Assembly (NCBI RefSeq): GCF_005771565.1
Contig: NZ_VAWA01000008.1
Location: 1-64,000 of the forward strand
DNA: 64,000 nt
Source of the DNA: Nesterenkonia sphaerica
GTDB taxonomy: Bacteria > Actinomycetota > Actinomycetes > Actinomycetales > Micrococcaceae
Reading direction: 5' to 3'
This document shows, one piece after another, positions 1 through 64,000 of the stretch. The notes under the pieces were generated by a model. The model had not been told where the DNA came from and searched no databases. It saw only the letters and a list, made by a program, of their open reading frames with translations. Made by a program: the position numbers and the translations under genes. Numbering within the stretch: position 1 is the stretch's first letter; every line of letters begins with the position of its first letter.

Positions 1-72
1 GGTCCGGCTGTGCATCCATACCCCAATTTTATTTCCCACCACGGACACGCCCCCAGTCGGGTGGAGAAGTCA

Positions 73-516
73 TCAGCGATTGATGGCAACTCTGGCATGG
101 GACTCGGCGGTCACTTCCACGCCAGCTGGCAGGACCCAGCGCAGGCCAGGAAGCTGAGCTTCAGACCGGAGGCGCAAGTGAATCGTTTCGCCGCCGGGAG
201 ACGTTCCAGCTTCGATGACGGCAAGGCCTACGTGCCGTTGGTGTGAGCCCGCCTGTTCGAAGTGCTGCTCAGCCGCAGCACGTATCTGTTGGTCAGAGAT
301 CTGGGGGACGCCCGGGGCTGGTTGTGCAGCAATCGCCGCCGCGGAAGCAGCCCCGTCGGCCTCTGACAGAAGCTTGCGGGCCTCCCCGTTGACGACTGTG
401 GCGCCCAGGATCACAGCTGCGAACATCAGAAGAATCGTCATCATGCCGAGGATCAGCACGGTGGTCTGACCACTCTCGTCATTGAGACTGTGCTGGAACC
501 GCAGGTTCTGTCTCAT
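73..516 (-). CDS. TadG-like pilus assembly protein
   Basis: Last gene of the leftward Tad operon, 147 aa. After a short cytoplasmic start it has ESGQTTVLILGMMTILLMFAAVILGATVV (about residues 14-42, one membrane segment preceded by the GQ motif of the Tad/TadG N-terminal domain), then an extracellular part of about 100 aa. TadG-like proteins are pseudopilin-related membrane proteins of Flp pilus machines. Its start overlaps the stop of the upstream TadE-like gene by 4 bases, so translation is probably coupled. Bases 1-72 beyond its stop hold no recognisable gene. It is shorter than Gram-negative TadG, as is usual in actinobacteria. Confidence 0.75.
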   Translation of the reverse strand: MRQNLRFQHSLNDESGQTTVLILGMMTILLMFAAVILGATVVNGEARKLLSEADGAASAAAIAAQPAPGVPQISDQQIRAAAEQHFEQAGSHQRHVGLAVIEAGTSPGGETIHLRLRSEAQLPGLRWVLPAGVEVTAESHARVAINR

Positions 517-1052
517 TCACCCTGCACCCCTGTCGATGAAGCCGAAACAGACACCAGCGCATGCTCCCACCCGCCGATTTCGGGGAGCAGCGGCACGGGT
601 ACACGAATCTCGATCTCGTATCTGACCAATGAACCCACCTCCTCACAGTCGGCACTGCAGTAACGCCTCACGGTGCCGTGCTCCGGGCTGATGCCGAAGT
701 CAGCGAGCGCGGCATGTACCGACGCCTCGCTGCGCTGAGCCCGCACCGCAGGAGCGGCATCTGAGTATGTGTACATCTTGGTGGCCTGGTCGGCCGCACC
801 CACCGCGGCGTAAGTCGCACTCTGGATGTGGGCAACTCCGACCAGAAACCACACGGTAGGGATCAGCACCATGACTGCGAGTGCAAGAAACTCGACGATG
901 GCGGATCCCTCCTCGTCGTGCCGTTCAGTCGAATTCGTAGGCCGAGCCTGTGACCTCGAGCTCTCCCACTCCCGGCCCGATGACCAGGACCGGCACGCGA
1001 GCGTCCACCGTGATGCGCAGCGTCCTACCCTCGGGAACCTCGACGTACTCAT
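513..1052 (-). CDS. TadE-like minor pseudopilin (start uncertain)
   Basis: The recognisable part runs from EEGSAIVEF (a prepilin-like cleavage motif G/SAIVEF) through one hydrophobic segment (LALAVMVLIPTVWFLVGVA) into an extracellular domain with a CSADC cysteine pair. This is the TadE family of minor pseudopilins. The odd point is the start: between the stop of the upstream gene (925) and the prepilin motif no ATG, GTG or TTG lies in frame. The nearest start in frame is the ATG at 1052, which gives a long overlap with the previous gene and an Arg/Ser-rich leader unlike a pilin leader. A non-canonical start, a frameshift during translation or a sequence error are all possible. Confidence 0.6.
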   Translation of the reverse strand: MSTSRFPRVGRCASRWTLACRSWSSGREWESSRSQARPTNSTERHDEEGSAIVEFLALAVMVLIPTVWFLVGVAHIQSATYAAVGAADQATKMYTYSDAAPAVRAQRSEASVHAALADFGISPEHGTVRRYCSADCEEVGSLVRYEIEIRVPVPLLPEIGGWEHALVSVSASSTGVQGE

Positions 1053-1314
1053 AATTGACCTCCTGGGCGTAGCGGTCAGCGACGGATCCCCGGATGAGTT
1101 CTTGTGTGCGCGCCACCCCGTCCTGCGCCGATCGATCATCGAGGGCTCCGAAACGCGCCCCCGTAGACGCCGCGTCTATGAGTGAGTTGCGGATGTGGAT
1201 CAGTCCCGCCACCTGAAGGACTCCAAGAAAGAGCAGCACAAGGAGGGCAGCCACCATCGTGAACTCTGCGGTGGCTGAGCCCCGTTCCTCGGACCGCACT
1301 GCGGCCACTGTCAC
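925..1314 (-). CDS. TadE-like minor pseudopilin
   Basis: A 129-aa protein with the N-terminal motif ERGSATAEFTMVAALLVLLFLGVLQ: a G/SATAEF-type processing site followed at once by a transmembrane helix, the hallmark of TadE/TadF pseudopilins handled by a prepilin peptidase. The remainder is a small extracellular domain. It overlaps the pilin gene upstream by 4 bases. It probably contributes to assembly or the tip of the Flp pilus; the exact role in actinobacteria is not settled. Confidence 0.75.
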   Translation of the reverse strand: MTVAAVRSEERGSATAEFTMVAALLVLLFLGVLQVAGLIHIRNSLIDAASTGARFGALDDRSAQDGVARTQELIRGSVADRYAQEVNYEYVEVPEGRTLRITVDARVPVLVIGPGVGELEVTGSAYEFD

Positions 1315-1514
1315 GATCGCGTCACCTGACTGATGGCTTGTTCGAACAGCGCCCGAAAACCGTCTTGCGCAAGCACGAGCAATCCCGCAACTAGCACTGC
1401 GGACATCAGCGTAATCATCACCCAGCCGGGTACATCACCGCGCTCTCCCTCATGGACCGCGCAGCCGAGGCGACGCAGTTTTTCGAGGGCGCGATGCAGG
1501 GTTGATCCATTCAT
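1311..1514 (-). CDS. Flp-type pilin-like small membrane protein (DUF4244-like)
   Basis: A 67-aa protein with a charged N-terminus, the segment RGDVPGWVMITLMSAVLVAG and a short C-terminal tail. Size, single membrane segment and position between tadC and the TadE genes match the DUF4244/Flp pilin family of actinobacterial Tad loci, so it is the best candidate for the major pilin. It lacks the textbook G/xxxxEY processing site, so assignment as the structural pilin rests on context. Confidence 0.65.
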   Translation of the reverse strand: MNGSTLHRALEKLRRLGCAVHEGERGDVPGWVMITLMSAVLVAGLLVLAQDGFRALFEQAISQVTRS

Positions 1515-1519
1515 GGGTC

Positions 1520-2458
1520 TCAGAATCCAATCTGTAGTAGGGACAATCCTGGGAAAGCGGCAAAAACAACTGTCAGCGGCAGAACCCCGAAAACCACCGG
1601 CGCAAGCATGGCGACCTCTTTACGGCCAGCGGCCTCCATGAGCTCCCGTTTGGAGTGGTCCCTGACATCAGCAGCCTGGGCTCGCATCACCTCCGCGAGC
1701 GGGGTGCCACGTTCCACCGCGACGACCACGCCGTGGAGAAATCGGGCGATGGCCGGCACATCGATCTCATTACTCAGCGTCCGCAGCGCAGACACAAACG
1801 GAGTCCCCGCCCTAGTGCGGCGCATGAGCTCGGAGAGTTCTTCGGCGATTTCCCCACGGCAACTGGTACTGATCCGCTGGAAAGCTCCGGGTGCGGATTC
1901 GCCTGCGCTGACAGAAAGTGCCAGGAGCTCCGCAATCGTCGGAAACTCCGCAAGCATTCTCCGCCGCCGGGAGTTGATCCGTGCAGTCAGCTCGGCGTCC
2001 CGAGCCGCAGCACCCAGCCCGGCTGCGGTGAGCACAATGAGAGCTGCAGCTGCCGGCTGGAACCTGCCAGCGGTCATCGCCAACATCCCGATCAAGACCC
2101 CCACAAGTGCTCCTGCGGCGGCACATATGAGTTGCTGCACGCGGAACTCCGCAGGAGTGAGGGACAGATTGGCATAGCGCAGACGCTTTGCGACCAGTTC
2201 CGAACTGGAAGCGAGACCCAACTTCCGCATGTACTGAGCCAGGCTTTGGGCCACCGGCATCAGCATCCGCCCCATCACGGACATAGGCGTACCGTGACGG
2301 GTCATAGCCAGGGCCTCGGGCGCCACCGACCTCACGTAAGGGGCGACCCGTTCCGCGACGCGGGGCTGATTCATCAGGGGGAGACCTGCGATGAGCAGGA
2401 GGATGCCGAGGCCGAGCGCCAAACCCGCCGTCCCCGCCCACATGGTGGTTTCGGTCAT
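1520..2458 (-). CDS. tadC: TadC-like type II secretion F family protein
   Basis: A 312-aa inner-membrane platform protein of the GspF/TadC family. The N-terminus holds a membrane helix (WAGTAGLALGLGILLLIAGLP), then comes the cytoplasmic region of T2SSF proteins (LAEFPTIAELLALSVSAGESAP, about residues 165-200) and a C-terminal helix. The start at 2458 overlaps the stop of tadB by 4 bases (ATGA); the reading frame also continues upstream but without homology. With TadB it forms the membrane platform driven by the TadA ATPase. Confidence 0.82.
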   Translation of the reverse strand: MTETTMWAGTAGLALGLGILLLIAGLPLMNQPRVAERVAPYVRSVAPEALAMTRHGTPMSVMGRMLMPVAQSLAQYMRKLGLASSSELVAKRLRYANLSLTPAEFRVQQLICAAAGALVGVLIGMLAMTAGRFQPAAAALIVLTAAGLGAAARDAELTARINSRRRRMLAEFPTIAELLALSVSAGESAPGAFQRISTSCRGEIAEELSELMRRTRAGTPFVSALRTLSNEIDVPAIARFLHGVVVAVERGTPLAEVMRAQAADVRDHSKRELMEAAGRKEVAMLAPVVFGVLPLTVVFAAFPGLSLLQIGF

Positions 2459-3336
2459 ATGAGGACCCGTTCCTCTGCCGGCAGCGCACCGATGCGGAGC
2501 ATCACGTGGTAGCAGATCAGCGACACCACAAGACCGGAGCTCAGCACGAGCATGCCGGTCATGCTGTGATAAGCCTCCGCAGCCTCGGGCCGAAGGGAGA
2601 GCAGGAGCACCACAATCCAAGGGGCGGCCACCGCGAGCTTGGCCCCGTTGACGGTCCAGCTCTGCCGAGCTTCAAGCTCGCTGCGCGTCCGGGCGTTTTC
2701 CCGGAGTACATCCGCCATAGAATCAAGCAGCCGACCCAAATCAGTGCCACCCAGTTCACGGGTCGTGCGCAGCGCCAGCACAATGCGATCACCGACCGGA
2801 TCAGCAAGTCTGATCTTCAGCCTCTCCAGCGCTGGGCCCATAGGCACCCCCGCCCGCCAGTCGGCTCCAAATTCCAGAAACGGCCCGCGAAGCGGCTCCG
2901 GGCCGGTGCTTCCCAACTCGGCCAGCCCCTCGGGAAGCGCCAGGCCGGAACGCACAGCCGAGCGGAGGTGGTCCACGACGTCGGGCCACACCTCCGCCAG
3001 CTGCCTCCTGCGGCGACGTACCTGCCAACGCAGGAATGCCCATGGCAACAGGGCCGCGAAGACTCCGAGACACACTCCCACCGGCAGCACTCCGGTGAGG
3101 GCCATAACAAGAATGAACGTTGTCCCAGCGCAGCCGAGGCTGCTCAGGAAGACCGCGGACACAGGGAGCCGGTAGTGCCCCGCCTCGTCAAGCAGTCGAC
3201 GAATGCGCTCCGTTCGGCGCTTACTGCGACCGGTTGGACAGCTCCGAGGCGGACCCGCGGCGCTGAACACCAGCACCAGGCCCAGCCCGAGGGCGAGCCC
3301 CAAGACGAGTGCCTGCGGGAGGTGCGGCGCGCTCAT
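2455..3336 (-). CDS. tadB: TadB-like type II secretion F family protein
   Basis: A 293-aa membrane protein with the T2SSF signature region (WPDVVDHLRSAVRSGLALPEGL) and hydrophobic helices at the N-terminus (LVLGLALGLGLVLVFSAAG), the middle and the C-terminus. It is the partner of TadC in the Flp pilus platform. I placed the start at 3336, where ATG overlaps the TGA of tadA (TGATG), which implies coupled translation; the open frame extends upstream only as an out-of-frame overlap with tadA. Confidence 0.8.
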   Translation of the reverse strand: MSAPHLPQALVLGLALGLGLVLVFSAAGPPRSCPTGRSKRRTERIRRLLDEAGHYRLPVSAVFLSSLGCAGTTFILVMALTGVLPVGVCLGVFAALLPWAFLRWQVRRRRRQLAEVWPDVVDHLRSAVRSGLALPEGLAELGSTGPEPLRGPFLEFGADWRAGVPMGPALERLKIRLADPVGDRIVLALRTTRELGGTDLGRLLDSMADVLRENARTRSELEARQSWTVNGAKLAVAAPWIVVLLLSLRPEAAEAYHSMTGMLVLSSGLVVSLICYHVMLRIGALPAEERVLI

Positions 3337-4544
3337 CACAGAGCACCAGGCAGCTTCTGATGCTCGAACACCGCTTCGCGACGGCGCAATAACCGGTGCC
3401 CGTCGTGACGAAAGACCGTGGTGGTCTCGATTGTGCCGGCTTCGACCCGGCTGCCTATCGCGAGGATTTCTGAGACGTATCGGTTCCCCTGGGGCGTGCG
3501 AACGCAATGCACTACCAGGTCAAGACACGAGGCCACAGTGGGCACCACGAAGTCTGAGGTGATGTTTTCTCCAGCCAACAATGGCAGCGTGCACAGTTTT
3601 GTCAGCGCGTCGTGGGCAGAGTTGGCGTGGACGGTGCTCATACCCGGAAGCCCGCTGTTCATCGCAATAAGCATGTCGAGGCTCTCTGCCTCGCGCACCT
3701 CTCCGACGATGAGACGGTCGGGGCGCATGCGCAGCGCCTCCTTCACCAGACGGCGCAGGGGAATTTCGCCATAGCCCTCGAGATTCGCTTGGCGGCATTG
3801 CAGGCCCACGGTGTCGCGCAGGGGGATGTCCAGTTCAAACACCTCCTCTACGGTGACCACCCGCTCGCGGGGTCCGATAGCGGAGGCAAGGGCATTGAGC
3901 ATGGTCGTCTTTCCCGCCCCTGTCGCCCCGCAGATCAGCACATTCAGTCCGGCGGAAACGCACGTGGAGAGAAACTCGGCGGCCTCGGCAGAGAGTGACC
4001 CCATGTGGACCATGTCGTCCAGCGAATTAGTTCTGGCAATGAATTTCCTGATGTTCACAGCCCAGGCGTCTCGGGTGACGTCGGGAATCACCACGTGCAG
4101 ACGCGAACCATCAGCCAGAGAAGCGTCGACGAAGGGCGTGGAATAGTCCAACCGTCGCCCCGAGGCTTTCAGCATGCGCTCGACGAGGTCTTTGACGCGG
4201 TTCTCGGTCAGCGTGACCGAGGTCAATTCCGAGCGACCAGCTCGGCTCACGAAAACCTGCTCAGGCTCGTTCCACCAAATCTCTTCCACGTCAGGATCGT
4301 CGAGGAGCGGTTGGAGTTCACCGAGCCCGGCCACAGAGTGGAATATTCGGGTGGCCGCACTCTGCGGCTCGCCAAGCACGGGCAGCGCCGCCACCATGGA
4401 ACGTTTGTCATAGTCAGCCACGGCAGCATCCACCATGCGCCTGATGCTGGTGGGGTCGTTGCTCGGATCGATTCCCTGTCTGCGAATGGATTCCCGAACT
4501 TCGTCTTCAACAATGGACACAGCGTCCACGGCGTCAGCCTCCAC
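3336..4544 (-). CDS. tadA: TadA/CpaF-family pilus assembly ATPase
   Basis: A 402-aa secretion ATPase of the VirB11/CpaF type that powers Flp pilus assembly at the cytoplasmic face. Walker A is GATGAGKTT (residues 206-214), Walker B region RLIVGEVR (277-284), and the His box is GMSTVHANSA (301-310). The N-terminal domain carries the usual CpaF motif LLDDPDVEEIW (80-90). It is the first Tad gene in the window; no TadZ/CpaE partner is seen upstream, so that part must be elsewhere or absent. The gene diverges from the EssC-like gene at 4767. Confidence 0.9.
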   Translation of the reverse strand: MEADAVDAVSIVEDEVRESIRRQGIDPSNDPTSIRRMVDAAVADYDKRSMVAALPVLGEPQSAATRIFHSVAGLGELQPLLDDPDVEEIWWNEPEQVFVSRAGRSELTSVTLTENRVKDLVERMLKASGRRLDYSTPFVDASLADGSRLHVVIPDVTRDAWAVNIRKFIARTNSLDDMVHMGSLSAEAAEFLSTCVSAGLNVLICGATGAGKTTMLNALASAIGPRERVVTVEEVFELDIPLRDTVGLQCRQANLEGYGEIPLRRLVKEALRMRPDRLIVGEVREAESLDMLIAMNSGLPGMSTVHANSAHDALTKLCTLPLLAGENITSDFVVPTVASCLDLVVHCVRTPQGNRYVSEILAIGSRVEAGTIETTTVFRHDGHRLLRRREAVFEHQKLPGAL

Positions 4545-4643
4545 ATGAACCGGTCAGTTTCTCACGGTGCAACGCTGCTGAACGGTGTAGCGATCACTAC
4601 CCTAACCATCCGTTCAGGTTTCGAAAAGCCCCTGTTAACCCCC

Positions 4644-4680
4644 TGTGGATAAAGCACTGGTTCAGCATTACTTATCCCCA
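4644..4680. promoter_or_regulatory. Pair of DnaA-box-like sites in a divergent promoter region
   Basis: TGTGGATAA at 4644-4652 is the exact reverse complement of the consensus DnaA box TTATCCACA, and TTATCCCCA at 4672-4680 differs from the consensus at one base. They face each other 19 bases apart in the 222-base gap between tadA and the EssC-like gene. Binding by DnaA is inference from the motif alone. Confidence 0.4.
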
Positions 4681-4766
4681 AGATAGATCTGAGGCGACCC
4701 ATAAGACCTCAATGAAAGTTAATCTGGCTAAACGAATCCAAACATGCCTGAACGGAAGCTGACTCG

Positions 4767-7700
4767 ATGGACTGGAACATCACTGTGGTACACGCCCCCG
4801 GTGCTCTGAGTGCGGATCACTGGGCAGCACTGCGGCGTCAATCGCCCGGTATATATGGTCACGAGCTGCGCTTTGTCGCGGAGACCCCGGCAGACTCCGT
4901 CTCGGGTGCGGCATTGGACCACGCCCTGCGTGAGATCCTTCGGACTCGTCACGTCAGACTGAGCACCGCTGGTTACCACCTGCACACTCTCGATGCTGGC
5001 TCCCCCTTGCTCCACCCGGGGATGGTGGTGCTGGTCTCTGCACCAGATGCCGGTCCTATGAGATGGTGCACTCCGCAGCTGAAGCTGTGCATTGATTCCG
5101 GGCCCGACGCTGGACAGCTGGTGCCTCTGCGGCGGGGGAATACGACCCTGGGCCGGGGCCGTGCCGCCGTCCGGATCGCTGACCCCTCCATTTCCCGCGA
5201 GGAAGCCATCCTTGATGTAGGAACTCGGGCCGTTACCCTCCACCGGGGACTGACATCAAACCACGACGACGCCGCCGCTCGCCTGATCACCGAAGTCGAT
5301 TTCCAACTCGGTTCCACCACCTGCCACCTCGCTGCGGAGGCACCTGAGCCCCGCACACCGCAATCCTGGCCGCCAGCGCCGACGGTGGTGGACGCCCAGC
5401 CTCCGGAGGGGAAGCACAAGATGATGCTGGCCTTTGCATTGGTCCCTCTGATTGCCGGCGTGGTGTTGGTGGCCGTCACCGGCATGTGGTTTTTCCTGCT
5501 CTTCAGCGGTGCCAGCGCACTGATTGCCTCAGCAATCTTCTGGGACGGCAGGCGGAAGCTGCGGCACTATCGACGCCGGGTGGCCCATGCGGCTTCTTCC
5601 TGGGCCTCCCGCGCCAGCGGGTCCCTTTGCTCCCCGGGCCGGTTGACGAGGGATCTTCGGGCTGGGCGGGAGGGTAGTGTCCACGCGGGGGCGACCGACG
5701 GTGGTGCCCCCACCGTGCGCCTGGGAACCGGTCTCGTCACCGCTGAGGTGGAAGGTGGGACTTCCTCCCCGCTCGAGACTGCGGAAACGCTCGTCACAGC
5801 AGCTGTGGGAATCACCCTCCTGCCCGGTGAGCAAACTTCCATACACGGCTCCGAGCGCGATTCCCATAGACTCCTCCGCTGGCTTCTGATCCAGTTGACA
5901 CTCAACCCGGCCCCCGCAGAGTGCGTGATCGTAGGAGGCCAGACCGTTCCAGAGGTACGGGATCTGACCCGGGTGTGGCACCTCGCCGCCGAAGAGTTAG
6001 CCCAGGTGCTGGAGCGTGAAGACCGACCCTCAGCGCCCCCTGGGCTGCTTATCCTCGCTGATCCGGAAGTCGGACGGTGGATATCGCCCGCAATAGGCGC
6101 GGGGTGGCATGTTCTCACCCCGGGGGCCGCACACTCAGGTGTTCGCGGATGGGCGGTGGATCTGCGCAGCCACAGAGTTGAGCGCCAGCTCGGAGACGGC
6201 TCCTCAGAGATCACTGCAGAAAACCTCAGCTGGGACGGTCTCTCCGAGCACACCCTGCAGGAGCAGCTGCGCCTTGCCCTGCCTCACCAGGCCCGCACCC
6301 GCTCAGCCCAGCAAATTCCCGACACCTCCACCTACCCGCTGCCCGACCAGATGTTCACCGGGACCGCCACCGAGACCCTGACAGCCGTACTCGGACGCGA
6401 TGCGCACAGCAGAGTCACGCTGGATTTGGTCGGTGACGGTCCCCATCTCCTCATCGCCGGGACCACCGGGTCGGGCAAGTCCGAACTGCTCAAGACGTTG
6501 CTGGTCTCATTGTGTGCCGAGTATGGGCCGAATGAACTCGGCCTGGTGCTCATCGACTTCAAAGGTGGCGCCGCCTTCCATCGGATCGGTCAGCTCCCAC
6601 ATGCCCTGGGCTTAGTGACCGACCTGTCCCAGGCGGCCGCGGAACGCACGCTGGAAGGCATTCGAAGTGAATTGGTCCGCCGCGAGCGCCTGTTCCTGGA
6701 CGCGGGCGCCGGCGACTACTGTGAGTACCGCCATCTCTGCCCTGACCGACCCCTACCTCGGATCCTCGTGGTGATCGACGAGTTCCGGATCTTCTCCCAT
6801 GAGCTGCCTGATCAGCTGGATGAATTGATGCGTCTAGCCACACTCGGGCGGTCCCTGGGCCTCCACCTGGTCCTCTCCACCCAACGCCCCCAGGGCGTGG
6901 TGACGGCAGACATCCGTGCCAACATCGGGGCCAGCATCTGCCTGCGCGTGCGCAGCGAGGACGAATCCCGCGACGTCATCGGCAGCCCATTGGCCGCGGA
7001 GATTCCGCGCAACCGACCCGGCAGGGCGGCTCTGCGCACACCGGGTGAGCGCCCTACGGTCTTTCAAAGTGCCCAACTGACTGGTCACCGGCGGCTTCGT
7101 CTGCGCCCCGAGGCGCACCCGGGGCAGCCGACACCACCGGCGAACTTCAGCGAGGTCATCGCCGCGGTAGGCAAGGCCGCCTCTGAGCAGTCACAGCGCC
7201 GCTTGCACACGCCACTGCTGCCGCCCCTGCCGGAGACCCTCATCGCCACTGACCGCCTGGACGACGAGGCGACCTCACCGCTGCTGGGGCGAACAGACGA
7301 CCCGGCATTGCAGCGACAGCAGGATCTGGTGCTGAGCCTCCAGGAGCCGCAGTCCATAGCCCTGGTGGGGGAAGTCGGCGCCGGCGCAGCGGCCGCCGCT
7401 GCGGCACTGACTGCACAGCTGCTGGACTCCGCGCTGGTGCCGGATGTGTACCTGCTCGACGGTGACCGCTCCCTCGCCGGCTTGGGGCACCATCGTCGCG
7501 TGGGTAGCTGGCTCACCGAGGAGGACCCGGCGGAAGTGGAGTATCTGCTCAATTTGCTGTGTGACGAGCTCACCCGCCGGCGGGTCAACACGCCCCCGGA
7601 CCGCCCACGGCGGCCACTGCTGCTCGTTGTCACCGGCTACGCCCAATGGAACGCAGCCGCTCACTCCAGTGTGCCCAACATGGACCACCTGCTGGGCACC

Positions 7701-8552
7701 CTGGCCTCAGAAGGCCCCCAAGCTGGAATCGCAGTGGTCGTCTGCGGCGGGAGGGAACTGGCCATGGGGAAACTGCTCTCCCGCTTCCCCACCCGGGTCT
7801 ACCTGCCGCTGGGGTCTTCGGAAGAAGCCCGCTACCTGTGGCCGAAGCTGCGCAGCGCGGACCCTCTCCCAGGCCGCGGCGTACTGCTCACGCCCCAGAT
7901 CCCCCCGCCCGGGCTCGCGGTCCAGCTGGTCACCGAGAAACCCCACGTGCCGGAGAATCCGCAGCCAGGTCCGGCTCCACCCCTGACGGTCGCACCGCTG
8001 CCGGAACGCATCCTGTACACCGAGCTGCCGGGGGACCCGGCACTATCGGCCTGCGCCGACCCACCACCTCTGGTGGGGATCCAGCAGTTCACCGGTGCGC
8101 CAATGTCCCTGCCGCTGGGGCCGGTGAACCTCATCCTCGGAACGGCAGGGTCGGGAAAAACCACCTGCCTGAAGCTGCTGCATCAACAGCTGTCCGGCAG
8201 CTTCTTGCTGACCCCGCACGGCACTGGACCCGCACAGCCTCCCGAAGCGCTGCTGGTGGACGATGCTCAACGCTGCACCGCCCAACGGCACAGCGAAATC
8301 CAACAGGCTGTGACCGCCGGAGTGCCTGTGGTGGCAACGGCCGCGGCGTCGTCGGGCCTGTTCACTCAACTGCCCTGGGCACACGCTGCCCGCACTGAAG
8401 GCTCCAATGTCATCCTGTCCCCCACCCACCGGAGCCAAGCGGACATCTTCGCTTCCATCATCCCGGTGCTGTCCCGTCCCATTCCTGGTCGGGCGGTGCA
8501 CCTTTGGCAAGAGGGCCCGGTGATGGTCCAGTGGGCACTTCCCGAAGCGTGA
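4767..8552 (+). CDS. FHA-domain FtsK/SpoIIIE-type ATPase, EssC/EccC-like
   Basis: A 1261-aa protein. Order: an N-terminal region, an FHA-like domain (about 105-175, with LGRGRAAVRIADPSISREEA), two membrane helices (about 218-260), then three P-loop modules. Module 1 is intact: GTTGSGKSE at about 565 and ILVVIDEF at about 666, with the FtsK-type LVLSTQRPQG. Module 2 has a degenerate P-loop (GEVGAGAAAAA, about 866). Module 3 has GTAGSGKTT (about 1124). This layout is that of EssC/EccC motor ATPases of type VII secretion. No WXG100 substrate, EccB, EccD or EccE lies nearby, so it is an orphan. Start chosen at 4767 because GGAAG lies upstream at a suitable distance. Confidence 0.82.
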   Translation: MDWNITVVHAPGALSADHWAALRRQSPGIYGHELRFVAETPADSVSGAALDHALREILRTRHVRLSTAGYHLHTLDAGSPLLHPGMVVLVSAPDAGPMRWCTPQLKLCIDSGPDAGQLVPLRRGNTTLGRGRAAVRIADPSISREEAILDVGTRAVTLHRGLTSNHDDAAARLITEVDFQLGSTTCHLAAEAPEPRTPQSWPPAPTVVDAQPPEGKHKMMLAFALVPLIAGVVLVAVTGMWFFLLFSGASALIASAIFWDGRRKLRHYRRRVAHAASSWASRASGSLCSPGRLTRDLRAGREGSVHAGATDGGAPTVRLGTGLVTAEVEGGTSSPLETAETLVTAAVGITLLPGEQTSIHGSERDSHRLLRWLLIQLTLNPAPAECVIVGGQTVPEVRDLTRVWHLAAEELAQVLEREDRPSAPPGLLILADPEVGRWISPAIGAGWHVLTPGAAHSGVRGWAVDLRSHRVERQLGDGSSEITAENLSWDGLSEHTLQEQLRLALPHQARTRSAQQIPDTSTYPLPDQMFTGTATETLTAVLGRDAHSRVTLDLVGDGPHLLIAGTTGSGKSELLKTLLVSLCAEYGPNELGLVLIDFKGGAAFHRIGQLPHALGLVTDLSQAAAERTLEGIRSELVRRERLFLDAGAGDYCEYRHLCPDRPLPRILVVIDEFRIFSHELPDQLDELMRLATLGRSLGLHLVLSTQRPQGVVTADIRANIGASICLRVRSEDESRDVIGSPLAAEIPRNRPGRAALRTPGERPTVFQSAQLTGHRRLRLRPEAHPGQPTPPANFSEVIAAVGKAASEQSQRRLHTPLLPPLPETLIATDRLDDEATSPLLGRTDDPALQRQQDLVLSLQEPQSIALVGEVGAGAAAAAAALTAQLLDSALVPDVYLLDGDRSLAGLGHHRRVGSWLTEEDPAEVEYLLNLLCDELTRRRVNTPPDRPRRPLLLVVTGYAQWNAAAHSSVPNMDHLLGTLASEGPQAGIAVVVCGGRELAMGKLLSRFPTRVYLPLGSSEEARYLWPKLRSADPLPGRGVLLTPQIPPPGLAVQLVTEKPHVPENPQPGPAPPLTVAPLPERILYTELPGDPALSACADPPPLVGIQQFTGAPMSLPLGPVNLILGTAGSGKTTCLKLLHQQLSGSFLLTPHGTGPAQPPEALLVDDAQRCTAQRHSEIQQAVTAGVPVVATAAASSGLFTQLPWAHAARTEGSNVILSPTHRSQADIFASIIPVLSRPIPGRAVHLWQEGPVMVQWALPEA

Positions 8553-8625
8553 GCCGTCACACATTTCATCTGAGCTCCAGAAAGTTCCCGGGCAATCCCC
8601 AGTATCTAGGCTTCTAATGAGGTCT

Positions 8626-9333
8626 ATGACTGATCAAGCACGCTCTCCCCTGCACCGTTCAAGCTTTGGCATTCTCTCGGCCACCGCGGCCGCTGCACTG
8701 GCATTCACTGCCTGCGCTCCGGAAGAGGAGCTCCCCACCGACGACGATCAGGCCCAGACCGAGAACCAGACTGAAGAGCAGACCGAAGAGCAGACCGAAG
8801 AGCAGACTGAAGCGTCGCCCTCCCCGGATGCCGAGGAGAACGACGACGCCGCGGATGACGAGACCCCGGATGACGACGCCGCCGACGGGGTGGAAGAGAC
8901 CGACGATGACGATGCGGACGCCGGTACCGAAGGCGATGAGCATGTCGTGTACCAGGCTATTCAGGCGGCGCTCGAGGAATATCCTGACGGAGTCATCACG
9001 AAGTTCGAGGACGAAAGCGACGACGACGGTTACGTGGAGCTCTCCGTCTACGACGGCACCACTGAGTGGGAGCTTGAGGTCGACGCTGAATCGTTCGAGA
9101 TCACCAAGACCGAGGACGACGGCATCGACGGCGATGATGAGCAGAAGGCCCAGGCCGTCGAAATTGACATTGCTGAAGCCCTGCAGACCGCCGAACAAGA
9201 ATCGGGCGGGCAGCCCCATGAAGGGGAGCTCGACACGGAGGACGGCGTGGTCGTCTGGGAGCTCGAAATGGACAATGACGTGGAGGTCTACGTCGATGTG
9301 GCGACCGGTGACGTAGTCAAGGTGGACAACTAA
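8626..9333 (+). CDS. Acidic lipoprotein with PepSY-like repeats
   Basis: About 235 aa. The N-terminus is a lipoprotein signal (SATAAAALAFTAC, lipobox FTAC). A long acidic linker follows, including three 12-base repeats (8773-8808) that encode EEQT-EEQT-EEQT, then two PepSY-like units (VYQAIQAALEEYPDGVITKFE and VEIDIAEALQTAEQESGG), each ending in a strand pattern such as WELEVDAESFEI or VEVYVDVATGDVVKV. PepSY domains are linked to peptidase inhibition or ligand binding at the cell surface; the function here is unknown. An alternative start is ATG 8617. It stands alone between the EssC-like gene and atoE. Confidence 0.75.
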   Translation: MTDQARSPLHRSSFGILSATAAAALAFTACAPEEELPTDDDQAQTENQTEEQTEEQTEEQTEASPSPDAEENDDAADDETPDDDAADGVEETDDDDADAGTEGDEHVVYQAIQAALEEYPDGVITKFEDESDDDGYVELSVYDGTTEWELEVDAESFEITKTEDDGIDGDDEQKAQAVEIDIAEALQTAEQESGGQPHEGELDTEDGVVVWELEMDNDVEVYVDVATGDVVKVDN

Positions 9334-9348
9334 CCTGTTCTTGTCGAC

Positions 9349-9368
9349 GTCGACCCCGGTTGGTCGAC
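9349..9368. repeat. Inverted repeat after the PepSY lipoprotein gene
   Basis: GTCGACC (9349-9355) and GGTCGAC (9362-9368) form a 7-bp stem with a 6-base loop just after the lipoprotein stop and about 100 bases before atoE. No T run follows. It could be a weak terminator or an operator for the fatty-acid transporter gene. Confidence 0.35.
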
Positions 9369-9467
9369 ACGTCAGCCGCTCGGGGTAAGCTGTGCCACAG
9401 CGAGGGGGCTGAATTGCTGCAGGTGGCTTCCCTCTGACCAGAAGTGACTAGCTGGCAGGAGGCTGAC

Positions 9468-10871
9468 GTGTCCGATCAGGCGCCCGGGGACCGGACTGAC
9501 AAGACTCAGACAAGCACCAAGCAGGGCGGAGGTGCCGTCCTCGGGGCCGTCATGCGTCCCCTGAACACCCTGGTGGAGAGGTTCATCCCCTCGGCGCTGG
9601 TCTTCGCGATCATCCTGACCTTCGTGGTCGCCTTGTTGGCGCTGATCCTCACAGACGCCGGACCCGTGACGGTGGTCGAAGAGTGGGGAATGGGGCTGGC
9701 CGGCCTGCTGGAGTTCATCACGCAGATGGCCCTGATCCTGCTGCTCGGCTATATCCTGGCCAACACCCGGCCCGTGCACAAGCTGCTGGTCCGCCTGGCG
9801 CGAGTGCCGAAGACGGCCATCCAGGCGTACCTGTTCGTCTTCGTCGTTGCTGCCCTGGCCTCACTGATCACGTGGGGCCTAGGCCTGGTGGCCGGGGCGC
9901 TGCTGGCCCGTGAAGTCGCTTACGAGTTCCGGCGCCGGAACCAGTTGGTGCACTTCCCCATGCTGGTGGCCTCGGCCTTTTCCGGGTTCGTGGTCTGGCA
10001 CATGGGGTACTCCGCCTCCGGCCCGCTGCTTGCCGCGACGCCTGATTCCTTCGTGGCTGATCAGCTGGGCGAGCCGCTGGCCATCACGGAGTCAATATTC
10101 TCCACCTGGAACCTGCTGGCTGCTGCGGCCACCATCGGCGCGGTCTGCTTAGCGCTCTACCTGATCGCTCCGCGAAACCAGCGGGCCATCGTCCCGCTGA
10201 CCGTCGATGCCCGCGAGAAGGAAGTGGAGATTGAGCAGGACGTGGTGACCCCTGCCGACCGAGTGGATGCCTCGCGGATCCCGACCCTGGCCATTGGGCT
10301 GCTCCTGGTGGGGTACCTGGTGATTCATTTCGCAGGCGGGGGCACCCTGACCCTGGACATTGTCAACTGGAGCTTCCTGACCCTGATCATGCTCCTAGTG
10401 CGCAACCCCTTTGAGCTGATCGCCCTGACCAAGAAAGCCGCTTCCAATGTCGGCGAGATTCTGCTTCAGTTCCCGCTCTACGCCGGAATTCTGGGCATCA
10501 TGGCAGGCACGGGGCTGATCACCGTCATCTCCGAAGGCTTCGTGGCAATCTCCAATCAGCACACCTTCGCTCTCTTCGCGTTCTTCTCCGCTGGCCTGGT
10601 GAACTTGTTCGTCCCCTCCGGAGGCGGCCAAATCGCAGTGCAGGCGCCCATTCTGCTTGAAGCCGCCGAAGCGCTGGGCACCGACCCGGCGGTCGCGATC
10701 ATGGCCGTGGCCTACGGAGACCAGTGGACGAACATGATCCAGCCGTTCTGGGCGCTGCCGCTGCTGGCTATCGCTGGGCTGAAAATGCGTGACATCCTCG
10801 GCTACACCACGATCACACTCATCGCCTCCGGGCTGGTCTTCAGCGCCACACTGCTGCTGGTGTCACTGTAG
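9468..10871 (+). CDS. atoE: Short-chain fatty acid transporter, AtoE family
   Basis: A 467-aa integral membrane protein with about ten hydrophobic segments, for example SALVFAIILTFVVALLALIL near the N-terminus and a conserved VNLFVPSGGGQ motif near residue 385. It belongs to the AtoE/TIGR00366 short-chain fatty acid transporter family that imports acetoacetate or butyrate. I chose GTG 9468 because GCAGGAGG stands just upstream; an earlier GTG at 9444 lacks a ribosome site. The bdhA and scoAB genes downstream fit a role in ketone-body uptake. Confidence 0.85.
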   Translation: MSDQAPGDRTDKTQTSTKQGGGAVLGAVMRPLNTLVERFIPSALVFAIILTFVVALLALILTDAGPVTVVEEWGMGLAGLLEFITQMALILLLGYILANTRPVHKLLVRLARVPKTAIQAYLFVFVVAALASLITWGLGLVAGALLAREVAYEFRRRNQLVHFPMLVASAFSGFVVWHMGYSASGPLLAATPDSFVADQLGEPLAITESIFSTWNLLAAAATIGAVCLALYLIAPRNQRAIVPLTVDAREKEVEIEQDVVTPADRVDASRIPTLAIGLLLVGYLVIHFAGGGTLTLDIVNWSFLTLIMLLVRNPFELIALTKKAASNVGEILLQFPLYAGILGIMAGTGLITVISEGFVAISNQHTFALFAFFSAGLVNLFVPSGGGQIAVQAPILLEAAEALGTDPAVAIMAVAYGDQWTNMIQPFWALPLLAIAGLKMRDILGYTTITLIASGLVFSATLLLVSL

Positions 10872-10877
10872 GCGCCG

Positions 10878-12071
10878 GTGTCGGCCCCCACACCGCGCCC
10901 CAGCCGGCAGCAGTCCGCCCAGTGGGAGGAATTGCTGGGGCAGCTGAGCAGCGACCAGGCGATGGTGGATCAGACGCTGGCAGACCTGCGCAGCAATGTT
11001 CCTGGTTACGAGAACGTGCCCACTGCGTCGCTGGAGGCCTCGGTTCAGCGGAATATTGCGCTGACCATCAGGACCATCCGCGACGGGCGCGAACCTACCC
11101 CCGAGGAGGTGCCCGAAGCCGACGCACTTGCCGTGGAGCGATACGCCCAAGGGGTTCCTATCGGCAGCGTGCTGGCCGGTTTCCGTGTCTCACTCTCACT
11201 GATCTTCCGCAATATTCTCTCCCGCGCCCCAGCCTCAGGCATCCCTGCTGAGCAGATCCTCACCTCCTCCACGCTGCTCTGGGCCCTCGGCGACGCCTTC
11301 TCCACCAGAGCAGTGGCCGTCTACCAAGACAGGGAAGTCTCCCGCGCGGTCACCGACTCAGCGCTGCGCGCCGAATGGATCCGCAATGTGGTGACCACAG
11401 CGATGCCGCCGGCTGAACGACTCCGCGGCGCCACGCTCTACGGCGTCCCGACCAGCGAGTCAGTCCGGGCCATCGTGCTCAGTGCGCGTCCGGGCTCCGA
11501 GGTTCATCGCCTGCACCAGCTGGAGGCCTGGTCACACGAGGCCGGCGCCCGCGTCCTGGCTGCGGTTCAGGGCAGCTCAGTGGTGGGCATTATGCTGAGC
11601 CCGCCCCGCTCGCAGGCCGGGTCAGACGGTCTGACCATTGGGCTGGGGGACGCCGCTGCCCTGGAGGAGCTGCCGCGGTCGTTCCAGACGGCATCGATGG
11701 CGTTGGAAGCCGCAGAGACACTCGGGCGCACCGGCGTCGTCGACCTCACTCAGCTGTCCTGGCGGCTGGGGGTTCATGCCTGCCCGGAAACCACCGAGAT
11801 GCTCTACGGGCTGCACATCGCCCCGCTGGAGGACTCCGGGGAATTTGGGCAGCACATTCTGGAAGCGGTAGATGCCTACCTCACCCACCGGATGAGCATT
11901 CCTTTGGCCGCCCGCAGCATCCCCATCCATGTCAACACGCTGCGCTACCGGCTGCAGCGCTTCAGTGAGCTCACCGGAGCCGACCTGGGCGACCTCAACA
12001 CACTGATTGAACTGTCTTGGGTGTTGGCCGCCGGCAAGCACCGGAAGACCAACCACAAGCCATCTTCGTAG
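10878..12071 (+). CDS. PucR-family transcriptional regulator
   Basis: A 397-aa regulator. The C-terminal helix-turn-helix of the PucR/CdaR family is clear (about residues 335-385: IPLAARSIPIHVNTLRYRLQRFSEL). The middle matches the GGDEF-like ligand-sensing region of PucR proteins, and the N-terminal part (RTIRDGREPT...ALAVERYAQGVPIGSVLAGFRV) is the RsbT-like sensor domain frequent in actinobacteria. It begins 6 bases after atoE with a GTG and no clear ribosome site, so it is probably translated from the atoE mRNA. It most likely controls the atoE/bdhA/scoAB cluster. Confidence 0.82.
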   Translation: MSAPTPRPSRQQSAQWEELLGQLSSDQAMVDQTLADLRSNVPGYENVPTASLEASVQRNIALTIRTIRDGREPTPEEVPEADALAVERYAQGVPIGSVLAGFRVSLSLIFRNILSRAPASGIPAEQILTSSTLLWALGDAFSTRAVAVYQDREVSRAVTDSALRAEWIRNVVTTAMPPAERLRGATLYGVPTSESVRAIVLSARPGSEVHRLHQLEAWSHEAGARVLAAVQGSSVVGIMLSPPRSQAGSDGLTIGLGDAAALEELPRSFQTASMALEAAETLGRTGVVDLTQLSWRLGVHACPETTEMLYGLHIAPLEDSGEFGQHILEAVDAYLTHRMSIPLAARSIPIHVNTLRYRLQRFSELTGADLGDLNTLIELSWVLAAGKHRKTNHKPSS

Positions 12072-12198
12072 CCAGCTACAAGATTTTTGCTGAGATGTTG
12101 AACAAACAGATGTAGCCCATGTCACACTCCGGCGAGGATGCTGGACTCCTGTGCTCATCCGTCTGGCAAGCACCATCGAATCCTTCCAGGAGATACCC

Positions 12199-13614
12199 AT
12201 GATCTTTGGCATCGCCGGCATCATCATCAGCCTCGTGCTGCTGATCACGCTCGCTTATCGCGGCGTACCGGTCATCCTCGCAGCCCCCGTCGCCTCCGCA
12301 GTGTGCCTGATCTTCTCCGGCGCACCGCTGTTGGCCTCATACACCGAAATCTTCATGCCAGCCATGGCCGGCTTCGTCGGGAGCTTCTTCCCCGTCTTCC
12401 TCGTCGGCGCGGTCTTCGGTGTGCTCATGACCGTCAGCGGCTACGCCGAAAGCATCGCGCGCACCGTCACCGGATGGGTCGGCAGCCGCAGCGCCATCGC
12501 CGCCACCGTCATCACCTCAGCACTGATGACCTATGGAGGCATCAGCCTCTTCGTGGTTGCCTTCGTGATGTACCCGCTGGCACGCGAGCTGTTCCGCGTG
12601 GCCGACATCCCGCGCCGGCTGATCCCGGGCACCATCGCCCTGGGCATCTTCACCTTCACCATGACCGCCCTGCCGGGGACTCCGCAGGTGCAGAACATCA
12701 TCCCCGGCCAGTTCTTCGAAACCGGCGCCTACGCCGCACCCGGCATCGGACTGCTCGGCGGCGCACTGATCCTGGGCCTCGGCCTGCTGTGGCTGGAGTA
12801 CCGCCGCTCTGCGCTGATCCGCAAGGGTGAGCACTTCGAGAGCATCGAGAGCGCCCCGGTCATCGGAGGCTCCGCCGATGACGGCTCCTCCCACCAGCTT
12901 GCCACCCTCGTGCCCGCCAACAAGGTCGTCCCCTTCCTGCCGCTGCTGACCGTCTTCGCCGTCAACTTCAGCTGCACCCTGCTGATCTTCCCCCGGCTGG
13001 ACTGGAGCTACCTCGCTGAGGAGCAGTTCGGCGAGATCACCATGGAAGCCCGCAGCGGTCTCTGGGCCGTGCTGCTGGCGATCCTGGCAGGCATCGCCGT
13101 GCTTGTCCTGCTCAACATGAAGGACATCCGCTCACTGCGAGTCGGCTTCACCGACGGTGTGAAGCGCTCCATGCTTCCGATCTTCTCCACCGCCTCCGAG
13201 GTCGGCTACGGGGCAGTCGTGGCCTCCGTGGCGGCCTTCGCAGTGGTGCGTGACTCGGTGTTCAACATGGGCGCAGGCGCACTCTGGACCTCCATTATGA
13301 CCACCTCCATCACCGCCGGTCTGACCGGCTCCTCCTCCGGTGGTATGACCATCGCCCTGAACGCCCTCGGTGAGGATCTGCGCCAGATGGCCACTGCCGA
13401 CGGCACCAGCCTGGAGGCGATGCACCGACTCACCGCCATGGCCGCCGGCGGTCTGGACACGCTGCCGCACTCCGGCGCGGTGGTGACCCTGCTGATCGTC
13501 TGCGGGCTGACACATCGCCAGGCCTATAAGGACCTCGGTATGGTGACACTGGCAATACCGGTGGTCGTCGTGCTCGGCCTGGCCGGCCTCGTCTCCGCAG
13601 TGGGCGCCTTCTGA
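12199..13614 (+). CDS. GntP-family permease, likely for 3-hydroxybutyrate or a related organic acid
   Basis: A 471-aa integral membrane protein of the GntP/CitMHS superfamily with about twelve hydrophobic segments (FGIAGIIISLVLLITLAYRG at the N-terminus) and the motif TALPGTPQVQNIIPGQFF typical of this permease group. The start at 12199 is preceded by CCAGGAGA. It lies directly before bdhA, so 3-hydroxybutyrate is the likely substrate by context; gluconate or citrate cannot be excluded. Confidence 0.8.
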   Translation: MIFGIAGIIISLVLLITLAYRGVPVILAAPVASAVCLIFSGAPLLASYTEIFMPAMAGFVGSFFPVFLVGAVFGVLMTVSGYAESIARTVTGWVGSRSAIAATVITSALMTYGGISLFVVAFVMYPLARELFRVADIPRRLIPGTIALGIFTFTMTALPGTPQVQNIIPGQFFETGAYAAPGIGLLGGALILGLGLLWLEYRRSALIRKGEHFESIESAPVIGGSADDGSSHQLATLVPANKVVPFLPLLTVFAVNFSCTLLIFPRLDWSYLAEEQFGEITMEARSGLWAVLLAILAGIAVLVLLNMKDIRSLRVGFTDGVKRSMLPIFSTASEVGYGAVVASVAAFAVVRDSVFNMGAGALWTSIMTTSITAGLTGSSSGGMTIALNALGEDLRQMATADGTSLEAMHRLTAMAAGGLDTLPHSGAVVTLLIVCGLTHRQAYKDLGMVTLAIPVVVVLGLAGLVSAVGAF

Positions 13615-13664
13615 GCCGCCGCCGCGCAGCACCGCACCTGACAGCAACCTCCCAGGAGAACTCC

Positions 13665-14444
13665 ATGGATGAACAATCACCCCGCAGCGCAGCGGCGGCC
13701 CCCACCCTGAACGGGCGCCGCGCGCTGATCACCGGCGGGGCCTCCGGCATCGGCGCCGCTTGCGCCCGGGCCTTTGCCTCCGCCGGGGCCGAAGTGACAG
13801 TCTGCGACCTCAACGCCGATGCCGCCCACCAGGTGGCTCAGGAGATCGGCGGCAAAGCGTGGGTGGCCGACCTCGCCGACACCGCTGCGCTGGAAGAGCT
13901 GTCACTGGACACCGACATCCTGGTCAACAATGCCGGGATCCAGCACGTCTCCCCCATCCACGAGTTCGACCCGAAGAAATGGCGGTTCATCCACCAGCTG
14001 ATGGTGGAGTCGCCGTTCCTGCTGATCCGCGCTTGCCTGCCCGGGATGTACGCCCGCGGGTTCGGCCGCGTCATCAACCTCTCCTCCGTGCACGGACTGC
14101 GTGCCAGCGCCTACAAGTCAGCCTACGTCTCCGCCAAGCACGCATTGGAGGGGTTGTCGAAGGTCACCGCGCTGGAAGGTGCCAAGCACGGGGTGACCTC
14201 GAACTGCATCAACCCCGCCTATGTGCGCACCCCGCTGGTGGAGAAACAGATCGCAGACCAGGCGCGCATCCACAGCATCAGCGAGGACGACGTCGTCGAA
14301 AAGATTATGCTGACAGAGTCAGCAGTGAAGCGTCTGGTGGAGCCGGAGGAGGTCGCCAGCCTCGCCCTGTGGATGGCATCGGACTCCTCCGGGATGGTCA
14401 CCGGCACCTCGTACACCATTGATGGTGGGTGGAGCGCGGCATGA
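13665..14444 (+). CDS. bdhA: 3-hydroxybutyrate dehydrogenase (SDR family)
   Basis: A 259-aa short-chain dehydrogenase. The NAD site is ITGGASGIG (about 22-30), followed by NNAGIQHVSPIHEF, catalytic Ser in INLSSVHGL and the YxxxK pair in SAYVSAKHALEGL. INPAYVRTPLVEKQI is diagnostic of D-3-hydroxybutyrate dehydrogenases rather than generic SDRs. It oxidises 3-hydroxybutyrate to acetoacetate in the cytosol, the substrate for the CoA-transferase encoded next. GGAGAA lies upstream of the ATG. Confidence 0.9.
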   Translation: MDEQSPRSAAAAPTLNGRRALITGGASGIGAACARAFASAGAEVTVCDLNADAAHQVAQEIGGKAWVADLADTAALEELSLDTDILVNNAGIQHVSPIHEFDPKKWRFIHQLMVESPFLLIRACLPGMYARGFGRVINLSSVHGLRASAYKSAYVSAKHALEGLSKVTALEGAKHGVTSNCINPAYVRTPLVEKQIADQARIHSISEDDVVEKIMLTESAVKRLVEPEEVASLALWMASDSSGMVTGTSYTIDGGWSAA

Positions 14445-14493
14445 GCGTAGGCAGCGAATCTGTGAAAATGGCCCGACAGCTGGGAGGAATGTG

Positions 14494-15282
14494 ATGAGTG
14501 TTGACAAGTCAGTGGCGAGCGCGGCGGAGGCCGTGGCGGACATCCCCGACGGCGCCTCGCTGGCCGTAGGCGGGTTCGGGCTCTCCGGCAATCCCATCCA
14601 GCTCATCGAAGCACTTCTGGACCAGGGCGCCGGCGACCTCACCATCGCCTCCAACAACGCTGGGGTCGACGGCTGGGGCCTGGGCAGGTTGTTGGAGCGC
14701 GGGCGCATCCGGAAGATGATCTCCTCCTATGTCGGCGAGAACAAGGAGTTCGCCCGGCAGTATCTGGAGGGTGAGCTGGAGCTGGAGCTGGTTCCGCAGG
14801 GCACTCTGGCGGAGAAGCTGCGCGCCGGTGGCGCAGGAATCCCCGCCTTCTACACCCGTGCCGGGGTCGGCACACCTGTGGCCGACGGCGGCATCCCCAC
14901 CAAATACGACTCCCAGGGCAATGTGCTGGAGGAGTCCGGTCCCAAAGAGGTCCGGCCCTTCCGCAGCCCGGATGGTCAGGTGGTCGGTTATGTCCTGGAG
15001 GAATCGATTGTTGCCGACTTCTCCCTGGTCCACGCCGCCCGCGGAGACCGGCACGGCAACCTGGTATTCAACAAGGCCGCCCGGCAGTTCTCTCCCCCAG
15101 CGGCGATGGCTGGCCGGGTCTGCATCGCCCAGGTGGAGGAGTTGGTCGAACCCGGGGAGATTGACCCCGACGCGGTGCACCTGCCCGGGATCTACGTGCA
15201 CCGGATTCTTGAAGTAGGTACCGATATCGACAAGCCGATTGAGAAGCGCACTGTGCGCACCCCCGCTGAGGAGGCACGCTGA
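14494..15282 (+). CDS. scoA: 3-oxoacid CoA-transferase subunit A
   Basis: A 262-aa alpha subunit of succinyl-CoA:3-ketoacid CoA-transferase. Family motifs are [32 protein letters not shown] and [10 protein letters not shown] near residue 120. With subunit B it moves CoA onto acetoacetate so that thiolase can split it. Start at ATG 14494 after GGGAGGAATGTG. It follows bdhA by 49 bases and precedes scoB by 1 base, so the three are one operon. Confidence 0.9.
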
Positions 15283-15283
15283 G

Positions 15284-15943
15284 ATGACCGGACAGACACA
15301 GCCCACCGGGTGGACCCGCGATCAGATGGCCGCGCGCGCGGCGCAGGAGCTCAGCGACGGTGACTACGTCAATCTCGGCATCGGGATGCCCACGCTGATC
15401 CCGAACCATATTGAGCCCGGCCGCGATGTCATCCTGCACTCCGAGAACGGGATTCTGGGGGTCGGTCCCTATCCCGAGGAGAAGGACCTGGACCCGGACT
15501 TGATCAATGCCGGGAAGGAGACGGTCACGGTCAATCCCGGGGCGGCGTTCTTCGACTCCTCCACCAGCTTCGGCATGATCCGTGGCGCCAAGCTCGACGT
15601 CGCCGTCCTGGGCGGTATGCAGGTGGCCGCCAATGGAGACCTGGCCAACTGGATGGTGCCGGGCAAGATGGTCAAGGGCATGGGTGGTGCCATGGACTTG
15701 GTCCACGGTGCCCGGCAGGTGATTGTGCTGATGGACCACCGGACCAAGGACGGCAGCTCCAAGCTGCTGCCGCAGTGCACCCTCCCCCTGACCGGCCGAG
15801 GCGTGGTGAACACCATCATCACCGACCTGGGTGTTATCAAGGTGGGGTCCGACCCGGCGAAGCCGCAGTTCGTCCTGGTCGAAACGGCCCCGGGAGTCAC
15901 TGAAGAGCAGATCCGGGAAGCCACAGCAGCCCCGCTGCACTGA
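15284..15943 (+). CDS. scoB: 3-oxoacid CoA-transferase subunit B
   Basis: A 219-aa beta subunit. It carries [12 protein letters not shown] and the catalytic-glutamate segment [13 protein letters not shown], where the Glu forms the enzyme-CoA thioester, plus [19 protein letters not shown]. The GTG/ATG choice is simple: ATG 15284 lies 1 base after the scoA stop with GAGGAGGC upstream. It completes the ketone-body activation pathway with scoA and bdhA. Confidence 0.9.
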
Positions 15944-15978
15944 GGCCAGGCCGCCGGAGGGATGAGCATCGGTAGGAT

Positions 15979-16479
15979 ATGGGGGTGACCCCTGAGCCGA
16001 CCTCATCCCCCGAGCGGGACCTCACCGGCGTTTCGCCGAAGGCGAGGGCCTGGCGTGCCTTCTTCGAAACGTCTGCGCTGATCACCGACCGGATGGAGAA
16101 GCGGCTGCACGCGGTGACGGGGCTGAAGCTCGCGGAGTACAACATCCTGCTGCTGCTGGCTGAGGCGGAGAATCACCAGCTGCGAATGGGGCAGCTTGCC
16201 TCACGAATGGTCTTCTCCCCCTCACGCCTGTCCTACCAAGTGAAGTCGCTGGCCAGCCGCGGGCTGATTGACCGGTGCGCTGATGCCAGCGACAAGCGCG
16301 GAATGACTGCCCGGCTCACCCCGGAGGGGGAAAAGGTCTTTTCCGCAGCTTCCCGGGTCCACGCCCGGCACATCAAACAGCTCTTCCACCCTGCGGTCGA
16401 CGATGAGCAGGCCCAGCAGCTGCAAGCCATCTGTGGGCAGATTTACCGCACTGCGGAGCAGGCCGAGGAGCCCTGCTAA
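15979..16479 (+). CDS. MarR-family transcriptional regulator
   Basis: About 165 aa with a winged-helix MarR domain: NILLLLAEAENHQLRMGQLAS, SPSRLSYQVKSLASRGLIDR (recognition helix and wing, about 75-95) and SDKRGMTARLTPEGEKVF. It sits just downstream of scoB on the same strand. TAGGAT (15973-15978) ends one base before the ATG at 15979; a leaderless mRNA from it would more naturally start at GTG 15985, giving a protein two residues shorter. A role in controlling the scoAB region is inferred from position. Confidence 0.8.
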   Translation: MGVTPEPTSSPERDLTGVSPKARAWRAFFETSALITDRMEKRLHAVTGLKLAEYNILLLLAEAENHQLRMGQLASRMVFSPSRLSYQVKSLASRGLIDRCADASDKRGMTARLTPEGEKVFSAASRVHARHIKQLFHPAVDDEQAQQLQAICGQIYRTAEQAEEPC

Positions 16480-17393
16480 GGCGTGGGTCCCGCGGCACCC
16501 TGGGACGGGTGAGGCGCTCGACTGAGGCGCACCGAGTCTGCCCGTTCACGCAGCAGGTCAATGTCTTCGACCGCAGCCTGCACCGCGGCCAGAGCCAGCC
16601 GCACACCAACCTGGTCAATTCCGGGCTCGACGACGATCTCGAGGATCAGTTCAGGGCCGATTCCTCCGCCCAAGACCCTGGTTCCGTCCGCGGCGGAGGT
16701 GAGAATGCCCGGGCCGGGGCGCAGCTGCAGCGCCGTCACCCCTGGGCAGGCGGCGGGCACATCAGCCAGTGCCTGGGCCAGCTCCTGGTCCTGATAACTA
16801 GGGAGCCATGACTCTCCCCGGGCCAGCGCCTCCACCGCCGGGCGGCGCACCACGAACGTCACCCCCGGCTGGTCTGGGCTGCCGCCCTGTTGTGAGCTTC
16901 CGGGGTCCAGCACCACCAGCTGCGCTCCCTCCGCTAAGGCGGCGAGCATAATCCGCTCAGCCTCGGCGGCCACGGGCCGGGCTTGCGGATGCCACGTGGT
17001 GAGTGCCTCAACGCTGGTGAACGCTGGCATCGCGGAACGTCCGTCTGCGGCGGTGAGGGTGACTAAGGAGATATCGGCTTCTTTGTCCCCATGCTCAGCA
17101 TCGCCGTGACCGGTGGCGATCACCGGGGCGAACAGCCGCTGGCCCGCCAGCGCGTTGACGAACCCGGGCTCATCGGTCTCCCCGGTGAGCAGGCGACGTC
17201 GTGCTGCTGCGAGTGCGGCGGTGATCAGCCCGTCATCACCGTCGAAGGTGTGCAGCGGGTTTGTCTCCCCGGTGAGGTCCCGGCCGGACCAGGCCACCCC
17301 GGCGGAGTCCGCTGGTTGACCGTCGGCGCTGCGCTGCTGTCGCTGGAGCAGTGCCGCGATATGTGCCGGTAGGTGCTTCTGGTCCTGGGCCAC
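16476..17393 (-). CDS. SseB family protein
   Basis: A 305-aa soluble protein. The central segment RRLLTGETDEPGFVNALAGQRLFAPVI begins an SseB N-terminal-type domain (enhanced serine sensitivity family), and the following LTAADGRSAMPAFTSVEALTTWHPQARPVA is its diagnostic part. The C-terminal third is actinobacteria-specific. The cellular role is not known; this family is often the last gene of the his operon in Micrococcaceae. Its stop overlaps the convergent MarR gene by 4 bases. Confidence 0.75.
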   Translation of the reverse strand: MAQDQKHLPAHIAALLQRQQRSADGQPADSAGVAWSGRDLTGETNPLHTFDGDDGLITAALAAARRRLLTGETDEPGFVNALAGQRLFAPVIATGHGDAEHGDKEADISLVTLTAADGRSAMPAFTSVEALTTWHPQARPVAAEAERIMLAALAEGAQLVVLDPGSSQQGGSPDQPGVTFVVRRPAVEALARGESWLPSYQDQELAQALADVPAACPGVTALQLRPGPGILTSAADGTRVLGGGIGPELILEIVVEPGIDQVGVRLALAAVQAAVEDIDLLRERADSVRLSRAPHPSQGAAGPTP

Positions 17394-17405
17394 GGGGAGG
17401 CAGCG

Positions 17406-18158
17406 TCAGCGTGAGTCGGCGGCGACCCGCAGCGCCTCGGGGAGAGTGAACTTCCCGGCGTAGAGCGCCTTGCCCATGATCGCTCCTTCCACGCCGGAGG
17501 AGACCATTCCGGCCAACGCGGCGATGTCCTCGAGGTTGGAGATGCCGCCGGAGGCGACCACCGGGCGGTTGGTCTTTGCTGCGACCTGCGCCAGCAGCTC
17601 AGTGTTGGGGCCGCGCAGGGTGCCGTCCTTGGTGACGTCGGTGACCACATAGCGGGGGCAGCCGGCGTCCTCAAGACGGGCCAGCACCTCCCAGAGGTTT
17701 CCGCCGTCCTTGGTCCACCCGCGGGCTGCGAGGGTCTCGCCGCGAACATCAAGACCCACCGCGATCGCATCTCCGTGGCGTTGGATGGCCCGGGCGGTCC
17801 ACTCGGGGTCCTCCAGTGCTGCGGTGCCGAGGTTGACCCGGGTCGCACCCATTTCCAAGGCTCGGTCCAGGGACTCATCGTCCCGGATGCCGCCGGAGAG
17901 TTCGACCTTGATGGACATCTGCTGCACCACCTGTTGGAGGATGTCCCGGTTGTGTCCGCGGCCGAATGCCGCGTCCAGGTCCACCAGGTGGATCCACTCC
18001 GCGCCCTGGTCCTGCCAAGCCTGGGCGGCCTCAAGCGGGTCGCCGTATCCGGTCTCGGAGCCGGCCTCTCCTTGGACCAGGCGGACGGCTTGGCCGTCGG
18101 CGACGTCGACTGCCGGCAGCAGCTCCAGGGCGGGGGTGGGCACAGGGGTCTCTGTCAT
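17406..18158 (-). CDS. priA: Bifunctional HisA/TrpF isomerase PriA
   Basis: A 250-aa (beta-alpha)8 barrel of the HisA family. Seen: [18 protein letters not shown] at the N-terminus (first catalytic Asp), [13 protein letters not shown] (phosphate site) and [14 protein letters not shown] with the second catalytic Asp. In actinobacteria this enzyme usually also does the TrpF reaction in tryptophan synthesis, so it is called PriA. hisH lies 16 bases upstream and sseB follows. No hisF is in this window. Confidence 0.88.
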
Positions 18159-18174
18159 GGGGTTCTCCTGAGGG

Positions 18175-18816
18175 TCAGAGTGAGGTGATCCAGTTGCGCA
18201 GCAGTTGCATGCCGGCGTCGCCGGACTTCTCCGGGTGAAACTGTGTGGCGCTCAGCGGTCCGTTCTCGACTGCGGCGATGAAGTCAGCACCGTGGTGCGA
18301 CCAGGTGACTTGGGGCGGGGCCATGGCGCTGATGCTCTGATCGAAGTCCCAGGTCTGCACCGCGTAGGAGTGAACGAAGTAGAACCGCTGATCCTCGAGT
18401 CCGCGGAAGAGGGTGCTGCCTTCAGCCGGACGGACGGTGTTCCACCCCATGTGCGGAACCACCACCTCGCGGGGCAGCGCGGTGACCTCGCCGGGCCACT
18501 GGCCCATCCCTTCTGCGGCGATGCCGTGTTCGACACCGCGTTCGAAGAGCACCTGGTGTCCGACGCAAATGCCCAGCACGGGGCGGGAGCCGGCGATGCG
18601 CCGGCCGATCCACCGTGGGGCTTCAATGGCGTTGAGCGAGTCCATGACCGCTGCGAAGGCGCCTACCCCGGGGACCACCAGTCCATCAGCGTTGAGCACT
18701 GCGTCGACATCTTGGGTCAGCTCGACCTGACCTCCGGCGCGCTCGAGGGCACGCACCGCGGAGTGGACGTTGCCTGAACCGTAGTCCAGGACCACCACGG
18801 AGGGCTTCGGGCTCAC
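18175..18816 (-). CDS. hisH: Imidazole glycerol phosphate synthase, glutamine amidotransferase subunit HisH
   Basis: A 213-aa class I glutamine amidotransferase. It begins [19 protein letters not shown]; the catalytic Cys is in [12 protein letters not shown] (about 80-91) and the His/Glu pair in [10 protein letters not shown] near the C-terminus. It supplies ammonia to HisF. The gene overlaps hisB by 4 bases. Confidence 0.92.
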
Positions 18817-19445
18817 AGTGCGCCCTTCGTGGAGGGGATCTCATCGGTGCGCGGATCGGACTCCACGGCTGCACGCAGCGCGCGGGCGAAAGCCTTGAAC
18901 TGGGCTTCCACGATGTGGTGGGGGTCCCGGCCGGAGAGCACCCGCATATGCAGGCAGATCCCGGCGTGATAGGTGATGGCCTCGAACACGTGGCGAGTCA
19001 TTGACCCGGTGAAGTGCCCGCCGATGAGGTGGTACTGCTGGCCCTCCGGTTCCCCGGAGTGAACCAGGTAGGGGCGTCCGGAGACATCGACAGTGGCCTC
19101 CGCCAGAGCCTCGTCCAGGGGGACCGAGGCGTGGCCGAACCGGCGGATGCCGCGCTTGTCTCCCAGCGCGGTGCGCAGCACCTCTCCGAGCACGATCGCG
19201 GTGTCTTCCACCGTGTGATGGACATCAATGTGGGTATCGCCCTGTGCCTCGACGGTGAGGTCGATCATGGAGTGTTTGGCCAGAGCGGTGAGCATGTGGT
19301 CAAAAAAGGGCACCGTGGTGGAGATGGACGAGGTGCCGGTGCCGTCGAGGTCCAGCTTCACCGACACCTGGGACTCACTGGTGGTGCGCTGCATCTGTGC
19401 GGCTCGGGATGGGGTGCCGCGGCCTGCGATCAGTTCTGCTGCCAT
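18813..19445 (-). CDS. hisB: Imidazoleglycerol-phosphate dehydratase HisB
   Basis: A 210-aa monofunctional dehydratase (no phosphatase domain, as usual outside enterobacteria). Metal-binding motifs are visible: [30 protein letters not shown] and [25 protein letters not shown]. Converts imidazoleglycerol phosphate to imidazole-acetol phosphate. It starts 12 bases after hisC and overlaps hisH. Confidence 0.93.
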
Positions 19446-19457
19446 AAGGAGTCAATC

Positions 19458-20564
19458 CTAACCGTTGAGGTGGGTTCGCAGAGAGTTCAGGAAGTCGGTG
19501 GTCTCCGCCTCGGTTCCTGCGGTGACCCGCAGGTGTCCCTCAATCGCGACCTCCCGGATGAGAATGCCGTCGTCGAGCAGGTGCTGCCAGGCGCGGTGAG
19601 CGTCTGGGAGTCCGCCGAAGAGGACGAAGTTCGCATCTGAAGGGTAGGGGCGCAGACCCATCGCGGTGAGCTCGGTGACCAGCCGGTCTCGCTGCTGTTT
19701 GATCCGCTCCACATTGGCCATCAGGCTCTCGGCGTGATCCAGTGCGGCAGTCGCGGCGGCCTGGGTCACCGCAGAGAGGTGATAGGGCAGCCGGACCAGA
19801 CGCAGCGCATCGGTCACCGCCGGTGCGGCCGCCAGGTACCCGATTCTCCCGCCAGCCAAGGCGAACGCCTTGGACATGGTTCGGGTGACCACAAGCCGCG
19901 GCCGGCCTTCCAGCATGGTCAGCGCCGAAAGTGTCCCCGGCTGCCTGAACTCACCATAGGCCTCATCAACCACCACCATAGTCTGGGAGTCTTGGGCGGC
20001 GTCGTAGGCAGCGGCGACGACGTCGAGGCTCAGCGCGGTGCCGGTGGGGTTGTTCGGTGAGCACAGGATGACCACATGGGGACGGTGCGCTCGGATCTGT
20101 GCCGCCACATCATCAGGGTCCTGTGCGAAGTCCTCGCTGCGGGTGCCGGCGATATATTCGCTGTAGACCCCCCGCGCGTAGAGGGGGTACATGGAGTAGG
20201 TGGGCGGAAAGGACATCACCGTGCGTCCCGGTCCGGCGAATGCCTGCAGGATGTGCTGCATCACCTCATTGGAGCCATTGCCTGCCCAGATCTGCTCCGC
20301 GGCGATCTCCGCCCCCGACTCGCTGGTGAGGTATGCCGCCAGTTTGCGGCGCAGTGCGGTGAATTCGCGGTCGGGATACCGGTTGAGGCTCTGCGCTGCC
20401 GTGCGGACCTCGCGGGCGATCGCGTCCACGACCTCCGCGGGCACGTCATAGGTGGTTTCATTGACATTGAGCATGGCCCGCACGCTCAGCTGGGGTGCGC
20501 CATAGGGCTGTTGGCCATGGAGCTCGTCCCGCAGCGGAAGGTCGGAAAGTTGCGTTTCAGTCAC
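19458..20564 (-). CDS. hisC: Histidinol-phosphate aminotransferase HisC
   Basis: A 368-aa PLP-dependent class I/II aminotransferase. Features: NGSNEVMQHILQAFAGPG (cofactor phosphate region), CSPNNPTGTAL, VVVDEAYGEF and the PLP-lysine segment TRTMSKAFALAGGRIGYL. Makes histidinol phosphate from imidazole-acetol phosphate. First his gene here; hisD is not adjacent. It follows the LysM gene by 33 bases on the same strand, so SOS-driven read-through into the his genes is conceivable. Confidence 0.92.
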   Translation of the reverse strand: MTETQLSDLPLRDELHGQQPYGAPQLSVRAMLNVNETTYDVPAEVVDAIAREVRTAAQSLNRYPDREFTALRRKLAAYLTSESGAEIAAEQIWAGNGSNEVMQHILQAFAGPGRTVMSFPPTYSMYPLYARGVYSEYIAGTRSEDFAQDPDDVAAQIRAHRPHVVILCSPNNPTGTALSLDVVAAAYDAAQDSQTMVVVDEAYGEFRQPGTLSALTMLEGRPRLVVTRTMSKAFALAGGRIGYLAAAPAVTDALRLVRLPYHLSAVTQAAATAALDHAESLMANVERIKQQRDRLVTELTAMGLRPYPSDANFVLFGGLPDAHRAWQHLLDDGILIREVAIEGHLRVTAGTEAETTDFLNSLRTHLNG

Positions 20565-20596
20565 CCGACCATGGTAGTCGCCGGCGGGCCAGCGGC

Positions 20597-20965
20597 TCAG
20601 TCGACCGGGATGTAGAGCTCCTGGCCCGGGGTCAGCTGCGAGGAGTCCAAGTCATTGAGTTCGGCGATTTGCGTGATCAGTACCTGAACCTCGGTGCCGG
20701 TGTCGGCGGCGGACGCGAGGGACCACAGGGTGTCGCCCGCACTGACGGTGACGATCTCAGCCTCCACTCCGGCTGAGGAAGTGGTACTGGCCTGAACCTG
20801 GTTCATCAGTGCCGCGCCGGCGAAGACAGCCGCGATCAGCATCGCCAGAGTCAGCAGCAGGGCCGGCACACCGAGTAACAGCACGCGGCCGCGCCGAGTC
20901 AGGGTGGGGAATGGCGCACGAAGTGCTGCAGAGTGTAGGGCCGCAGAGTTCGCAGTGGCAGTCAT
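20597..20965 (-). CDS. LysM-domain membrane protein, ChiZ/YneA-like, divergent from lexA
   Basis: A 122-aa protein with one N-terminal membrane helix ([25 protein letters not shown]) and a C-terminal LysM domain ([17 protein letters not shown]...[19 protein letters not shown]). Its place head-to-head with lexA, with SOS-box sequences between, matches Rv2719c/ChiZ of mycobacteria and, in function, YneA of Bacillus: small peptidoglycan-binding proteins induced by DNA damage that delay cell division. That role here is inference. GGAGGAAC is a strong ribosome site just before the ATG. Confidence 0.75.
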
Positions 20966-20982
20966 CGAAAGTTCCTCCTTTT

Positions 20983-20998
20983 TCGAACCTGTGTTCTA
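20983..20998. promoter_or_regulatory. SOS box (LexA site) in front of the LysM gene
   Basis: TCGAACCTGTGTTCTA is one base from the actinobacterial LexA consensus TCGAACN4GTTCGA. It is 18 bases upstream of the LysM gene start, so LexA there should block its transcription. Confidence 0.75.
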
Positions 20999-21087
20999 TG
21001 TATAGCACATATATTCGAACTTCAGCCTCGAGACCTCGCGTCAATCATGGAAACTATGTGCGATGTGGGCTATTCTGAGCCTGAAGT

Positions 21088-21103
21088 TCGAAGTGACATT
21101 CGA
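21088..21103. promoter_or_regulatory. SOS box in front of lexA
   Basis: TCGAAGTGACATTCGA keeps both TCGA ends of the LexA palindrome and differs at the two symmetric inner positions. It is 70 bases upstream of the lexA start and fits autoregulation. Confidence 0.6.
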
Positions 21104-21172
21104 CAACGTCGGTGTCGTGGTCCATCACACCAGGAGGGTCGGACATGCATTCGGCCCGGCGAGGAGAGCCCG

Positions 21173-21895
21173 ATGAGCACAGGCGAGGAGCAGGACGCAC
21201 CTAAGCGTCTGACGGAGCGGCAGCGGCATATCGTGGACATGATCCAGACTGCGCTGGCCGAGCGCAGCTATCCGCCCTCGATGCGCGAGATCGGGGACGC
21301 AGTGGGACTGGCGTCCCTGTCTTCCGTGACGCATCAACTGGCCCGTCTGCAGGATCTGGGCTATCTGCGCCGTGACCCCGGCAAGCCACGCGCGATGGAA
21401 GTCATCCGCGACTCCTCGGGACGTCTGCTCAGCGAGGTGCTCAGCTCCGAAGACCAGACAGAGCCCTCCGCTGACGAGACGGTGGTGAATCTTGATGCGT
21501 ACCGGGCCGCAAGCGACTCACGGACCGCAGATGTTCCCGTGGTGGGCCGGATCGCCGCTGGCGGACCCATCCTGGCCGAACAGCAGGTGGAGGACGTCAT
21601 GCCGCTGCCGCGGCAGCTCACCGGTGAGGGTGAGCTGTTCATGCTTCAGGTGCGCGGGGACTCCATGATCGATGCCGGGATCTTCGAAGACGACTGGGTG
21701 GTGGTGCGCCGGCAGCCTGATGCGGACAATGGGGACATCGTCGCGGCTCTGCTGGAGGAGGAGGCCACGGTGAAGGTCCTCCGGCGCCGGGACGGCCACC
21801 AGTGGCTGCTGCCGCAGAACCGGATGTACGAGCCCATCCTCGGTGACGAGGCCACCATTATGGGCAAAGTGGTGACCGTGCTCAGGAGTCTCTGA
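21173..21895 (+). CDS. lexA: LexA repressor, SOS regulator
   Basis: A 240-aa repressor. The N-terminal winged helix ([21 protein letters not shown]...[24 protein letters not shown]) binds SOS boxes; the self-cleavage site is the Ala-Gly bond in GRIAAGGPI, the catalytic Ser is in [12 protein letters not shown] and the Lys in EATVKVLRR. Start at ATG 21173 after GAGGAGAG; the frame is open further upstream but only across the promoter. Its 3' end overlaps dinG by 14 bases on the other strand. Confidence 0.95.
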
Positions 21896-23906
21896 GCCGG
21901 CTCAGCGCACTGCGGGCGACCTCGCCGTTGGTGGTCGCCCAGAACTCGGGCATCGACTTCTTCAGGAACCCGCCATAGCGGGCTGTGGCTAATCGGGAGT
22001 CCAGAATGGCCAGCACCCCCCTGTCCTCGGAGGTGCGGATCAGCCGACCCGCCCCCTGGCTGAGCCGGACGGCAGCGTGGGTTGCTGCGACCTGCATGAA
22101 CCCGTTGCCTCCGGCTTTCGCGACTTCCTGGCTGCGGGCGTTGCTCAGCGGATCATCCGGGCGCGGGAACGGGATGCGGTCAATGGCCACCAGTCGGCAG
22201 GCCCGGCCGGGCACATCCACCCCCTGCCAGAGGCTCATGGTACCGAACAGACAGGTCTGCTCATCTGCGGCGAACTCACGCACCAGGGCGGACATGGTCG
22301 AGTCCCCCTGACACAGGATCGGCACATCCAGCAGCTCGCGCAGCTCCTCAGCGGCCTGCTCGGCGGCCCGCCGGGAGGAGAACAGGGCCAGTGTGGCCCC
22401 GCCGGAGGCTTCGATGAGTCCGGCGAGCTCCTGGCGCTGGGCCTGCTGGGACTTCATCGAGGGGGCAGGCAGGTGCTGGGCGACGTAGAGGACTCCTTGG
22501 CGCGGATAGTCGAAGGGGCTGCCGACATCGGCGCTGTCCCAGGTCGGCGCCTCCGCGCCCAGCAGTCCCAATGAGCCGGCCACCGGATCGAAGCTGTCCC
22601 CGATCTTCAGCGTCGCCGAGGTCAGCACCACCGTCCGGGTGCCGAACAGGCCCTCACGGAGCCGGCCTGCCACTGAGGTGGGCGCCACATACAGCAGCGG
22701 TGGCTCAGAGATGTCTGCCGGCTGATATCCGCGACCCGGTGTGAACATTCCGGGCCGGGAGACCCACACCACGTCGGCACTCTGCCCACTGGCCAACATC
22801 CGCTCGGTGACATCGAATACGGCCTGCAACCGGGCCCGGGCGGTGGTTCGCCCCGGGTCGGCCTCCGCGTCACCGGAGGGTTTGGAGTCCGACAGGGCGG
22901 TGCGCGCGGCATTGCGGGCAGACTCCACCGCGCTGATCTGCTGGGCGTTCAGCCCGCGGGCCAGCAGCCCATCCTCGACCCCACCGAAGGCTGCCTCCAC
23001 TGCTGCGGCTGCTGCCTGGAGGCCCTCCACGTTGATGGCCGTGTGCCGGCGGGCTGAGCTGGCCGCGGCCTGAATCATCTGGGCCGAGAGCTGCACTGTG
23101 ACCGCTGAGGTCACGCGGTCGGTGAGTTCGTGGGCCTCGTCAATGATGACGGCCTCATGCTCGGGAAGCACGTCCAGCCCTTCGAAGGCGTCGATGGCTA
23201 GCATGGCGTGGTTGGTGATCACCAGATCCGCCTCCTGGGCCTCCTTGCGCGCCAACTCGGAGAAGCACTCCTCGAACATCGAGCACTTCCGGCCCAGGCA
23301 GTCCACGGCGTTGACCGAGACCTGCCGCCACGCTCTGTCGGTGACCCCGGTGGCCAGGTCGTCGCGGTCACCGGTGGAAGTAGTTTCTGCCCAGTCACGC
23401 AGCATCACCACCTCTTTGCCCAGTTTGGAGGTGGGCTCATAGGTGGTGACCCCGCCGGTGGGCTCCACGGCGGCCGCGAAGAGCGCTTCCTCGTCGTCGT
23501 CTTCGGGAAAGCCACCGGCCAGCTTCTGTTTGCACAGGTAGTTTGACCGGCCTTTGACCAGCGCGACCTCGGCGGGCCGGGGCAGCTCATCCTGAATGCT
23601 CTCCAGCAGCCGGGGCAGGTCGCGACCGATGATCTGTGCCTGCAGGGCCAGGGTGGCGGTGGAGACCAGGACCGGTTTCCCCGTGGAGACCGCATGGTGC
23701 AGGGCGGGGATCAGATAGGCCAGCGACTTGCCTGTGCCGGTGCCCGCCTGGACCAGGAGGTGCTTCCGGCTGCGCAGCGCGTCGGCGACCCGGCGGGTCA
23801 TCTCCTCCTGGCCGGTCCTCCTGGTGCCGCTGAAGGACGCCACTGCGGTCTCCAGCAGGCGCTCGGCCGCAGACTGTGGCGAGGCCGACGTCGTCCCCTG
23901 CGTCAC
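21882..23906 (-). CDS. dinG: DinG-family ATP-dependent DNA helicase
   Basis: A 674-aa XPD/DinG-like superfamily 2 helicase. Walker A is [16 protein letters not shown] (about 53-68). The iron-sulphur cluster cysteines are NYLC, CLGRKC and FEEC. The DEAH box is [10 protein letters not shown], and motif VI is [12 protein letters not shown]. It unwinds 5'-tailed DNA and R-loops during repair. Its location tail-to-tail with lexA suggests a shared DNA-damage theme, although no SOS box is evident before its own start. Confidence 0.88.
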
Positions 23907-23909
23907 TGC

Positions 23910-25505
23910 TCAGGACTCCACTTGGAAAGCTTCGAGCTCAGCGGCCAACACGGGCCCGACTCTCACGGAGAGCCGGGTGCCGGCTTCCTCGTAGGCCGAG
24001 GAGAGGATCTCTGCGTCCTGTGCGTGCAGGCGGGAGACGATCTCCCCGTGCTCGTAGGGCACCAGCAGCTCCATCTCCACATCTGGCCGCGGGATGGCAG
24101 CACTGATGCGCTCTTTGAGCTCGGCGATGCCTTGACCGGTGCGCGCCGAGACCACCGCCACATGGGGCTCGCGGCGCATGATCCGGTCGATGACGTGGTC
24201 CTCCGCGGCGTCGGCCTTGTTCAGCACGATGATCTCGTTCACCTTGTTCGCCTCGACCTCGGCCAGCACATGGCGCACTGCGGCGATCTGTCCCTCCGGC
24301 TCCGGGTGGGAGGCATCGACCACATGCAGGATCAGGTCCGCATCGGCCACTTCCTCCAGGGTGGAGCGGAAGGCTTCCACCAACTGAGTGGGCAGCTGCC
24401 GGACGAATCCCACCGTGTCGGAGAGCGTGTAGCCGATCCCGTCGGGGGTCACGGCTTTGCGGGTGGTGGGGTCGAGGGTGGCGAACAGGGCGTTCTCCAC
24501 CAGCACTCCGGCGTCGGTGAGCCGGTTCAGCAGGCTGGACTTGCCGGCGTTGGTGTACCCAGCGATGGCCACACTGGGCACCGCATTGCGCTTGCGGTTG
24601 GCCCGCTTGGCCTCCCGGGCGGGTTTCATCGCCGCGATCTGTTTGCGCAGCTTCGCCATCCGGGTGTTGATGCGGCGCCGGTCGAGCTCAATTTTGGTCT
24701 CACCGGGGCCGCGGGACCCCATTCCGGCCCCGGCTCCGCCGACCTGTCCACCGGCCTGCCGGGACATGGATTCGCCCCAGCCGCGAAGACGTGGGAGCAG
24801 GTATTCCAGCTGAGCCAGCTCCACCTGCGCCTTGCCCTCCCGGGACTTGGCGTGCTGGGCGAAGATGTCCAGGATCAGGCCGGTCCGGTCGATGACCTTG
24901 ACCTTGACAATGTCCTCCAGGCCGCGGCGCTGGGAGGGTGCCAGTTCTGAGTCGACCACCACGGTGTCCGCGCCGAGCTCGGCAACAGCTTCGCGAATCT
25001 CCTGGGCCTTTCCGGAGCCGAAGAACGTTCCCGGATCCGGGGTGGACCGACGCTGGAGGAACCCGTCCAGCACCGTGGATCCGGCGGTCTCTGCCAATGC
25101 TGCCAGCTCTCGCAGAGAGTATTCCGCCTCGGCGGCTGAACCGCCTGACCACAGCCCGGCCAGCACCACCCGCTCCAGGCGCAGCTGGCGGTATTCGACC
25201 TCGGTGACGTCTTCGAGCTCGGTGGAGAGCCCCTCGACTCGGCGCAGATTGCGCCGCTCGAACAGGTCATACTGCTCCCCGTCATGCTCCGTGTGCGTCT
25301 CCGTCTCGGAGAGCTCCCGGGCACGGTCGCCCAGGATGCTGCCGCGCCGCTGTGCCTCCTCTTCGGCGGTGAACTCCTGCTCCGCGGTGGTGGGAGTCTC
25401 GGCCGCGGAGGTGGAGGCTGGGGCAGCGTCATCGGCTGCCAGGATGCGGGCGATCGTATCGTCAATGGTCGACGACGGCTCAGGGGTGTCTTTGTGTTCA
25501 GTCAT
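23910..25505 (-). CDS. hflX: Ribosome-associated GTPase HflX
   Basis: A 531-aa GTPase. The HflX N-terminal domain carries GSGKAQEIREAV and VVDSELAPSQRRGLED; then comes GRGPGETKIELDRRRI-like sequence (SRGPGETKIELDRRRIN), followed by the G domain with G1 GYTNAGKSSLLN, G3 DTVGFVRQLP and G4 NKAD. HflX splits stalled 70S ribosomes under stress. The long acidic Ala/Glu N-terminus (about 110 aa) is common in actinobacterial HflX. Its upstream region is where the satellite element has inserted. Confidence 0.93.
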   Translation of the reverse strand: MTEHKDTPEPSSTIDDTIARILAADDAAPASTSAAETPTTAEQEFTAEEEAQRRGSILGDRARELSETETHTEHDGEQYDLFERRNLRRVEGLSTELEDVTEVEYRQLRLERVVLAGLWSGGSAAEAEYSLRELAALAETAGSTVLDGFLQRRSTPDPGTFFGSGKAQEIREAVAELGADTVVVDSELAPSQRRGLEDIVKVKVIDRTGLILDIFAQHAKSREGKAQVELAQLEYLLPRLRGWGESMSRQAGGQVGGAGAGMGSRGPGETKIELDRRRINTRMAKLRKQIAAMKPAREAKRANRKRNAVPSVAIAGYTNAGKSSLLNRLTDAGVLVENALFATLDPTTRKAVTPDGIGYTLSDTVGFVRQLPTQLVEAFRSTLEEVADADLILHVVDASHPEPEGQIAAVRHVLAEVEANKVNEIIVLNKADAAEDHVIDRIMRREPHVAVVSARTGQGIAELKERISAAIPRPDVEMELLVPYEHGEIVSRLHAQDAEILSSAYEEAGTRLSVRVGPVLAAELEAFQVES

Positions 25506-25689
25506 AGATTCCTTGCCTGCACACCCACCGAGACACAGGCGTTCGGGCGCCGATGCAAGTGGTGGTGCGTGCGGGGCTTGTGTAGGTGTTGGATTCCGAC
25601 AGGCTCAACCGATTCCGGGAGCTGGAGTGTACTGCTCAGACCGCTTGACGAGGCCGTGCGTACAGAGTTGGGCGAATCCACATGGGTAC

Positions 25690-25700
25690 TAGTCTAGCAA
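25690..25700 (+). repeat. attL core
   Basis: TAGTCTAGCAA at the left border is identical to 35852-35862 at the right border; flanking bases differ on both sides. It is next to the integrase 3' end, as expected for an attachment core. Confidence 0.75.
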
Positions 25701-25734
25701 ATGCGGAATATCGGCAAACGCCCAGGTCAGCGAC

Positions 25735-26862
25735 TTATCCACTCTCAGACCCCAACTCAATCCCAACATGAGGACTCAAAACCTGCCGCATGAGACCCGT
25801 TGCAGCGGCCCTAGTTGTGTCCTCCGCGTCGGGCCATAAATGGCTGTATGTGTTCAGCGTGATTGACGGTGACTTGTGCCCCAACTGTCTCTGAACTTTC
25901 ACGACATCCTCCCCCGCCGCAATGAGTCCAGACGCGTAGAAGTGCCTGAGGTCATGCAATCCGAACGGCTCGACATCGGCAGCCTTGAGCGTCTTCTGCC
26001 AGACATAGTTCACCGCGTCGGGCTTCGGTGGGTTCCCCCGGCTGCCCATGAAGAGCCAATCGCCGTTTATCCCGCTGGCGATGTGGACCGCCAACAACTC
26101 CATGAGGTCTTCTGGCGCGTAGATTGTCCGGTTGGAATTGTACTTCGGCGCCTTGATCCTCACACCACCACCGTTGGCCCGCTGCACCTGCCGATCAACC
26201 CTCAGCCGGCGCTCTAGGCTCCGCACATCCTGGACCTGCAGAGCAGCCGCCTCACCGCGCCTGAGACCCGCGAAGGCGCACACCGCCCACAGAGCCCGCC
26301 AGTGATCCGCGGAGGCGCTGAGGATCGCTGCGACGGTCTCCGCTGAGGGTATGTGCATCTCCTCATTGGCCTGCCGTGGCAGCTGGGTTCCCTCAAGCGG
26401 ATTGCTGGCGATATGCCGGTCACGGACGGCTCCGCGCATCACAGTGTTGACGTGGTGGAACGTGGTCTGAATTGTGGACGGGGCCAGCCGCTCTGACAGT
26501 CCCTTGATCCACTCCTCAACGTGAGTAGACCTGATCTTGCCCAGCGGCACCGAGGAGAATGTGCAAGTACGCAGGGACCGATCAGCGCCGCTCACTGTGG
26601 AGTCATCCCACAGCTGCCGAGCCCGGAAGCCCTGGTAGTACTCCCCCAACGTGATCTTGCCGTCGGCTGCATCAATATACGTCCCGGCTTTGACCTCATG
26701 GTGAGACCGGCGCTTGAAGTCCCGGGCCGCGTTGAAGTTGCGGAAAGTCTCCTGCCGGCGTTGGCCGTCCGCGTTGCGATAGGCGACCTCATACGACTTG
26801 CCACCGTCGGCACGCTCGACGGCGTAGATGCCGGGTTCGCGGGTCTTAGTTCTCTTGGTCAT
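25735..26862 (-). CDS. int: Tyrosine site-specific integrase of the satellite
   Basis: A 375-aa integrase. It has an N-terminal arm-binding region (about 1-65), a core-binding SAM-like domain (about 66-160) and a catalytic domain. Catalytic residues are all present: R201 in FAGLRRGE, K240 in APKYNSNR, H303 and R306 in HDLRH, H329 in LGHKS and the nucleophile Y339 in LNTYSHL. It should recombine the 11-base core with the host site between hflX and the methyltransferase. The stop is only 34 bases from attL. Its start overlaps the repressor gene by 17 bases, so the two are co-transcribed. Confidence 0.93.
   Translation of the reverse strand: MTKRTKTREPGIYAVERADGGKSYEVAYRNADGQRRQETFRNFNAARDFKRRSHHEVKAGTYIDAADGKITLGEYYQGFRARQLWDDSTVSGADRSLRTCTFSSVPLGKIRSTHVEEWIKGLSERLAPSTIQTTFHHVNTVMRGAVRDRHIASNPLEGTQLPRQANEEMHIPSAETVAAILSASADHWRALWAVCAFAGLRRGEAAALQVQDVRSLERRLRVDRQVQRANGGGVRIKAPKYNSNRTIYAPEDLMELLAVHIASGINGDWLFMGSRGNPPKPDAVNYVWQKTLKAADVEPFGLHDLRHFYASGLIAAGEDVVKVQRQLGHKSPSITLNTYSHLWPDAEDTTRAAATGLMRQVLSPHVGIELGSESG
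25751..25768 (+). repeat. Candidate integrase arm-type sites, left end
   Basis: CCCAACT (25751-25757) and CCCAACA (25762-25768) are spaced 11 bases apart inside the integrase 3' end, 50 bases from attL. The same motif recurs three times with helical spacing near attR. The match on both sides and the spacing suggest binding sites for the integrase N-terminal domain; this is inference. Confidence 0.5.
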
Positions 26863-27427
26863 CGCCAGGAAACTCCGGCTTGGTTTCGTGCATGCGCTGC
26901 GCGTTTCTGGCGAATTCCCCGATGTCTAGTTTCGTCATTCGACGTACTTGTGCAACGGCAGCCTCAAACGGCACCTGATTCTCGGTGGTCAATAGGAACT
27001 TGATCTTCTCCAAGTCCATGATTGTTAGTAGGTACCGCAGTCGAGCCACGGCGTCGGACCAACCACGCACAGCTAGATCCACGCGTTTTTTGAAGTTGAG
27101 CGCCTCTTGGCGAAGCGCCCAAAATTCACTTAGGTGTTGTGACGATTCTGTCTCGGAGATCATGTAGCCCACATCTGTGTTCAGCACTCTCGCCAGCGCT
27201 CGAGCTTCACCTAGCCGAACGGGGCGCGTTCCTTTTTCTATTCGCGAGATCGTTGCTTGATTGAAGTGCTCCCAGCCTTCAGAGACCATGCGCCGGGCCA
27301 GCTCACCTTGAGATAGGCCCTGATCCGTGCGCAGCCGGTTTACGGCCTCCCTGAATCGCATTTCCTCCAATTGGTCGCGAGAAAGGACGTGGCGAAGGGT
27401 CCCTGGCGCCTCTAGATCATCGGTCAT
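26846..27427 (-). CDS. XRE-family repressor of the satellite
   Basis: A 193-aa regulator from ATG 27427. The helix-turn-helix is near the N-terminus (MRFREAVNRLRTDQGLSQGE and FNQATISRIEKGTRPVRLGE, about 20-70). The C-terminal 110 aa are helical without a recognisable LexA/CI-type protease (no Ala-Gly plus Ser-Lys), so SOS cleavage is unlikely and release by a helper-phage protein, as in PICIs, is more plausible. The reading frame extends 12 codons upstream, but ATG 27427 fits a leaderless start: CATAAT ends 6 bases before it on this strand, with TTGAGA 18 bases further up. Confidence 0.85.
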   Translation of the reverse strand: MTDDLEAPGTLRHVLSRDQLEEMRFREAVNRLRTDQGLSQGELARRMVSEGWEHFNQATISRIEKGTRPVRLGEARALARVLNTDVGYMISETESSQHLSEFWALRQEALNFKKRVDLAVRGWSDAVARLRYLLTIMDLEKIKFLLTTENQVPFEAAVAQVRRMTKLDIGEFARNAQRMHETKPEFPGDDQEN

Positions 27428-27528
27428 AGGCCAATTATGCACATGGTGTTGCGCGATTCTCAATCGTCAGCGTATATTGGTCTTGTCAGTCACATACGAT
27501 TGACTTAGGCCAATCACAGGAGGATGAA
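27427..27528. promoter_or_regulatory. Divergent control region of the satellite (switch)
   Basis: The roughly 100 bases between repressor and AlpA-like gene hold an inverted repeat TCAATCGT (27460-27467) / ACGATTGA (27496-27503) and a direct repeat TAGGCCAAT (27427-27435 and 27506-27514), the latter next to both start codons. Leftward elements TTGAGA and CATAAT fit a leaderless repressor transcript. Rightward, TTGTCA (27483-27488) may be a -35. The repeats are candidates for repressor operators. Confidence 0.5.
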
Positions 27529-27756
27529 ATGGACACCGCCCCCGCCGAGCACAGCCCAACTCTGAAGCAAGATCAGTTGCGCACCATCGAGGAGGTTGCA
27601 GAGCAGATGAGGACGACGCCGAGCACGATTCGATACAAGCTGCAGACCGACCCGACGTTTCCGCGTGGATTCAAACTTTCTGTGAGAAGGCTATGGCGCC
27701 AGAGTTCAATTGACGCGTGGATTGAGTCCCAGATTGAAGCGCAGGAGGCCGCGTGA
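27529..27756 (+). CDS. AlpA/excisionase-like small DNA-binding protein
   Basis: A 75-aa protein with a MerR-like helix-turn-helix (IEEVAEQMRTTPSTIRYKL, about 20-38, and FKLSVRRLWRQSSIDAWIESQ), as in AlpA and Xis proteins of satellites and phages. First gene of the rightward operon, with AGGAGG 9 bases before the ATG. It may direct excision, activate the operon, or both; position and size favour these roles, the exact one is not shown by the sequence. Confidence 0.8.
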   Translation: MDTAPAEHSPTLKQDQLRTIEEVAEQMRTTPSTIRYKLQTDPTFPRGFKLSVRRLWRQSSIDAWIESQIEAQEAA

Positions 27757-28301
27757 AGACCTACAACTGCCAGACCTGCGGGCACCTGGTTCTACTGGAG
27801 CCGCGCGAAGTGGAAGAGATCGGCGCGTACTGCCTAGAACATCTCTTCTCAGAGGAGTTCCCCGCCCTCAATCAACTGGCCGAAAACGTGGCCGAGACAG
27901 AAGAACGGCCTGAGAATCCCCGCCAAGAGACTCCTCAGACCGCTCACACCGAAACCCATAAGAAAGGCTCCGTCATGAACAAGTCTACCCCCGAGCCCGC
28001 CGAGTTCGGACCCGATTACGTGGAAAACTGCCCTCAGCTCGACGATATGGAGCACGACTGCGACTCCACCCGTCTTGCTTCACAGATCAGCGTGTCAACG
28101 CAGGCGTGCGAGCGGATCTCCATCTTCCGCCTGCATGAGGTGTTCCAGCACGGTCACCAGGTCCACGCGCTGCGGCTGGAGATCGTGGACGAGATTCATC
28201 ACACCGCAGAAGTCACGCTCTATCCCCAGCAGCTGGTCACGATTGCGGAATGGCTCTCGGAGAAAGCGTCTGTGCTGACTCCCGCAGGTGGTGACGCGTG
28301 A
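27753..28301 (+). CDS. Satellite protein with N-terminal zinc-ribbon-like motif, unknown function
   Basis: A 182-aa protein from GTG 27753, overlapping the previous stop (GTGA). The N-terminus has NCQTCGHLV (CxxC) and a later Cys (AYC) in an acidic region; residues 50-75 are a charged linker. From MNKSTPEPAEFG (an internal ATG at 27975) the C-terminal half is a separate-looking alpha/beta domain (LHEVFQHGHQVHALRLEIVDEI, then YPQQLVTIAEWLSEKA). It could be two fused small proteins or have an internal start. I do not recognise the family. Confidence 0.65.
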   Translation: MKTYNCQTCGHLVLLEPREVEEIGAYCLEHLFSEEFPALNQLAENVAETEERPENPRQETPQTAHTETHKKGSVMNKSTPEPAEFGPDYVENCPQLDDMEHDCDSTRLASQISVSTQACERISIFRLHEVFQHGHQVHALRLEIVDEIHHTAEVTLYPQQLVTIAEWLSEKASVLTPAGGDA

Positions 28302-28540
28302 TGACGTATCTAATCCACTATTACCGACGTAGTGATCTTCCAGCCGCCATCGTCAACGGTACCGCCGTGCCTTTCCTCTGCGGTGACCAAGGATTCCCCA
28401 GGGATATTCCGATGGCTGCGGGCGAGCCCTCTATTCCTGCCGATTCGCAGGACTGCCAGCCTTGTCACGACCTTTACGAGGCTGGGCGCAAGTTGGCTAG
28501 AAACGGCACGGGACGTCGCTTGCAGACCGCCGAGGGCTGA
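28301..28540 (+). CDS. Small Cys-rich protein, DUF3039-like zinc-binding fold
   Basis: A 79-aa protein starting at ATG 28301 (or GTG 28298), overlapping the previous stop. VNGTAVPFLCGDQ, then DCQPCHDLYEAG, resembles the CG...CPxC pattern of actinobacterial DUF3039 zinc-ribbon proteins, which are frequent in actinophages. Function unknown. It is one of three small Cys-containing genes around the replication gene. Confidence 0.65.
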   Translation: MTYLIHYYRRSDLPAAIVNGTAVPFLCGDQGFPRDIPMAAGEPSIPADSQDCQPCHDLYEAGRKLARNGTGRRLQTAEG

Positions 28541-28555
28541 GGAGGGAGGGCACCA

Positions 28556-29248
28556 ATGGACTCGAGGTTCCCCACACATTATCTGCATGACAGGCGAGTG
28601 ATGAGGCTGACCCCTCCCACGTTCCGCACCTTCGTCATGGCGACGGCCTGGAGTGTGTCCAATATGACGGATGGAGCTATCCCGACTGCTGATCTGCCAT
28701 TGGTGCCCTTCTCCTCGCCTGAGCATGCAACCGAGTTAGTCAACGCTGGGTTATGGGCGGAGTCAGAGGACGGCTACCAGATTGTGGAGTACGCCAAACA
28801 CCAAACCTCAGCCGCTCAGGTTGAGCACGCACTTGAAGCCCGCCGAGAAGCTGACCGCAAGAGGCAGGCGAAGAAGAGGGAACGGGACTCTTCAGATAGT
28901 GAGTCACGGGGACAGTCACGTGATGGTCACGTGACATCTGAAGGCAAGGAAAGGCAAGGAAAGGCAAGGAAAGGCAAGGCTTTAGAAGAAGAGGATTACA
29001 AGACTTCTGAAGATTCAATTGATCTTGAAACGGGAGAGATCTCTGAACCTGATTGGGACTCACATATCAACGCTGCGTGGCACGATCCCCAACGCATCAT
29101 CGGCCTGTACTCCAAGCTTCCCGACGATCATCCTCGACGCCCTGAGACGCGGGCACGCTATTACGAATTGATGGGTCGCCCTGACCCCCTCAAGGCCCAA
29201 CCCCCGAACGACATCATGCAGAAGCTCAGAGAAATGAGGGCTGCCTGA
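28556..29248 (+). CDS. Satellite replication initiator-like protein containing the origin
   Basis: A 230-aa protein. The N-terminal winged-helix-like domain (MDSRFPTHYLHDRRVMRL...FVMATAWSVSNMTDGAI, to about 85) is typical of replication initiation or replisome-organiser proteins of actinophages. A charged, low-complexity linker follows (about 95-150), whose DNA holds palindromes, four 10-base repeats and an AT-rich tract (see origin). The C-terminus (SHINAAWHDPQRIIGLYSKLPDDHP) may contact host helicase loaders, by analogy with lambda O. GGAGGGAGGG precedes the ATG. No primase, helicase or polymerase is encoded, so host machinery must do elongation. Confidence 0.78.
   Translation: MDSRFPTHYLHDRRVMRLTPPTFRTFVMATAWSVSNMTDGAIPTADLPLVPFSSPEHATELVNAGLWAESEDGYQIVEYAKHQTSAAQVEHALEARREADRKRQAKKRERDSSDSESRGQSRDGHVTSEGKERQGKARKGKALEEEDYKTSEDSIDLETGEISEPDWDSHINAAWHDPQRIIGLYSKLPDDHPRRPETRARYYELMGRPDPLKAQPPNDIMQKLREMRAA
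28903..29030. other. Putative replication origin of the satellite (iterons plus AT-rich tract)
   Basis: Inside the initiator gene: GTCACG occurs at 28903, 28915 and 28926, the last two being parts of GTCACGTGA copies, the last a full palindrome GTCACGTGAC (28926-28935). Next come four head-to-tail 10-base repeats, AAGGCAAGGA three times then AAGGCAAGGC (28941-28980). Directly after lies a tract of about 30% G+C (28981-29030, 15 of 50 bases by eye) in a much richer background. Iterons followed by an unwinding element within the linker of the initiator gene is the layout of the lambda origin in gene O. Confidence 0.68.
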
Positions 29249-29460
29249 TGTGCCCCACCTGTGACCTCGCCCCCTGTGCCTGTCAGTACGCCGCCACCCT
29301 CACCCACCGCCCCCAAGGCCCCTGCCTGCACTGTGTGGCCTTGGAGGCCCTCTCCCTGCCCCAACCCCACCGTGGCCCCGATGACACCTCATGCCCCTGC
29401 CCCGCCTGCTACTCCCTACGGGCCGGTACCTGGGGCGACTCATGGACGGAGAGCACCTGA
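29248..29460 (+). CDS. Cys-rich small satellite protein, multiple zinc-finger-like motifs
   Basis: A 70-aa protein with CPTCDLAPCAC near the N-terminus, CLHC in the middle and CPCPAC near the C-terminus: ten Cys in three clusters, which suggests one or two bound zinc ions. It starts in a TGATG overlap with the initiator gene and ends overlapping the next gene in the same way. No family recognised; a DNA- or RNA-binding role or interference with helper or host is possible. Confidence 0.6.
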   Translation: MCPTCDLAPCACQYAATLTHRPQGPCLHCVALEALSLPQPHRGPDDTSCPCPACYSLRAGTWGDSWTEST

Positions 29461-29615
29461 TGTTTAAGCGACCGAAGATCACCGCCGCTGACCTCACCGA
29501 GGAAGACCCGCTCTACTCAAGCCTGCCGACTGACGACGAACTGCAAGACCTCAACCGTCGAATCGACGCGCTCGACGAACGATTGGATCGACTCAAGGAG
29601 CTGATGCAGCGGTGA
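29460..29615 (+). CDS. Short coiled-coil satellite protein
   Basis: A 51-aa protein starting at ATG 29460 in a TGATG overlap. The C-terminal half, LQDLNRRIDALDERLDRLKE, is a strong heptad coiled coil. The longer frame from 29391 runs in the previous gene and is unlikely. Its place just before HNH and large terminase is where a small terminase would be expected; small terminases do oligomerise by helices, but 51 aa is too short for a normal one, so I leave the function open. Confidence 0.55.
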   Translation: MFKRPKITAADLTEEDPLYSSLPTDDELQDLNRRIDALDERLDRLKELMQR

Positions 29616-30064
29616 AGATCTGCATTCAATGTGGAGAACTTTGTCAACGAAGTTATTGTGACGAACATTTTCCAGAAGTTCGCAAAGCTCAACGAGGTGA
29701 ACGCAAGCCTGGAGACCGCACAGCGCAGGGATACGACGCTAGGTGGGCTCGCCTCTCCCGTAAGGCTCGGAGGATTCAGCCGTTCTGTTCCGACTGCGGT
29801 TCCGAGGAGGATCTACAGCTCGACCACACCCCGCTGACGTGGGAGCGGTGGCGCCAACGTAAGCCGATCCGACTTGAGCACACCGGCGGCGTCGTCTGCG
29901 GTGACTGCAACCGCGCACGCGGCGATGCACGGGCACCAGGGGGACGGGGGTACAGCGGACCCGCAGATCAGGCCGGGCCGGTAGGCCAAGAGCCGATTAC
30001 TTACTGCAATACATTCTCAATAGGGGGTGATTCTGGTGGTGGCAGCGGGTCCGAAGGGGCGTAG
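29612..30064 (+). CDS. HNH endonuclease of the packaging module
   Basis: A 150-aa protein from GTG 29612 (GTGA overlap). N-terminal CIQCGELCQRSYCDEHF is a zinc-ribbon-like part; the HNH core is GYDARWARLSRKARRIQPFC, CSDCGSEEDLQLDHTPL, then VVCGDCNRARG. HNH proteins of this type sit next to the terminase in cos-type HK97-like phages and are required for cos cleavage. The Gly/Ser-rich last 25 residues overlap the terminase start region, so the natural end of the folded domain is near residue 110. Confidence 0.85.
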   Translation: MKICIQCGELCQRSYCDEHFPEVRKAQRGERKPGDRTAQGYDARWARLSRKARRIQPFCSDCGSEEDLQLDHTPLTWERWRQRKPIRLEHTGGVVCGDCNRARGDARAPGGRGYSGPADQAGPVGQEPITYCNTFSIGGDSGGGSGSEGA

Positions 30065-31505
30065 AGACGAATCTCCACTGCCGTGGAAACCTCGATCTCA
30101 GGGCGCTGACCAGTTCGCCCTGTTCTGCAAGAAATATGTCAAGACGCCGAAGGGTGCCGGGGCGCGTAAACCGTTCGAGGTCCGCGATTGGCAACGTCAA
30201 TTAGTGGCCTCACTGCTGGAGGATCGCCCGAAGATCGCGCTATGGGTAATCGCACGCGGGAACGGCAAGTCCACACTGGTGGCGGCCTTGGCGCTGCATC
30301 ACGTCATCATGTCCGGCATCGAGGGCGCACGGGCTGTGATCGTTGCGCAGGATGAGCGCAGTGCTGGCCGGTTGCTGGCGACGGCGGCGCGCATGGTGGA
30401 ACTGGACGATGAACTGTCGTCCCGGTGCCGAGTGTTTCGTGACCGGATCGAGTACGCCCCGACTAATTCTGTGATTGTGGCCCTGCCTGGTGAGGCTCAC
30501 CGTATCGAGGGTGAGGACGCCAGTTTGGCCATTGCCGACGAGCTGGGAGTCATGCGCCGGGAAGCATATGAGGCTCTGCTGCACTCCACTGGTAAGCGGG
30601 CTGAGTCTCAACTGCTGGCAATCGGTACACCCTCGCCACCGTCCTGGCGGGAAGCCTCACCGATGCTGGATCTCGTTTTAGAGGGCAGGGCGAACGATGC
30701 CGAAGACTTCAAGCTGGTGGAGTTCGGCGGCGACATTGCCCACCCGGTGGACTGCCGTCACTGCTGGGCTGCTGCGAACCCTGGGCTCGGTGATCTGGTC
30801 TCTGAGGACCATATGCGGGCCGCGTTGCCCCCGCGTTCGAGGGAATCGGAGTTCCGCCGCGCACGCCTAGCGCAATGGGTAGAACACGACGATTCAAGTT
30901 TCCTGCCACAGGGTCTTTGGGAGTCCGCGAATACTGGCGAGCTGATAGAGGACGGCACCGAGGTCATCGTGAGCCTGGACGGTTCCTATTCAGGCGACGC
31001 CACGGCGCTGCTGGTGGCGACCGTCTCCAAGACTCCTCACGTGGACAAGGTGGATCTGTGGGAGCCCCCGGACGGGCAAGAGGAATACCGAATCCCGATT
31101 CACGAAGTTGAGGACGCGATCAGGGCAGCGTGCCGTCGCTGGAAGGTGATCGAGGTTGTGTGTGATCCGTTCAGGTTCGCCCGGTCCATGCAGATCCTCG
31201 AATCTGAGGGAATCCCCATTGTGGAGTTCAACCAATCACCGTCACGGCTGACCCCGGCCACCCGCGACACCTTAGAGAGCATCCTGGCCGGGGAACTGAC
31301 CCATTCAGGCGATCCAGATCTAGCCCGCCACGTCACTAACGCCACCGTTATCGAGGAGGCCCGTGGAATCCGACTAGCGAAAGAAAAACGAGGATCTAAG
31401 CGGCGCATTGACCTAGCCGCGTGCCTCATCATGGCGCACTCCCGCGCCACCTGGCGAGCAAGCCGGAAGAAAAAACGACGCCGAGCAAGGAGCTTTAGAG
31501 CATGA
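30036..31505 (+). CDS. terL: Large terminase subunit
   Basis: About 489 aa. ATPase: VIARGNGKSTLVAALAL (Walker A variant RGNGKST, about 70), Walker B ASLAIADELGVM; nuclease: VSLDGSYSGDATALL, VVCDPFRFA and RRIDLAACLIMAH with the expected acidic residues. It pumps DNA into the prohead and cuts it. I use GTG 30036 because AGGGGGTGA (30022-30030) nearly matches the 16S anti-Shine-Dalgarno; GTG 30027 and 30039 are alternatives. Its TGA overlaps the portal ATG (ATGA). Confidence 0.9.
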   Translation: MVAAGPKGRRDESPLPWKPRSQGADQFALFCKKYVKTPKGAGARKPFEVRDWQRQLVASLLEDRPKIALWVIARGNGKSTLVAALALHHVIMSGIEGARAVIVAQDERSAGRLLATAARMVELDDELSSRCRVFRDRIEYAPTNSVIVALPGEAHRIEGEDASLAIADELGVMRREAYEALLHSTGKRAESQLLAIGTPSPPSWREASPMLDLVLEGRANDAEDFKLVEFGGDIAHPVDCRHCWAAANPGLGDLVSEDHMRAALPPRSRESEFRRARLAQWVEHDDSSFLPQGLWESANTGELIEDGTEVIVSLDGSYSGDATALLVATVSKTPHVDKVDLWEPPDGQEEYRIPIHEVEDAIRAACRRWKVIEVVCDPFRFARSMQILESEGIPIVEFNQSPSRLTPATRDTLESILAGELTHSGDPDLARHVTNATVIEEARGIRLAKEKRGSKRRIDLAACLIMAHSRATWRASRKKKRRRARSFRA

Positions 31506-32806
31506 GCAAGACAGATACCCTTCAATCACTGATCCAGACCATCGACGGACGGCAGGTTCACCTAGACCAGTTGGATCGCTTCTATGCAGGCAATCCACCG
31601 CTGTCATTCCTCAGCCCCGAGGCCCGCGAAGCCCTGGGCAACAGGTTTGGGCGCATGGCATCGAACTTCTGCCGTCTCACCGTGACCAGCATCTCGGAAC
31701 GGCTGCGGATAACCGGGTTCACCCGCGACGGTCAGCCCGACCCGGCACTGTGGCAGGACTGGACTAGGAACGATCTTGACCAGCTTGCCGGCACTCTGCA
31801 CCGTGAGGCGCTGACCCTGGGAACCGCTTACTGCATCGTATGGGCAGACGCCTTCGGGCAGCCGAGCATCAGCGTTGAGAGCGCACACCAGATGACTGCA
31901 CTGCGTGACCCTGGCACACGCTCCATCGTCGCTGCTGCTAAACGCTGGAACACTGCTACGGGCTCCGAAGCGGTTCTATATGGTCCGGACACCATCACCC
32001 GGTTCAAGTCGGACTCCCAGAACGCCACAGCAGGCAGTCAGTACCGCATCACCGAGACGATCGACAACCCGCTGGGAGTGGTGCCGGTGGTGGAGTTCCG
32101 CAATTCAGACCGGCTCTTGGATGAAGGCGTGAGTGAGCTTCGGGACGTGATCCCGTTGCAAGACGCTCTCAATAAGCTGCTGAGCGATATGCTGGTCGGC
32201 TCGGAGTACTTCGCCCGGCCCCGACGCTGGGCAACCGGCATCGAGCTTGAGGAAGACGAAGACGGCGACGCGGAAAACCCATTCCCAGAATCCACTCGGA
32301 TGTTGATAGCGGAAGGCGACACCGCGAAGTTCGGACAACTGCCGGCGTCCGACCTAGGCAGCTATGACACCGCGATTCGCAGCATCACTTCGCAAATCAT
32401 GGCGGTCTCCAGTTTGCCCGCGCACTATACCGGCGTGGTCGCAAACCAACCGCCCAATGCCGACGGTCTCAGGGCTGCTGAAGCCTCTCTCACCGCCCGT
32501 GTGGAGCAACGTCAACACACCTTCGGGAGGAGCTGGGAAAAGGTGGCAGGACTGGCGCACGCAATCCGCACCAATACTGACCCGCTGGCCGCAGAGATCA
32601 CAGTCACCTGGGCTGACCCGGCTACCCGTTCGGTTGCGCAGGAGGCCGATGCAGTGGTGAAACTCTTCCAAGCCGGTCTGCTTCCGGCCACGGCAGCGCT
32701 GGAACGTCTCGGCTATTCGGAAGACCAGATCCAGCGTATCCGTGACGCACGCCGCGCTGAAGCCCTCGACGGTGCCGGCACTGATCTTGAGGCGTTGCTG
32801 TCGTGA
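31502..32806 (+). CDS. Portal protein, SPP1 gp6-like
   Basis: A 434-aa portal. LDQLDRFYAGNPPLSFLSPE, RMASNFCRLTVTSISERLRITGF and, further on, the PLGVVPVVEFRNSD and RDVIPLQDALNKLLSDML segments are typical of SPP1-type (Gp6-like) portals. It forms the dodecameric vertex through which DNA enters and to which the head-completion proteins bind. Length is close to that of actinophage members of the family. It overlaps the next gene by 4 bases. Confidence 0.9.
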   Translation: MSKTDTLQSLIQTIDGRQVHLDQLDRFYAGNPPLSFLSPEAREALGNRFGRMASNFCRLTVTSISERLRITGFTRDGQPDPALWQDWTRNDLDQLAGTLHREALTLGTAYCIVWADAFGQPSISVESAHQMTALRDPGTRSIVAAAKRWNTATGSEAVLYGPDTITRFKSDSQNATAGSQYRITETIDNPLGVVPVVEFRNSDRLLDEGVSELRDVIPLQDALNKLLSDMLVGSEYFARPRRWATGIELEEDEDGDAENPFPESTRMLIAEGDTAKFGQLPASDLGSYDTAIRSITSQIMAVSSLPAHYTGVVANQPPNADGLRAAEASLTARVEQRQHTFGRSWEKVAGLAHAIRTNTDPLAAEITVTWADPATRSVAQEADAVVKLFQAGLLPATAALERLGYSEDQIQRIRDARRAEALDGAGTDLEALLS

Positions 32807-33345
32807 GTATCCACGACACTCTCACGCGGCTCTCTGACTCCGCACGGAGCCGGCTGGAGGCCCTGGCACGGCGGCTGGAGGCCGGGGAACTTGATTGGGA
32901 GGAGTTCCACGCCCTCGCCACTACGGAGGCCGCACGCAGGTCTTCGGCGGCATCGTCGCTGGCGGTCCTCGCCGTCGCTGCGGAGCTGTCCCGGCTGACT
33001 GGCACACCTAGGTCAACATCAACGGCGCGCGCGGGGTTCGACCTGGAGGAGGCAGCCTATGACGCGATCACCGAGCAGACCAGCACTCAATCCTTCGACC
33101 TGGACCCCGTGGCAGCAATGGGGATCGCAGGGGCCGCAATTGTCATGGCGGCCTATCAGAGCACCACTCACCGCGCCATGACTGACCAGGGAGTGAGTTT
33201 CTACCGGCGCGAAGTGGAACCCGACGCCTGCGAAATCTGCCGGGATATGGCCGACATCGTTCTACCAACCACACACCAACAGTGGCATCACAAAGGTTGT
33301 CGCTGCGTAGCCGTACCCGTCTCAGAGAATGGAGCAGACCAGTGA
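32803..33345 (+). CDS. MuF-like minor head protein
   Basis: A 180-aa protein. The C-terminal motif ACEICRDMADIV...HHKGCRCVAVPV is the CxxC...HxxCRC pattern of SPP1 gp7/Mu gpF-like minor capsid proteins. The N-terminal half is helical (DTLTRLSDSARSRLEALARR). Position straight after the portal also fits. It probably joins the prohead at the portal vertex. GTG start overlapping the portal stop. Confidence 0.8.
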   Translation: MSIHDTLTRLSDSARSRLEALARRLEAGELDWEEFHALATTEAARRSSAASSLAVLAVAAELSRLTGTPRSTSTARAGFDLEEAAYDAITEQTSTQSFDLDPVAAMGIAGAAIVMAAYQSTTHRAMTDQGVSFYRREVEPDACEICRDMADIVLPTTHQQWHHKGCRCVAVPVSENGADQ

Positions 33346-33764
33346 CCGAAGAACAGACCACCGAGACCACCGAAGAGCAGGACCTGGGACATTCGGTCCC
33401 ACCTGAACCGGAGCAGGAGCAGGAGCAGGCCGAAGAGGACACCTTCCCCCGCGAATATGTCCAGAAGCTCAGGGATGAGAACGCCAAGTTCAGGCAGCGG
33501 GCGCAACGCTCCGATGAGCTGGCCCACCGGCTGCACACCGCCCTTGTCGCTGCTGATGGGCGATTAGCGGACCCGACAGACCTGGAGTTCACCGAAGAGC
33601 ACCTGGAGGACGCAGAATCGCTCTCAGAGGCCATTGGAGAGCTTCTGCGGTCCAAGCCTCACTTGGCCGCGCGTCGTCCCCGTGGCGACGTTGGGCAGGG
33701 TGCCAGCGGTGGCAGTGGCGGTAACGTTGACCTCGCCGGTCTACTTCGGGCAGGAGCGAGCTAA
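33342..33764 (+). CDS. Scaffolding protein
   Basis: A 140-aa acidic, helical protein from GTG 33342 (GTGA overlap). The Glu/Gln-rich start is followed by a coiled coil (REYVQKLRDENAKFRQRAQRSDELAHRL, about 45-70) and a Gly-rich flexible end (GQGASGGSGGNVD). These are the features of scaffold proteins encoded just before the capsid gene in HK97-like phages. No separate prohead protease is seen, so the scaffold is presumably expelled intact or cut by a host protease. Confidence 0.78.
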   Translation: MTEEQTTETTEEQDLGHSVPPEPEQEQEQAEEDTFPREYVQKLRDENAKFRQRAQRSDELAHRLHTALVAADGRLADPTDLEFTEEHLEDAESLSEAIGELLRSKPHLAARRPRGDVGQGASGGSGGNVDLAGLLRAGAS

Positions 33765-33958
33765 TGAGCTTCGATATCAAAGACCTGCACCCCGCCGCCC
33801 GTGATGACGTCCTGGACGCCCTGAACGCTATTTACGCCGCGATGGATCGCCACGGGATCGAGCGCGTTCCAGTGATCCCCGGCGAAATTCTCTCTGACCA
33901 CCTCGACAGGATTGTGGAGGAGTTCCGCCGCAAATTGGCAGCAACGGAACTGGACTGA
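33764..33958 (+). CDS. Small satellite protein between scaffold and capsid
   Basis: A 64-aa protein starting in a TAATG overlap with the scaffold gene. It is predicted to be mostly helical (LHPAARDDVLDALNAIYAAMD, then LSDHLDRIVEEFRRKLAATELD). Nothing diagnostic; possibly a capsid accessory or assembly factor by position. Confidence 0.6.
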   Translation: MSFDIKDLHPAARDDVLDALNAIYAAMDRHGIERVPVIPGEILSDHLDRIVEEFRRKLAATELD

Positions 33959-33976
33959 TAACAGTTCTCAATAAGC

Positions 33977-34065
33977 TGGTATAATGGGAGGGTCGGGCCT
34001 GGTGTCCGGCCCTCTCTATTGCTCCTGGCGGGCTGAGGCAGAACAGCAGGCGTCCAGAACTGGAC
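33977..34065 (+). promoter_or_regulatory. Extended -10 promoter and RNA hairpins before the capsid gene
   Basis: TGGTATAAT (33977-33985) is a full extended -10 element with no good -35. It is followed by a 9-bp stem, GAGGGTCGG (33988-33996) with CCGGCCCTC (34006-34014, one G-T pair), and by a small hairpin GTCCAG-AA-CTGGAC (34052-34065). No T run follows. It is the only substantial gap in the rightward operon (138 bases) and probably boosts or separates capsid expression. Confidence 0.55.
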
Positions 34066-34096
34066 ACCTCAACCTCTACCGCTAAGGACAATTCCA

Positions 34097-34936
34097 ATGG
34101 CTTTAAACACCACTGATGCCCCGGAGCTGCTGCACGAGCAGGTCAGCTCCCTACTTATCCAGCCGCTTGAGACCGCTTCAATCGTGCTGGCAGCTGGCCC
34201 CCGAATTTTCGACACCGCGTCACCGCTGCGTATCCCTAAACTGGTCGGCTCCGGCACCCCCGCATGGGTAGGCGAATCCGAGCTGATCCCAGACAATTAC
34301 ACAGCTGAGTTCGATGAAGTCCGGTTGATGCCTGAGTCACGCAAGAGCGTGAAAATTATCACCCGCTACAGCAACGAGATGGCGCGGCAGTCCGTGGTTG
34401 GACTCGATGCTGTACTTCGCGCACGACTGGTCAACGACGTCAGCTCCATGCTGGACGATTCCTTCCTCAACGGTGACGGCGCAGGCGACTCGGTGACCGG
34501 TATTTTCAACCAGCCCGGTACACAGAGCGCACCGCTGGACCTCACCAGCGCTGATACCTTCCTCGACGCTCTGGCAGTCACCACCGCCGCCGAAGTCACC
34601 CCTAATCGGTGGTTCCTCAACGCCGGCGACTTCATCACGGTGAGGAAGCTCAAAGATGATAATCAGCGGTATCTCCTCGAGTCAGATCTGACCCGCGATG
34701 CTACATATCGTCTCTTCGGAGTCCCGGTGACCGTGAGCAACAAGGTTCCTGCCGGGAAGGCTCTGCTGGCCGACATCTCACAGGTGGCCGTCGCACGGGA
34801 CACAAACCCCCAAATCAAAATCCTGGACCAGCGCTATGCCGAATACGATCAGCAGGCGATCAGGGTTACCGCACGGTTCGATCTGGGTCTTCTGCATCCT
34901 GAAGGCGTCGTGGTCCTGGAGACCCCGGCAGGCTGA
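34097..34936 (+). CDS. Major capsid protein, HK97 fold
   Basis: A 279-aa capsid protein. Recognisable parts: LLIQPLETASIVLAAGPRIF, IPKLVGSGTPAWVGESELIP (E-loop side), SNEMARQSVVGLDAVLRARL (spine helix) and VTVSNKVPAG...ARFDLGLLHPEGVVVLE (C-terminal A/P domain). It lacks the long N-terminal delta domain cut off in HK97 itself, in line with the separate scaffold gene. AAGGA lies before the ATG. Confidence 0.9.
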   Translation: MALNTTDAPELLHEQVSSLLIQPLETASIVLAAGPRIFDTASPLRIPKLVGSGTPAWVGESELIPDNYTAEFDEVRLMPESRKSVKIITRYSNEMARQSVVGLDAVLRARLVNDVSSMLDDSFLNGDGAGDSVTGIFNQPGTQSAPLDLTSADTFLDALAVTTAAEVTPNRWFLNAGDFITVRKLKDDNQRYLLESDLTRDATYRLFGVPVTVSNKVPAGKALLADISQVAVARDTNPQIKILDQRYAEYDQQAIRVTARFDLGLLHPEGVVVLETPAG

Positions 34937-34938
34937 TA

Positions 34939-35262
34939 ATGGACTACGTATCCCCGCCCGATGGTGAGGACATCGCGCAGTTCCTCGGTCAAGGAGACGA
35001 TCCCGCCGTCGTCGCCCTGGCCGAGGAGCACGCGCCTATCGTCCGAGCTATGGCGCAGGCATACACCCGTGGCAAAGGCTTTCAAGGCGGGCAAGTGGCA
35101 GAAGACATTCACGCCGTCCTCGTAGCCGCCACTGCGCGCCTTGTAGCCAACCCTGAGCAGATGAGTTGGGCAGCGGGTTCCGCGCGCGTCTCAGGCGCAT
35201 TTAGAGGGTGGACGCTGGCCGAGACGTTCGTGCTCAATCGCTACCGGAAAAGAGCGAAGTGA
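34939..35262 (+). CDS. Head-tail adaptor (head completion protein)
   Basis: A 107-aa helical protein following the capsid gene by 2 bases. VARAMAQAYTRGKGF-like sequence (IVRAMAQAYTRGKGFQGGQVAEDIHAVLVAATARLVANPEQ) matches the gp6/gp15-type adaptor ring that binds the portal. GAFRGWTLAETFVLNRYRKR at the C-terminus is typical of the actinophage version. It prepares the head for tail joining. Confidence 0.8.
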   Translation: MDYVSPPDGEDIAQFLGQGDDPAVVALAEEHAPIVRAMAQAYTRGKGFQGGQVAEDIHAVLVAATARLVANPEQMSWAAGSARVSGAFRGWTLAETFVLNRYRKRAK

Positions 35263-35597
35263 TGCTGCTGCATGACCGTGTGACCGTCCATATCCCCGGT
35301 GGAGAAACAGGCGAATACGACGATCTTGGAATGCCGATAACTACCCCGCCCACCACTAAGGTGCTCCCGGCTCAAGTGGACCCGGCGCGCACTGCTGACG
35401 GGGACGACGCAAACTCAGGGCAGCTCATCTCCCGGTACCGTGTGATGCTCAAAGCACCGCATGGCTTCGACCCGACCGGCGTAGATGAAGTGACCTGGAG
35501 AGGGAAGACAATCCGCGTTGACGGCCGCATTCAGCCGCAGATGATACGCGGCAGAATAAGTCATTATGAATTCACATCAGAACGGGTTAGCGGCTGA
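35262..35597 (+). CDS. Head closure (stopper) protein
   Basis: A 111-aa beta-rich protein starting in a TGATG overlap with the adaptor gene. VTVHIPGGETGEYDDLGMP, VKAP-like RVMLKAPHGFDPTGVDEVTWRGK and IRVDGRIQP are the strand pattern of SPP1 gp16/HK97 gp7-type stoppers, which close the filled head and bind the tail terminator. It is the last gene of the element: no tail terminator or major tail protein follows, so partner tails must come from elsewhere. Confidence 0.78.
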   Translation: MLLHDRVTVHIPGGETGEYDDLGMPITTPPTTKVLPAQVDPARTADGDDANSGQLISRYRVMLKAPHGFDPTGVDEVTWRGKTIRVDGRIQPQMIRGRISHYEFTSERVSG

Positions 35598-35650
35598 TAC
35601 AATTGAAGTGGTCCCGGAGGGCCGATTGGTGGAAGAACTGAATATGCGGA

Positions 35651-35716
35651 CTGTACCCCTGACTGAGACGGCACCCGACTTGCAAGCGGCTCCCGTAAGG
35701 CCAGGGGTACAGTTTT
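35651..35716 (+). terminator. Hairpin with T run at the end of the head operon
   Basis: CTGTACCCCTG (35651-35661) pairs with CAGGGGTACAG (35702-35712), an 11-bp perfect stem followed directly by TTTT. The 40-base loop can fold further (ACGG with CCGT, CCG with CGG). It is 54 bases past the last head gene and would stop the rightward operon before it reaches the host methyltransferase. Confidence 0.65.
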
Positions 35717-35717
35717 G

Positions 35718-35745
35718 CCCAACACACCCCAACAAAAACCCAACA
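35718..35745 (+). repeat. Candidate integrase arm-type sites, right end
   Basis: CCCAACA occurs at 35718-35724, 35728-35734 and 35739-35745, spaced 10 and 11 bases apart, about 107 bases from attR. The same motif lies twice near attL in the same orientation. The rest of 35598-35851 has no gene that I can support. Confidence 0.55.
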
Positions 35746-35851
35746 CGAAATGCGTGTGAGCCCGTAATCTGCCGGTCATCGTCGGAGAGAAAAACCCCGG
35801 AATCATGCGGAAGTAGGCAGTCTCCATACACGCTCATAGGCGGGTGCATAG

Positions 35852-35862
35852 TAGTCTAGCAA
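35852..35862 (+). repeat. attR core
   Basis: TAGTCTAGCAA, identical to attL. It touches the GTG/ATG start of the methyltransferase (35863/35866), and TAGTCT within it is well placed as a -10 box for a leaderless mRNA of that gene. Confidence 0.75.
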
Positions 35863-35865
35863 GTG

Positions 35866-36489
35866 ATGAATTCTGCGCACTATTTTGACTCCCCCACCGG
35901 CCCGTTCGAGCGTCGCCGGGTGGAGGTGACCTTGGCGGGGCAGCGGTTCACCGCGCTCACTGCCGGGGGCATCTTCTCCCCCGACGGCATCGACAAGGGC
36001 ACCGAGACCCTCCTCCGGGAGGTTCCTGCCCCGGCGCAGACCGGGAACCTGCTGGACATCGGCTGCGGTTGGGGGCCCATTGCGCTGACCCAGGCGAAGC
36101 TGGCACCACAGGCCCACGTGTGGGCGGTGGACGTCAATGAACGGGCTCGCACGCTGGCTGCCGAGAATGCCACAGCGCTGGGTCTAGACAACGTCACCGT
36201 CTGCGCCCCGGAGGAGGTGCCCACTGGGATGCGGTTCGACACCATCTGGTCCAACCCTCCTATCCGGATTGGTAAGCCCGCACTGCACCAGCTGCTTCAG
36301 CTGTGGCTGCCTCGGCTGGAGGCCGGCGGCGAGGCCCACCTGGTGGTGCAGAAGAACCTGGGCGCAGATTCCCTGCTCACCTGGCTGAAGTCGATGCTCG
36401 CAGCGGTCAGTGAAGACTTCTCGGTGGACCGTGTGGCCAGCGTGAAAGGCTTCCGGATCCTGCGCATCCGCCGCCGGCCAGATCAGTGA
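35866..36489 (+). CDS. RsmC-like class I SAM-dependent methyltransferase
   Basis: A 207-aa protein (208 from GTG 35863). SAM motif I is LLDIGCGWGPIAL (about 62-74) and motif IV is SNPPIRIG, the NPP signature of base N-methyltransferases acting on rRNA guanine (RsmC/RlmG group). HYFDSPTGPFERRRVEVTLAG at the N-terminus is characteristic. Likely modifies rRNA. It is the host gene directly right of the satellite; its promoter region was the integration site. Confidence 0.82.
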   Translation: MNSAHYFDSPTGPFERRRVEVTLAGQRFTALTAGGIFSPDGIDKGTETLLREVPAPAQTGNLLDIGCGWGPIALTQAKLAPQAHVWAVDVNERARTLAAENATALGLDNVTVCAPEEVPTGMRFDTIWSNPPIRIGKPALHQLLQLWLPRLEAGGEAHLVVQKNLGADSLLTWLKSMLAAVSEDFSVDRVASVKGFRILRIRRRPDQ

Positions 36490-37931
36490 CGGAGAACAGC
36501 CCAGTGACAGAGAACAGGCCAGTGACAACGCACGACGCCGCCCGCCTCGGCTCGGTGCCCCGGGCGGACGAGCAGCCCCCGCAGACCCGCCAGTCCTTGC
36601 CGGAGCTGGAGGAACAGGTGGTGTTTTCCGAGTGGCGCGCCCTGCGCCGGAAGGCGAATCGGTCGCTGCCGCGAATGCGGGCGCTGATGCGGGTACTGGA
36701 CTACACCCCGGAGAAGGCCACTCCGCGGATCATCGGTGTGGTCGGCTCCAAAGGGAAGGGCACTGCAGCCGCCTACGCTTCGGCGGCGGCGGCCAGTCGC
36801 GGAATGAGGGTGGTCACTGTGATGAGCCCGGGGGTGCTCTCCAACGCTGACCGGATCCGGATCAATGGGGTCCCCGCCGGGAAGGACCTCAGGGGCGAGT
36901 CACTTCAGGCGCTGGACCACGCGCGCCAGCAACTGCCTGCGCCCACGGATGTATCCGGTTACCTGGCGCCTACCGGCCTGTTTCTGCTCATGGGATTTCT
37001 CATCGCGGAGAGGGTCGGCGCTGATCTTGTGGTGGCTGAAGCGGGCATCGGTGGGGCCTCCGACGATCTCTCCCACTGGCCGCTGGAGACGGTGGTGGTG
37101 ACCAGCATCTTCGGTGAGCATCTGGATCTGCTGGGACCGACCGTGGAGGATGTCGCCCGGGACAAGTCTGCGGTGATCACCGCCTCGACCCGCCGGGTGG
37201 TCTGCTGTCCGCAGTCCGCGGAAGTCCAGGCCATCATTGAGCAGCGGTGCCGGCGGCATGGTGCCGAACTGCTGAGCGCCTCAGGGACTGCCGGAACCTG
37301 GCTGCCGCAGGTGGTGAGCCACCTGCCGGAGGGCTTCGCCCGGGGCAATGCTGCCGCCGGGGTGCTGGCTGGACTCTACGCAGCCGGGGAGGATGTGCGT
37401 CTGCCGGCGCAGGACCTCCCTCAGCTGGGGGCCGCGGCCCAGTCGGTGCACTATCCCGGCCGCCTCTCCGTCCACCAGGTGCCGCCGGCGGCCTCCATGG
37501 ACCAGGCTGCTCCCCGGCGCTGTGTGGTGGACTCGGCAGTCTCTCAATCCGGGCTGCGTGCTGCGCTGGACTTTGCGGAGTCTGCTCTGGCCGAGCCGGC
37601 CCAAGTGCTGGTCTCGCTGCCGCCGGGGAAGGATCTCCCCGGGTTTCTTCAGGAGTTGAAGGACCGGCCCGGACGCAAAGTGTTCGTGGAGCTGCCCGGG
37701 GCTTACACCGGCACTCCGGACCGATCGGCCTGGCCGGCAGGTCCGGAGTGGGACTGGATCACCCTCGGGGACGTCGGCGGTGAGGCGGTGCACCTGGCGG
37801 CGGCCTCGGAGCAGCTGCTGAGCCTGCTGCGTGAGCGTGACTCGCTGGCAGTGGGCACAGTGCTGTTCACCTCGCTGGTCCTGCGCAGTCTCGGCGCGCA
37901 GGCCCAGCAGCTGTTCAATTGCCAAAATTAG
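36486..37931 (+). CDS. FolC-like Mur ligase family protein
   Basis: A 481-aa protein from GTG 36486, overlapping the methyltransferase stop (GTGA). The P-loop is GVVGSKGKGTAAAY (about 85-98) and VVAEAGIGGASDD, then IFGEHLDLLGPTVEDVARDKS follow, as in folylpolyglutamate/dihydrofolate synthases. The C-terminal ligase domain is diverged. The usual FolC gene may be elsewhere, so the substrate is uncertain; I call it FolC-like. Confidence 0.72.
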   Translation: MTENSPVTENRPVTTHDAARLGSVPRADEQPPQTRQSLPELEEQVVFSEWRALRRKANRSLPRMRALMRVLDYTPEKATPRIIGVVGSKGKGTAAAYASAAAASRGMRVVTVMSPGVLSNADRIRINGVPAGKDLRGESLQALDHARQQLPAPTDVSGYLAPTGLFLLMGFLIAERVGADLVVAEAGIGGASDDLSHWPLETVVVTSIFGEHLDLLGPTVEDVARDKSAVITASTRRVVCCPQSAEVQAIIEQRCRRHGAELLSASGTAGTWLPQVVSHLPEGFARGNAAAGVLAGLYAAGEDVRLPAQDLPQLGAAAQSVHYPGRLSVHQVPPAASMDQAAPRRCVVDSAVSQSGLRAALDFAESALAEPAQVLVSLPPGKDLPGFLQELKDRPGRKVFVELPGAYTGTPDRSAWPAGPEWDWITLGDVGGEAVHLAAASEQLLSLLRERDSLAVGTVLFTSLVLRSLGAQAQQLFNCQN

Positions 37932-38047
37932 AGGTCGTGCCCTGCATGCCTCCCGAACGCAAGTCATATGGAGTGCGAGTAATGGAGTGTTCGCTGCGAC
38001 TGGCGTCACCGGCGAAACGCCCGGAATCCATAACTCCCCACCTGTTA

Positions 38048-38077
38048 TTTTATGAGATACTCACTTAAGCCATAAAA
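38048..38077. promoter_or_regulatory. Inverted repeat in the AT-rich promoter of the Fic gene
   Basis: TTTTATG (38048-38054) and CATAAAA (38071-38077) are perfect 7-base arms with a 16-base centre, ending 15 bases before the ATG of the fic gene. It could be an operator, possibly for autoregulation through the protein's C-terminal winged helix. Confidence 0.45.
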
Positions 38078-38092
38078 ATGAGGGGTGTTCTT

Positions 38093-39289
38093 ATGAGTTC
38101 GCGCGTCGAGTGGCCCTCGCTGGAATATGAAACCCACCGCTGGATCCCCGCCTCTCACGCTTCCTGGGGTCCACGCGCTGAGTTCGATGCAGCCGGGACC
38201 AGCTACAAGTCCGCTGTGGTGCCCAAGATTGCCGGAATCTCACCGTCGGTGAGTCCTGAGGCCCGGCAGGCCGCAGAGACCGCAGAGACAGAACTCACCC
38301 GTTTTGACGCTGAGCTGGGATCCCGAGTCGCAGCGTTCGCACCAGTGCTACTGCGATCTGAGGCGTCGTCGTCCTCCCAGATCGAGAACCTCACCGCCTC
38401 GGCCAGAGCGATCCTTAGCGCGGAACTCGGGCTACACCGAAGCCACAACGCTGATCAAATCGCTGCAAACACCTACGCCATGCGGGCTGCCCTGGACTTG
38501 GCCACCGAACTCTCGGTGGAATCAGTGAAGCGACTTCACGCCGTACTCATGGAGTCTCAACCCCGCCACACCCCCGGACGATGGCGCGAAGAGCCTGTGT
38601 GGATCGGTGTCCGCTCGGACTCACCGGTGGGCGCGACCTACGTCGCCCCGCACCAGAAGCACATCGCCGAGCTGATGGCTGATCTCGCTGAGTTCGTCAA
38701 CGACCTCACCGTGCCGCCTCTCATCTCCGTGGCAGTCGGGCACGCGCAGTTCGAGACTATCCACCCTTTCAGCGACGGCAACGGGCGTGTCGGCCGTGCT
38801 TTGAGCCAAGCGATGCTGCGCCACCGCGGAGTGACCCGCAATGTGGCAGTGCCAGTCTCAGCGGGACTGCTGAGCGATATCGAGGGCTATCACACGGCAC
38901 TGGACGCTTACCGCAACGGGGAGGTCGCCCCCATCATCCACGCCTTCGCTGATGCCTCGCTGCGCGCAGTTCACAATGCTCGTCAGCTCGTTGAGGAGAT
39001 CGATCAGATTCGCCAGAGCTGGGATCAACGCCTGAGCGCACGACGACACTCCAACGCGTGGAAGCTCCTCGATGTCCTCGCCCGTTGTCCCGTGCTCAAC
39101 AGCGCTGCCGCTGCTGAAGAGCTTGGGGTCAAGCAGCCCAACGTTTATCCGCCGATGAAAGCGCTTGTCGACGCAGGCATCGTGAAATCCAAGGCGGAGC
39201 ACAAGCTCGGACCATTCTGGCGAAGTGATGAAGTCCTGGCCGCAGTCGACGCGTTCGCTGAGCGAGCCGGCCGACGTTCAGGCGTGTGA
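38093..39289 (+). CDS. Fic-domain protein (AMPylase family) with winged-helix C-terminus
   Basis: A 398-aa protein. The Fic motif HPFSDGNGRVGR is complete (about residue 224). An inhibitory helix motif, SSQIEN (SxxxEN, about residue 92), stands N-terminal to the Fic fold, so it is a class II, self-inhibited Fic enzyme. The N-terminus (WPSLEYETHRWIP) is the Fic_N region and the C-terminal LNSAAAAEELGVKQPNVYPPMKALVDAG is a winged helix. The target is unknown. It is a stand-alone gene in an AT-rich setting between housekeeping genes, so it is probably accessory. Alternative start: ATG 38078. Confidence 0.85.
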   Translation: MSSRVEWPSLEYETHRWIPASHASWGPRAEFDAAGTSYKSAVVPKIAGISPSVSPEARQAAETAETELTRFDAELGSRVAAFAPVLLRSEASSSSQIENLTASARAILSAELGLHRSHNADQIAANTYAMRAALDLATELSVESVKRLHAVLMESQPRHTPGRWREEPVWIGVRSDSPVGATYVAPHQKHIAELMADLAEFVNDLTVPPLISVAVGHAQFETIHPFSDGNGRVGRALSQAMLRHRGVTRNVAVPVSAGLLSDIEGYHTALDAYRNGEVAPIIHAFADASLRAVHNARQLVEEIDQIRQSWDQRLSARRHSNAWKLLDVLARCPVLNSAAAAEELGVKQPNVYPPMKALVDAGIVKSKAEHKLGPFWRSDEVLAAVDAFAERAGRRSGV

Positions 39290-40222
39290 TGCGAGCTGGG
39301 CAGGGCATCGTGGAAGGCTGATGTCCCCGGAGTAGACCAGCTCTGCCGGACCGGCGAGCTCCACGTCCTCAGCCCCGTCGGTACGTGCGATGAAGCGGAC
39401 GGTCACCTCCCCTCCGGGGACGGCCACCGTCCAGGTGTTCACCGCGTCAGCCCCGGCCCAGACCCTGACCGCCGCAGCAGCCGCGCAGGTGCCGGTGCCG
39501 CAGGAAAGAGTCTCTCCCACGCCTCGTTCGTGCACGCGCATGCGCACCCGGCCGTGGTTCTCGGTCACCAGCGGGTCGGCCGGCACCACGAATTCCACAT
39601 TGGTCCCCTGCGGCGGGGTGGGGTCCACAGTGGGCGCGTGGTGCAGATCCAGCTTCTGCAGGGCCGCTTCGTCAGGCAGGGCAACCACGGTGTGCGGGTT
39701 CCCCATGGAGATGCTCAGCGCTGGCCGCGGATCGGTCAGGCCTCGGGCCCGCACCAAGGAGTCCGAGGCTGATTCGGCGGCCATCTGGGGGTCAATGAAA
39801 GACCATACGCCCATCCCCACGGCGTACCCCGAGGTTACTCGGCGCACCGTGCGCAGACCCGCGCGGGTCAGCACCGGGATGCTCTCGCTGTCATTGAGTT
39901 CAAGCAGTTCTTCATCGAGCAGGAAGTGGGCGAAGGCGCGCACCCCGTTGCCGCACATTTCGGCATCGGAACCGTCGCCGTTGCGGTAGTCCATGAACCA
40001 CAGCGGTGATTGGTCGGTGCTGGTGAGGCCTGCGGCGGTGAGAGCTGCGACGCCGTCGGGAAGTTTGTGTGCTGGGACCGCGCGGATCAGTCCGTCAGCG
40101 CCGATGCCGAAGTGGCGGTCGCAGAGCCAGGCGACGGTGCTGGCGCTGAGGTCGAGGGTTGCCTCCGGGTCGGAGACCATCACGAAGTCATTGCCGGTGG
40201 CCTGGGCTTTGGTGAAGCGCAT
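39278..40222 (-). CDS. dapF: Diaminopimelate epimerase
   Basis: A 314-aa enzyme converting LL- to meso-diaminopimelate for lysine and peptidoglycan. It begins FTKAQATGNDFVMV; the two catalytic cysteines are in EMCGNGVRAF and SCGTGTCAAA. GNPHTVVAL and the Gly-rich second half complete the fold. Start at ATG 40222 from homology, not the longer frame. It overlaps the convergent fic gene by 12 bases. dapA and dapB are also in this window. Confidence 0.93.
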   Translation of the reverse strand: MRFTKAQATGNDFVMVSDPEATLDLSASTVAWLCDRHFGIGADGLIRAVPAHKLPDGVAALTAAGLTSTDQSPLWFMDYRNGDGSDAEMCGNGVRAFAHFLLDEELLELNDSESIPVLTRAGLRTVRRVTSGYAVGMGVWSFIDPQMAAESASDSLVRARGLTDPRPALSISMGNPHTVVALPDEAALQKLDLHHAPTVDPTPPQGTNVEFVVPADPLVTENHGRVRMRVHERGVGETLSCGTGTCAAAAAVRVWAGADAVNTWTVAVPGGEVTVRFIARTDGAEDVELAGPAELVYSGDISLPRCPAQLASHA

Positions 40223-40230
40223 ACCGGTAT

Positions 40231-41166
40231 TCAACCAGCCTGGGCGCGGATTGCTTCCATCGCGTGCTCGGCAAGCTGCGCATCCGGTGCCGGCAGCCAG
40301 GTGATGCGGGGGTCGGCCCGGAACCAAGTCTCCTGTCGGCGGGCGAATCGGCGGGTGGCGACAATGGTGTCTTCAACCGCTTCCGGTTCCTCCTTCAACC
40401 CGTCCAGCACGTCCAGGAATTGGCGGTAGCCGATGGCGGCTGCGGCGGTCTTGCTGCTGCGCAGCCCTGCGGCATCCAGGGCGCGGACTTCTTCCAGGAG
40501 TCCGGAGGTGCGCATATGCTCCACGCGGGAGGCGATGCGCTCGTGCAGCACTGCGCGGTCCACGCGCAGGCCCAGCTGCACCACCGGGGTGAGGCTGGGT
40601 TCGTAGACCCGTTGCGGCATAAATGAGGTGAAGGTGCGTCCGGTGAGTCGGATGACCTCGAGGGCCCGGACCAGACGCCGGTCATCTTTGATGGTGGCGG
40701 CTGTCTCGGGGTCTTGGCGGCGCAGCTCCTTGCGGAGCCGGGCGGGCCCCTCCTGCTCCAGCTGATCGTGGATCTGGGCGCGCAGCTGGGGATCGGTGGG
40801 CGGGAATTCGATGACGTCCAGCGCTGCTCGGACGTAGAGACCTGAGCCGCCGACCAGGATGGGGGTGCTGCCGCGCCGGCGGATATCGGCGATGACTGCG
40901 CGCGCCTGGGCCTGGTAGTCGGCCACAGAGGCCTCCTCCGACACATCGAGCAGATTGATCATGTGGTGCGGGATGCCGCTAGCTTCTTCGGGGGTGACCT
41001 TGGCGGTGCCGATGTTCATTCCGCGGTAGAGCTGCATGGAGTCGGCGTTGATGATCTCCCCGCGCAGCCGGCGAGCAAGTTCCAGGCTCAGGCCCGTCTT
41101 CCCCGAGGCGGTAGGACCCACCACGGCGATCAGCGGAGTTTGCGGCACCGGGTCAGCGGCCGACAC
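40231..41166 (-). CDS. miaA: tRNA dimethylallyltransferase MiaA
   Basis: A 311-aa enzyme that adds dimethylallyl to A37 of tRNAs reading UNN codons. P-loop [17 protein letters not shown] (about 15-31), then [18 protein letters not shown] and GGSGLYVRA, with the C-terminal insert reduced. GTG start at 41166 lies within the miaB 3' end. MiaB, encoded just upstream, acts next in the same modification. Confidence 0.93.
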
Positions 41167-42670
41167 GCAGTGCCGGCATCCCTAGGGAGACCGTGCCGGC
41201 CGTTTCAGGGTCGACTTGGGTGGTCCCGACTCCGCAGGAGTCGGCCTGCCACCGGTCCCAGGCATCCCCGGCGGCGGAGCGACGGAGGGTGTAGTCGGCT
41301 GGGGCGGGGTCGGAAAGCAGGTGGAAGCTGGCTGCCTTGGTGATGGGCACAGTCACAAAGTCTCCGGGGCGTGGAGCGGGTGCGCCCTCGGGGACGCTGA
41401 AGTGCACCAACCGGTTGTCCGGCGCTCGTCCGGAGAGCCGACCGGTCTCGTGGCCCTTGGAGCCGGTGTCGGCAGTGACCAGCAGTTCCTGGACCGTGCC
41501 CTCCAGTGCGGCGTTCTCCTCCGCGGTGATGCGGTCCTGCAGCTCCAGGAGCCGGACGAACCGCTGTTGGACGACCTCTTTGGGGATCTGGTCCGCCATC
41601 TCAGCGGCGGGAGTGCCGGGGCGGGGCGAGTACTGGAAGGTATAGGCGCTGGCAAAGCGCGAGGCCTCGACCACCCGCATGGTGTCGTCAAAATCCTCCT
41701 CGGTCTCACCGGGGAAGCCGACGATGATGTCGGTGGTCACCGCAGCCTGCGGCATCCGCTCCCGGACCTTGTCGAGGATCCCGAGGAACTTCTTGCCCCG
41801 GTAGGACCGCCGCATCGCTTTGAGGATCCGGTCCGAGCCGGACTGCAGCGGCATGTGCAGCTGCGGCATCACATTCGGGGTCTCGGCCATCGCGTCGATC
41901 ACATCATCGGTGAAGCTGGCCGGGTGCGGAGAGGTGAAGCGCACCCGCTCCAGGCCGCGGATCTCCCCGCAGGCCCGCAGCAGCTTGGCGAATGCGGCCC
42001 GGTCTCCGAACTCCACCCCATAGGTGTTGACGTTCTGGCCCAGCAGTGTGACCTCGACCGCGCCATCGTGGACCAGGGCCTGAACCTCGGCGAGGACATC
42101 GCCGGGGCGGCGGTCGCGTTCTTTCCCGCGCAGGGAGGGAACGATGCAGAAAGTGCAGGTGTTGTTGCACCCTACGGAGATGGACACCCAGCCGGAATGG
42201 ACGGACTCGCGCTTGGTGGGCAGCGTGGAGGGAAAGGTCTCCAGCGACTCCAGGATCTCGATGCTGGCTTCCTGGTTGTGCCGGGAGCGTTCCAGCAGGG
42301 TCGGCAGCGACCCGATGTTGTGGGTGCCGAAGACCACGTCGACGTAGGGTGCGCGCTTCAGTACCGCATCCTGGTCCTTCTGCGCCAGGCAGCCGCCCAC
42401 CGCGATCTGCATCCCGTGCTTTTCTTTCAGCGGTTTGAGCTGGCCGAGGTTCCCGTAGAGCCGGTTGTCCGCGTTCTCCCGCACTGCACACGTGTTGAAG
42501 ACCACCAGGTCCGGCGTGGCTCCCTCCTCCGCCGCGGCATAGCCGGCCTCCTCCAAGAGCCCGGAGATGCGCTCGGAGTCATGGACGTTCATCTGGCAGC
42601 CGAATGTGCGCACCTGGTAGGTGCGCGGCGCGACGGCGGGTGCGGAACGGTCCAGAAGTGCTTCAGTCAT
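41153..42670 (-). CDS. miaB: tRNA-2-methylthio-N6-dimethylallyladenosine synthase MiaB
   Basis: A 505-aa radical-SAM methylthiotransferase. N-terminal UPF0004 domain: [24 protein letters not shown] and GGCLAQKD (three cluster Cys); radical SAM CxxxCxx[18 protein letters not shown]-terminal TRAM domain near 400-460. It turns i6A37 into ms2i6A37 after MiaA. Co-transcribed with miaA. Confidence 0.94.
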
Positions 42671-42756
42671 CTCAGCTCAAGGGTCTCGGTTGCGTTGGGC
42701 ATCAGCGCCCAATTCTACCGGTCAGCGCCGGCAGTCGGGTCTGCGGTCTGCCCGCG

Positions 42757-43437
42757 TCAGCCACTGCGCGCTTCCAGCGCCTCACGGACCAGCTGGAACG
42801 CCGCTCCGGGGCTGTGCCCGCGGCGAGCGAGCATATTCACCATGCGGCGGGTGATCTTTTCCCGCTCTTTCCGATCCTCCGGTCCGTTGCCGACTGGCAG
42901 GGTGACCCCCCGCAGCTTATTGGCCACCAGCTCACGTGCTGCGGCGTCCTCATCCTCGGCGGAGAGCTGCCCCAGAGCTGCCTCGATGGTCTCTGGGGCG
43001 ATGCCTTTCTCGTGCAGCTCTCTGCGCAGCGCCGCGGATCCGAGTCCCTTCATCTGGTGCCGCGTGGTGACCCAGCTGCGGGCGAATGCAGCATCATCGA
43101 TGAGCAGGACTTCCTCCATCCGGTCCAGTACGGAGGAGATCACCTCGGGGCTGAACTCTTTGTCCCGGAGCGCTTGCGCCAGTTGGTGGCGGGATTTGGG
43201 TGAGCCGGTGAGTTTGCGCAGCACCACCGCGCGGGCCTTCGAGTACTCATCTCCAGCTGCGCTCGGCGCTGTGGAATTTGGTGTTGCGGGGCCCGGCGCT
43301 GTGGGACTCGGTACTGCAGGGTCCTGTGCTGCAGGGTCCTGTGCTGCGGCGCCCTCCCCGAACAGGTCGGAACGCAGCTGGCCGGATTCGTACCGCTCCA
43401 GCGTCTCCCGCAGTGCCTGAACTTTGGGGTCAGCCAT
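42757..43437 (-). CDS. recX: Regulatory protein RecX
   Basis: A 226-aa RecA regulator. The conserved RecX repeats are at the C-terminal side (LTGSPKSRHQLAQALRDKEFSPEVISSVLDRM, LIDDAAFARSWVTTRHQMKGLGSAALRRELHEKGI). An Ala/Pro-rich repeat insert (QDPAAQDPAVPSPTAPGPA, about 33-55) is unusual. It lies 6 bases after recA, so both are in the SOS regulon. Confidence 0.88.
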   Translation of the reverse strand: MADPKVQALRETLERYESGQLRSDLFGEGAAAQDPAAQDPAVPSPTAPGPATPNSTAPSAAGDEYSKARAVVLRKLTGSPKSRHQLAQALRDKEFSPEVISSVLDRMEEVLLIDDAAFARSWVTTRHQMKGLGSAALRRELHEKGIAPETIEAALGQLSAEDEDAAARELVANKLRGVTLPVGNGPEDRKEREKITRRMVNMLARRGHSPGAAFQLVREALEARSG

Positions 43438-43443
43438 GAGGAA

Positions 43444-44478
43444 TCAGAGCGCCTTAAGCTCCGGGCCGTCCTCCTCCGCAGGGGTGGCCATACCGAGTTT
43501 CTGCTTAATGCGCAGCTCAATCTCATCCGCCAGGTCCGGGTTGTCCTTGAGGAAGGCCCGAGCCTTCTCCTTGCCCTGGCCCAGCTGGTCACCGTCATAG
43601 GTGAACCAGGACCCGGACTTCTTCACCAGTCCGTTCTCCACCCCGACATCGATCAGCCCGCCTTCGCGGGAGATTCCCTCTCCGTAGAGAATGTCGAACT
43701 CTGCCTGCTTGAACGGCGGTGCCATCTTGTTCTTCACGATCTTGGCGCGAGTGCGGTTGCCCACGGCATTGACGCCCTCCTTGAGCGTCTCAATGCGGCG
43801 GACATCCACCCGGACCGAGGCGTAGAACTTCAGCGCCTTGCCGCCGGAGGTGGTCTCCGGTGAGCCGAAGAAGACACCGACCTTCTCACGCAGCTGGTTG
43901 ATGAAGATGGCGGTGGTCTTGGTCTGAGCGAGCCGTCCGGTGATCTTCCGCAGTGCTTGGGACATCAGCCGCGCCTGCAGACCCACATGGGAGTCCCCCA
44001 TCTCACCTTCGATCTCAGCCCGGGGCACCAGAGCGGCCACGGAGTCGATGACCACAATGTCCAAGGAACCGGAGGAGATCAGCATGTCCATGATCTCCAG
44101 GGCCTGTTCCCCGGTGTCCGGCTGGGAGACCAGCAGCTCGTCAGTGTTCACGCCCAACCGCTCAGCGTAGGTGGGATCCAGTGCGTGCTCGGCGTCGATG
44201 AACGCGGCAATGCCGCCGGCCTTCTGCGCGTTGGCCACAGCGTGCAGCGCCACGGTGGTTTTGCCGGAGGACTCCGGACCGTAGATCTCCACCACGCGGC
44301 CGCGCGGGAACCCTCCGATGCCCAGCGCAGCGTCCATGGCGATGGAGGAGGTGGGGATGGTCTCAATGGGTGTGCGGGTCTCATCGCCCAGACGCATCAC
44401 CGACCCCTTGCCGTACTGCTTGTCGATCTGAGCCAGTGCCGTTTCCAGGGCCTTCTGACGATCCGGGCTGGAAGCCAT
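43444..44478 (-). CDS. recA: Recombinase RecA
   Basis: A 344-aa RecA. Walker A is [17 protein letters not shown] (about 65-81), Walker B is [15 protein letters not shown], and the L2 loop is [22 protein letters not shown]. It polymerises on single-stranded DNA for repair and triggers LexA cleavage. Preceded by an SOS box. Confidence 0.96.
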
Positions 44479-44625
44479 GATTCACCTCGCGGAGAGTTGT
44501 TGTTCATTGTCACAGTCGAGACTAGGGCCAGCCTCCGACATGCGCTCGGTCGGTCGGGTGATCTGTGCGGAGCCCGGCGCGGCGGTGCTGCCCAGAACAC
44601 TTCTGAGGAGAACTCTACGCAATGA

Positions 44626-44641
44626 TCGAACACATATTCGA
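44626..44641. promoter_or_regulatory. SOS box upstream of recA
   Basis: TCGAACACATATTCGA: both half-sites of the actinobacterial LexA palindrome, with a single A for G at one inner position. It stands 148 bases before the recA start. Confidence 0.8.
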
Positions 44642-44689
44642 TCAACACGCCGGGGAGTGCGCCGCTTGCGCTGCTGCACCTGCACGGTC

Positions 44690-44908
44690 CTAGGGCTTCG
44701 GCGGGATGTCCCGCCCCAGCCGACGCTCCTGGGGCACGTCCTGCTGATGACATAGGGCTTCCCAGACTTCCCGGGTGGAGATCCCCGCCCCCAGTGCCTC
44801 GCGTGCGGTGAGCTGGAAGGGCGTGATGACCAGCTGATCAGCCAGCACATGCGCGTAGTGCTTGCCGAACTCCTCCTCCATCAGGGTCCAGAACTTGGAG
44901 TGCCGCAT
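44690..44908 (-). CDS. DUF3046 family protein
   Basis: A 72-aa protein: MRHSKFWTLMEEEFGKHYAHVLADQLVITPFQLTAREALGAGI is the signature of DUF3046, a small actinobacterial family commonly encoded immediately upstream of recA. Role unknown; the position suggests a link to recombination or its regulation. The RecA SOS box lies between its 3' end and recA. Confidence 0.8.
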   Translation of the reverse strand: MRHSKFWTLMEEEFGKHYAHVLADQLVITPFQLTAREALGAGISTREVWEALCHQQDVPQERRLGRDIPPKP

Positions 44909-44914
44909 TGGGGA

Positions 44915-45514
44915 TCAGGCCACTTTGGGCTGGACGGTCGGGCTCTGGGCTGATGGGCTCTGGGCTGATGGGCTCTGTGCGGGCCGGCTCTGCGCGCCCG
45001 GGCTCTGGGCTGACGAGCTGTCAGCAGCGCCTGTGCCAGCGGCAGCGGCACAGAAGCCGGCGTCGTCGTACTCTGCGTAGGTCTGGTTCATCTTGGCCAG
45101 CAGGCCGGAGAGCATCATGATGTCCTCCTCCGACCATGGCTGGAGCATATGCAGATAGCGTTCGGAGCGTTCCTGCTGGGCGGTGTCGAGCCGACAGCGG
45201 CCCTGTTCGGTCAGTGAGATCACCATGGCGCGACCATCGGCCGGATCGGCCTTCTTGGTGATGAAGCCGCGTTCTGCAAGGGTGGTGAGCTGCCTCGACA
45301 GAGTCGGTTTGCCGATCCCCAGGTGTTTGGAGATGTCGGTCATGCGCTGTGCGCCCTCGCGCTGGAGGGTGAAGAGGATGGAGTAGGCGGCCGGTTCGAT
45401 CTCGGGGTCGATGGACTGGGCCAGCTGGATCGCATTGTGCCGCCGGCGCAGAAAGAGCCGGTGGAGCTCCTGCTGCAGTTCCCTGACGTGCACGCGGCGA
45501 TCCTCAGAAACCAT
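44915..45514 (-). CDS. MarR-family regulator with a repeated C-terminal tail
   Basis: About 199 aa from ATG 45514. MarR winged helix: AAYSILFTLQREGAQRMTDISKHLGIGKPTLSRQLTTLAERG and KADPADGRAMVISLTEQG. The C-terminal tail consists of SAQSP-type repeats made by five 15-base units (44940-45014), three of them almost identical; the tail is probably disordered and of variable length. The longer start at 45568 adds 18 residues without family similarity. Target unknown. Confidence 0.75.
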   Translation of the reverse strand: MVSEDRRVHVRELQQELHRLFLRRRHNAIQLAQSIDPEIEPAAYSILFTLQREGAQRMTDISKHLGIGKPTLSRQLTTLAERGFITKKADPADGRAMVISLTEQGRCRLDTAQQERSERYLHMLQPWSEEDIMMLSGLLAKMNQTYAEYDDAGFCAAAAGTGAADSSSAQSPGAQSRPAQSPSAQSPSAQSPTVQPKVA

Positions 45515-45589
45515 GGAGTCCAGTCTAACGGGTGCGGCTGTGGGAACCGGCTGGGTGCCGGCGGGCACAGCCGCGGGTGAGCGTGCGGC

Positions 45590-45991
45590 TCAGTGCAGCA
45601 GCTCCAGCTCTCCGGTGTCGAATTCGCGCTGCAGCTCGGTGGGCACTGTGTCCGGCACCTGGGAGCCTTCAGCGGCGGCGATGCGTTCGGCGACTTGGAA
45701 CAGCATGGCTGCCAGCGGCACATTGAGCGCGGTGCAGATGCTGGCCAGCAGCTCGGAGGAGGCCTCCTTCTGTCCGCGTTCAACTTCAGAGAGGTAGCCC
45801 AGGCTGACCCGGGCGTCATGGGACACATCACGCAACGTGCGGCCCTCGGACTGGCGGATGCTGCGCAGCACGTCACCGATTTCCTGACGCAGGACAACAC
45901 CTTTGGCCTCGCGGGCCGCATCAGATGCGCCCGCGGCGTCGGTGTCCTTCCACCGGGTGACACCGTTGACGGTGACTGGCTGCCTCATCAT
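45590..45991 (-). CDS. clgR: ClgR-like XRE transcriptional regulator
   Basis: A 133-aa protein with an XRE helix-turn-helix ([41 protein letters not shown], about 37-77). Family, size and position next to pncC, pgsA and ftsK match ClgR, which controls Clp protease and envelope-stress genes in actinobacteria and is itself degraded by Clp. ClgR of other species ends in a degradation signal; here the end is ELELLH. Confidence 0.78.
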
Positions 45992-46086
45992 GAGAATCTC
46001 CCTCGCGTGTACTTCTCTCGTCTAGATCCAACTCTAATCACCGTAGGTTTGTTCCCCCACCGTAACCCTGGATCCTGAGAGGGAGC

Positions 46087-46698
46087 TTATGCCTCGGGCA
46101 GGCCGGCGGGCTCGGTGTGCAACAGATCATTGACCAGTTGCAGGGCGCCCTCCACGCTGGCCCAGCGGATTGCCTCCCGATCCCCGTCCAGGTCCAGCAG
46201 CCGGTACCCGGCTAGTGCACCCTGCTCGGTCACGGACTCGGCCGCAGAGCTCTGTGCAGGGCAGGACAGGCCCAGACGCTCGACGACGCCGGGGGCCACA
46301 TAGAACCCCAGGTAGACGGTGCCCACGGATTTTCCCTGGTGGGGTTCGGGTCCGGCGACGCCGGTGGTGGAGACCCCGATCTCTGCGGCACAGGCCTGCG
46401 CGCCGCCCCGGGCCATCTGGGCGGCGACCTCGCCGTCGACGGCTCCGTGAGTCTCCAACAGGTCTGCGTCCACGCTCAGGACGTTCTCCTTCACCCCGTT
46501 GGAGTAGGCCACCACTCCCCCGAGCATGGCGACGGAGGCGCCCGGAACGTCAGCGATCCGGGAGGCCAGGGCCCCGGCGGTGAGTGACTCGGCTGTGGCA
46601 ATGGTCAGCCCCCGGTGGCCCAGCCGCTGGACGAGCTCCTCGGGGTCGGTGGAGCGTTCGGCGCTGCGGGCGACCTGCTCGGCGTCTCCTTCCACCAT
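46087..46698 (-). CDS. pncC: CinA C-terminal-type nicotinamide-nucleotide amidase PncC
   Basis: A 203-aa stand-alone CinA C-terminal domain: GLTIATAESLTAGALASRIADVPGAS, GGVVAYSNGVKENVL and ISTTGVAGPEPHQGKSVGTVYLG (catalytic Ser in AESLT). It hydrolyses nicotinamide mononucleotide in NAD recycling. ATG 46698 overlaps the pgsA stop (TGATG); the longer frame runs antisense-like through pgsA and is not real. Confidence 0.86.
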   Translation of the reverse strand: MVEGDAEQVARSAERSTDPEELVQRLGHRGLTIATAESLTAGALASRIADVPGASVAMLGGVVAYSNGVKENVLSVDADLLETHGAVDGEVAAQMARGGAQACAAEIGVSTTGVAGPEPHQGKSVGTVYLGFYVAPGVVERLGLSCPAQSSAAESVTEQGALAGYRLLDLDGDREAIRWASVEGALQLVNDLLHTEPAGLPEA

Positions 46699-47318
46699 CA
46701 GGAGTTGCCTTTCGCGGCACGGCGGATGCGCAGCGCCTGGATGACGTAGTCGATGCCGGTGACCACAGTGACCACCAGCGCGGCCATCATGATCCAGAAG
46801 GAGACCTCGGCCAGCCAGCCGGCGATCACCGCCAGCGGCAGCAGCATCAGCTGCAGGCCGGCAGTCTGCAGCAGGGTCTTCAGCTTCCCGCCGCGGGAGG
46901 CCGGCATCACCTGGGTGCGCAGCATCACCAGCCGCAGCACGGTGATGCCCAGCTCGCGGACCAGGATAAGCACGGTCACCCACCAGGGCAGCTCACCGAG
47001 GAGGGAGAGCATCACCAGGGCGGCGCCGATGAGCAGCTTGTCGGCAATGGGGTCGGCGATCTTGCCGAAGTCGGTGATGAGGTTGCGTTTCCGGGCCAGG
47101 TCGCCGTCCACGGCGTCGGTGGCCATGGCCAGGGCGAACACGCCGGCAGCCATCCAGCGGAAGATCCCCTCGCCGGATTCCAGCGGCTGCAGGGCCCCGG
47201 CGCCCGAAGGCTCGGCGTCGATCACCAGCAGCACGATGAGCACCGGCACCAGCAGGATGCGCACCATCGTGAGCACGTTGGCGATGTTCAGCAGCGGAGC
47301 CGCAGCGTTGGCGTTCAT
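46698..47318 (-). CDS. pgsA: CDP-diacylglycerol-glycerol-3-phosphate 3-phosphatidyltransferase
   Basis: A 206-aa membrane enzyme with the CDP-alcohol phosphatidyltransferase signature DGDLARKRNLITDFGKIADPIADK (shown in two parts: DGDLAR and DFGKIADPIADK), and four to five helices. It makes phosphatidylglycerol phosphate, the route to PG and cardiolipin. Coupled to pncC. Confidence 0.88.
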   Translation of the reverse strand: MNANAAAPLLNIANVLTMVRILLVPVLIVLLVIDAEPSGAGALQPLESGEGIFRWMAAGVFALAMATDAVDGDLARKRNLITDFGKIADPIADKLLIGAALVMLSLLGELPWWVTVLILVRELGITVLRLVMLRTQVMPASRGGKLKTLLQTAGLQLMLLPLAVIAGWLAEVSFWIMMAALVVTVVTGIDYVIQALRIRRAAKGNS

Positions 47319-47400
47319 CCCAGTCAGAGTACTACTGACGGCCGGCTTCTACGACCGGCCCAGCTCAGGTCGCCGGTCAGTGCCACCGATCTTCGTCCGG

Positions 47401-50385
47401 TCACCGTCCGGTCAGCGCCCAGGCGTCCTCGGAGCCGGTGGGCTGGTCGGCGTCGTCGTAGTAGTCCGTCGCCTCGCTGAGATCCCGGGTGCGCTCTGCC
47501 ATGTCCCGGGCGATCAGGTCCGATCCCCAGTCCTCCTCCGCGTTCTCCTCAGCTGCTGGTTCCGGTTCTGGCTGGGGCGTGCGGGCCGGCACGGCTTCGG
47601 TGGCAGTGGTGGTGGGCACCGAGGCTGCCGGTTCCACCTCGGCGGCTCCGTCGAAGGGCTGGGGGGCGTCGTCGTCGGCGGATTCACCGTTGATGGCGGC
47701 CAGGACCTCTCCGAGCTCCTCGGGGGTGACCAGCACATCGCGGGCCTTGGAGCCCTCCGAGGGGCCGACGACGCCGCGGGACTCCATGAGGTCCATGATG
47801 CGGCCCGCCTTGGCGAAGCCCATCTTCAGCTTACGCTGCAACATGGAGGTGGAGCCGAACTGGGTGGTGACCACCAGCTCGGTGGCCGCCAGCAGCAGCT
47901 CGAGGTCCTCGCCGATATCCTCGTCGATCTGGCGCTTCTTCGGCTCCATGGCCTTGACGGCGTCTTCACGGTACTGGGCCTTCAGCTGTGACTTCACATG
48001 CGCCACCACGGCCTCGACCTCGGACTCGTTGACCCAGGCGCCCTGCACACGCATGGGCTTGGACTGGCCCATGGGGAGGAAGAGGGCGTCACCCTGGCCC
48101 AGCAGCTTCTCCGCGCCGACGGAGTCCAGCACCACCCGGGAGTCGGTGGCGGAGCTGGTGGCAAACGCCATCCGGGAGGGCACATTGGCTTTGATCAGGC
48201 CGGTGACCACGTTGACCGAAGGCCGCTGGGTGGCCAGCACCAGGTGAATGCCGGCGGCGCGGGCCAGCTGCGTGATCCGGACGATGGAATCTTCCACGTC
48301 CCGCGGGGCGACCATCATCAGGTCGGCCAGCTCGTCGACGATCACCAGCAGGTAAGGGTAGGGCCGCAGCACCCGCTTGGAGTCCGGCGGCAGCACAATC
48401 TTTCCGGCGCGGACCGCGGCGTTGAACTCGTCGATCTTCTTGTAGCCGAAGTGGGCGAGATCGTCGTAGCGGTTGTCCATCTCCTTGCACACCCACTCCA
48501 GGGCCTCGGCGGCCTTCTTGGGGTCGGTGATGATGGGGGTGACCAGGTGGGGGATGCCCTCGAACGCGGTGAGCTCCACCCGTTTGGGGTCCACCATGAC
48601 CATGCGCACCTCATCCGGGGTGGAGCGCATCAGCACGGAGGTGATCATGGAGTTGATGAAGGCAGACTTACCCGCTCCGGTGGCGCCGGCGACCAGCAGG
48701 TGGGGCATCTTGGCGAGGTTGGCGACCACGAAGCCGCCCTCGACGTCCTTGCCGACACCCATGACCATGGGGTGTTCGAGTTTGCGGGCGGCGTTGGAGC
48801 GCAGCACATCGCCCAGCGCCACGGCCTCTTTGTCCCGGTTGGGGATCTCGATGCCGATGGCCGACTTGCCCGGGATGGGTGAGAGGATGCGCACCTCGTT
48901 GGAGGCCACCGCGTAGGCGATGTTCTTCTCCAGGGTGGTGACCTTCTCCACCTTGGTGCCCGGGGAGAGCTCAATCTCGTAGCGGGTGACGGTGGGGCCG
49001 CGGGAGAAGCCGGTGACCTCGGCGTCGACCTTGAACTGCTGGAAGGTGGCGTCCAGGGCGGCGACGATCTCCGCGTTGGCGTCCGTATTGTGCTTCGGCG
49101 GCGGCCCGGCCGGCAGCAGCGACTGCTCCGGGAGGGTGTAGGTGACGTCCCCGGAGAGCTCCAGCTGTTCGCTGCGCACCGGCAGGTCAGTGGCCGGCGC
49201 CGGCGCCTCCGGCACAGAGGTGGCCTTGGGGGTCGACGCCGTGGGCTTGGCAGGGGCCTCGGAGCCGGGGAAACCGGCGGCGCGTTTTGTCGCTTCGATC
49301 TGCTGCTGCTGTTTGGTGGGACGCTTCTGCCCGGGTTTGAGCTGGGCTGCCTCATCGGTGGGCTCCACGTGGACCGAGGAGTCGTAGGCGCCGTGGGCGG
49401 CGTCGACCGCCTCGGTGGCTGCGGTGTCTGCCGGGTCGGCGGCGTCGTCGTCCGCGGAGGCGGCATCCTGACCGGTGAGCTTGGCGAAGAAGCCGGGCCG
49501 TCCTGAGGTCTTGCTGTTCTTCTTGCCGCGGCCGGGCTTTGCGCTCTTCGGGCGGGGAGGCTTGGCCTCAGACTCGTGGAAGTACTCGGCGTGCTGCTGC
49601 TGGGCGGCTCCGCCGGACGGAGCTTCCGGACCTGCGGCCCGGGGTGCGGGCTCGCCGATGATGTAGTCGCGGGCGACGGCGATCCGGGCCGGGATCCGCC
49701 GGACCGGGGTGTCGGTGAGCACCAGCAGGCCGACCACCAGCAGTACGGAGAGCAGCGCCCAGACCGGGTACTGGGTGACCAGGGAGGCCATGGGCACGAC
49801 CACGAGGTAGCCCAGGACCCCGCCGGAGTCGATCATCTGCTCGAACCCGCCGTCCGGAGACTGGGAGAAGATCTGGTTGATGGTGGGGATGCCGGCGGTG
49901 AGGTGGGCCAGTCCGGAGGAGGCGGCCAGGATGATGGCCAGTCCGATGGCGACGCGTCCGTTGGCCTCGTGCTGCTGGGGTGAGCGGAAGTAGCGGATGG
50001 CGGTGATGAACAGCGCCAGCGGCAGGATCACCGAGGCCCAGCCGAAAGTTCCGGCGGTGACCCGGTGGACCACATCGGACAGCCAGTGGTCCCAGTTGTG
50101 CGCACCCCACCAGTCCACCACTGCGGTCAGCGCGGCCAGCAGGAAGAACACCATGCCGGCGCCGTCGCGGCGGTCGTCGGGGTGGACCTTCACCTGGGTG
50201 CCGATGCTGCGCGTTGCGGCGCCGACCGGGGTGGCCAGGGCCATCCACAGGCCGCGGGCCGCGATCGCCAGCAGACTGCCGCGCTCCTGCTGGGGAGGGG
50301 TTTGCTTCGACGTCTGCGCGCGAGATCCGGAGGAAGCGGGTTTCTTCTTGCCGGACGACCGCGAGGGGGAAGTACGTGTCGCCAT
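47401..50385 (-). CDS. ftsK: DNA translocase FtsK
   Basis: A 994-aa translocase. Four to five N-terminal membrane helices (about 75-250), a long Ala/Pro/Lys-rich linker, then the motor: Walker [15 protein letters not shown], Walker [27 protein letters not shown], and the C-terminal gamma winged helix ([33 protein letters not shown]) that reads KOPS sequences. It moves chromosome ends at division. The C-terminal extension past gamma, about 90 aa and acidic, is an actinobacterial feature. ATG 50385 chosen by homology. Confidence 0.93.
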
Positions 50386-50460
50386 TGGTCCAACATAGCC
50401 CGCGGCGCGGCGGAAGGGCCGCATTTACGCGCGGCTGAACGGGTAACGGGCCATTGTGGG

Positions 50461-50529
50461 CCAACGCCGCGCGATTTCGCGTTCACCGCGGAATACGCCA
50501 CGCGCTAGCGCCCAAACGCCGCGGCGTTT
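50461..50529. repeat. AACGCCGC repeat cluster 3' of the AbiEi-like gene
   Basis: CCAACGCCGC begins a 28-base stretch (50461-50488) matched at about 24 of 28 positions by 51806-51833 on the other side of the gene. A 16-base perfect palindrome AAACGCCGCGGCGTTT (50514-50529) carries the same AACGCCGC word and may serve as terminator. Confidence 0.5.
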
Positions 50530-50618
50530 CCCTGCAAAGGACAGACGAGGACGGGCAGGACAGGGCGGGTGGTCAGTGATGGGCGGTCAGCTGCGGTATC
50601 GCAAGCAGCGGGTGGGCG

Positions 50619-51719
50619 TCACCGCCGGCGGCTCACTCCGGCATTGGCGAGGAAGCGGCCGAGCCGCTCGGGTTGTTTGAAGTCCTCCCAGGTCCACCGC
50701 ACTACCGTCCAGCTCGCACGCCGCAGCGCATCTTCGCGCTGTTTTTCCTCGAAGACCACCTCCGCGGGGTCCTTTCCATTGCGGAACTCCCTGGACATGT
50801 ACTTGGTCCTGCCATCGAACTCGCCGATCACCCGCTCCTCCTCCCAGCAGAAGTCCACTCGGTACACTCCGCGGTCGGTGGAGACCCGCATTTGCAGGGA
50901 CGGCGCACCGAATCCCAGCTGGTGGATGAGGACGCGCGAATACGATTCGCCGGGTGATTCGCTGGCCGGATCCGCAAAGGCCCAGGCCTGTTGCCACCGG
51001 GTGCGCATCCTGACCGTGCTCAGATAGTGCAGCCATGGCTGGAGATCGAGATGCGGCTGTGCCTGCGCCCAGTCGAGGGCCACGACCGCCTCATCGAACG
51101 GCATTCGGCTGGCGGTGTCTATCAGGGCGAGCTCCAGCGGCTCGACTCGGTAGTGGCGTGGCCCCCGAATACCAGCATGGGGCCGCAGCGTCGTCGTCTC
51201 ATGTAGCGGGGAGGAACCGCTGCGCAGACTCTCCAATAGTGCCCCCCGACGCATCCCCGTGGGCAGCGGCGGGTACACCAGGCGTGTCGGGATATTGCGC
51301 AGCAGGGTCGCCGGTATGTCCGTCCGACCTGGATGACGCTGGCGGTACGCCCTCCGGAACCCCTCAGTGCTGAGCGGGCCGGACAGTGCCGGCGCAGCGA
51401 CCCGGCCGGTGCCGCCCTGCCTGATGGTGCGGGCCCAGACGGACTCCGGAGTGCGCAGCAGGGGAACGCCGTGCAGCAGCAAGGCAGTCTCCCTGCAGAA
51501 GACCGGGTCCCGGGACATGGCTGTGGCAGCCACCGCAGCCTCGTACCGCCGCCAGGGCGGGGAGTCCATCCAATCCGCGGCTGCGACATAGACGCCGCTG
51601 CGTACTCTGAACAGACGCCCGGCTCTGACTCCGCGAGCCAGGAGCGTACTGGTGTGCTCTCCGTCCCGGTAGGCGCCGGCGACGAGTTCAATCGGGGTCC
51701 TGCCTGCACTGCTGGCCAT
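50619..51719 (-). CDS. AbiEi-like/DUF559-like protein (winged helix plus nuclease fold)
   Basis: About 366 aa from ATG 51719. The N-terminal part (THSTLLARGVRAGRLFRVRSGVYV-like, here TSTLLARGVRAGRLFRVRSGVY) is the AbiEi-type antitoxin winged helix. The C-terminal part has SESPGESYSRVLIHQLGF, YRVDFCWEEERVIGEFDGRTKY: an E...D...ExD arrangement of PD-(D/E)XK nucleases as in DUF559/Vsr-like proteins. No AbiEii toxin gene is adjacent. Such fusions are common and multi-copy in Micrococcaceae; their role is unclear. Flanked by similar repeat sequences. Confidence 0.72.
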   Translation of the reverse strand: MASSAGRTPIELVAGAYRDGEHTSTLLARGVRAGRLFRVRSGVYVAAADWMDSPPWRRYEAAVAATAMSRDPVFCRETALLLHGVPLLRTPESVWARTIRQGGTGRVAAPALSGPLSTEGFRRAYRQRHPGRTDIPATLLRNIPTRLVYPPLPTGMRRGALLESLRSGSSPLHETTTLRPHAGIRGPRHYRVEPLELALIDTASRMPFDEAVVALDWAQAQPHLDLQPWLHYLSTVRMRTRWQQAWAFADPASESPGESYSRVLIHQLGFGAPSLQMRVSTDRGVYRVDFCWEEERVIGEFDGRTKYMSREFRNGKDPAEVVFEEKQREDALRRASWTVVRWTWEDFKQPERLGRFLANAGVSRRR

Positions 51720-51805
51720 GACTCCAGTCTTGCGGGTGGGCCCCGGCCCCGGTACCGGGGACTGCGAATCTGTGGAAAACGCCGGCCGGCCGGCTCGCCC
51801 TGCCC

Positions 51806-51834
51806 CCAACGCCGCAGAATTTCGCCTTCGCCGC
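51806..51834. repeat. AACGCCGC repeat 5' of the AbiEi-like gene
   Basis: Matches 50461-50488 at about 24 of 28 positions, same strand. The rest of the 290-base gap (51720-52009) is G+C-rich and holds no gene that I can support. Confidence 0.45.
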
Positions 51835-52009
51835 ATCAAATGTGCCGCGGTATCAGCGAATTCGCGCGGTGTGCAGCCCGAACACGCCAGAACCAGCGGC
51901 GCGGAGGCCGGCCTGCGGGGCGCGTGAGGGCTACGGTGCGGTGGGGGCGGCCAGGCGGATAGAGCCGGCGGAGCGGCAGGAGCCGGAGGCAGTGCCGCCG
52001 CGCCAGCTG

Positions 52010-53692
52010 CTAGGTCTCGACCACCACGGGGACGATCATCGGCTTCCGGCGCAGCTTCCGGTTCACCCAGGAGCCGATGGTGCGCCGGACAATCTGCTGC
52101 AGCTGATGGGTGGTGTGCTCCTTGTTGCCCTCGATCGCCTCGGTGAGCGCTTCGGCGATCTTCGGCTTGATCTTCTTGAACACATCATCCTCTTCGGCCA
52201 CCCCGCGGGCGTGGATGTCCGGCCCGGAGATGATCTTGCCGGTCTGCCGGTTCACCACCGTGATCACGGAGATGAAGCCCTCCTCCCCCAGGGTTCGGCG
52301 GTCTTTGAGCTCGGAGTCAGTGATCTCCCCCACGCTGGAGCCGTCCACGTAGACGTACCCGGCCTCAATCTGGCCCACGGTGCGGGCGGTGCCCCCGCGC
52401 AGGTCCACCACGGAGCCGTCCTCGCACAGCAGCACGTTCTCCTTGGGCACCCCGGAGAGTTCGGCGAGCTTGCCGTTGGCGATCAGGTGCCGGTGCTCGC
52501 CGTGGACGGGCATGGCGTTGCCGGGCTTGAGGATGTTGTAGGTGTAGAGCAGCTCACCGGCGCTGGCGTGGCCGGAGACGTGGACCTTGGCATTGTCCTT
52601 GTGCACCACATCTGCACCCAGGCTCATCAGTCCGTTGATCACGCGGTAGACCCCGGTTTCGTTGCCGGGAATCAACGACGACGCCAGGATCACCGTGTCG
52701 CCCTCGCCCACCTGGACTTGGTGGTCGCCGTTGGCCATGCGGGAGAGTGCGGCCATCGGCTCGCCCTGCGACCCGGTGGACATCAGCACCACCTTGTGGT
52801 CCGGGTACTGGTCGACCTTCTTCAGGTCGATCAGGATGTTCTCCGGGATCTCCAGGTAGCCCAGCTGCTTGGCGATGGACATATTGCGCACCATGGACCG
52901 GCCCACGAATGCGACCTTCCGGTCATGGGCGGCGGCGGCGTCGAGCACCTGCTGCACCCGGTGGATGTGGCTGGAGAAGCTGGCCACGATCACTCGGCGC
53001 TGAGCCTGGGAGATGACCTGGTCGATCACCGGCCCGATCTCCTTCTCCGGGGTGGTGAACCCGGGGATGTGGGCGTTGGTGGAGTCGGCCAGGTAGAGGT
53101 CCACCCCTTCCTCGCCGACCCGGGCGAAGTGCCGGAGGTCGGTGATGCGCCCATCCAGCGGCAGCTGGTCCATCTTGAAGTCGCCGGTGTGCAGGACCGT
53201 CCCAGCCTCGGAGCGGATGAAGACTGCCAGGGCGTCCGGAATGGAGTGGTTCACGGCGATGAACTCGCATTCGAATGGGCCGAGCCGCTCCACCCCACCT
53301 TCCCGCACAGTGAGCGTGTACGGGGTGATCCGGTGTTCCTGCAGCTTGGCCTCAATCAGCGCCAGGGTCAGTTTGGACCCGATCAGCGGGATGTCGGCCT
53401 TGCGCCGCAGCAGGTACGGCACTGCGCCGATGTGGTCTTCGTGGCCGTGGGTGAGCACCAGCCCCACCACGTCGTCGAGCCGGTCCTCGATATAGCTGAA
53501 GTCCGGCAGGATCAGGTCCACCCCGGGCTGCTCCTCCTCGGGGAAGAGCACGCCGCAGTCGACGATCAGCAGTTTGCCGTTGAGCTCGAACACGGTCATG
53601 TTCCGCCCGATTTCGCCGAGCCCGCCCAGCGGGACAATCCGCATGGTGCCTGGCTTGAGCTTCGGGGGGATGCGGATTTTTTCAGGTGTCAC
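52010..53692 (-). CDS. rnj: Ribonuclease J
   Basis: A 560-aa metallo-beta-lactamase/beta-CASP RNase. GGLGEIGRNMTVFELNGKLLIVD at the N-terminus, zinc motif THGHEDHIGAVPYL (HxHxDH), GSSFSSHIHRVQ-type beta-CASP motif (ASFSSHIHRVQQV) and HVSGHASAGEL (motif C). It has both 5' exo- and endonuclease activity on mRNA. The start is 21 bases after dapA, with AAAGGAGCC as ribosome site. Confidence 0.93.
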   Translation of the reverse strand: MTPEKIRIPPKLKPGTMRIVPLGGLGEIGRNMTVFELNGKLLIVDCGVLFPEEEQPGVDLILPDFSYIEDRLDDVVGLVLTHGHEDHIGAVPYLLRRKADIPLIGSKLTLALIEAKLQEHRITPYTLTVREGGVERLGPFECEFIAVNHSIPDALAVFIRSEAGTVLHTGDFKMDQLPLDGRITDLRHFARVGEEGVDLYLADSTNAHIPGFTTPEKEIGPVIDQVISQAQRRVIVASFSSHIHRVQQVLDAAAAHDRKVAFVGRSMVRNMSIAKQLGYLEIPENILIDLKKVDQYPDHKVVLMSTGSQGEPMAALSRMANGDHQVQVGEGDTVILASSLIPGNETGVYRVINGLMSLGADVVHKDNAKVHVSGHASAGELLYTYNILKPGNAMPVHGEHRHLIANGKLAELSGVPKENVLLCEDGSVVDLRGGTARTVGQIEAGYVYVDGSSVGEITDSELKDRRTLGEEGFISVITVVNRQTGKIISGPDIHARGVAEEDDVFKKIKPKIAEALTEAIEGNKEHTTHQLQQIVRRTIGSWVNRKLRRKPMIVPVVVET

Positions 53693-53713
53693 AGTGGAGT
53701 GGGGCTCCTTTTC

Positions 53714-54709
53714 TCAGAGGGTCCAACCAGCTTCTCGCAGGTCGGCAAGGACGAGCTCCTGCTCGACCTTATTAGCCTGCACCAGGGGCAGGCGAACGTC
53801 TGTGTTGATGGGGAAGCCCAGCCAGTTCAGCACCAGCTTGGAGGACACTGCGCCCTGCACACGGGTCATCAGGGCGCGGATCACCGGGCCCAGCTCCGAG
53901 TGGGCGATGCGGGCTTCCTTCAGGTCATAGTTCAGCACCGCGTCCACCATCCGGCGGAAGCTGGGCGCTGCCACATGGGAGGTCACCGATACGACGCCGG
54001 CAGCACCCATCGCCATCCAGGCCAGCACGTTCTGGTCATCGCCGGAATACACCTCAAGGCCGGTCTTGGTGAGCACCTCTGTGGTGGCGGTGATGTCATT
54101 CTTGGCGTCTTTGAGGCTCATGATCCGCGGGTGCTCGGCCAAGCGGAGGAGCGTTTCGGTGGCGATCGGGATGCCGGTGCGCCCGGGGATGTCATAGATC
54201 ATCAGCGGCAGGTCGGCAGCATCGGCAACGGCGCGGTAGTGCGCCAGCACGCCGTCCTGGGAGGGCTTGTTGTAGTACGGGGTGACCACCAGCTGGCCGT
54301 CAGCACCGGCTCGTTCGGCCTTGGCCGCCATCTCCAGGTCGTGCGAGGTGTGGTTGGTGGAGGTCCCGGCGATGATCTTGGCGCGGTCCCCCACTGCGGA
54401 CTTCGCCGCGCGCACAAGATCAGCCTTCTCATAATCCTCCAGGGTGGAGGTCTCCCCTGTGGTCCCGGAGACGACGAGGGAGTCGTTGCCCTCGTCGACC
54501 AGCTTGACCGCGAGCGCCTCGAAGGCCTTGAAGTCCACCCGGTCATCTTTGGTGAACGGGGTGACCATGGCGGTGATGAGGTGGCCGAAGTGCGGATCGG
54601 TCTGGTCGGGGTGCTGGACCTCACCCTTGGCCAGATAGGGATCGAACTCGTGACCGGTCGCGGTGGTGGGCTCCTGCGGCCCTCGCTCAGCGGGGAACTC
54701 GGAAGTCAT
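53714..54709 (-). CDS. dapA: 4-hydroxy-tetrahydrodipicolinate synthase
   Basis: About 331 aa. TAMVTPFTKDDRVD, SGTTGETSTL (substrate Thr pair), VVTPYYNKPSQ (Tyr) and the Schiff-base Lys in IMSLKDAKND. It condenses pyruvate and aspartate semialdehyde, first step of lysine and diaminopimelate synthesis; dapB and dapF are also here. Two ATGs are possible: 54715 and 54709. A -10-like TAGGCT on this strand ends 7 bases before 54709, favouring a leaderless start there. Confidence 0.9.
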   Translation of the reverse strand: MTSEFPAERGPQEPTTATGHEFDPYLAKGEVQHPDQTDPHFGHLITAMVTPFTKDDRVDFKAFEALAVKLVDEGNDSLVVSGTTGETSTLEDYEKADLVRAAKSAVGDRAKIIAGTSTNHTSHDLEMAAKAERAGADGQLVVTPYYNKPSQDGVLAHYRAVADAADLPLMIYDIPGRTGIPIATETLLRLAEHPRIMSLKDAKNDITATTEVLTKTGLEVYSGDDQNVLAWMAMGAAGVVSVTSHVAAPSFRRMVDAVLNYDLKEARIAHSELGPVIRALMTRVQGAVSSKLVLNWLGFPINTDVRLPLVQANKVEQELVLADLREAGWTL

Positions 54710-54722
54710 AGGCATTAGCCTA
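54709..54722. promoter_or_regulatory. Palindrome with two overlapping divergent leaderless promoters
   Basis: TAGGCATTAGCCTA is a perfect inverted repeat (TAGGC/GCCTA around ATTA). On the plus strand TAGCCT (54716-54721) ends 6 bases before GTG 54728; on the minus strand TAGGCT (54722-54717) ends 7 bases before dapA ATG 54709. The two genes can hardly be started at once from this site. Confidence 0.5.
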
Positions 54723-54727
54723 CCTGT

Positions 54728-55957
54728 GTGAGCTCATCTGCACCTGGATCCCGCCCCAGCTCAGCGCGCGGGTCGCGCCTCTGGGGGGTCGATGCCGCCC
54801 GCGGCCTGGCCCTGCTGGGCATGATGACCGTCCACGTGGTGCCCACCACCGATCCCGCGACCGCGGAGGCCACCTGGTCCGGGATGCTGTTCTCCGGCAG
54901 GTCGGCAGCACTTTTCGCGGTGCTGGCCGGAGTGGGGCTAGCGCTGCTGACCGGGGGCGCGGGCAAGGCCGGTGCAGCACCTGAGCATTCGAATGTGCAG
55001 GTCACCTGGTTCCGGAAGGTCATTGCGGTCCGCGCGGCGGTGATCATTGGCGTGGGGCTCTTCGTCGCCATGCTGGACGCCGGCGTAGCGGTGATCCTGG
55101 TGCATTACGGTGTGCTGTTCATACTCGCACTGCCCTTCCTGCGGCTGGGCCCACGAGCCCTGGCGCTGCTGGCGGCCGGCTGGGTGGCGACGGCGCCGGT
55201 GCTGTACTGGTGGCTGCAGAACCTGCTGCGCCCGGACCCCTCGGAGCCTGCCGCACGGCTGTGGCACTCCCCCATGATCTTTGATCTTGCCCAACCGGGG
55301 CTGCTGGCACTGGACCTCTTCGTCACCGGGTACTACCCGCTGCTCTTGTGGCCGGCGTACCTGTTCACCGGGATGGCGCTGGGCCGGCTGCGGCTGGGCC
55401 GGGGCGCAGTACAGGTGCGGCTGTTCTTGGGTGGCATCACCGGGGCTGTGGTGACCTACGGGGTGGGCTGGATGGTGGAGGCGCGCTCCGGAGTGCTGGA
55501 GCGGATGCGGCCCTACGCCGGGAGCGACGACGCCCTGCAGGGCTCATTGGAGACCGGGGATCACTTCTTGCCGCTGGTCACGGATCCCTTATGGTTCCTG
55601 ATCCCGATGCCGCACCAGGGCAGCCACCTGGATCTACTGCACACCATCAGCTGCGCAGTGGGTGTGCTGGGGTTGATGCTGCTGCTGGTGCGGATCCTGA
55701 AGTGGCCGCTGGCGCCGCTGGTCGGTGCCGGCGCGATGCCGCTGACCCTCTATGTGGGGCACCTGATGGTGCTGGGCCCGTTCTGGCGGATGGACGGCGC
55801 ACCACTTGCCGGAGTGGAGGAGACCACGCTGCTGCTGTGGCTGGTGGTGGCAGCCCTGGCGGCCGGGATGCTGAAGGTGCTGCTGCGGCGTCGTGGTCCG
55901 CTGGAGGCGATGACCCATGGTGCGGGCATCGCCGTGGCGGGACCGCACAGACGGTAG
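54728..55957 (+). CDS. DUF418/DUF1624-like membrane protein (putative acyltransferase)
   Basis: A 409-aa protein with about ten hydrophobic helices. LWGVDAARGLALLGMMTVHVVP at the N-terminus is the signature of the heparan-alpha-glucosaminide acetyltransferase-like/DUF1624 group, and the C-terminal AGAMPLTLYVGHLMVLG resembles DUF418. It probably acylates an envelope glycan; substrate unknown. It ends exactly where the convergent anti-sigma gene ends. Confidence 0.75.
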   Translation: MSSSAPGSRPSSARGSRLWGVDAARGLALLGMMTVHVVPTTDPATAEATWSGMLFSGRSAALFAVLAGVGLALLTGGAGKAGAAPEHSNVQVTWFRKVIAVRAAVIIGVGLFVAMLDAGVAVILVHYGVLFILALPFLRLGPRALALLAAGWVATAPVLYWWLQNLLRPDPSEPAARLWHSPMIFDLAQPGLLALDLFVTGYYPLLLWPAYLFTGMALGRLRLGRGAVQVRLFLGGITGAVVTYGVGWMVEARSGVLERMRPYAGSDDALQGSLETGDHFLPLVTDPLWFLIPMPHQGSHLDLLHTISCAVGVLGLMLLLVRILKWPLAPLVGAGAMPLTLYVGHLMVLGPFWRMDGAPLAGVEETTLLLWLVVAALAAGMLKVLLRRRGPLEAMTHGAGIAVAGPHRR

Positions 55958-56818
55958 TTACTCCTGTGCTTGTTCCATGGCACCGGCAGCAAGCGTGACG
56001 CCCCCGTGGCCGGGGTCCCCGTCAAAGTGCTCGTGGGAAACATCGACCACCGGGTACTCGGAGAGGTCGATGCCGACCGGCACTTCCACTGTGGTGGTGC
56101 CGGGGCGCACCATTCCCAGGGAGTGGAGACGGCTGGCGTCCTCATCACGGAGCCAGAGCTCAAAGTAGCCCTCCGCGGCCTCGGGCGCGCTGGTGATCTC
56201 CACGGTGATCTCCATGGTTCCCTGGTCGGTCTGCACCATGGCTGCCTCGCCGGTGAACTCCTCGGCAGCCACCGGCTCCAGAGTGGCCTCACCGATGATG
56301 GTGGGGGAAGCCACCGGTGGCGGATCGTCGGCCTCATCCTGACCCAGGAGCACACCGGCCACTGCCGCCCCTCCGATGACCAGTCCGGAGGCCGCAGCCG
56401 CCAGCGGCACCCACCAGCTGAACGAGCGTCGGGGACGCAGGAAGTGGACGGTGGGAGCGCCGTCGGTGGCGTCCGCGCCCCCGGTGGAAGCGGGATCGGC
56501 GGCGGGTGCGGGATCGGCGGCGGGTGCGGTGGGCCCCTCGGTTGTGGGAGCCGCGCTGTCCAGGTCGGCGGAGATGCGGTCCCACAGGTGGGCAGGCGGC
56601 GTGTGAAGCTCCACTGGTTCTTCCAGGGACTGCAGCACCCGGATGGTGAGATCGAGGGCCTCACGGCACTGGGCGCACAGGATCAGGTGCTCGGCGTGGC
56701 TGGTCTGCCCGGCCGGGAGCGTGCCGGTGTGGGAGGCGTGGGCCAAGTCCGCCAGTGTTTCGTCGGTCAGGTGCGCGGTGGCTGCCCGGCCGGCGCCGGT
56801 GGGGAACTTTTCAGTCAT
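55958..56818 (-). CDS. Anti-sigma factor, RskA-like, with zinc motif
   Basis: A 286-aa membrane protein. Cytoplasmic part with the ZAS motif HLILCAQC (HxxxCxxC), a Pro/Ala-rich linker, a membrane helix (WVPLAAAASGLVIGGAAVAGVLLG, about 135-158) and an extracytoplasmic RskA-like C-terminal domain (FELWLRDEDASRLHSLGMV). It should hold an ECF sigma factor inactive, but its partner gene just upstream is truncated, so it may now be without function or act on another sigma. Confidence 0.82.
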   Translation of the reverse strand: MTEKFPTGAGRAATAHLTDETLADLAHASHTGTLPAGQTSHAEHLILCAQCREALDLTIRVLQSLEEPVELHTPPAHLWDRISADLDSAAPTTEGPTAPAADPAPAADPASTGGADATDGAPTVHFLRPRRSFSWWVPLAAAASGLVIGGAAVAGVLLGQDEADDPPPVASPTIIGEATLEPVAAEEFTGEAAMVQTDQGTMEITVEITSAPEAAEGYFELWLRDEDASRLHSLGMVRPGTTTVEVPVGIDLSEYPVVDVSHEHFDGDPGHGGVTLAAGAMEQAQE

Positions 56819-57062
56819 TGTGCACCTCCAGACTCTTCCTCATTCGGGCTAGGCCACGGTGGATGTGGGATTTAACGGTACCCAGCGGCATGTCGAGCCG
56901 CTCGGCGATGGTTTTCAGCGGCAGGTCCTCGGTGTATGCCATCCTGAGAATCTCATCCTGGGGCGGGCCCAGCTGGTCAAGGGTCTGCTGGACCACCACC
57001 CGGTCCACCACGGCGTCAGTCGATTCCGGTGTGTCCTCGCGGGCCGGGGGGTTCGCAGTCAC
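56811..57062 (-). pseudogene. ECF sigma factor remnant (region 4 only)
   Basis: 83 aa from GTG 57062. The sequence VVQQTLDQLGPPQDEILRMAYTE, then LKTIAERLDMPLGTVKSHIHRGLARMR is a perfect sigma region 4 with helix-turn-helix. Region 2, which binds the core polymerase and the -10 box, is absent: upstream in the same frame only DRRQRISADV, the usual linker after region 2, remains before a stop. An 83-aa region-4 protein cannot act as a sigma. It overlaps the truncated sortase gene and looks like one side of a deletion. Confidence 0.75.
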
Positions 57063-57499
57063 GTCGGCACTGATCCGCTGCCGCCGGTCTCATCAGCTGG
57101 TGCTGAACCGTACTGGTACCAGGCGGCTACGGCGGCGTCGTCGGGGATTTCCATCTGTCCGTCTGCGGAGACGCCATGGGCGTGCACGCGGATGTCAGCG
57201 TCGATTCCGGGGTAGGTGACTCGGGTGGGTGCGGGGGCTCGCTCGGCCTGGCCTAGTTCGGCGGATTGGACCGGCACGGCGCCGGAGATCGACGCCGTGC
57301 CGGGGGTGGGGGAAGGCCCGGGAGGCTGGGGCGCGGGGGTCACCTCAGCCTCCCGGGCGTCTGGGACCGCTGGTTCAGCAGATTCGGCCTCCGTGCCCTG
57401 GGCAGCGGATGTGCACCCTGACAGAGTCAGTGCGGCCACCACCAGCAGCGCAGCGGTTCGGGGCAATCGGTGCTGCGTGTTCCAGCGGTGCATCATCAT
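57059..57499 (-). pseudogene. Class F sortase, N-terminal half only
   Basis: 146 aa. A lipoprotein-type signal (ALLVVAALTLSGC), a Pro/Ala linker and then the start of a class F sortase: VTYPGIDADIRVHAHGVSADGQMEIPDDAAVAAWYQYGSAP. The catalytic His, Cys and Arg, which lie in the second half of the fold, are missing: the frame stops a few residues after DETGGSGS, where a full sortase goes on to its GH motif. It cannot be active. Preceded by a DUF4397 gene as in intact loci. Confidence 0.72.
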
Positions 57500-57501
57500 A
57501 C

Positions 57502-58326
57502 TCAGGCGTTGCTCTTGGCGCGGATGCCGAAGGCTGCGGCGCCGACGCCCAGCAGCGCCAGCAGTCCCAGTCCTGCGGCCCAGGCAGCGGTTGAGCTCTG
57601 CTGGGTCACCTGATAGTTGCCAGCTGGTACTCCTTCGGGCGCGGAGTGCATGCCGTCAATGACCTGTGTTGCCAGTGCCAGGTTGCCGTCCTCGGCGGAG
57701 CCCCACGCGTAGACGATGGTGGTCGCACCCTCTGCCACGTCTACATCAGCTGGGCCGAGGACGGGGTCGCTCTCCCCTGCAAGGGAGACTGCAGCCTCCA
57801 CGGTGCTGGCAGGCACCTCAAGGGACGCCTCGTCCGGATTGGCCAGGGATTCCACAGCGACGTCGCCGTTGGCCCAGATGTCCACCTCAGGGGCGGCGGC
57901 GATGTGGCGGACGGTCAGCCGGCCGTCACCGGCGTCGAGGTCGGAGGTGTCGTTGGCGAACGGGGTGACCGTGGGATCTCCGGAGGCATCGAGGTGCGCG
58001 GCGGCGGTGTAGTTGCCACCCTCATCCAACGAGACGTTCACCGGGCCCAAGACCGGGTCGGAGTCGTCTTCGGCGTCGGCGGCGGTGATGGCCACCTCGT
58101 ACTCCCCGGCTGGCAGTTCCAGAGGTCCGGCCAGGTCACCCGGGGCGAAGTCGTCCAGGGTGAGATCGCCGTCGACGTACACATCGACCGTGAGGTCTGG
58201 GACCGCGTGCAGCACAGACAGCTGAGCTGTGCCCTCGTCGTGATTGTCAGCGAACGCTGGTGCGGCGGAGCCGGCGATGACCAGTCCGAGACCTGCGGTG
58301 GCGGCGAGGGAAAGTGACTTACGCAT
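57502..58326 (-). CDS. Secreted DUF4397 protein, cell-wall type
   Basis: A 274-aa protein with a signal peptide (LAATAGLGLVIAGSAAPAFA), two DUF4397 units (LSVLHAVPDLTVDVYVDGD and LTVRHIAAAPEVDIWANGD), and a C-terminal membrane helix with a basic end (GLLALLGVGAAAFGIRAKSNA) but no clear LPXTG. DUF4397 proteins are regularly encoded next to class F sortases in this group of bacteria and may be their substrates. The sortase here is broken. Confidence 0.82.
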   Translation of the reverse strand: MRKSLSLAATAGLGLVIAGSAAPAFADNHDEGTAQLSVLHAVPDLTVDVYVDGDLTLDDFAPGDLAGPLELPAGEYEVAITAADAEDDSDPVLGPVNVSLDEGGNYTAAAHLDASGDPTVTPFANDTSDLDAGDGRLTVRHIAAAPEVDIWANGDVAVESLANPDEASLEVPASTVEAAVSLAGESDPVLGPADVDVAEGATTIVYAWGSAEDGNLALATQVIDGMHSAPEGVPAGNYQVTQQSSTAAWAAGLGLLALLGVGAAAFGIRAKSNA

Positions 58327-58467
58327 GGTGGTGTCCTCTCAATAGTGCCCGGGGGCGGTGGTGTGTGATGACACTTCTTGTGCTCACACCAGGACTACCG
58401 GCGCGGGTGGTGAAAGGTTGCAGAGGTTCAGAAAAATTTTTTCTTTGCGGAAAGTAGGCTGGTGGTC

Positions 58468-59229
58468 ATGAGTGCGGAGACGTTGAGAGTCGCGGTGCTG
58501 GGCGCCGGGGGCCGGATGGGATCAGAAGCGGTGCGGGCAGTGGAGGCCGCACCGGATATGGAGCTGACCGCGGCGCTGGGGCGCGGGGATTCGGTGCAGC
58601 AGGCGGTGGATGCCGGGGCCACGCACGTGGTTGACCTGACGGTTCCTGATGCCACAGTGGAGAATGTGCATGCCGCAGTGGCGAATGGACTCCATGCAGT
58701 GGTCGGCACCACCGGCTGGGACGCGCAGCGGCTGGACGCCCTGCGCCAGCTTCTGGAGGAACATCCCCAGGTGGGAGTGCTCATTGCCCCGAACTTCGCG
58801 CTTGGGTCTGTGCTGGCCTCAGCCTTTGCGGCGAAGGCCGCGCAGTACTTTGAGTCGGCGGAGATTGTGGAGCTGCACCATCCGAATAAGGTGGATGCTC
58901 CCTCCGGGACTGCGGTGCGCACCGCGGAACTGATGGCTCAGGCGCGGCAGTCAGCCGGGGTGGGGCCCTCCCCCGATGCCACCGAGCAGGAATTGGACGG
59001 CGCCCGCGGCGCTGACGTGGGCGGTATCCGGGTGCATTCAGTGCGGCTGCGCGGCCTGGTCGCTCATCAGGAGGTGCTGCTGGGGTCAGCTGGTGAGCAG
59101 CTGACCCTCCGGCATGATTCCTTCGATCGGGCCAGCTTCATGCCGGGGGTGCTGCTGGGACTGCGCACGGTCGCGGACCGCCCGGGTCTGACCCATGGCT
59201 TGGACGGCTACCTGGACTTGGGCCTGTGA
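58468..59229 (+). CDS. dapB: 4-hydroxy-tetrahydrodipicolinate reductase
   Basis: A 253-aa reductase. NAD(P)-binding VLGAGGRMGSEAV, DLTVPDATVENV, VGTTGWD and the catalytic HHPNKVDAPSGTA. Second dap enzyme. TAGGCT ends 7 bases before ATG 58468, so a leaderless mRNA is likely; a GTG at 58462 would add two residues. An AGAAAAA-T-TTTTTCT inverted repeat lies in the AT-rich gap upstream (about 58431-58445). Confidence 0.93.
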   Translation: MSAETLRVAVLGAGGRMGSEAVRAVEAAPDMELTAALGRGDSVQQAVDAGATHVVDLTVPDATVENVHAAVANGLHAVVGTTGWDAQRLDALRQLLEEHPQVGVLIAPNFALGSVLASAFAAKAAQYFESAEIVELHHPNKVDAPSGTAVRTAELMAQARQSAGVGPSPDATEQELDGARGADVGGIRVHSVRLRGLVAHQEVLLGSAGEQLTLRHDSFDRASFMPGVLLGLRTVADRPGLTHGLDGYLDLGL

Positions 59230-59675
59230 AGAACAAGGCATGGACTTGGGTGATGATCGTGCTGGTGGCGATCATCATGACCGGTGCGGTCACCTCCGCC
59301 ATTCGCTTTCTGCGGGTCGACGACGCCGTGGCACGTCTGCTCGGGGCAGGCACCTTGGTGCTCGTGGGCGTGGGCGTGTGGTTTCTGTGGCACGCGATCA
59401 GATTTGGGTTTCGCACGGAGCAGCTGGGCCGGATTTTGGATGCCGAGGGTGCCCTGCCGGAGGACACGGTGGACCGTTCCCCTGCTGGGCGGCCTAACCG
59501 CGCGCAGGCTGATGAACAATTCGCCCGGTACAAGGCGGAGGCTGAAGCCGATCCGGCGGATTGGCGGGTCTGGTATCGGTTGGCCTATGCATATGACATC
59601 GCCGGTGACCGGTCACGCGCCCGGCAGACGATGAAGCGGGCCATCGATATGCAGCGTGGCGCCCCACCTCGCTGA
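59226..59675 (+). CDS. Membrane protein with a TPR-like C-terminal unit
   Basis: A 149-aa protein from GTG 59226, overlapping dapB by 4 bases. Two membrane helices (WVMIVLVAIIMTGAVTSAIRF and LLGAGTLVLVGVGVWFLW), a short region, then a single TPR-like helix pair (DWRVWYRLAYAYDIAGDRSRARQTMKRAI). Unknown function; conserved after dapB in related bacteria by my recollection. A decayed copy of its 3' end lies downstream. Confidence 0.7.
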   Translation: MKNKAWTWVMIVLVAIIMTGAVTSAIRFLRVDDAVARLLGAGTLVLVGVGVWFLWHAIRFGFRTEQLGRILDAEGALPEDTVDRSPAGRPNRAQADEQFARYKAEAEADPADWRVWYRLAYAYDIAGDRSRARQTMKRAIDMQRGAPPR

Positions 59676-60053
59676 GCTTTCGCCCATTTATGAGGGACGA
59701 GTCGGTTCAGCTGCTGGAGGAGCCCTCTTCTTCGGCACCTGCTGTTGATTTCGCCTCAGGCTCGGCGGCCAGGACTACTGCGGCGAGAAGAGCCGGCTGG
59801 CGCGCTTCGGAGTTGTAAGCCAGATCATGCGTAAAGCACCGCCGACGATAGCTGAAACAGCAGAGATGTGAAGACCGGCAGGCCTACGACTATGACATTG
59901 CCCGTGACGGGTCGTGCGCCCCGCAGAGCATGAAGTGCGCGACATTCAGCGCCAGCGGAAGCCCCGGGCAGCATTGACCCGGTCGCCACACCGGATGGGA
60001 CGGTCATTCATCGAATGTCCAGACGCCCTACTGAATGTGACAGTCAGAGCGGA
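59676..60053. other. Non-coding stretch with gene remnant
   Basis: 378 bases without an intact gene. Besides the 3' remnant (next entry) I see no promoter, tRNA or clear terminator. Confidence 0.6.
59881..59960 (+). pseudogene. Remnant of a second copy of the TPR-like membrane protein gene
   Basis: 59881-59940 matches 59582-59641, the 3' part of the gene just upstream, at about 47 of 60 bases by eye, and the frame reads YDYDIARDGSCAPQSM, a garbled form of YAYDIAGDRSRARQTM. Nothing of its 5' part is recognisable. A decayed tandem duplicate. Confidence 0.6.
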
Positions 60054-60563
60054 TTAGTCCCATTGGTGCGAGTCGCGGATGTCGGCGACCTGGTCGCACA
60101 GATGCGGCAGCAGCTCCACCAGTACCTCCATCCCGTCACGCACGGCCCGCGGGGAACCCGGCAGGTTGATGATGACCGTGGCGTCCTTGACCCCGGCCAC
60201 GCCCCGGCTAAGCGCCGCCAAGGCATTCTTGGTCCGCCCGTGGGACCGGATGGCCTCCATCACCCCGGGGATCTCCTTGTCCAGCATGGGCTTGGTGAAC
60301 TCCGGGGTCAGGTCATCAGGAGTCAAGCCGGTCCCTCCGGAGGTGATGATCACCGCAGGCTCAACCTGCACCACCAACTCCGACAGTGCCGCCAGCACGC
60401 CCTCGCCATCAGGAATGATCACCGGCGGACGGCACACGAACCCGATCTGCTCAGTGAACTCCGCGATCACCGCAGTGGAATGGTCCTCGCGCTCTCCCGT
60501 GGCCGCGCGCGTGGACACGATCACCGGAGCAATCACCCGAGCATTCGCATCGTAATCAGTCAT
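60054..60563 (-). CDS. MoaB/MogA-family molybdopterin biosynthesis protein
   Basis: A 169-aa protein. VIITSGGTGLTPDDLTPE and VIINLPGSPRAVRDG are the two MPT-binding motifs of MoaB/Mog proteins, which adenylate molybdopterin. No other moa genes are close by. Start ATG 60563. Confidence 0.85.
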   Translation of the reverse strand: MTDYDANARVIAPVIVSTRAATGEREDHSTAVIAEFTEQIGFVCRPPVIIPDGEGVLAALSELVVQVEPAVIITSGGTGLTPDDLTPEFTKPMLDKEIPGVMEAIRSHGRTKNALAALSRGVAGVKDATVIINLPGSPRAVRDGMEVLVELLPHLCDQVADIRDSHQWD

Positions 60564-60579
60564 AGCTCCACCCTACGCC

Positions 60580-61887
60580 TCAGACAGAGCCTGGGGCCAC
60601 GATGGTCGTGGCACGAGGGCTTTCCGCGAGCTGCTGAGCCACCCGCTGAACATCGGCGGCGGTCACAGCATCGACCTCGTCCAGAGTTTCGGAGATGTCC
60701 ACGAATTCACCACGTACCAGTTCAGCTCGGCCCAACCGGTTCATCCGTGAGGAGGTCTCCTCCATGCCCAGCACGGTGGAGCCGCGCAACTGGCCTTTGG
60801 CCCGGCCCAGCTCCTCAGCGCTGACCGGATCAGTGGCTATCCGCTGCAGCTGATCCTCCAGCACGCTCACCACTTGGTCCACTTTTCCAGGTAGGCACCC
60901 GGCGTAGAGACCGTAGTAGCCGGCATCGGTGTAGGCCGCAGAGAACGAGTACGTAGCGTAGGCCAGGCCGCGCTTCTCCCGCACTTCTTGGAACAGCCGG
61001 GAAGACATTCCGCCGCCGAGGACCGCGTGCAGCAGACTCAGCGCGAACCTGTCCGGATCGGAGGCTGATCCCCCGCGCCCACCGAGGATGACCTGAGCCT
61101 GTTCCACCGGTTTGACGAACCGCTCAGTCCCGGCCCGGACCGGAATCAGATCCTGCCGGGCGGTGCGCAGCGGCGCAGGCGTTCCCGGGACGGAGACATC
61201 CCACCGGGAATTCTCCAGCGCCTGGGCGACAAGGCGGCAGACGGCGTCGTGCTCAAGGCCTCCCGCAGCGGTGATGACCAGCTCATCCGGGCGGTACCAA
61301 TGGTGGTAGTAATCCACCACGTCATCACGCTCAGCAGCCTCAATGGAAGCCCGGGTACCACCGATGGGCCGGCCCAGGGGGTGGCCGTCGAGCACCTGCT
61401 CGGCGAAACGCTCCTGCACCACATCGGCCGGGTCGTCCTCATCCATGGCGAGCTCTTCGAGAATCACCCCGCGCTCAACCTCCAGCTCGGCCGGGTCAAT
61501 CAGCGCGGAGGTCACCATATCGGTCAGCACCTCCACCGCCATCGGCAGGTCCTCATCCAGCACGCGTGCGTAGTAACAGGTGGATTCCTTGCCCGTGGCG
61601 GCATTGGAATCCCCGCCCACGGCATCGAAAGCGGAGGCGATGTCCAGTGCGGAGCGCTTGGCAGTGCCCTTAAACAGCAGATGCTCCAGGAAATGGGTCG
61701 CGCCGTGCTGGTGGTCGGCCTCATGCCGTGACCCCACCCCGATCCAGTACCCGATGGTCGCGGAGCGCACCCCGGGCATCTCCTCGGTGAGCACCCGGAC
61801 TCCGCAGGGCAGCACACTGCGCCGGACAGTGGTCCCGGTGTCACTATTGAGCACACCTTCAGTGTCGGGATCGATGGTGACGCGCAT
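60580..61887 (-). CDS. M16-family zinc metallopeptidase
   Basis: A 435-aa insulinase-like protease (mitochondrial processing peptidase-like). The inverted zinc motif is HFLEHLLFKGT (HxxEH, about 65-76), with the distal ligand Glu in ELEVERGVILEEL. The C-terminal half has the M16C-like RGLAYATYSFSAAY. The protein processes peptides in the cytosol; the gene is normally near pnp and dapB in actinobacteria. Confidence 0.88.
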   Translation of the reverse strand: MRVTIDPDTEGVLNSDTGTTVRRSVLPCGVRVLTEEMPGVRSATIGYWIGVGSRHEADHQHGATHFLEHLLFKGTAKRSALDIASAFDAVGGDSNAATGKESTCYYARVLDEDLPMAVEVLTDMVTSALIDPAELEVERGVILEELAMDEDDPADVVQERFAEQVLDGHPLGRPIGGTRASIEAAERDDVVDYYHHWYRPDELVITAAGGLEHDAVCRLVAQALENSRWDVSVPGTPAPLRTARQDLIPVRAGTERFVKPVEQAQVILGGRGGSASDPDRFALSLLHAVLGGGMSSRLFQEVREKRGLAYATYSFSAAYTDAGYYGLYAGCLPGKVDQVVSVLEDQLQRIATDPVSAEELGRAKGQLRGSTVLGMEETSSRMNRLGRAELVRGEFVDISETLDEVDAVTAADVQRVAQQLAESPRATTIVAPGSV

Positions 61888-61983
61888 AGCCGAATACGCT
61901 ACCGGATTCGTGCGCCGTGCGCGTCCGATTGACAGATCAACCAGGAAGTCCGAAGTGTGCGTTAGGGTGGCGGTGGTAATGAC

Positions 61984-63174
61984 TTGCGCCGCCGTGATGG
62001 AAGGAACTGGGTCCTGGAGAACCGCATCCTGACCACTCCCCTCGGCATCATGATCATCGGTGCGCGGAGCATCTACGCGCTGATGAAGCTGCTTCCGGTC
62101 CAGCGCAAGGTGGTGCTGATCACCAGGGAACCGCGCCAGATCACCGTGGATTTCCGGCTGTTAGTGGCCTCGCTGCACCGCAAACACCCGGATCATCGAG
62201 TGGTGGTCATCAACCACCGTAAGCTCTCCGCGGCCTACATCCCCAAGGCGTTCCGAGAGATGTACCACCTGGCCACCTGCGCGGGCTGCCTGGTGGATGG
62301 CTATATCATCCCGGTGAGCATTCTCAATCACCGCAAGGGGCTGCGCATCGGCCAGATCTGGCACGCACTGGGCGCGATCAAGAAGTTCGGGCACCTGGCC
62401 TCTGGAACGCGGGAGGGCCCCAACCCCCGGGTGGCGGCGACCATGCGGATGCATCAGAATTACACCTTCGTCTGTGCAGCCGGGCAGGTGCCGGCCACGA
62501 TCTACACTGAGGCCTTCGGCGTCCCAGCACAACGGATCGAGCCGCTGGGGATGCCGCGAGTGGACTACCTGCTGGATGACACTTCGATCACCCAGCGCCG
62601 GGAGCGGATCTTCCGCCGCTACCCCCAGCTGCGGGAGAGCGCGGCCAACGGCGCCCGCGTGGTGCTCTACACTCCCACGTTCCGGCGCGGGAAAAACGTG
62701 CCTTATACGGAGATCGCCGCGGCGTTCTCCGAGCACGACGACGCCGCCCACTCCTTGGTGCTGCTGCCCCACCCGTTCGATAAATCACCGATTCCCAGTG
62801 GGGGGCGAACCATCATCGGCACCGATACCGGGGTGCTGGACTGGCTGACGGTGGCCGATGCCGTCATCACCGACTATTCGGCCGTGACCTATGAAGCCAC
62901 GCTGCGGGACATCCCCCTGGTGTTCTGGCCCTATGACATTGCCGACTACACCCAGGCGCGCGGCCTGGCGGTGGACTACCACACGGAAGTCCCGGGGCCG
63001 GTGGTCAGCTCCGCCGCTGAGGCTGTGCGGACCGCCCTGACCAGCGAGGAACCCGATTACCGCAGGTTCCGGTCTCAGCACCTGACCTTTGTCACCCAGG
63101 AGGACGGGTCACTGCCTGAGGTTCCGCCTGCTTGTGCCGACCGGATTGTGGACGCCCTGGAGCTGGGCAGGTGA
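61984..63174 (+). CDS. CDP-glycerol glycerophosphotransferase family protein (TagF-like)
   Basis: A 396-aa protein from TTG 61984. The glycerophosphotransferase signature VITDYSAVTYEATLRDIPLVFW and VVLYTPTFRRGKNVPYTE are clear, together with RIGQIWHALGAIKKFGHL. Such enzymes build glycerol-phosphate or similar polymers of the wall. The start is uncertain: ATG 62050 would remove the first 22 residues, which have no family match. Confidence 0.82.
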   Translation: MRRRDGRNWVLENRILTTPLGIMIIGARSIYALMKLLPVQRKVVLITREPRQITVDFRLLVASLHRKHPDHRVVVINHRKLSAAYIPKAFREMYHLATCAGCLVDGYIIPVSILNHRKGLRIGQIWHALGAIKKFGHLASGTREGPNPRVAATMRMHQNYTFVCAAGQVPATIYTEAFGVPAQRIEPLGMPRVDYLLDDTSITQRRERIFRRYPQLRESAANGARVVLYTPTFRRGKNVPYTEIAAAFSEHDDAAHSLVLLPHPFDKSPIPSGGRTIIGTDTGVLDWLTVADAVITDYSAVTYEATLRDIPLVFWPYDIADYTQARGLAVDYHTEVPGPVVSSAAEAVRTALTSEEPDYRRFRSQHLTFVTQEDGSLPEVPPACADRIVDALELGR

Positions 63175-63677
63175 AGCAAACCGAGTAGCGGACCCGACCC
63201 TCACCCAGCCTCAAATGGCAGGCAGACCTTGGAGGGTCTAGACCGGTGATGTGCGGAAAGTGGATGTCCGGACACACCGAGTCGCAGATCCTGTTCGCCT
63301 TCGACACCGAGCGGCAGGATTACCTCATCAAACACCCTGTGAACCCGAAGGGTCGCGCAGGTATCTCGAGGCCGTAGGCGGAGGGCTGGCCATCGAGTAC
63401 GTGATGGGAACGTATCCAGGTCGCCTGAGTGACGTGCTCCGGCTGGGCGGCCTGTCTCTCACTGAGGGTCTCGCGTCCGCCGCGGTCCAGCTGCTACCAC
63501 GCCCGCGAATGTCAATTCCGTGCGTTCTCAGCCGCCCAGCGTTTCCTGAGAGCGTCGAATCTGACAACTGTCGCTGTTGGTTCACGCTATGGGCCATGTG
63601 GGCACGTTGCACCCATCCTCCGCAGCTGCGGCGGCGGTGATGAAGGATGGGCTGGTGGTCATCTCATGGGAAGGACG
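63175..63677. other. Non-coding region with a decayed gene copy
   Basis: 503 bases with open frames but no recognisable protein. GACCCTC (63196-63202) and GAGGGTC (63232-63238) may form a terminator-like stem. At 63462-63493 there is a 32-base exact copy of 63802-63833, which lies inside the gene at the window end, so part of this region is a decayed copy of that gene. Confidence 0.55.
63462..63493 (+). repeat. 32-base direct repeat, copy 1
   Basis: Exact match to 63802-63833 (starts CTGAGGGTCTCGCG). A ctgtct word precedes both copies, so similarity extends a little beyond the exact part. Confidence 0.8.
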
Positions 63678-64000
63678 TCAGTACGCGTAGTTGCCGGTGT
63701 TGGACATTTCAAAGCCGAAGGGGTCGATGCTGTTGTAGCAGGTGACCCGGTCGCTGAGCTCGGTGCACACCAGGAACCCATCGGTGGCGCTGCTGTCTAC
63801 GCTGAGGGTCTCGCGTCCGCCGCGGTCCAGCTGGGCGTCACAGTCGACGTCCACCCCCTGGACGGTCATGGTGTAGGTGGTGCCTTCATCGCACAGCGCG
63901 GGGCTCGTCTGGTAGACGGTGCAGGTGACGCCGTCGTCGAACTCACACTCCACATTGCCGTCCTGGGCAGAGAATCCGCTCATCTGTTCGGCGCCGCGGA
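63678..64000 (-). CDS. Secreted DUF6636-like protein, C-terminal part (runs off the window)
   Basis: The ORF ends at 63678 and is open through base 64000 (upstream residues RGAEQ before the Met at 63983), so the gene probably starts outside. Visible: GFSAQDGNVECEFDDGVTCTV, CDEGTTYTMTVQGVDVDC, DGFLVCTELSDRVTCYNS and FGFEMSNTGNYAY, the Cys-patterned folds of DUF6636-like extracellular proteins, with the final GF.MSN.GY segment. Six or more Cys suggest disulphides. Function unknown. Confidence 0.6.
   Translation of the reverse strand, partial: RGAEQMSGFSAQDGNVECEFDDGVTCTVYQTSPALCDEGTTYTMTVQGVDVDCDAQLDRGGRETLSVDSSATDGFLVCTELSDRVTCYNSIDPFGFEMSNTGNYAY
63802..63833 (+). repeat. 32-base direct repeat, copy 2
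   Basis: Inside the DUF6636-like gene; the intact parent of the copy at 63462-63493. Confidence 0.8.

Follow-up and report, generated by a model that had tools for sequence, protein, structure and literature searches.

An element of Nesterenkonia sphaerica, complete for head building and with no recognised tail gene, from a distinct actinobacterial lineage

The window analysed here (64,000 nucleotides of contig NZ_VAWA01000008.1 of Nesterenkonia sphaerica) carries an integrated element of 10.16 kb, at positions 25690-35862, that is very probably a phage satellite which builds and fills its own head and borrows the tail of a helper phage. The evidence supports an element that is complete for head building, has no tail gene that can be recognised, belongs to a distinct actinobacterial lineage and did not arise by a one-off deletion. 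Capsid-forming satellites have been worked out experimentally in other bacteria. Judged by its genes, the element probably works like one of these, the capsid-forming PICIs (cf-PICIs), taking tails from other viruses. The original prediction had read it as an actinobacterial cf-PICI; the complete, tail-less head-building element and the distinct lineage are borne out, and the filing as a cf-PICI is not established, since no small terminase (TerS) was found and the protease is doubtful.

The predicted gene set, from integrase through stopper, was recovered with Pfam and PHROGs at about the expected positions (Table 1). It includes the general features of a PICI, namely its own att site, an integrase, a repressor, an AlpA/xis-like regulator, an initiator and a small size (a list drawn partly from PMC6092414), and also the cf-PICI traits of an own major capsid protein, portal, head-tail connectors, HNH endonuclease and large terminase (TerL). 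The initiator had been predicted together with an origin. The initiator itself is supported by its PHROGs match, and the origin is only suggestive, as the direct repeats fall in a lysine-rich coding stretch of the initiator gene.

Table 1. Features of the element, with positions in the window
Feature	Position	Strand	Evidence
attL core, 11-base direct repeat	25690..25700	none	repeat; unoccupied site in congeners
Tyrosine integrase	25735..26862	-	PF00589 8.3e-21; phrog_1 1.4e-59; 78% to integrase of L003 (Nesterenkonia natronophila)
HTH repressor, divergent	26846..27463	-	PF13560 2.7e-9; phrog_8, phrog_3
AlpA/excisionase-like regulator	27529..27756	+	phrog_66 1.6e-6; Pfam AlpA below its cut-off
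Small ORF	27753..28301	+	no Pfam or PHROGs family
Small ORF, DUF3039-like (weak)	28298..28540	+	PF11238 1.6e-4, below cut-off
Replication initiator	28556..29248	+	phrog_2447 4.1e-21
Iteron-like direct repeats, 10-base spacing, inside initiator gene	28941..28979	none	possible origin, function inferred
Small ORF	29248..29460	+	conserved in L003 and L041; no family
Small ORF	29391..29615	+	conserved in L003; weak phrog_736 0.0064
HNH endonuclease	29612..30064	+	phrog_144 5.4e-8
Large terminase (TerL)	30027..31505	+	phrog_9 2.2e-82; PF20441, PF03354
Portal, SPP1 gp6 type	31502..32806	+	PF05133 1.3e-38; phrog_104 1.4e-108
MuF-like minor head protein	32803..33345	+	invariant C/H residues; hhalign to Seahorse gp6; weak phrog_193, phrog_4728
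Scaffold	33282..33764	+	phrog_4708 3.1e-5; phrog_233 4.6e-5; family profile in 89/89 loci searched
Small ORF, scaffold-capsid interval	33764..33958	+	no family reaches 0.01
Major capsid protein, 279 aa, HK97 fold	34097..34936	+	PF05065 1.3e-36; phrog_10 4.1e-46
Head-tail adaptor	34939..35262	+	PDB profile match Douge gp9 2e-6; model pLDDT 88.6; Foldseek 8zdj E 5.5e-3
Stopper / head closure protein Hc1	35208..35597	+	phrog_501 8.7e-10; start probably near 35238
Right arm, probably non-coding, 12-base inverted repeat, candidate attP arm or cos	35598..35851	none	partly conserved with L003
attR core, 11-base direct repeat	35852..35862	none	repeat

The element is flanked by hflX on one side and a methyltransferase gene on the other. 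This site is unoccupied in all 29 other genomes of the genus, with hflX less than 1.5 kb from the methyltransferase gene in each, and the congener L062 retains the 11-base core with one mismatch. The 11-base repeat is present at both borders, as predicted. By itself it is modest evidence, because repeats of at least 11 bases arise in 3.9% of 2000 shuffles of the border windows; it is the comparison with congeners that settles the borders and dismisses a chance origin of the repeat. Tail-bearing relatives at the same att site, which would point to a deleted prophage, were sought and not found. Presence in the genus is patchy, with a capsid match in five of 30 genomes (its own counted), and in one of these five the likeness is just 32%.

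All head reading frames in the window are open. Six head genes have dN/dS values of 0.03-0.46 over 36 pairwise comparisons, in which many dS values are saturated, and on these comparisons the head genes are under purifying selection. The portal is of the SPP1 type, in agreement with the original prediction. The MuF-like protein is a mixed case: its HMM matches are weak (phrog_193, 'head maturation protease', 0.0016; phrog_4728, 'head morphogenesis', 0.0055), and the assignment is supported by six residues that are invariant across 47 aligned sequences (C143, C146, H163, G165, C166 and C168) and by an hhalign match to residues 158-200 of Arthrobacter phage Seahorse gp6 (E 3.2e-6, probability 88). 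The phrog_193 match is also the only protease-type match in the window. The capsid protein lacks an N-terminal extension, and its 279 aa correspond to a mature length, compared with the 281-aa mature peptide annotated in phiC31.

The adaptor has no Pfam or PHROGs match. Its family profile matches adaptor gp9 of mycobacteriophage Douge in the PDB profile search, and the best PDB match of its predicted fold in Foldseek, 8zdj, is the same Douge gp9 chain; the match of the model to the SPP1 connector has an E of 0.19. The predicted adaptor is thus backed by both profile and fold, and its identity rests mainly on the profile match, because no PDB match and no viral match reached E 0.001 in the structure search.

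The absence of tail and lysis genes, also predicted, holds for the window: in Pfam and PHROGs its scanned ORFs match no family of tail, lysis or small-terminase proteins. The stopper is the last head gene, and the module ends where tail genes would begin. Similar results were obtained for relatives. Among 105 non-head ORFs of 12 islands, the Pfam scan gave no tail, lysis, TerS or protease family in the 25 of 27 families listed, while recovering the portal and TerL that one island still contributed to the set. The 58 ORFs downstream of the head block in relatives gave no tail family in the 25 of 39 PHROGs families listed, and no entry or lysis family appears for the non-head ORFs of the 12 islands in the 25 of 27 Pfam and 25 of 80 PHROGs families listed; a lone tail match among the remainder of these three sets is possible. 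TerS was found neither among the window ORFs nor among the same 25 of 27 and 25 of 80 families of the 12 islands, a search that could miss a diverged TerS. PADLOC run on the 105 ORFs identified only mad1, in three of them. The element's own genome has no PF10145 tape-measure match and no second PF05065 capsid, and by these two markers it shows no helper phage.

The same head block occurs at eight other genome loci (in two, only the part from the portal on is visible), on a Tsukamurella plasmid, and in the 80 best-listed IMG/VR contigs, which have a median length of 10.0 kb. The relatives lie at different sites and have different integrases. One consists of identical tandem copies with a unit of 9.75 kb, and another, a 9.79 kb contig without a recognised integrase, is a probable circle; other element sizes defined by repeats or circularity are 10.5, 10.6 and 11.1 kb. 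The search for islands with the same gene order and no tail genes, which the original prediction proposed, finds them recurring in genomes, on a plasmid and in IMG/VR, with no tail family among the matches listed for the downstream genes scanned. Family profiles detect the portal, scaffold and capsid in all 89 loci, TerL and the adaptor in 87 each, HNH in 80, the MuF-like protein in 66 and the stopper in 41. Since the profile finds no stopper in 48 of 89 loci, the head-tail interface may vary among members, or the profile may miss this protein.

In 77 of 79 IMG/VR loci the head genes found are all on one strand and in the same order, and in 57 of 79 fewer than 700 bases lie beyond the last head gene, with contig ends that are set by database trimming or assembly and some contigs of only 4 kb. 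Contigs reaching 20 kb number 35 of 80 in a tailed-phage portal control versus one of 80 for this family, where the control query was a single protein, the family queries were alignments, and both cover only the best 80. Two distant capsid-bearing integrase elements, L054 and L055, have no match to the TerL or portal of the window, nor any terminase, portal or tail match in the 10 ORFs scanned (five each).

Among the closest known systems are the tailed phages of the Arthrobacter Seahorse group (MH910041), whose portal is about 37% identical to that of the island and whose gene order, terminase-portal-protease/MuF-scaffold-capsid-adaptor-stopper, is the same. In the phages, however, the head genes run on into tail genes, a TerS is present, and gp6, of 406 aa, is annotated as a protease. 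The island capsid, scaffold and stopper have no profile match to their Seahorse counterparts, and the adaptor has a weak one (probability 6%). Against 50,697 phage records the best-ranked full-length capsid match is 28% identical, with partial matches that cover a third of the protein reaching 35%, and tblastn of the adaptor and stopper against isolated phages gave no match at E 0.01. A quick capsid tree separates 97 satellite rows from 10 outgroup rows with a support of 93 (not starred) and long outgroup branches; the outgroup rows, labelled as phage, include L054 and L055, which may not be tailed phages.

A prophage in decay, its tail and lysis genes removed in a single deletion, would account for the likeness of the portal and head order to those of tailed Arthrobacter phages, and many cryptic prophages are reported in actinobacterial genomes (PMC10023795). 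Such an origin is very improbable. It is rejected because many divergent elements, which sit at different sites and carry different integrases, stop at the same point, and this recurring architecture, tail-less in the families listed, contradicts a one-off deletion. The open reading frames and purifying selection of the head genes, the low identity of the capsid to those of phages, and the existence of a tandem pair and a probable circle among the relatives also argue against it. The circle without a recognised integrase, together with the element's own initiator and packaging genes, would fit an autonomous virus lacking a tail, or a plasmid carried in a capsid, either of which would enter cells with no tail taken from a helper. 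In known phages adaptor and stopper proteins serve to join a tail, and the adaptor is kept in 87 of 89 loci and the stopper often; with no entry or lysis family among those listed, an autonomous entity appears quite unlikely.

A phage-derived head operon in the chromosome without a lysis gene could also be a gene-transfer-agent-like or domesticated cluster serving the host, but the integrase, the att repeats and the tandem duplication in a relative are marks of a mobile element, and the empty site in every congener examined and the capsid match in so few genomes of the genus make this hardly credible. The capsid genes might instead mainly interfere with or remodel helper heads. Single capsid homologues are described for some PICIs (PMC6092414), and L054 and L055 could be elements of this kind. 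For the island such a role is highly improbable, as TerL, HNH, portal, scaffold and connectors occur side by side as a conserved set, which interference alone would not need.

As a satellite with its own head and a borrowed tail, the element would respond to infection by a tailed phage, or to induction, by relief of the repressor, and the integrase and AlpA-like factor would then excise it. The initiator would start its replication, and TerL with HNH would cut the DNA, probably at cos-type ends, and package it in a small head assembled on the scaffold. The adaptor and stopper would finally connect this head to a tail supplied by the helper phage, a capsid-to-tail step proposed from gene content.

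The cf-PICIs such as EcCIEDL933 are integrated islands that encode a capsid, portal and connectors as well as TerL and HNH of their own and depend on a helper for tails (PMC10690885, PMC11389934), and their capsids fall into three published radiations (PMC11389934). The Nesterenkonia island shares this gene content and would likewise depend on a helper for its tails. It differs in the lack of a detected TerS and of a clear head maturation protease, in having a separate scaffold and a MuF-like protein, and in a capsid of mature length.

Candidate Mycobacterium PICIs, including phiRv1/phiRv2, resemble the island in having an integrase and capsid, some with a terminase and scaffold (PMC10654092); they use tRNA or other sites and tyrosine or serine integrases, and differ in being called on integrase and capsid alone. 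Mulch and Flayer, satellites of Streptomyces phages, are likewise actinobacterial and have their own head and packaging genes; they differ in having virulent helpers, terminal repeats and, in one, tail components, and their portal is said to resemble those of predicted Actinomycetota PICIs (PMC10690885). Candidate actinobacterial PICIs with a capsid, some with scaffold and terminase, have been published from sequence (PMC10654092 and PMC10690885), and the novelty is smaller than first claimed. What is new is a coherent, scaffold-based actinobacterial lineage.

The chances are about even that the tail-less Actinomycetota satellites form a single capsid clade apart from the phages searched. Such a clade would long have retained one head module, built on a scaffold and free of a protease, through exchanges of integrase (tyrosine, serine), site and replication module, with at least one member that may be a small circular plasmid and not an island. 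If so, these head-encoding satellites would have an origin of their own and would rank alongside a phage family. The finding adds an actinobacterial lineage that is clearly delimited, has many members, is sharply bounded and carries a different head set, in which a scaffold and a MuF-like protein are present and no TerS or clear protease was found. It offers a near-minimal head for structural work, makes the movement of actinobacterial satellites directly testable, and suggests that many actinobacterial prophage remnants of about 10 kb are intact satellites.

The island is bounded by two copies of TAGTCTAGCAA spaced 10,162 bases apart, and in many places neighbouring reading frames share a few bases. 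The integrase, divergent repressor, AlpA-like gene, initiator and head genes of the original prediction are all present, recognised with Pfam or PHROGs except for the adaptor, and neither search found a tail, lysis or small-terminase family in the island ORFs. The predicted 11-base border repeat is present but by itself is weak proof, since 3.9% of 2000 shuffles gave the two border windows a shared repeat of this length or longer; the case for the borders comes from congeners. All 30 genomes of the genus set contain the host methyltransferase gene that adjoins the island, and in the 29 besides the window's own hflX is no more than 1.5 kb away from this gene, so the integration site is unoccupied there, and no tail-bearing relative, the predicted sign of a deleted prophage, sits at this att site in them. 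The sequence of the fetched locus L062 runs through the core uninterrupted with one mismatch, and the right flanks of two others, L059 and L060, match that of the window over the printed stretch, extending past the gene start. These comparisons show that the island border is real. Members differ in how long the scaffold-capsid interval is and in what it contains, and it may be an accessory-gene slot.

Features of the island and of related loci (window positions unless a locus or contig is named)
Feature	Strand	Position	Remark
Repeat copy, left border		25690	
Tyrosine integrase, HTH repressor	minus		left end
AlpA/excisionase-like gene, 2 small ORFs, replication initiator, 2 small ORFs	plus		left part
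HNH, large terminase (TerL), SPP1-type portal, MuF-like, scaffold, small ORF, capsid, adaptor, stopper	plus		right part
Scaffold-capsid slot		33764-34097	
Repeat copy, right border		35852	
Host methyltransferase gene		35863	first gene beyond island
Fic-domain protein gene		38078-39289	right of island, outside; PF02661 1.1e-17
Scaffold-capsid slot of L041		L041:10030-10416	
Lipoprotein-like ORF		L003:14753-15169	between stopper gene and attR
Tandem copies (L180/L181)		G582 C1, about 76.8-96.4 kb	
Tape-measure gene, another capsid gene		G582 C1, 30-35 kb	

The island is one of a family. A scan of IMG/VR with a major capsid protein (MCP) profile found 145 relatives; the listing covers the best 80, one of which (L167) is the contig of genome G119. 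Eight family profiles were run on these 80 and on nine order-level regions, the latter representing eight sites, with the tandem of genome G582 fetched as two pieces. Portal, scaffold and capsid were each detected in all 89 loci, TerL and adaptor in 87 each, HNH in 80, the MuF-like protein in 66 and the stopper in 41. As to islands with the same gene order, in 77 of 79 IMG/VR loci (L167 left out) the detected genes lie on one strand and in head-block order, the exceptions being L151, with the capsid on the opposite strand, and L090, with a stray stopper match. Fewer than 700 bases follow the last head gene in 57 of the 79, 700 to 2,000 in 14, and at least 2,000 in 8. The 58 ORFs of at least 80 aa in these stretches matched 39 PHROGs families; a tail family is not among the 25 listed, which range from integrases, primases and helicases to host-type genes. 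Contigs from the MCP scan are mostly between 8 and 13.5 kb (63 of 80; median 10.0 kb) and one is at least 20 kb, compared with 35 of 80 when, as a control, the portal of the tailed phage Seahorse was the query. Alignment scans with adaptor, scaffold and portal gave 101, 132 and 230 relatives, and the best 80 of each include one, one and no contig of at least 20 kb, respectively. Five contigs exceed 15 kb among the best 80 of the four scans: L142 ends shortly past the adaptor, L338 and L355 run on into an integrase, whereas the further ORFs of L347 and L352 match no tail family (ten ORFs were scanned over the five contigs).

Closer to the host, Nesterenkonia natronophila (L003) has a relative of the portal at 90%. 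The capsid occurs in 5 of 30 genus genomes at E 1e-10 or better, counting the window's own, and in one of the five it is just 32% alike; the portal occurs in 26 of 395 family genomes, mostly as distant relatives. At E 1e-30, 8 of 396 order genomes and 5 of 396 phylum genomes are positive, each count including the window's own genome; the two sets share that genome and one other, and two of the phylum matches are weak. For comparison 18 regions were fetched, and the HNH-TerL-portal-MuF-scaffold-capsid-adaptor-stopper block is carried by L003 and seven of these (L040-L046). A contig end cuts L042 and L043 within the portal, which leaves their HNH, TerL and left half outside the sequence available, and the MuF-like gene of L042-L044 was recognised by profile only. 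Of the remaining 11, nine share a portal with the window and in some cases part of TerL too, and L054 and L055 share capsid and integrase. ORFs that follow the head block were sampled once per locus in ten loci, drawn from these regions and the order-level ones: ten scanned with Pfam and ten with PHROGs gave no tail family; some are of host-type families (acetyltransferase, T2SSF, AFG1 ATPase, MFS, GAF) and the rest have no match. The head genes are under purifying selection, with dN/dS of 0.03 to 0.46 for six genes in four elements (36 pairwise comparisons, many with dS above 1). A Tsukamurella tyrosinosolvens plasmid, NZ_LR134447, has a capsid 45.5% identical, and in its annotation a head-tail adaptor gene closes the block, followed by another integrase. 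The ORF read by eye as lipoprotein-like within the L003 island is possibly a cargo gene. In L054 and L055 the capsid, about 28-32% identical, adjoins integrase and primase/helicase-like genes, and the 10 ORFs scanned gave no terminase, portal or tail match; these are possibly islands with a capsid protein as sole head gene.

Insertion sites and integration modules differ among members. L003 has a 22-base repeat with copies 10,640 bases apart, next to what we take to be a phosphatase gene. The tyrosine integrase of L041 shares 44% identity with that of the window; this locus also has a 12-base repeat and a T2SSF neighbour (Pfam), and is presumably inserted in a cpaF/tadA-type gene, judging from the translation. 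L045, whose recombinase we take to be of the serine type, presumably lies in such a gene likewise, on the same grounds; a cpaF/tadA-type gene of a pilus cluster would be interrupted in both, by elements with tyrosine and (by eye) serine enzymes. In L044 the copies of a 22-base repeat are 11,089 bases apart, and the 3' end of a tRNA-Val gene forms the left one. The 9,862-base contig G119 C14 (L046, the same as L167) has ends that overlap by 77 bases, which makes it probably a circle of 9,785 bases. Its ORFs include no recognised integrase, and with the same head module it could be a capsid-forming plasmid satellite. The two copies on G582 C1 are identical and head-to-tail, the unit measuring 9,752 bases, and represent either a double insertion or the assembly of excised copies. 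The same contig also holds a tape-measure gene and another capsid gene, possibly belonging to a helper prophage.

Assembly of the island head seems to rely on a separate scaffold and to involve no proteolysis, because its capsid is of mature length and no clear protease was found. At 279 aa the capsid is nearly as long as the mature peptide annotated in phiC31 (281 aa), whereas the capsid gene product is about 390 to 445 aa in seven annotated records with related capsids, six of which have a gene annotated as protease preceding it. In the island the MuF-like protein gives the only match to a protease family, a weak one in PHROGs (0.0016). The adaptor model (AlphaFold, pLDDT 88.6) has the connector of mycobacteriophage Douge as its top Foldseek match (E 5.5e-3, probability 1.00), followed by the SPP1 connector (E 0.19) and, with weak E-values, Bxb1, HK97 gp6 and SaPI1 neck chains; none reaches 0.001, here or in the viral library. 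The adaptor family profile matches Douge gp9 at 2e-6.

The sequence comparisons suggest that this is not just a phage head. Among the matches listed from 50,697 phage records (the best 40 of 287 and best 30 of 341), the best-ranked full-length capsid match is 28% identical and partial ones reach 35% over one third of the protein. Adaptor and stopper have no tblastn match in phage records. A quick capsid tree places 97 family rows on one side of a branch with support 93; outgroup branches are long, and the ten outgroup rows include L054 and L055, possibly not tailed phages. Arthrobacter phages have a portal 37% identical to that of the island. Phage Seahorse has the same gene order, and its gp6 shares the MuF motif with the MuF-like protein, but Seahorse continues into tail genes.

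By analogy, the island would work like a capsid-forming PICI (cf-PICI). Under the definition in PMC10690885, the predicted membership holds for capsid, portal, connectors, TerL and HNH but not for the small terminase (TerS), which was not found by Pfam or PHROGs among the window ORFs, nor in 12 islands whose 105 non-head ORFs were scanned, among the families listed (25 of 27 Pfam, 25 of 80 PHROGs). For the head protease, another cf-PICI feature, the weak match of the MuF-like protein is the sole candidate. Earlier papers predict Actinomycetota PICIs with capsids (PMC10690885) and Mycobacterium candidate PICIs with capsids (PMC10654092), and raise the suspicion that small actinobacterial prophages are satellites (PMC10023795). 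No account of this head lineage as such was found in the literature covered, which takes in journals incompletely and does not include the two main cf-PICI/satellite surveys. Neither helper marker, a PF10145 tape measure or a second PF05065 capsid, was found in the island's own genome, and the helper would therefore be external. Most likely, going by gene content, a helper phage would set off excision and replication of the island, which would then fill a small head of its own with its DNA. Tail capture is the most likely last step, in which the helper's tail would be attached to the island head, as suggested by the conservation of the adaptor and by the lack of any recognised tail gene.
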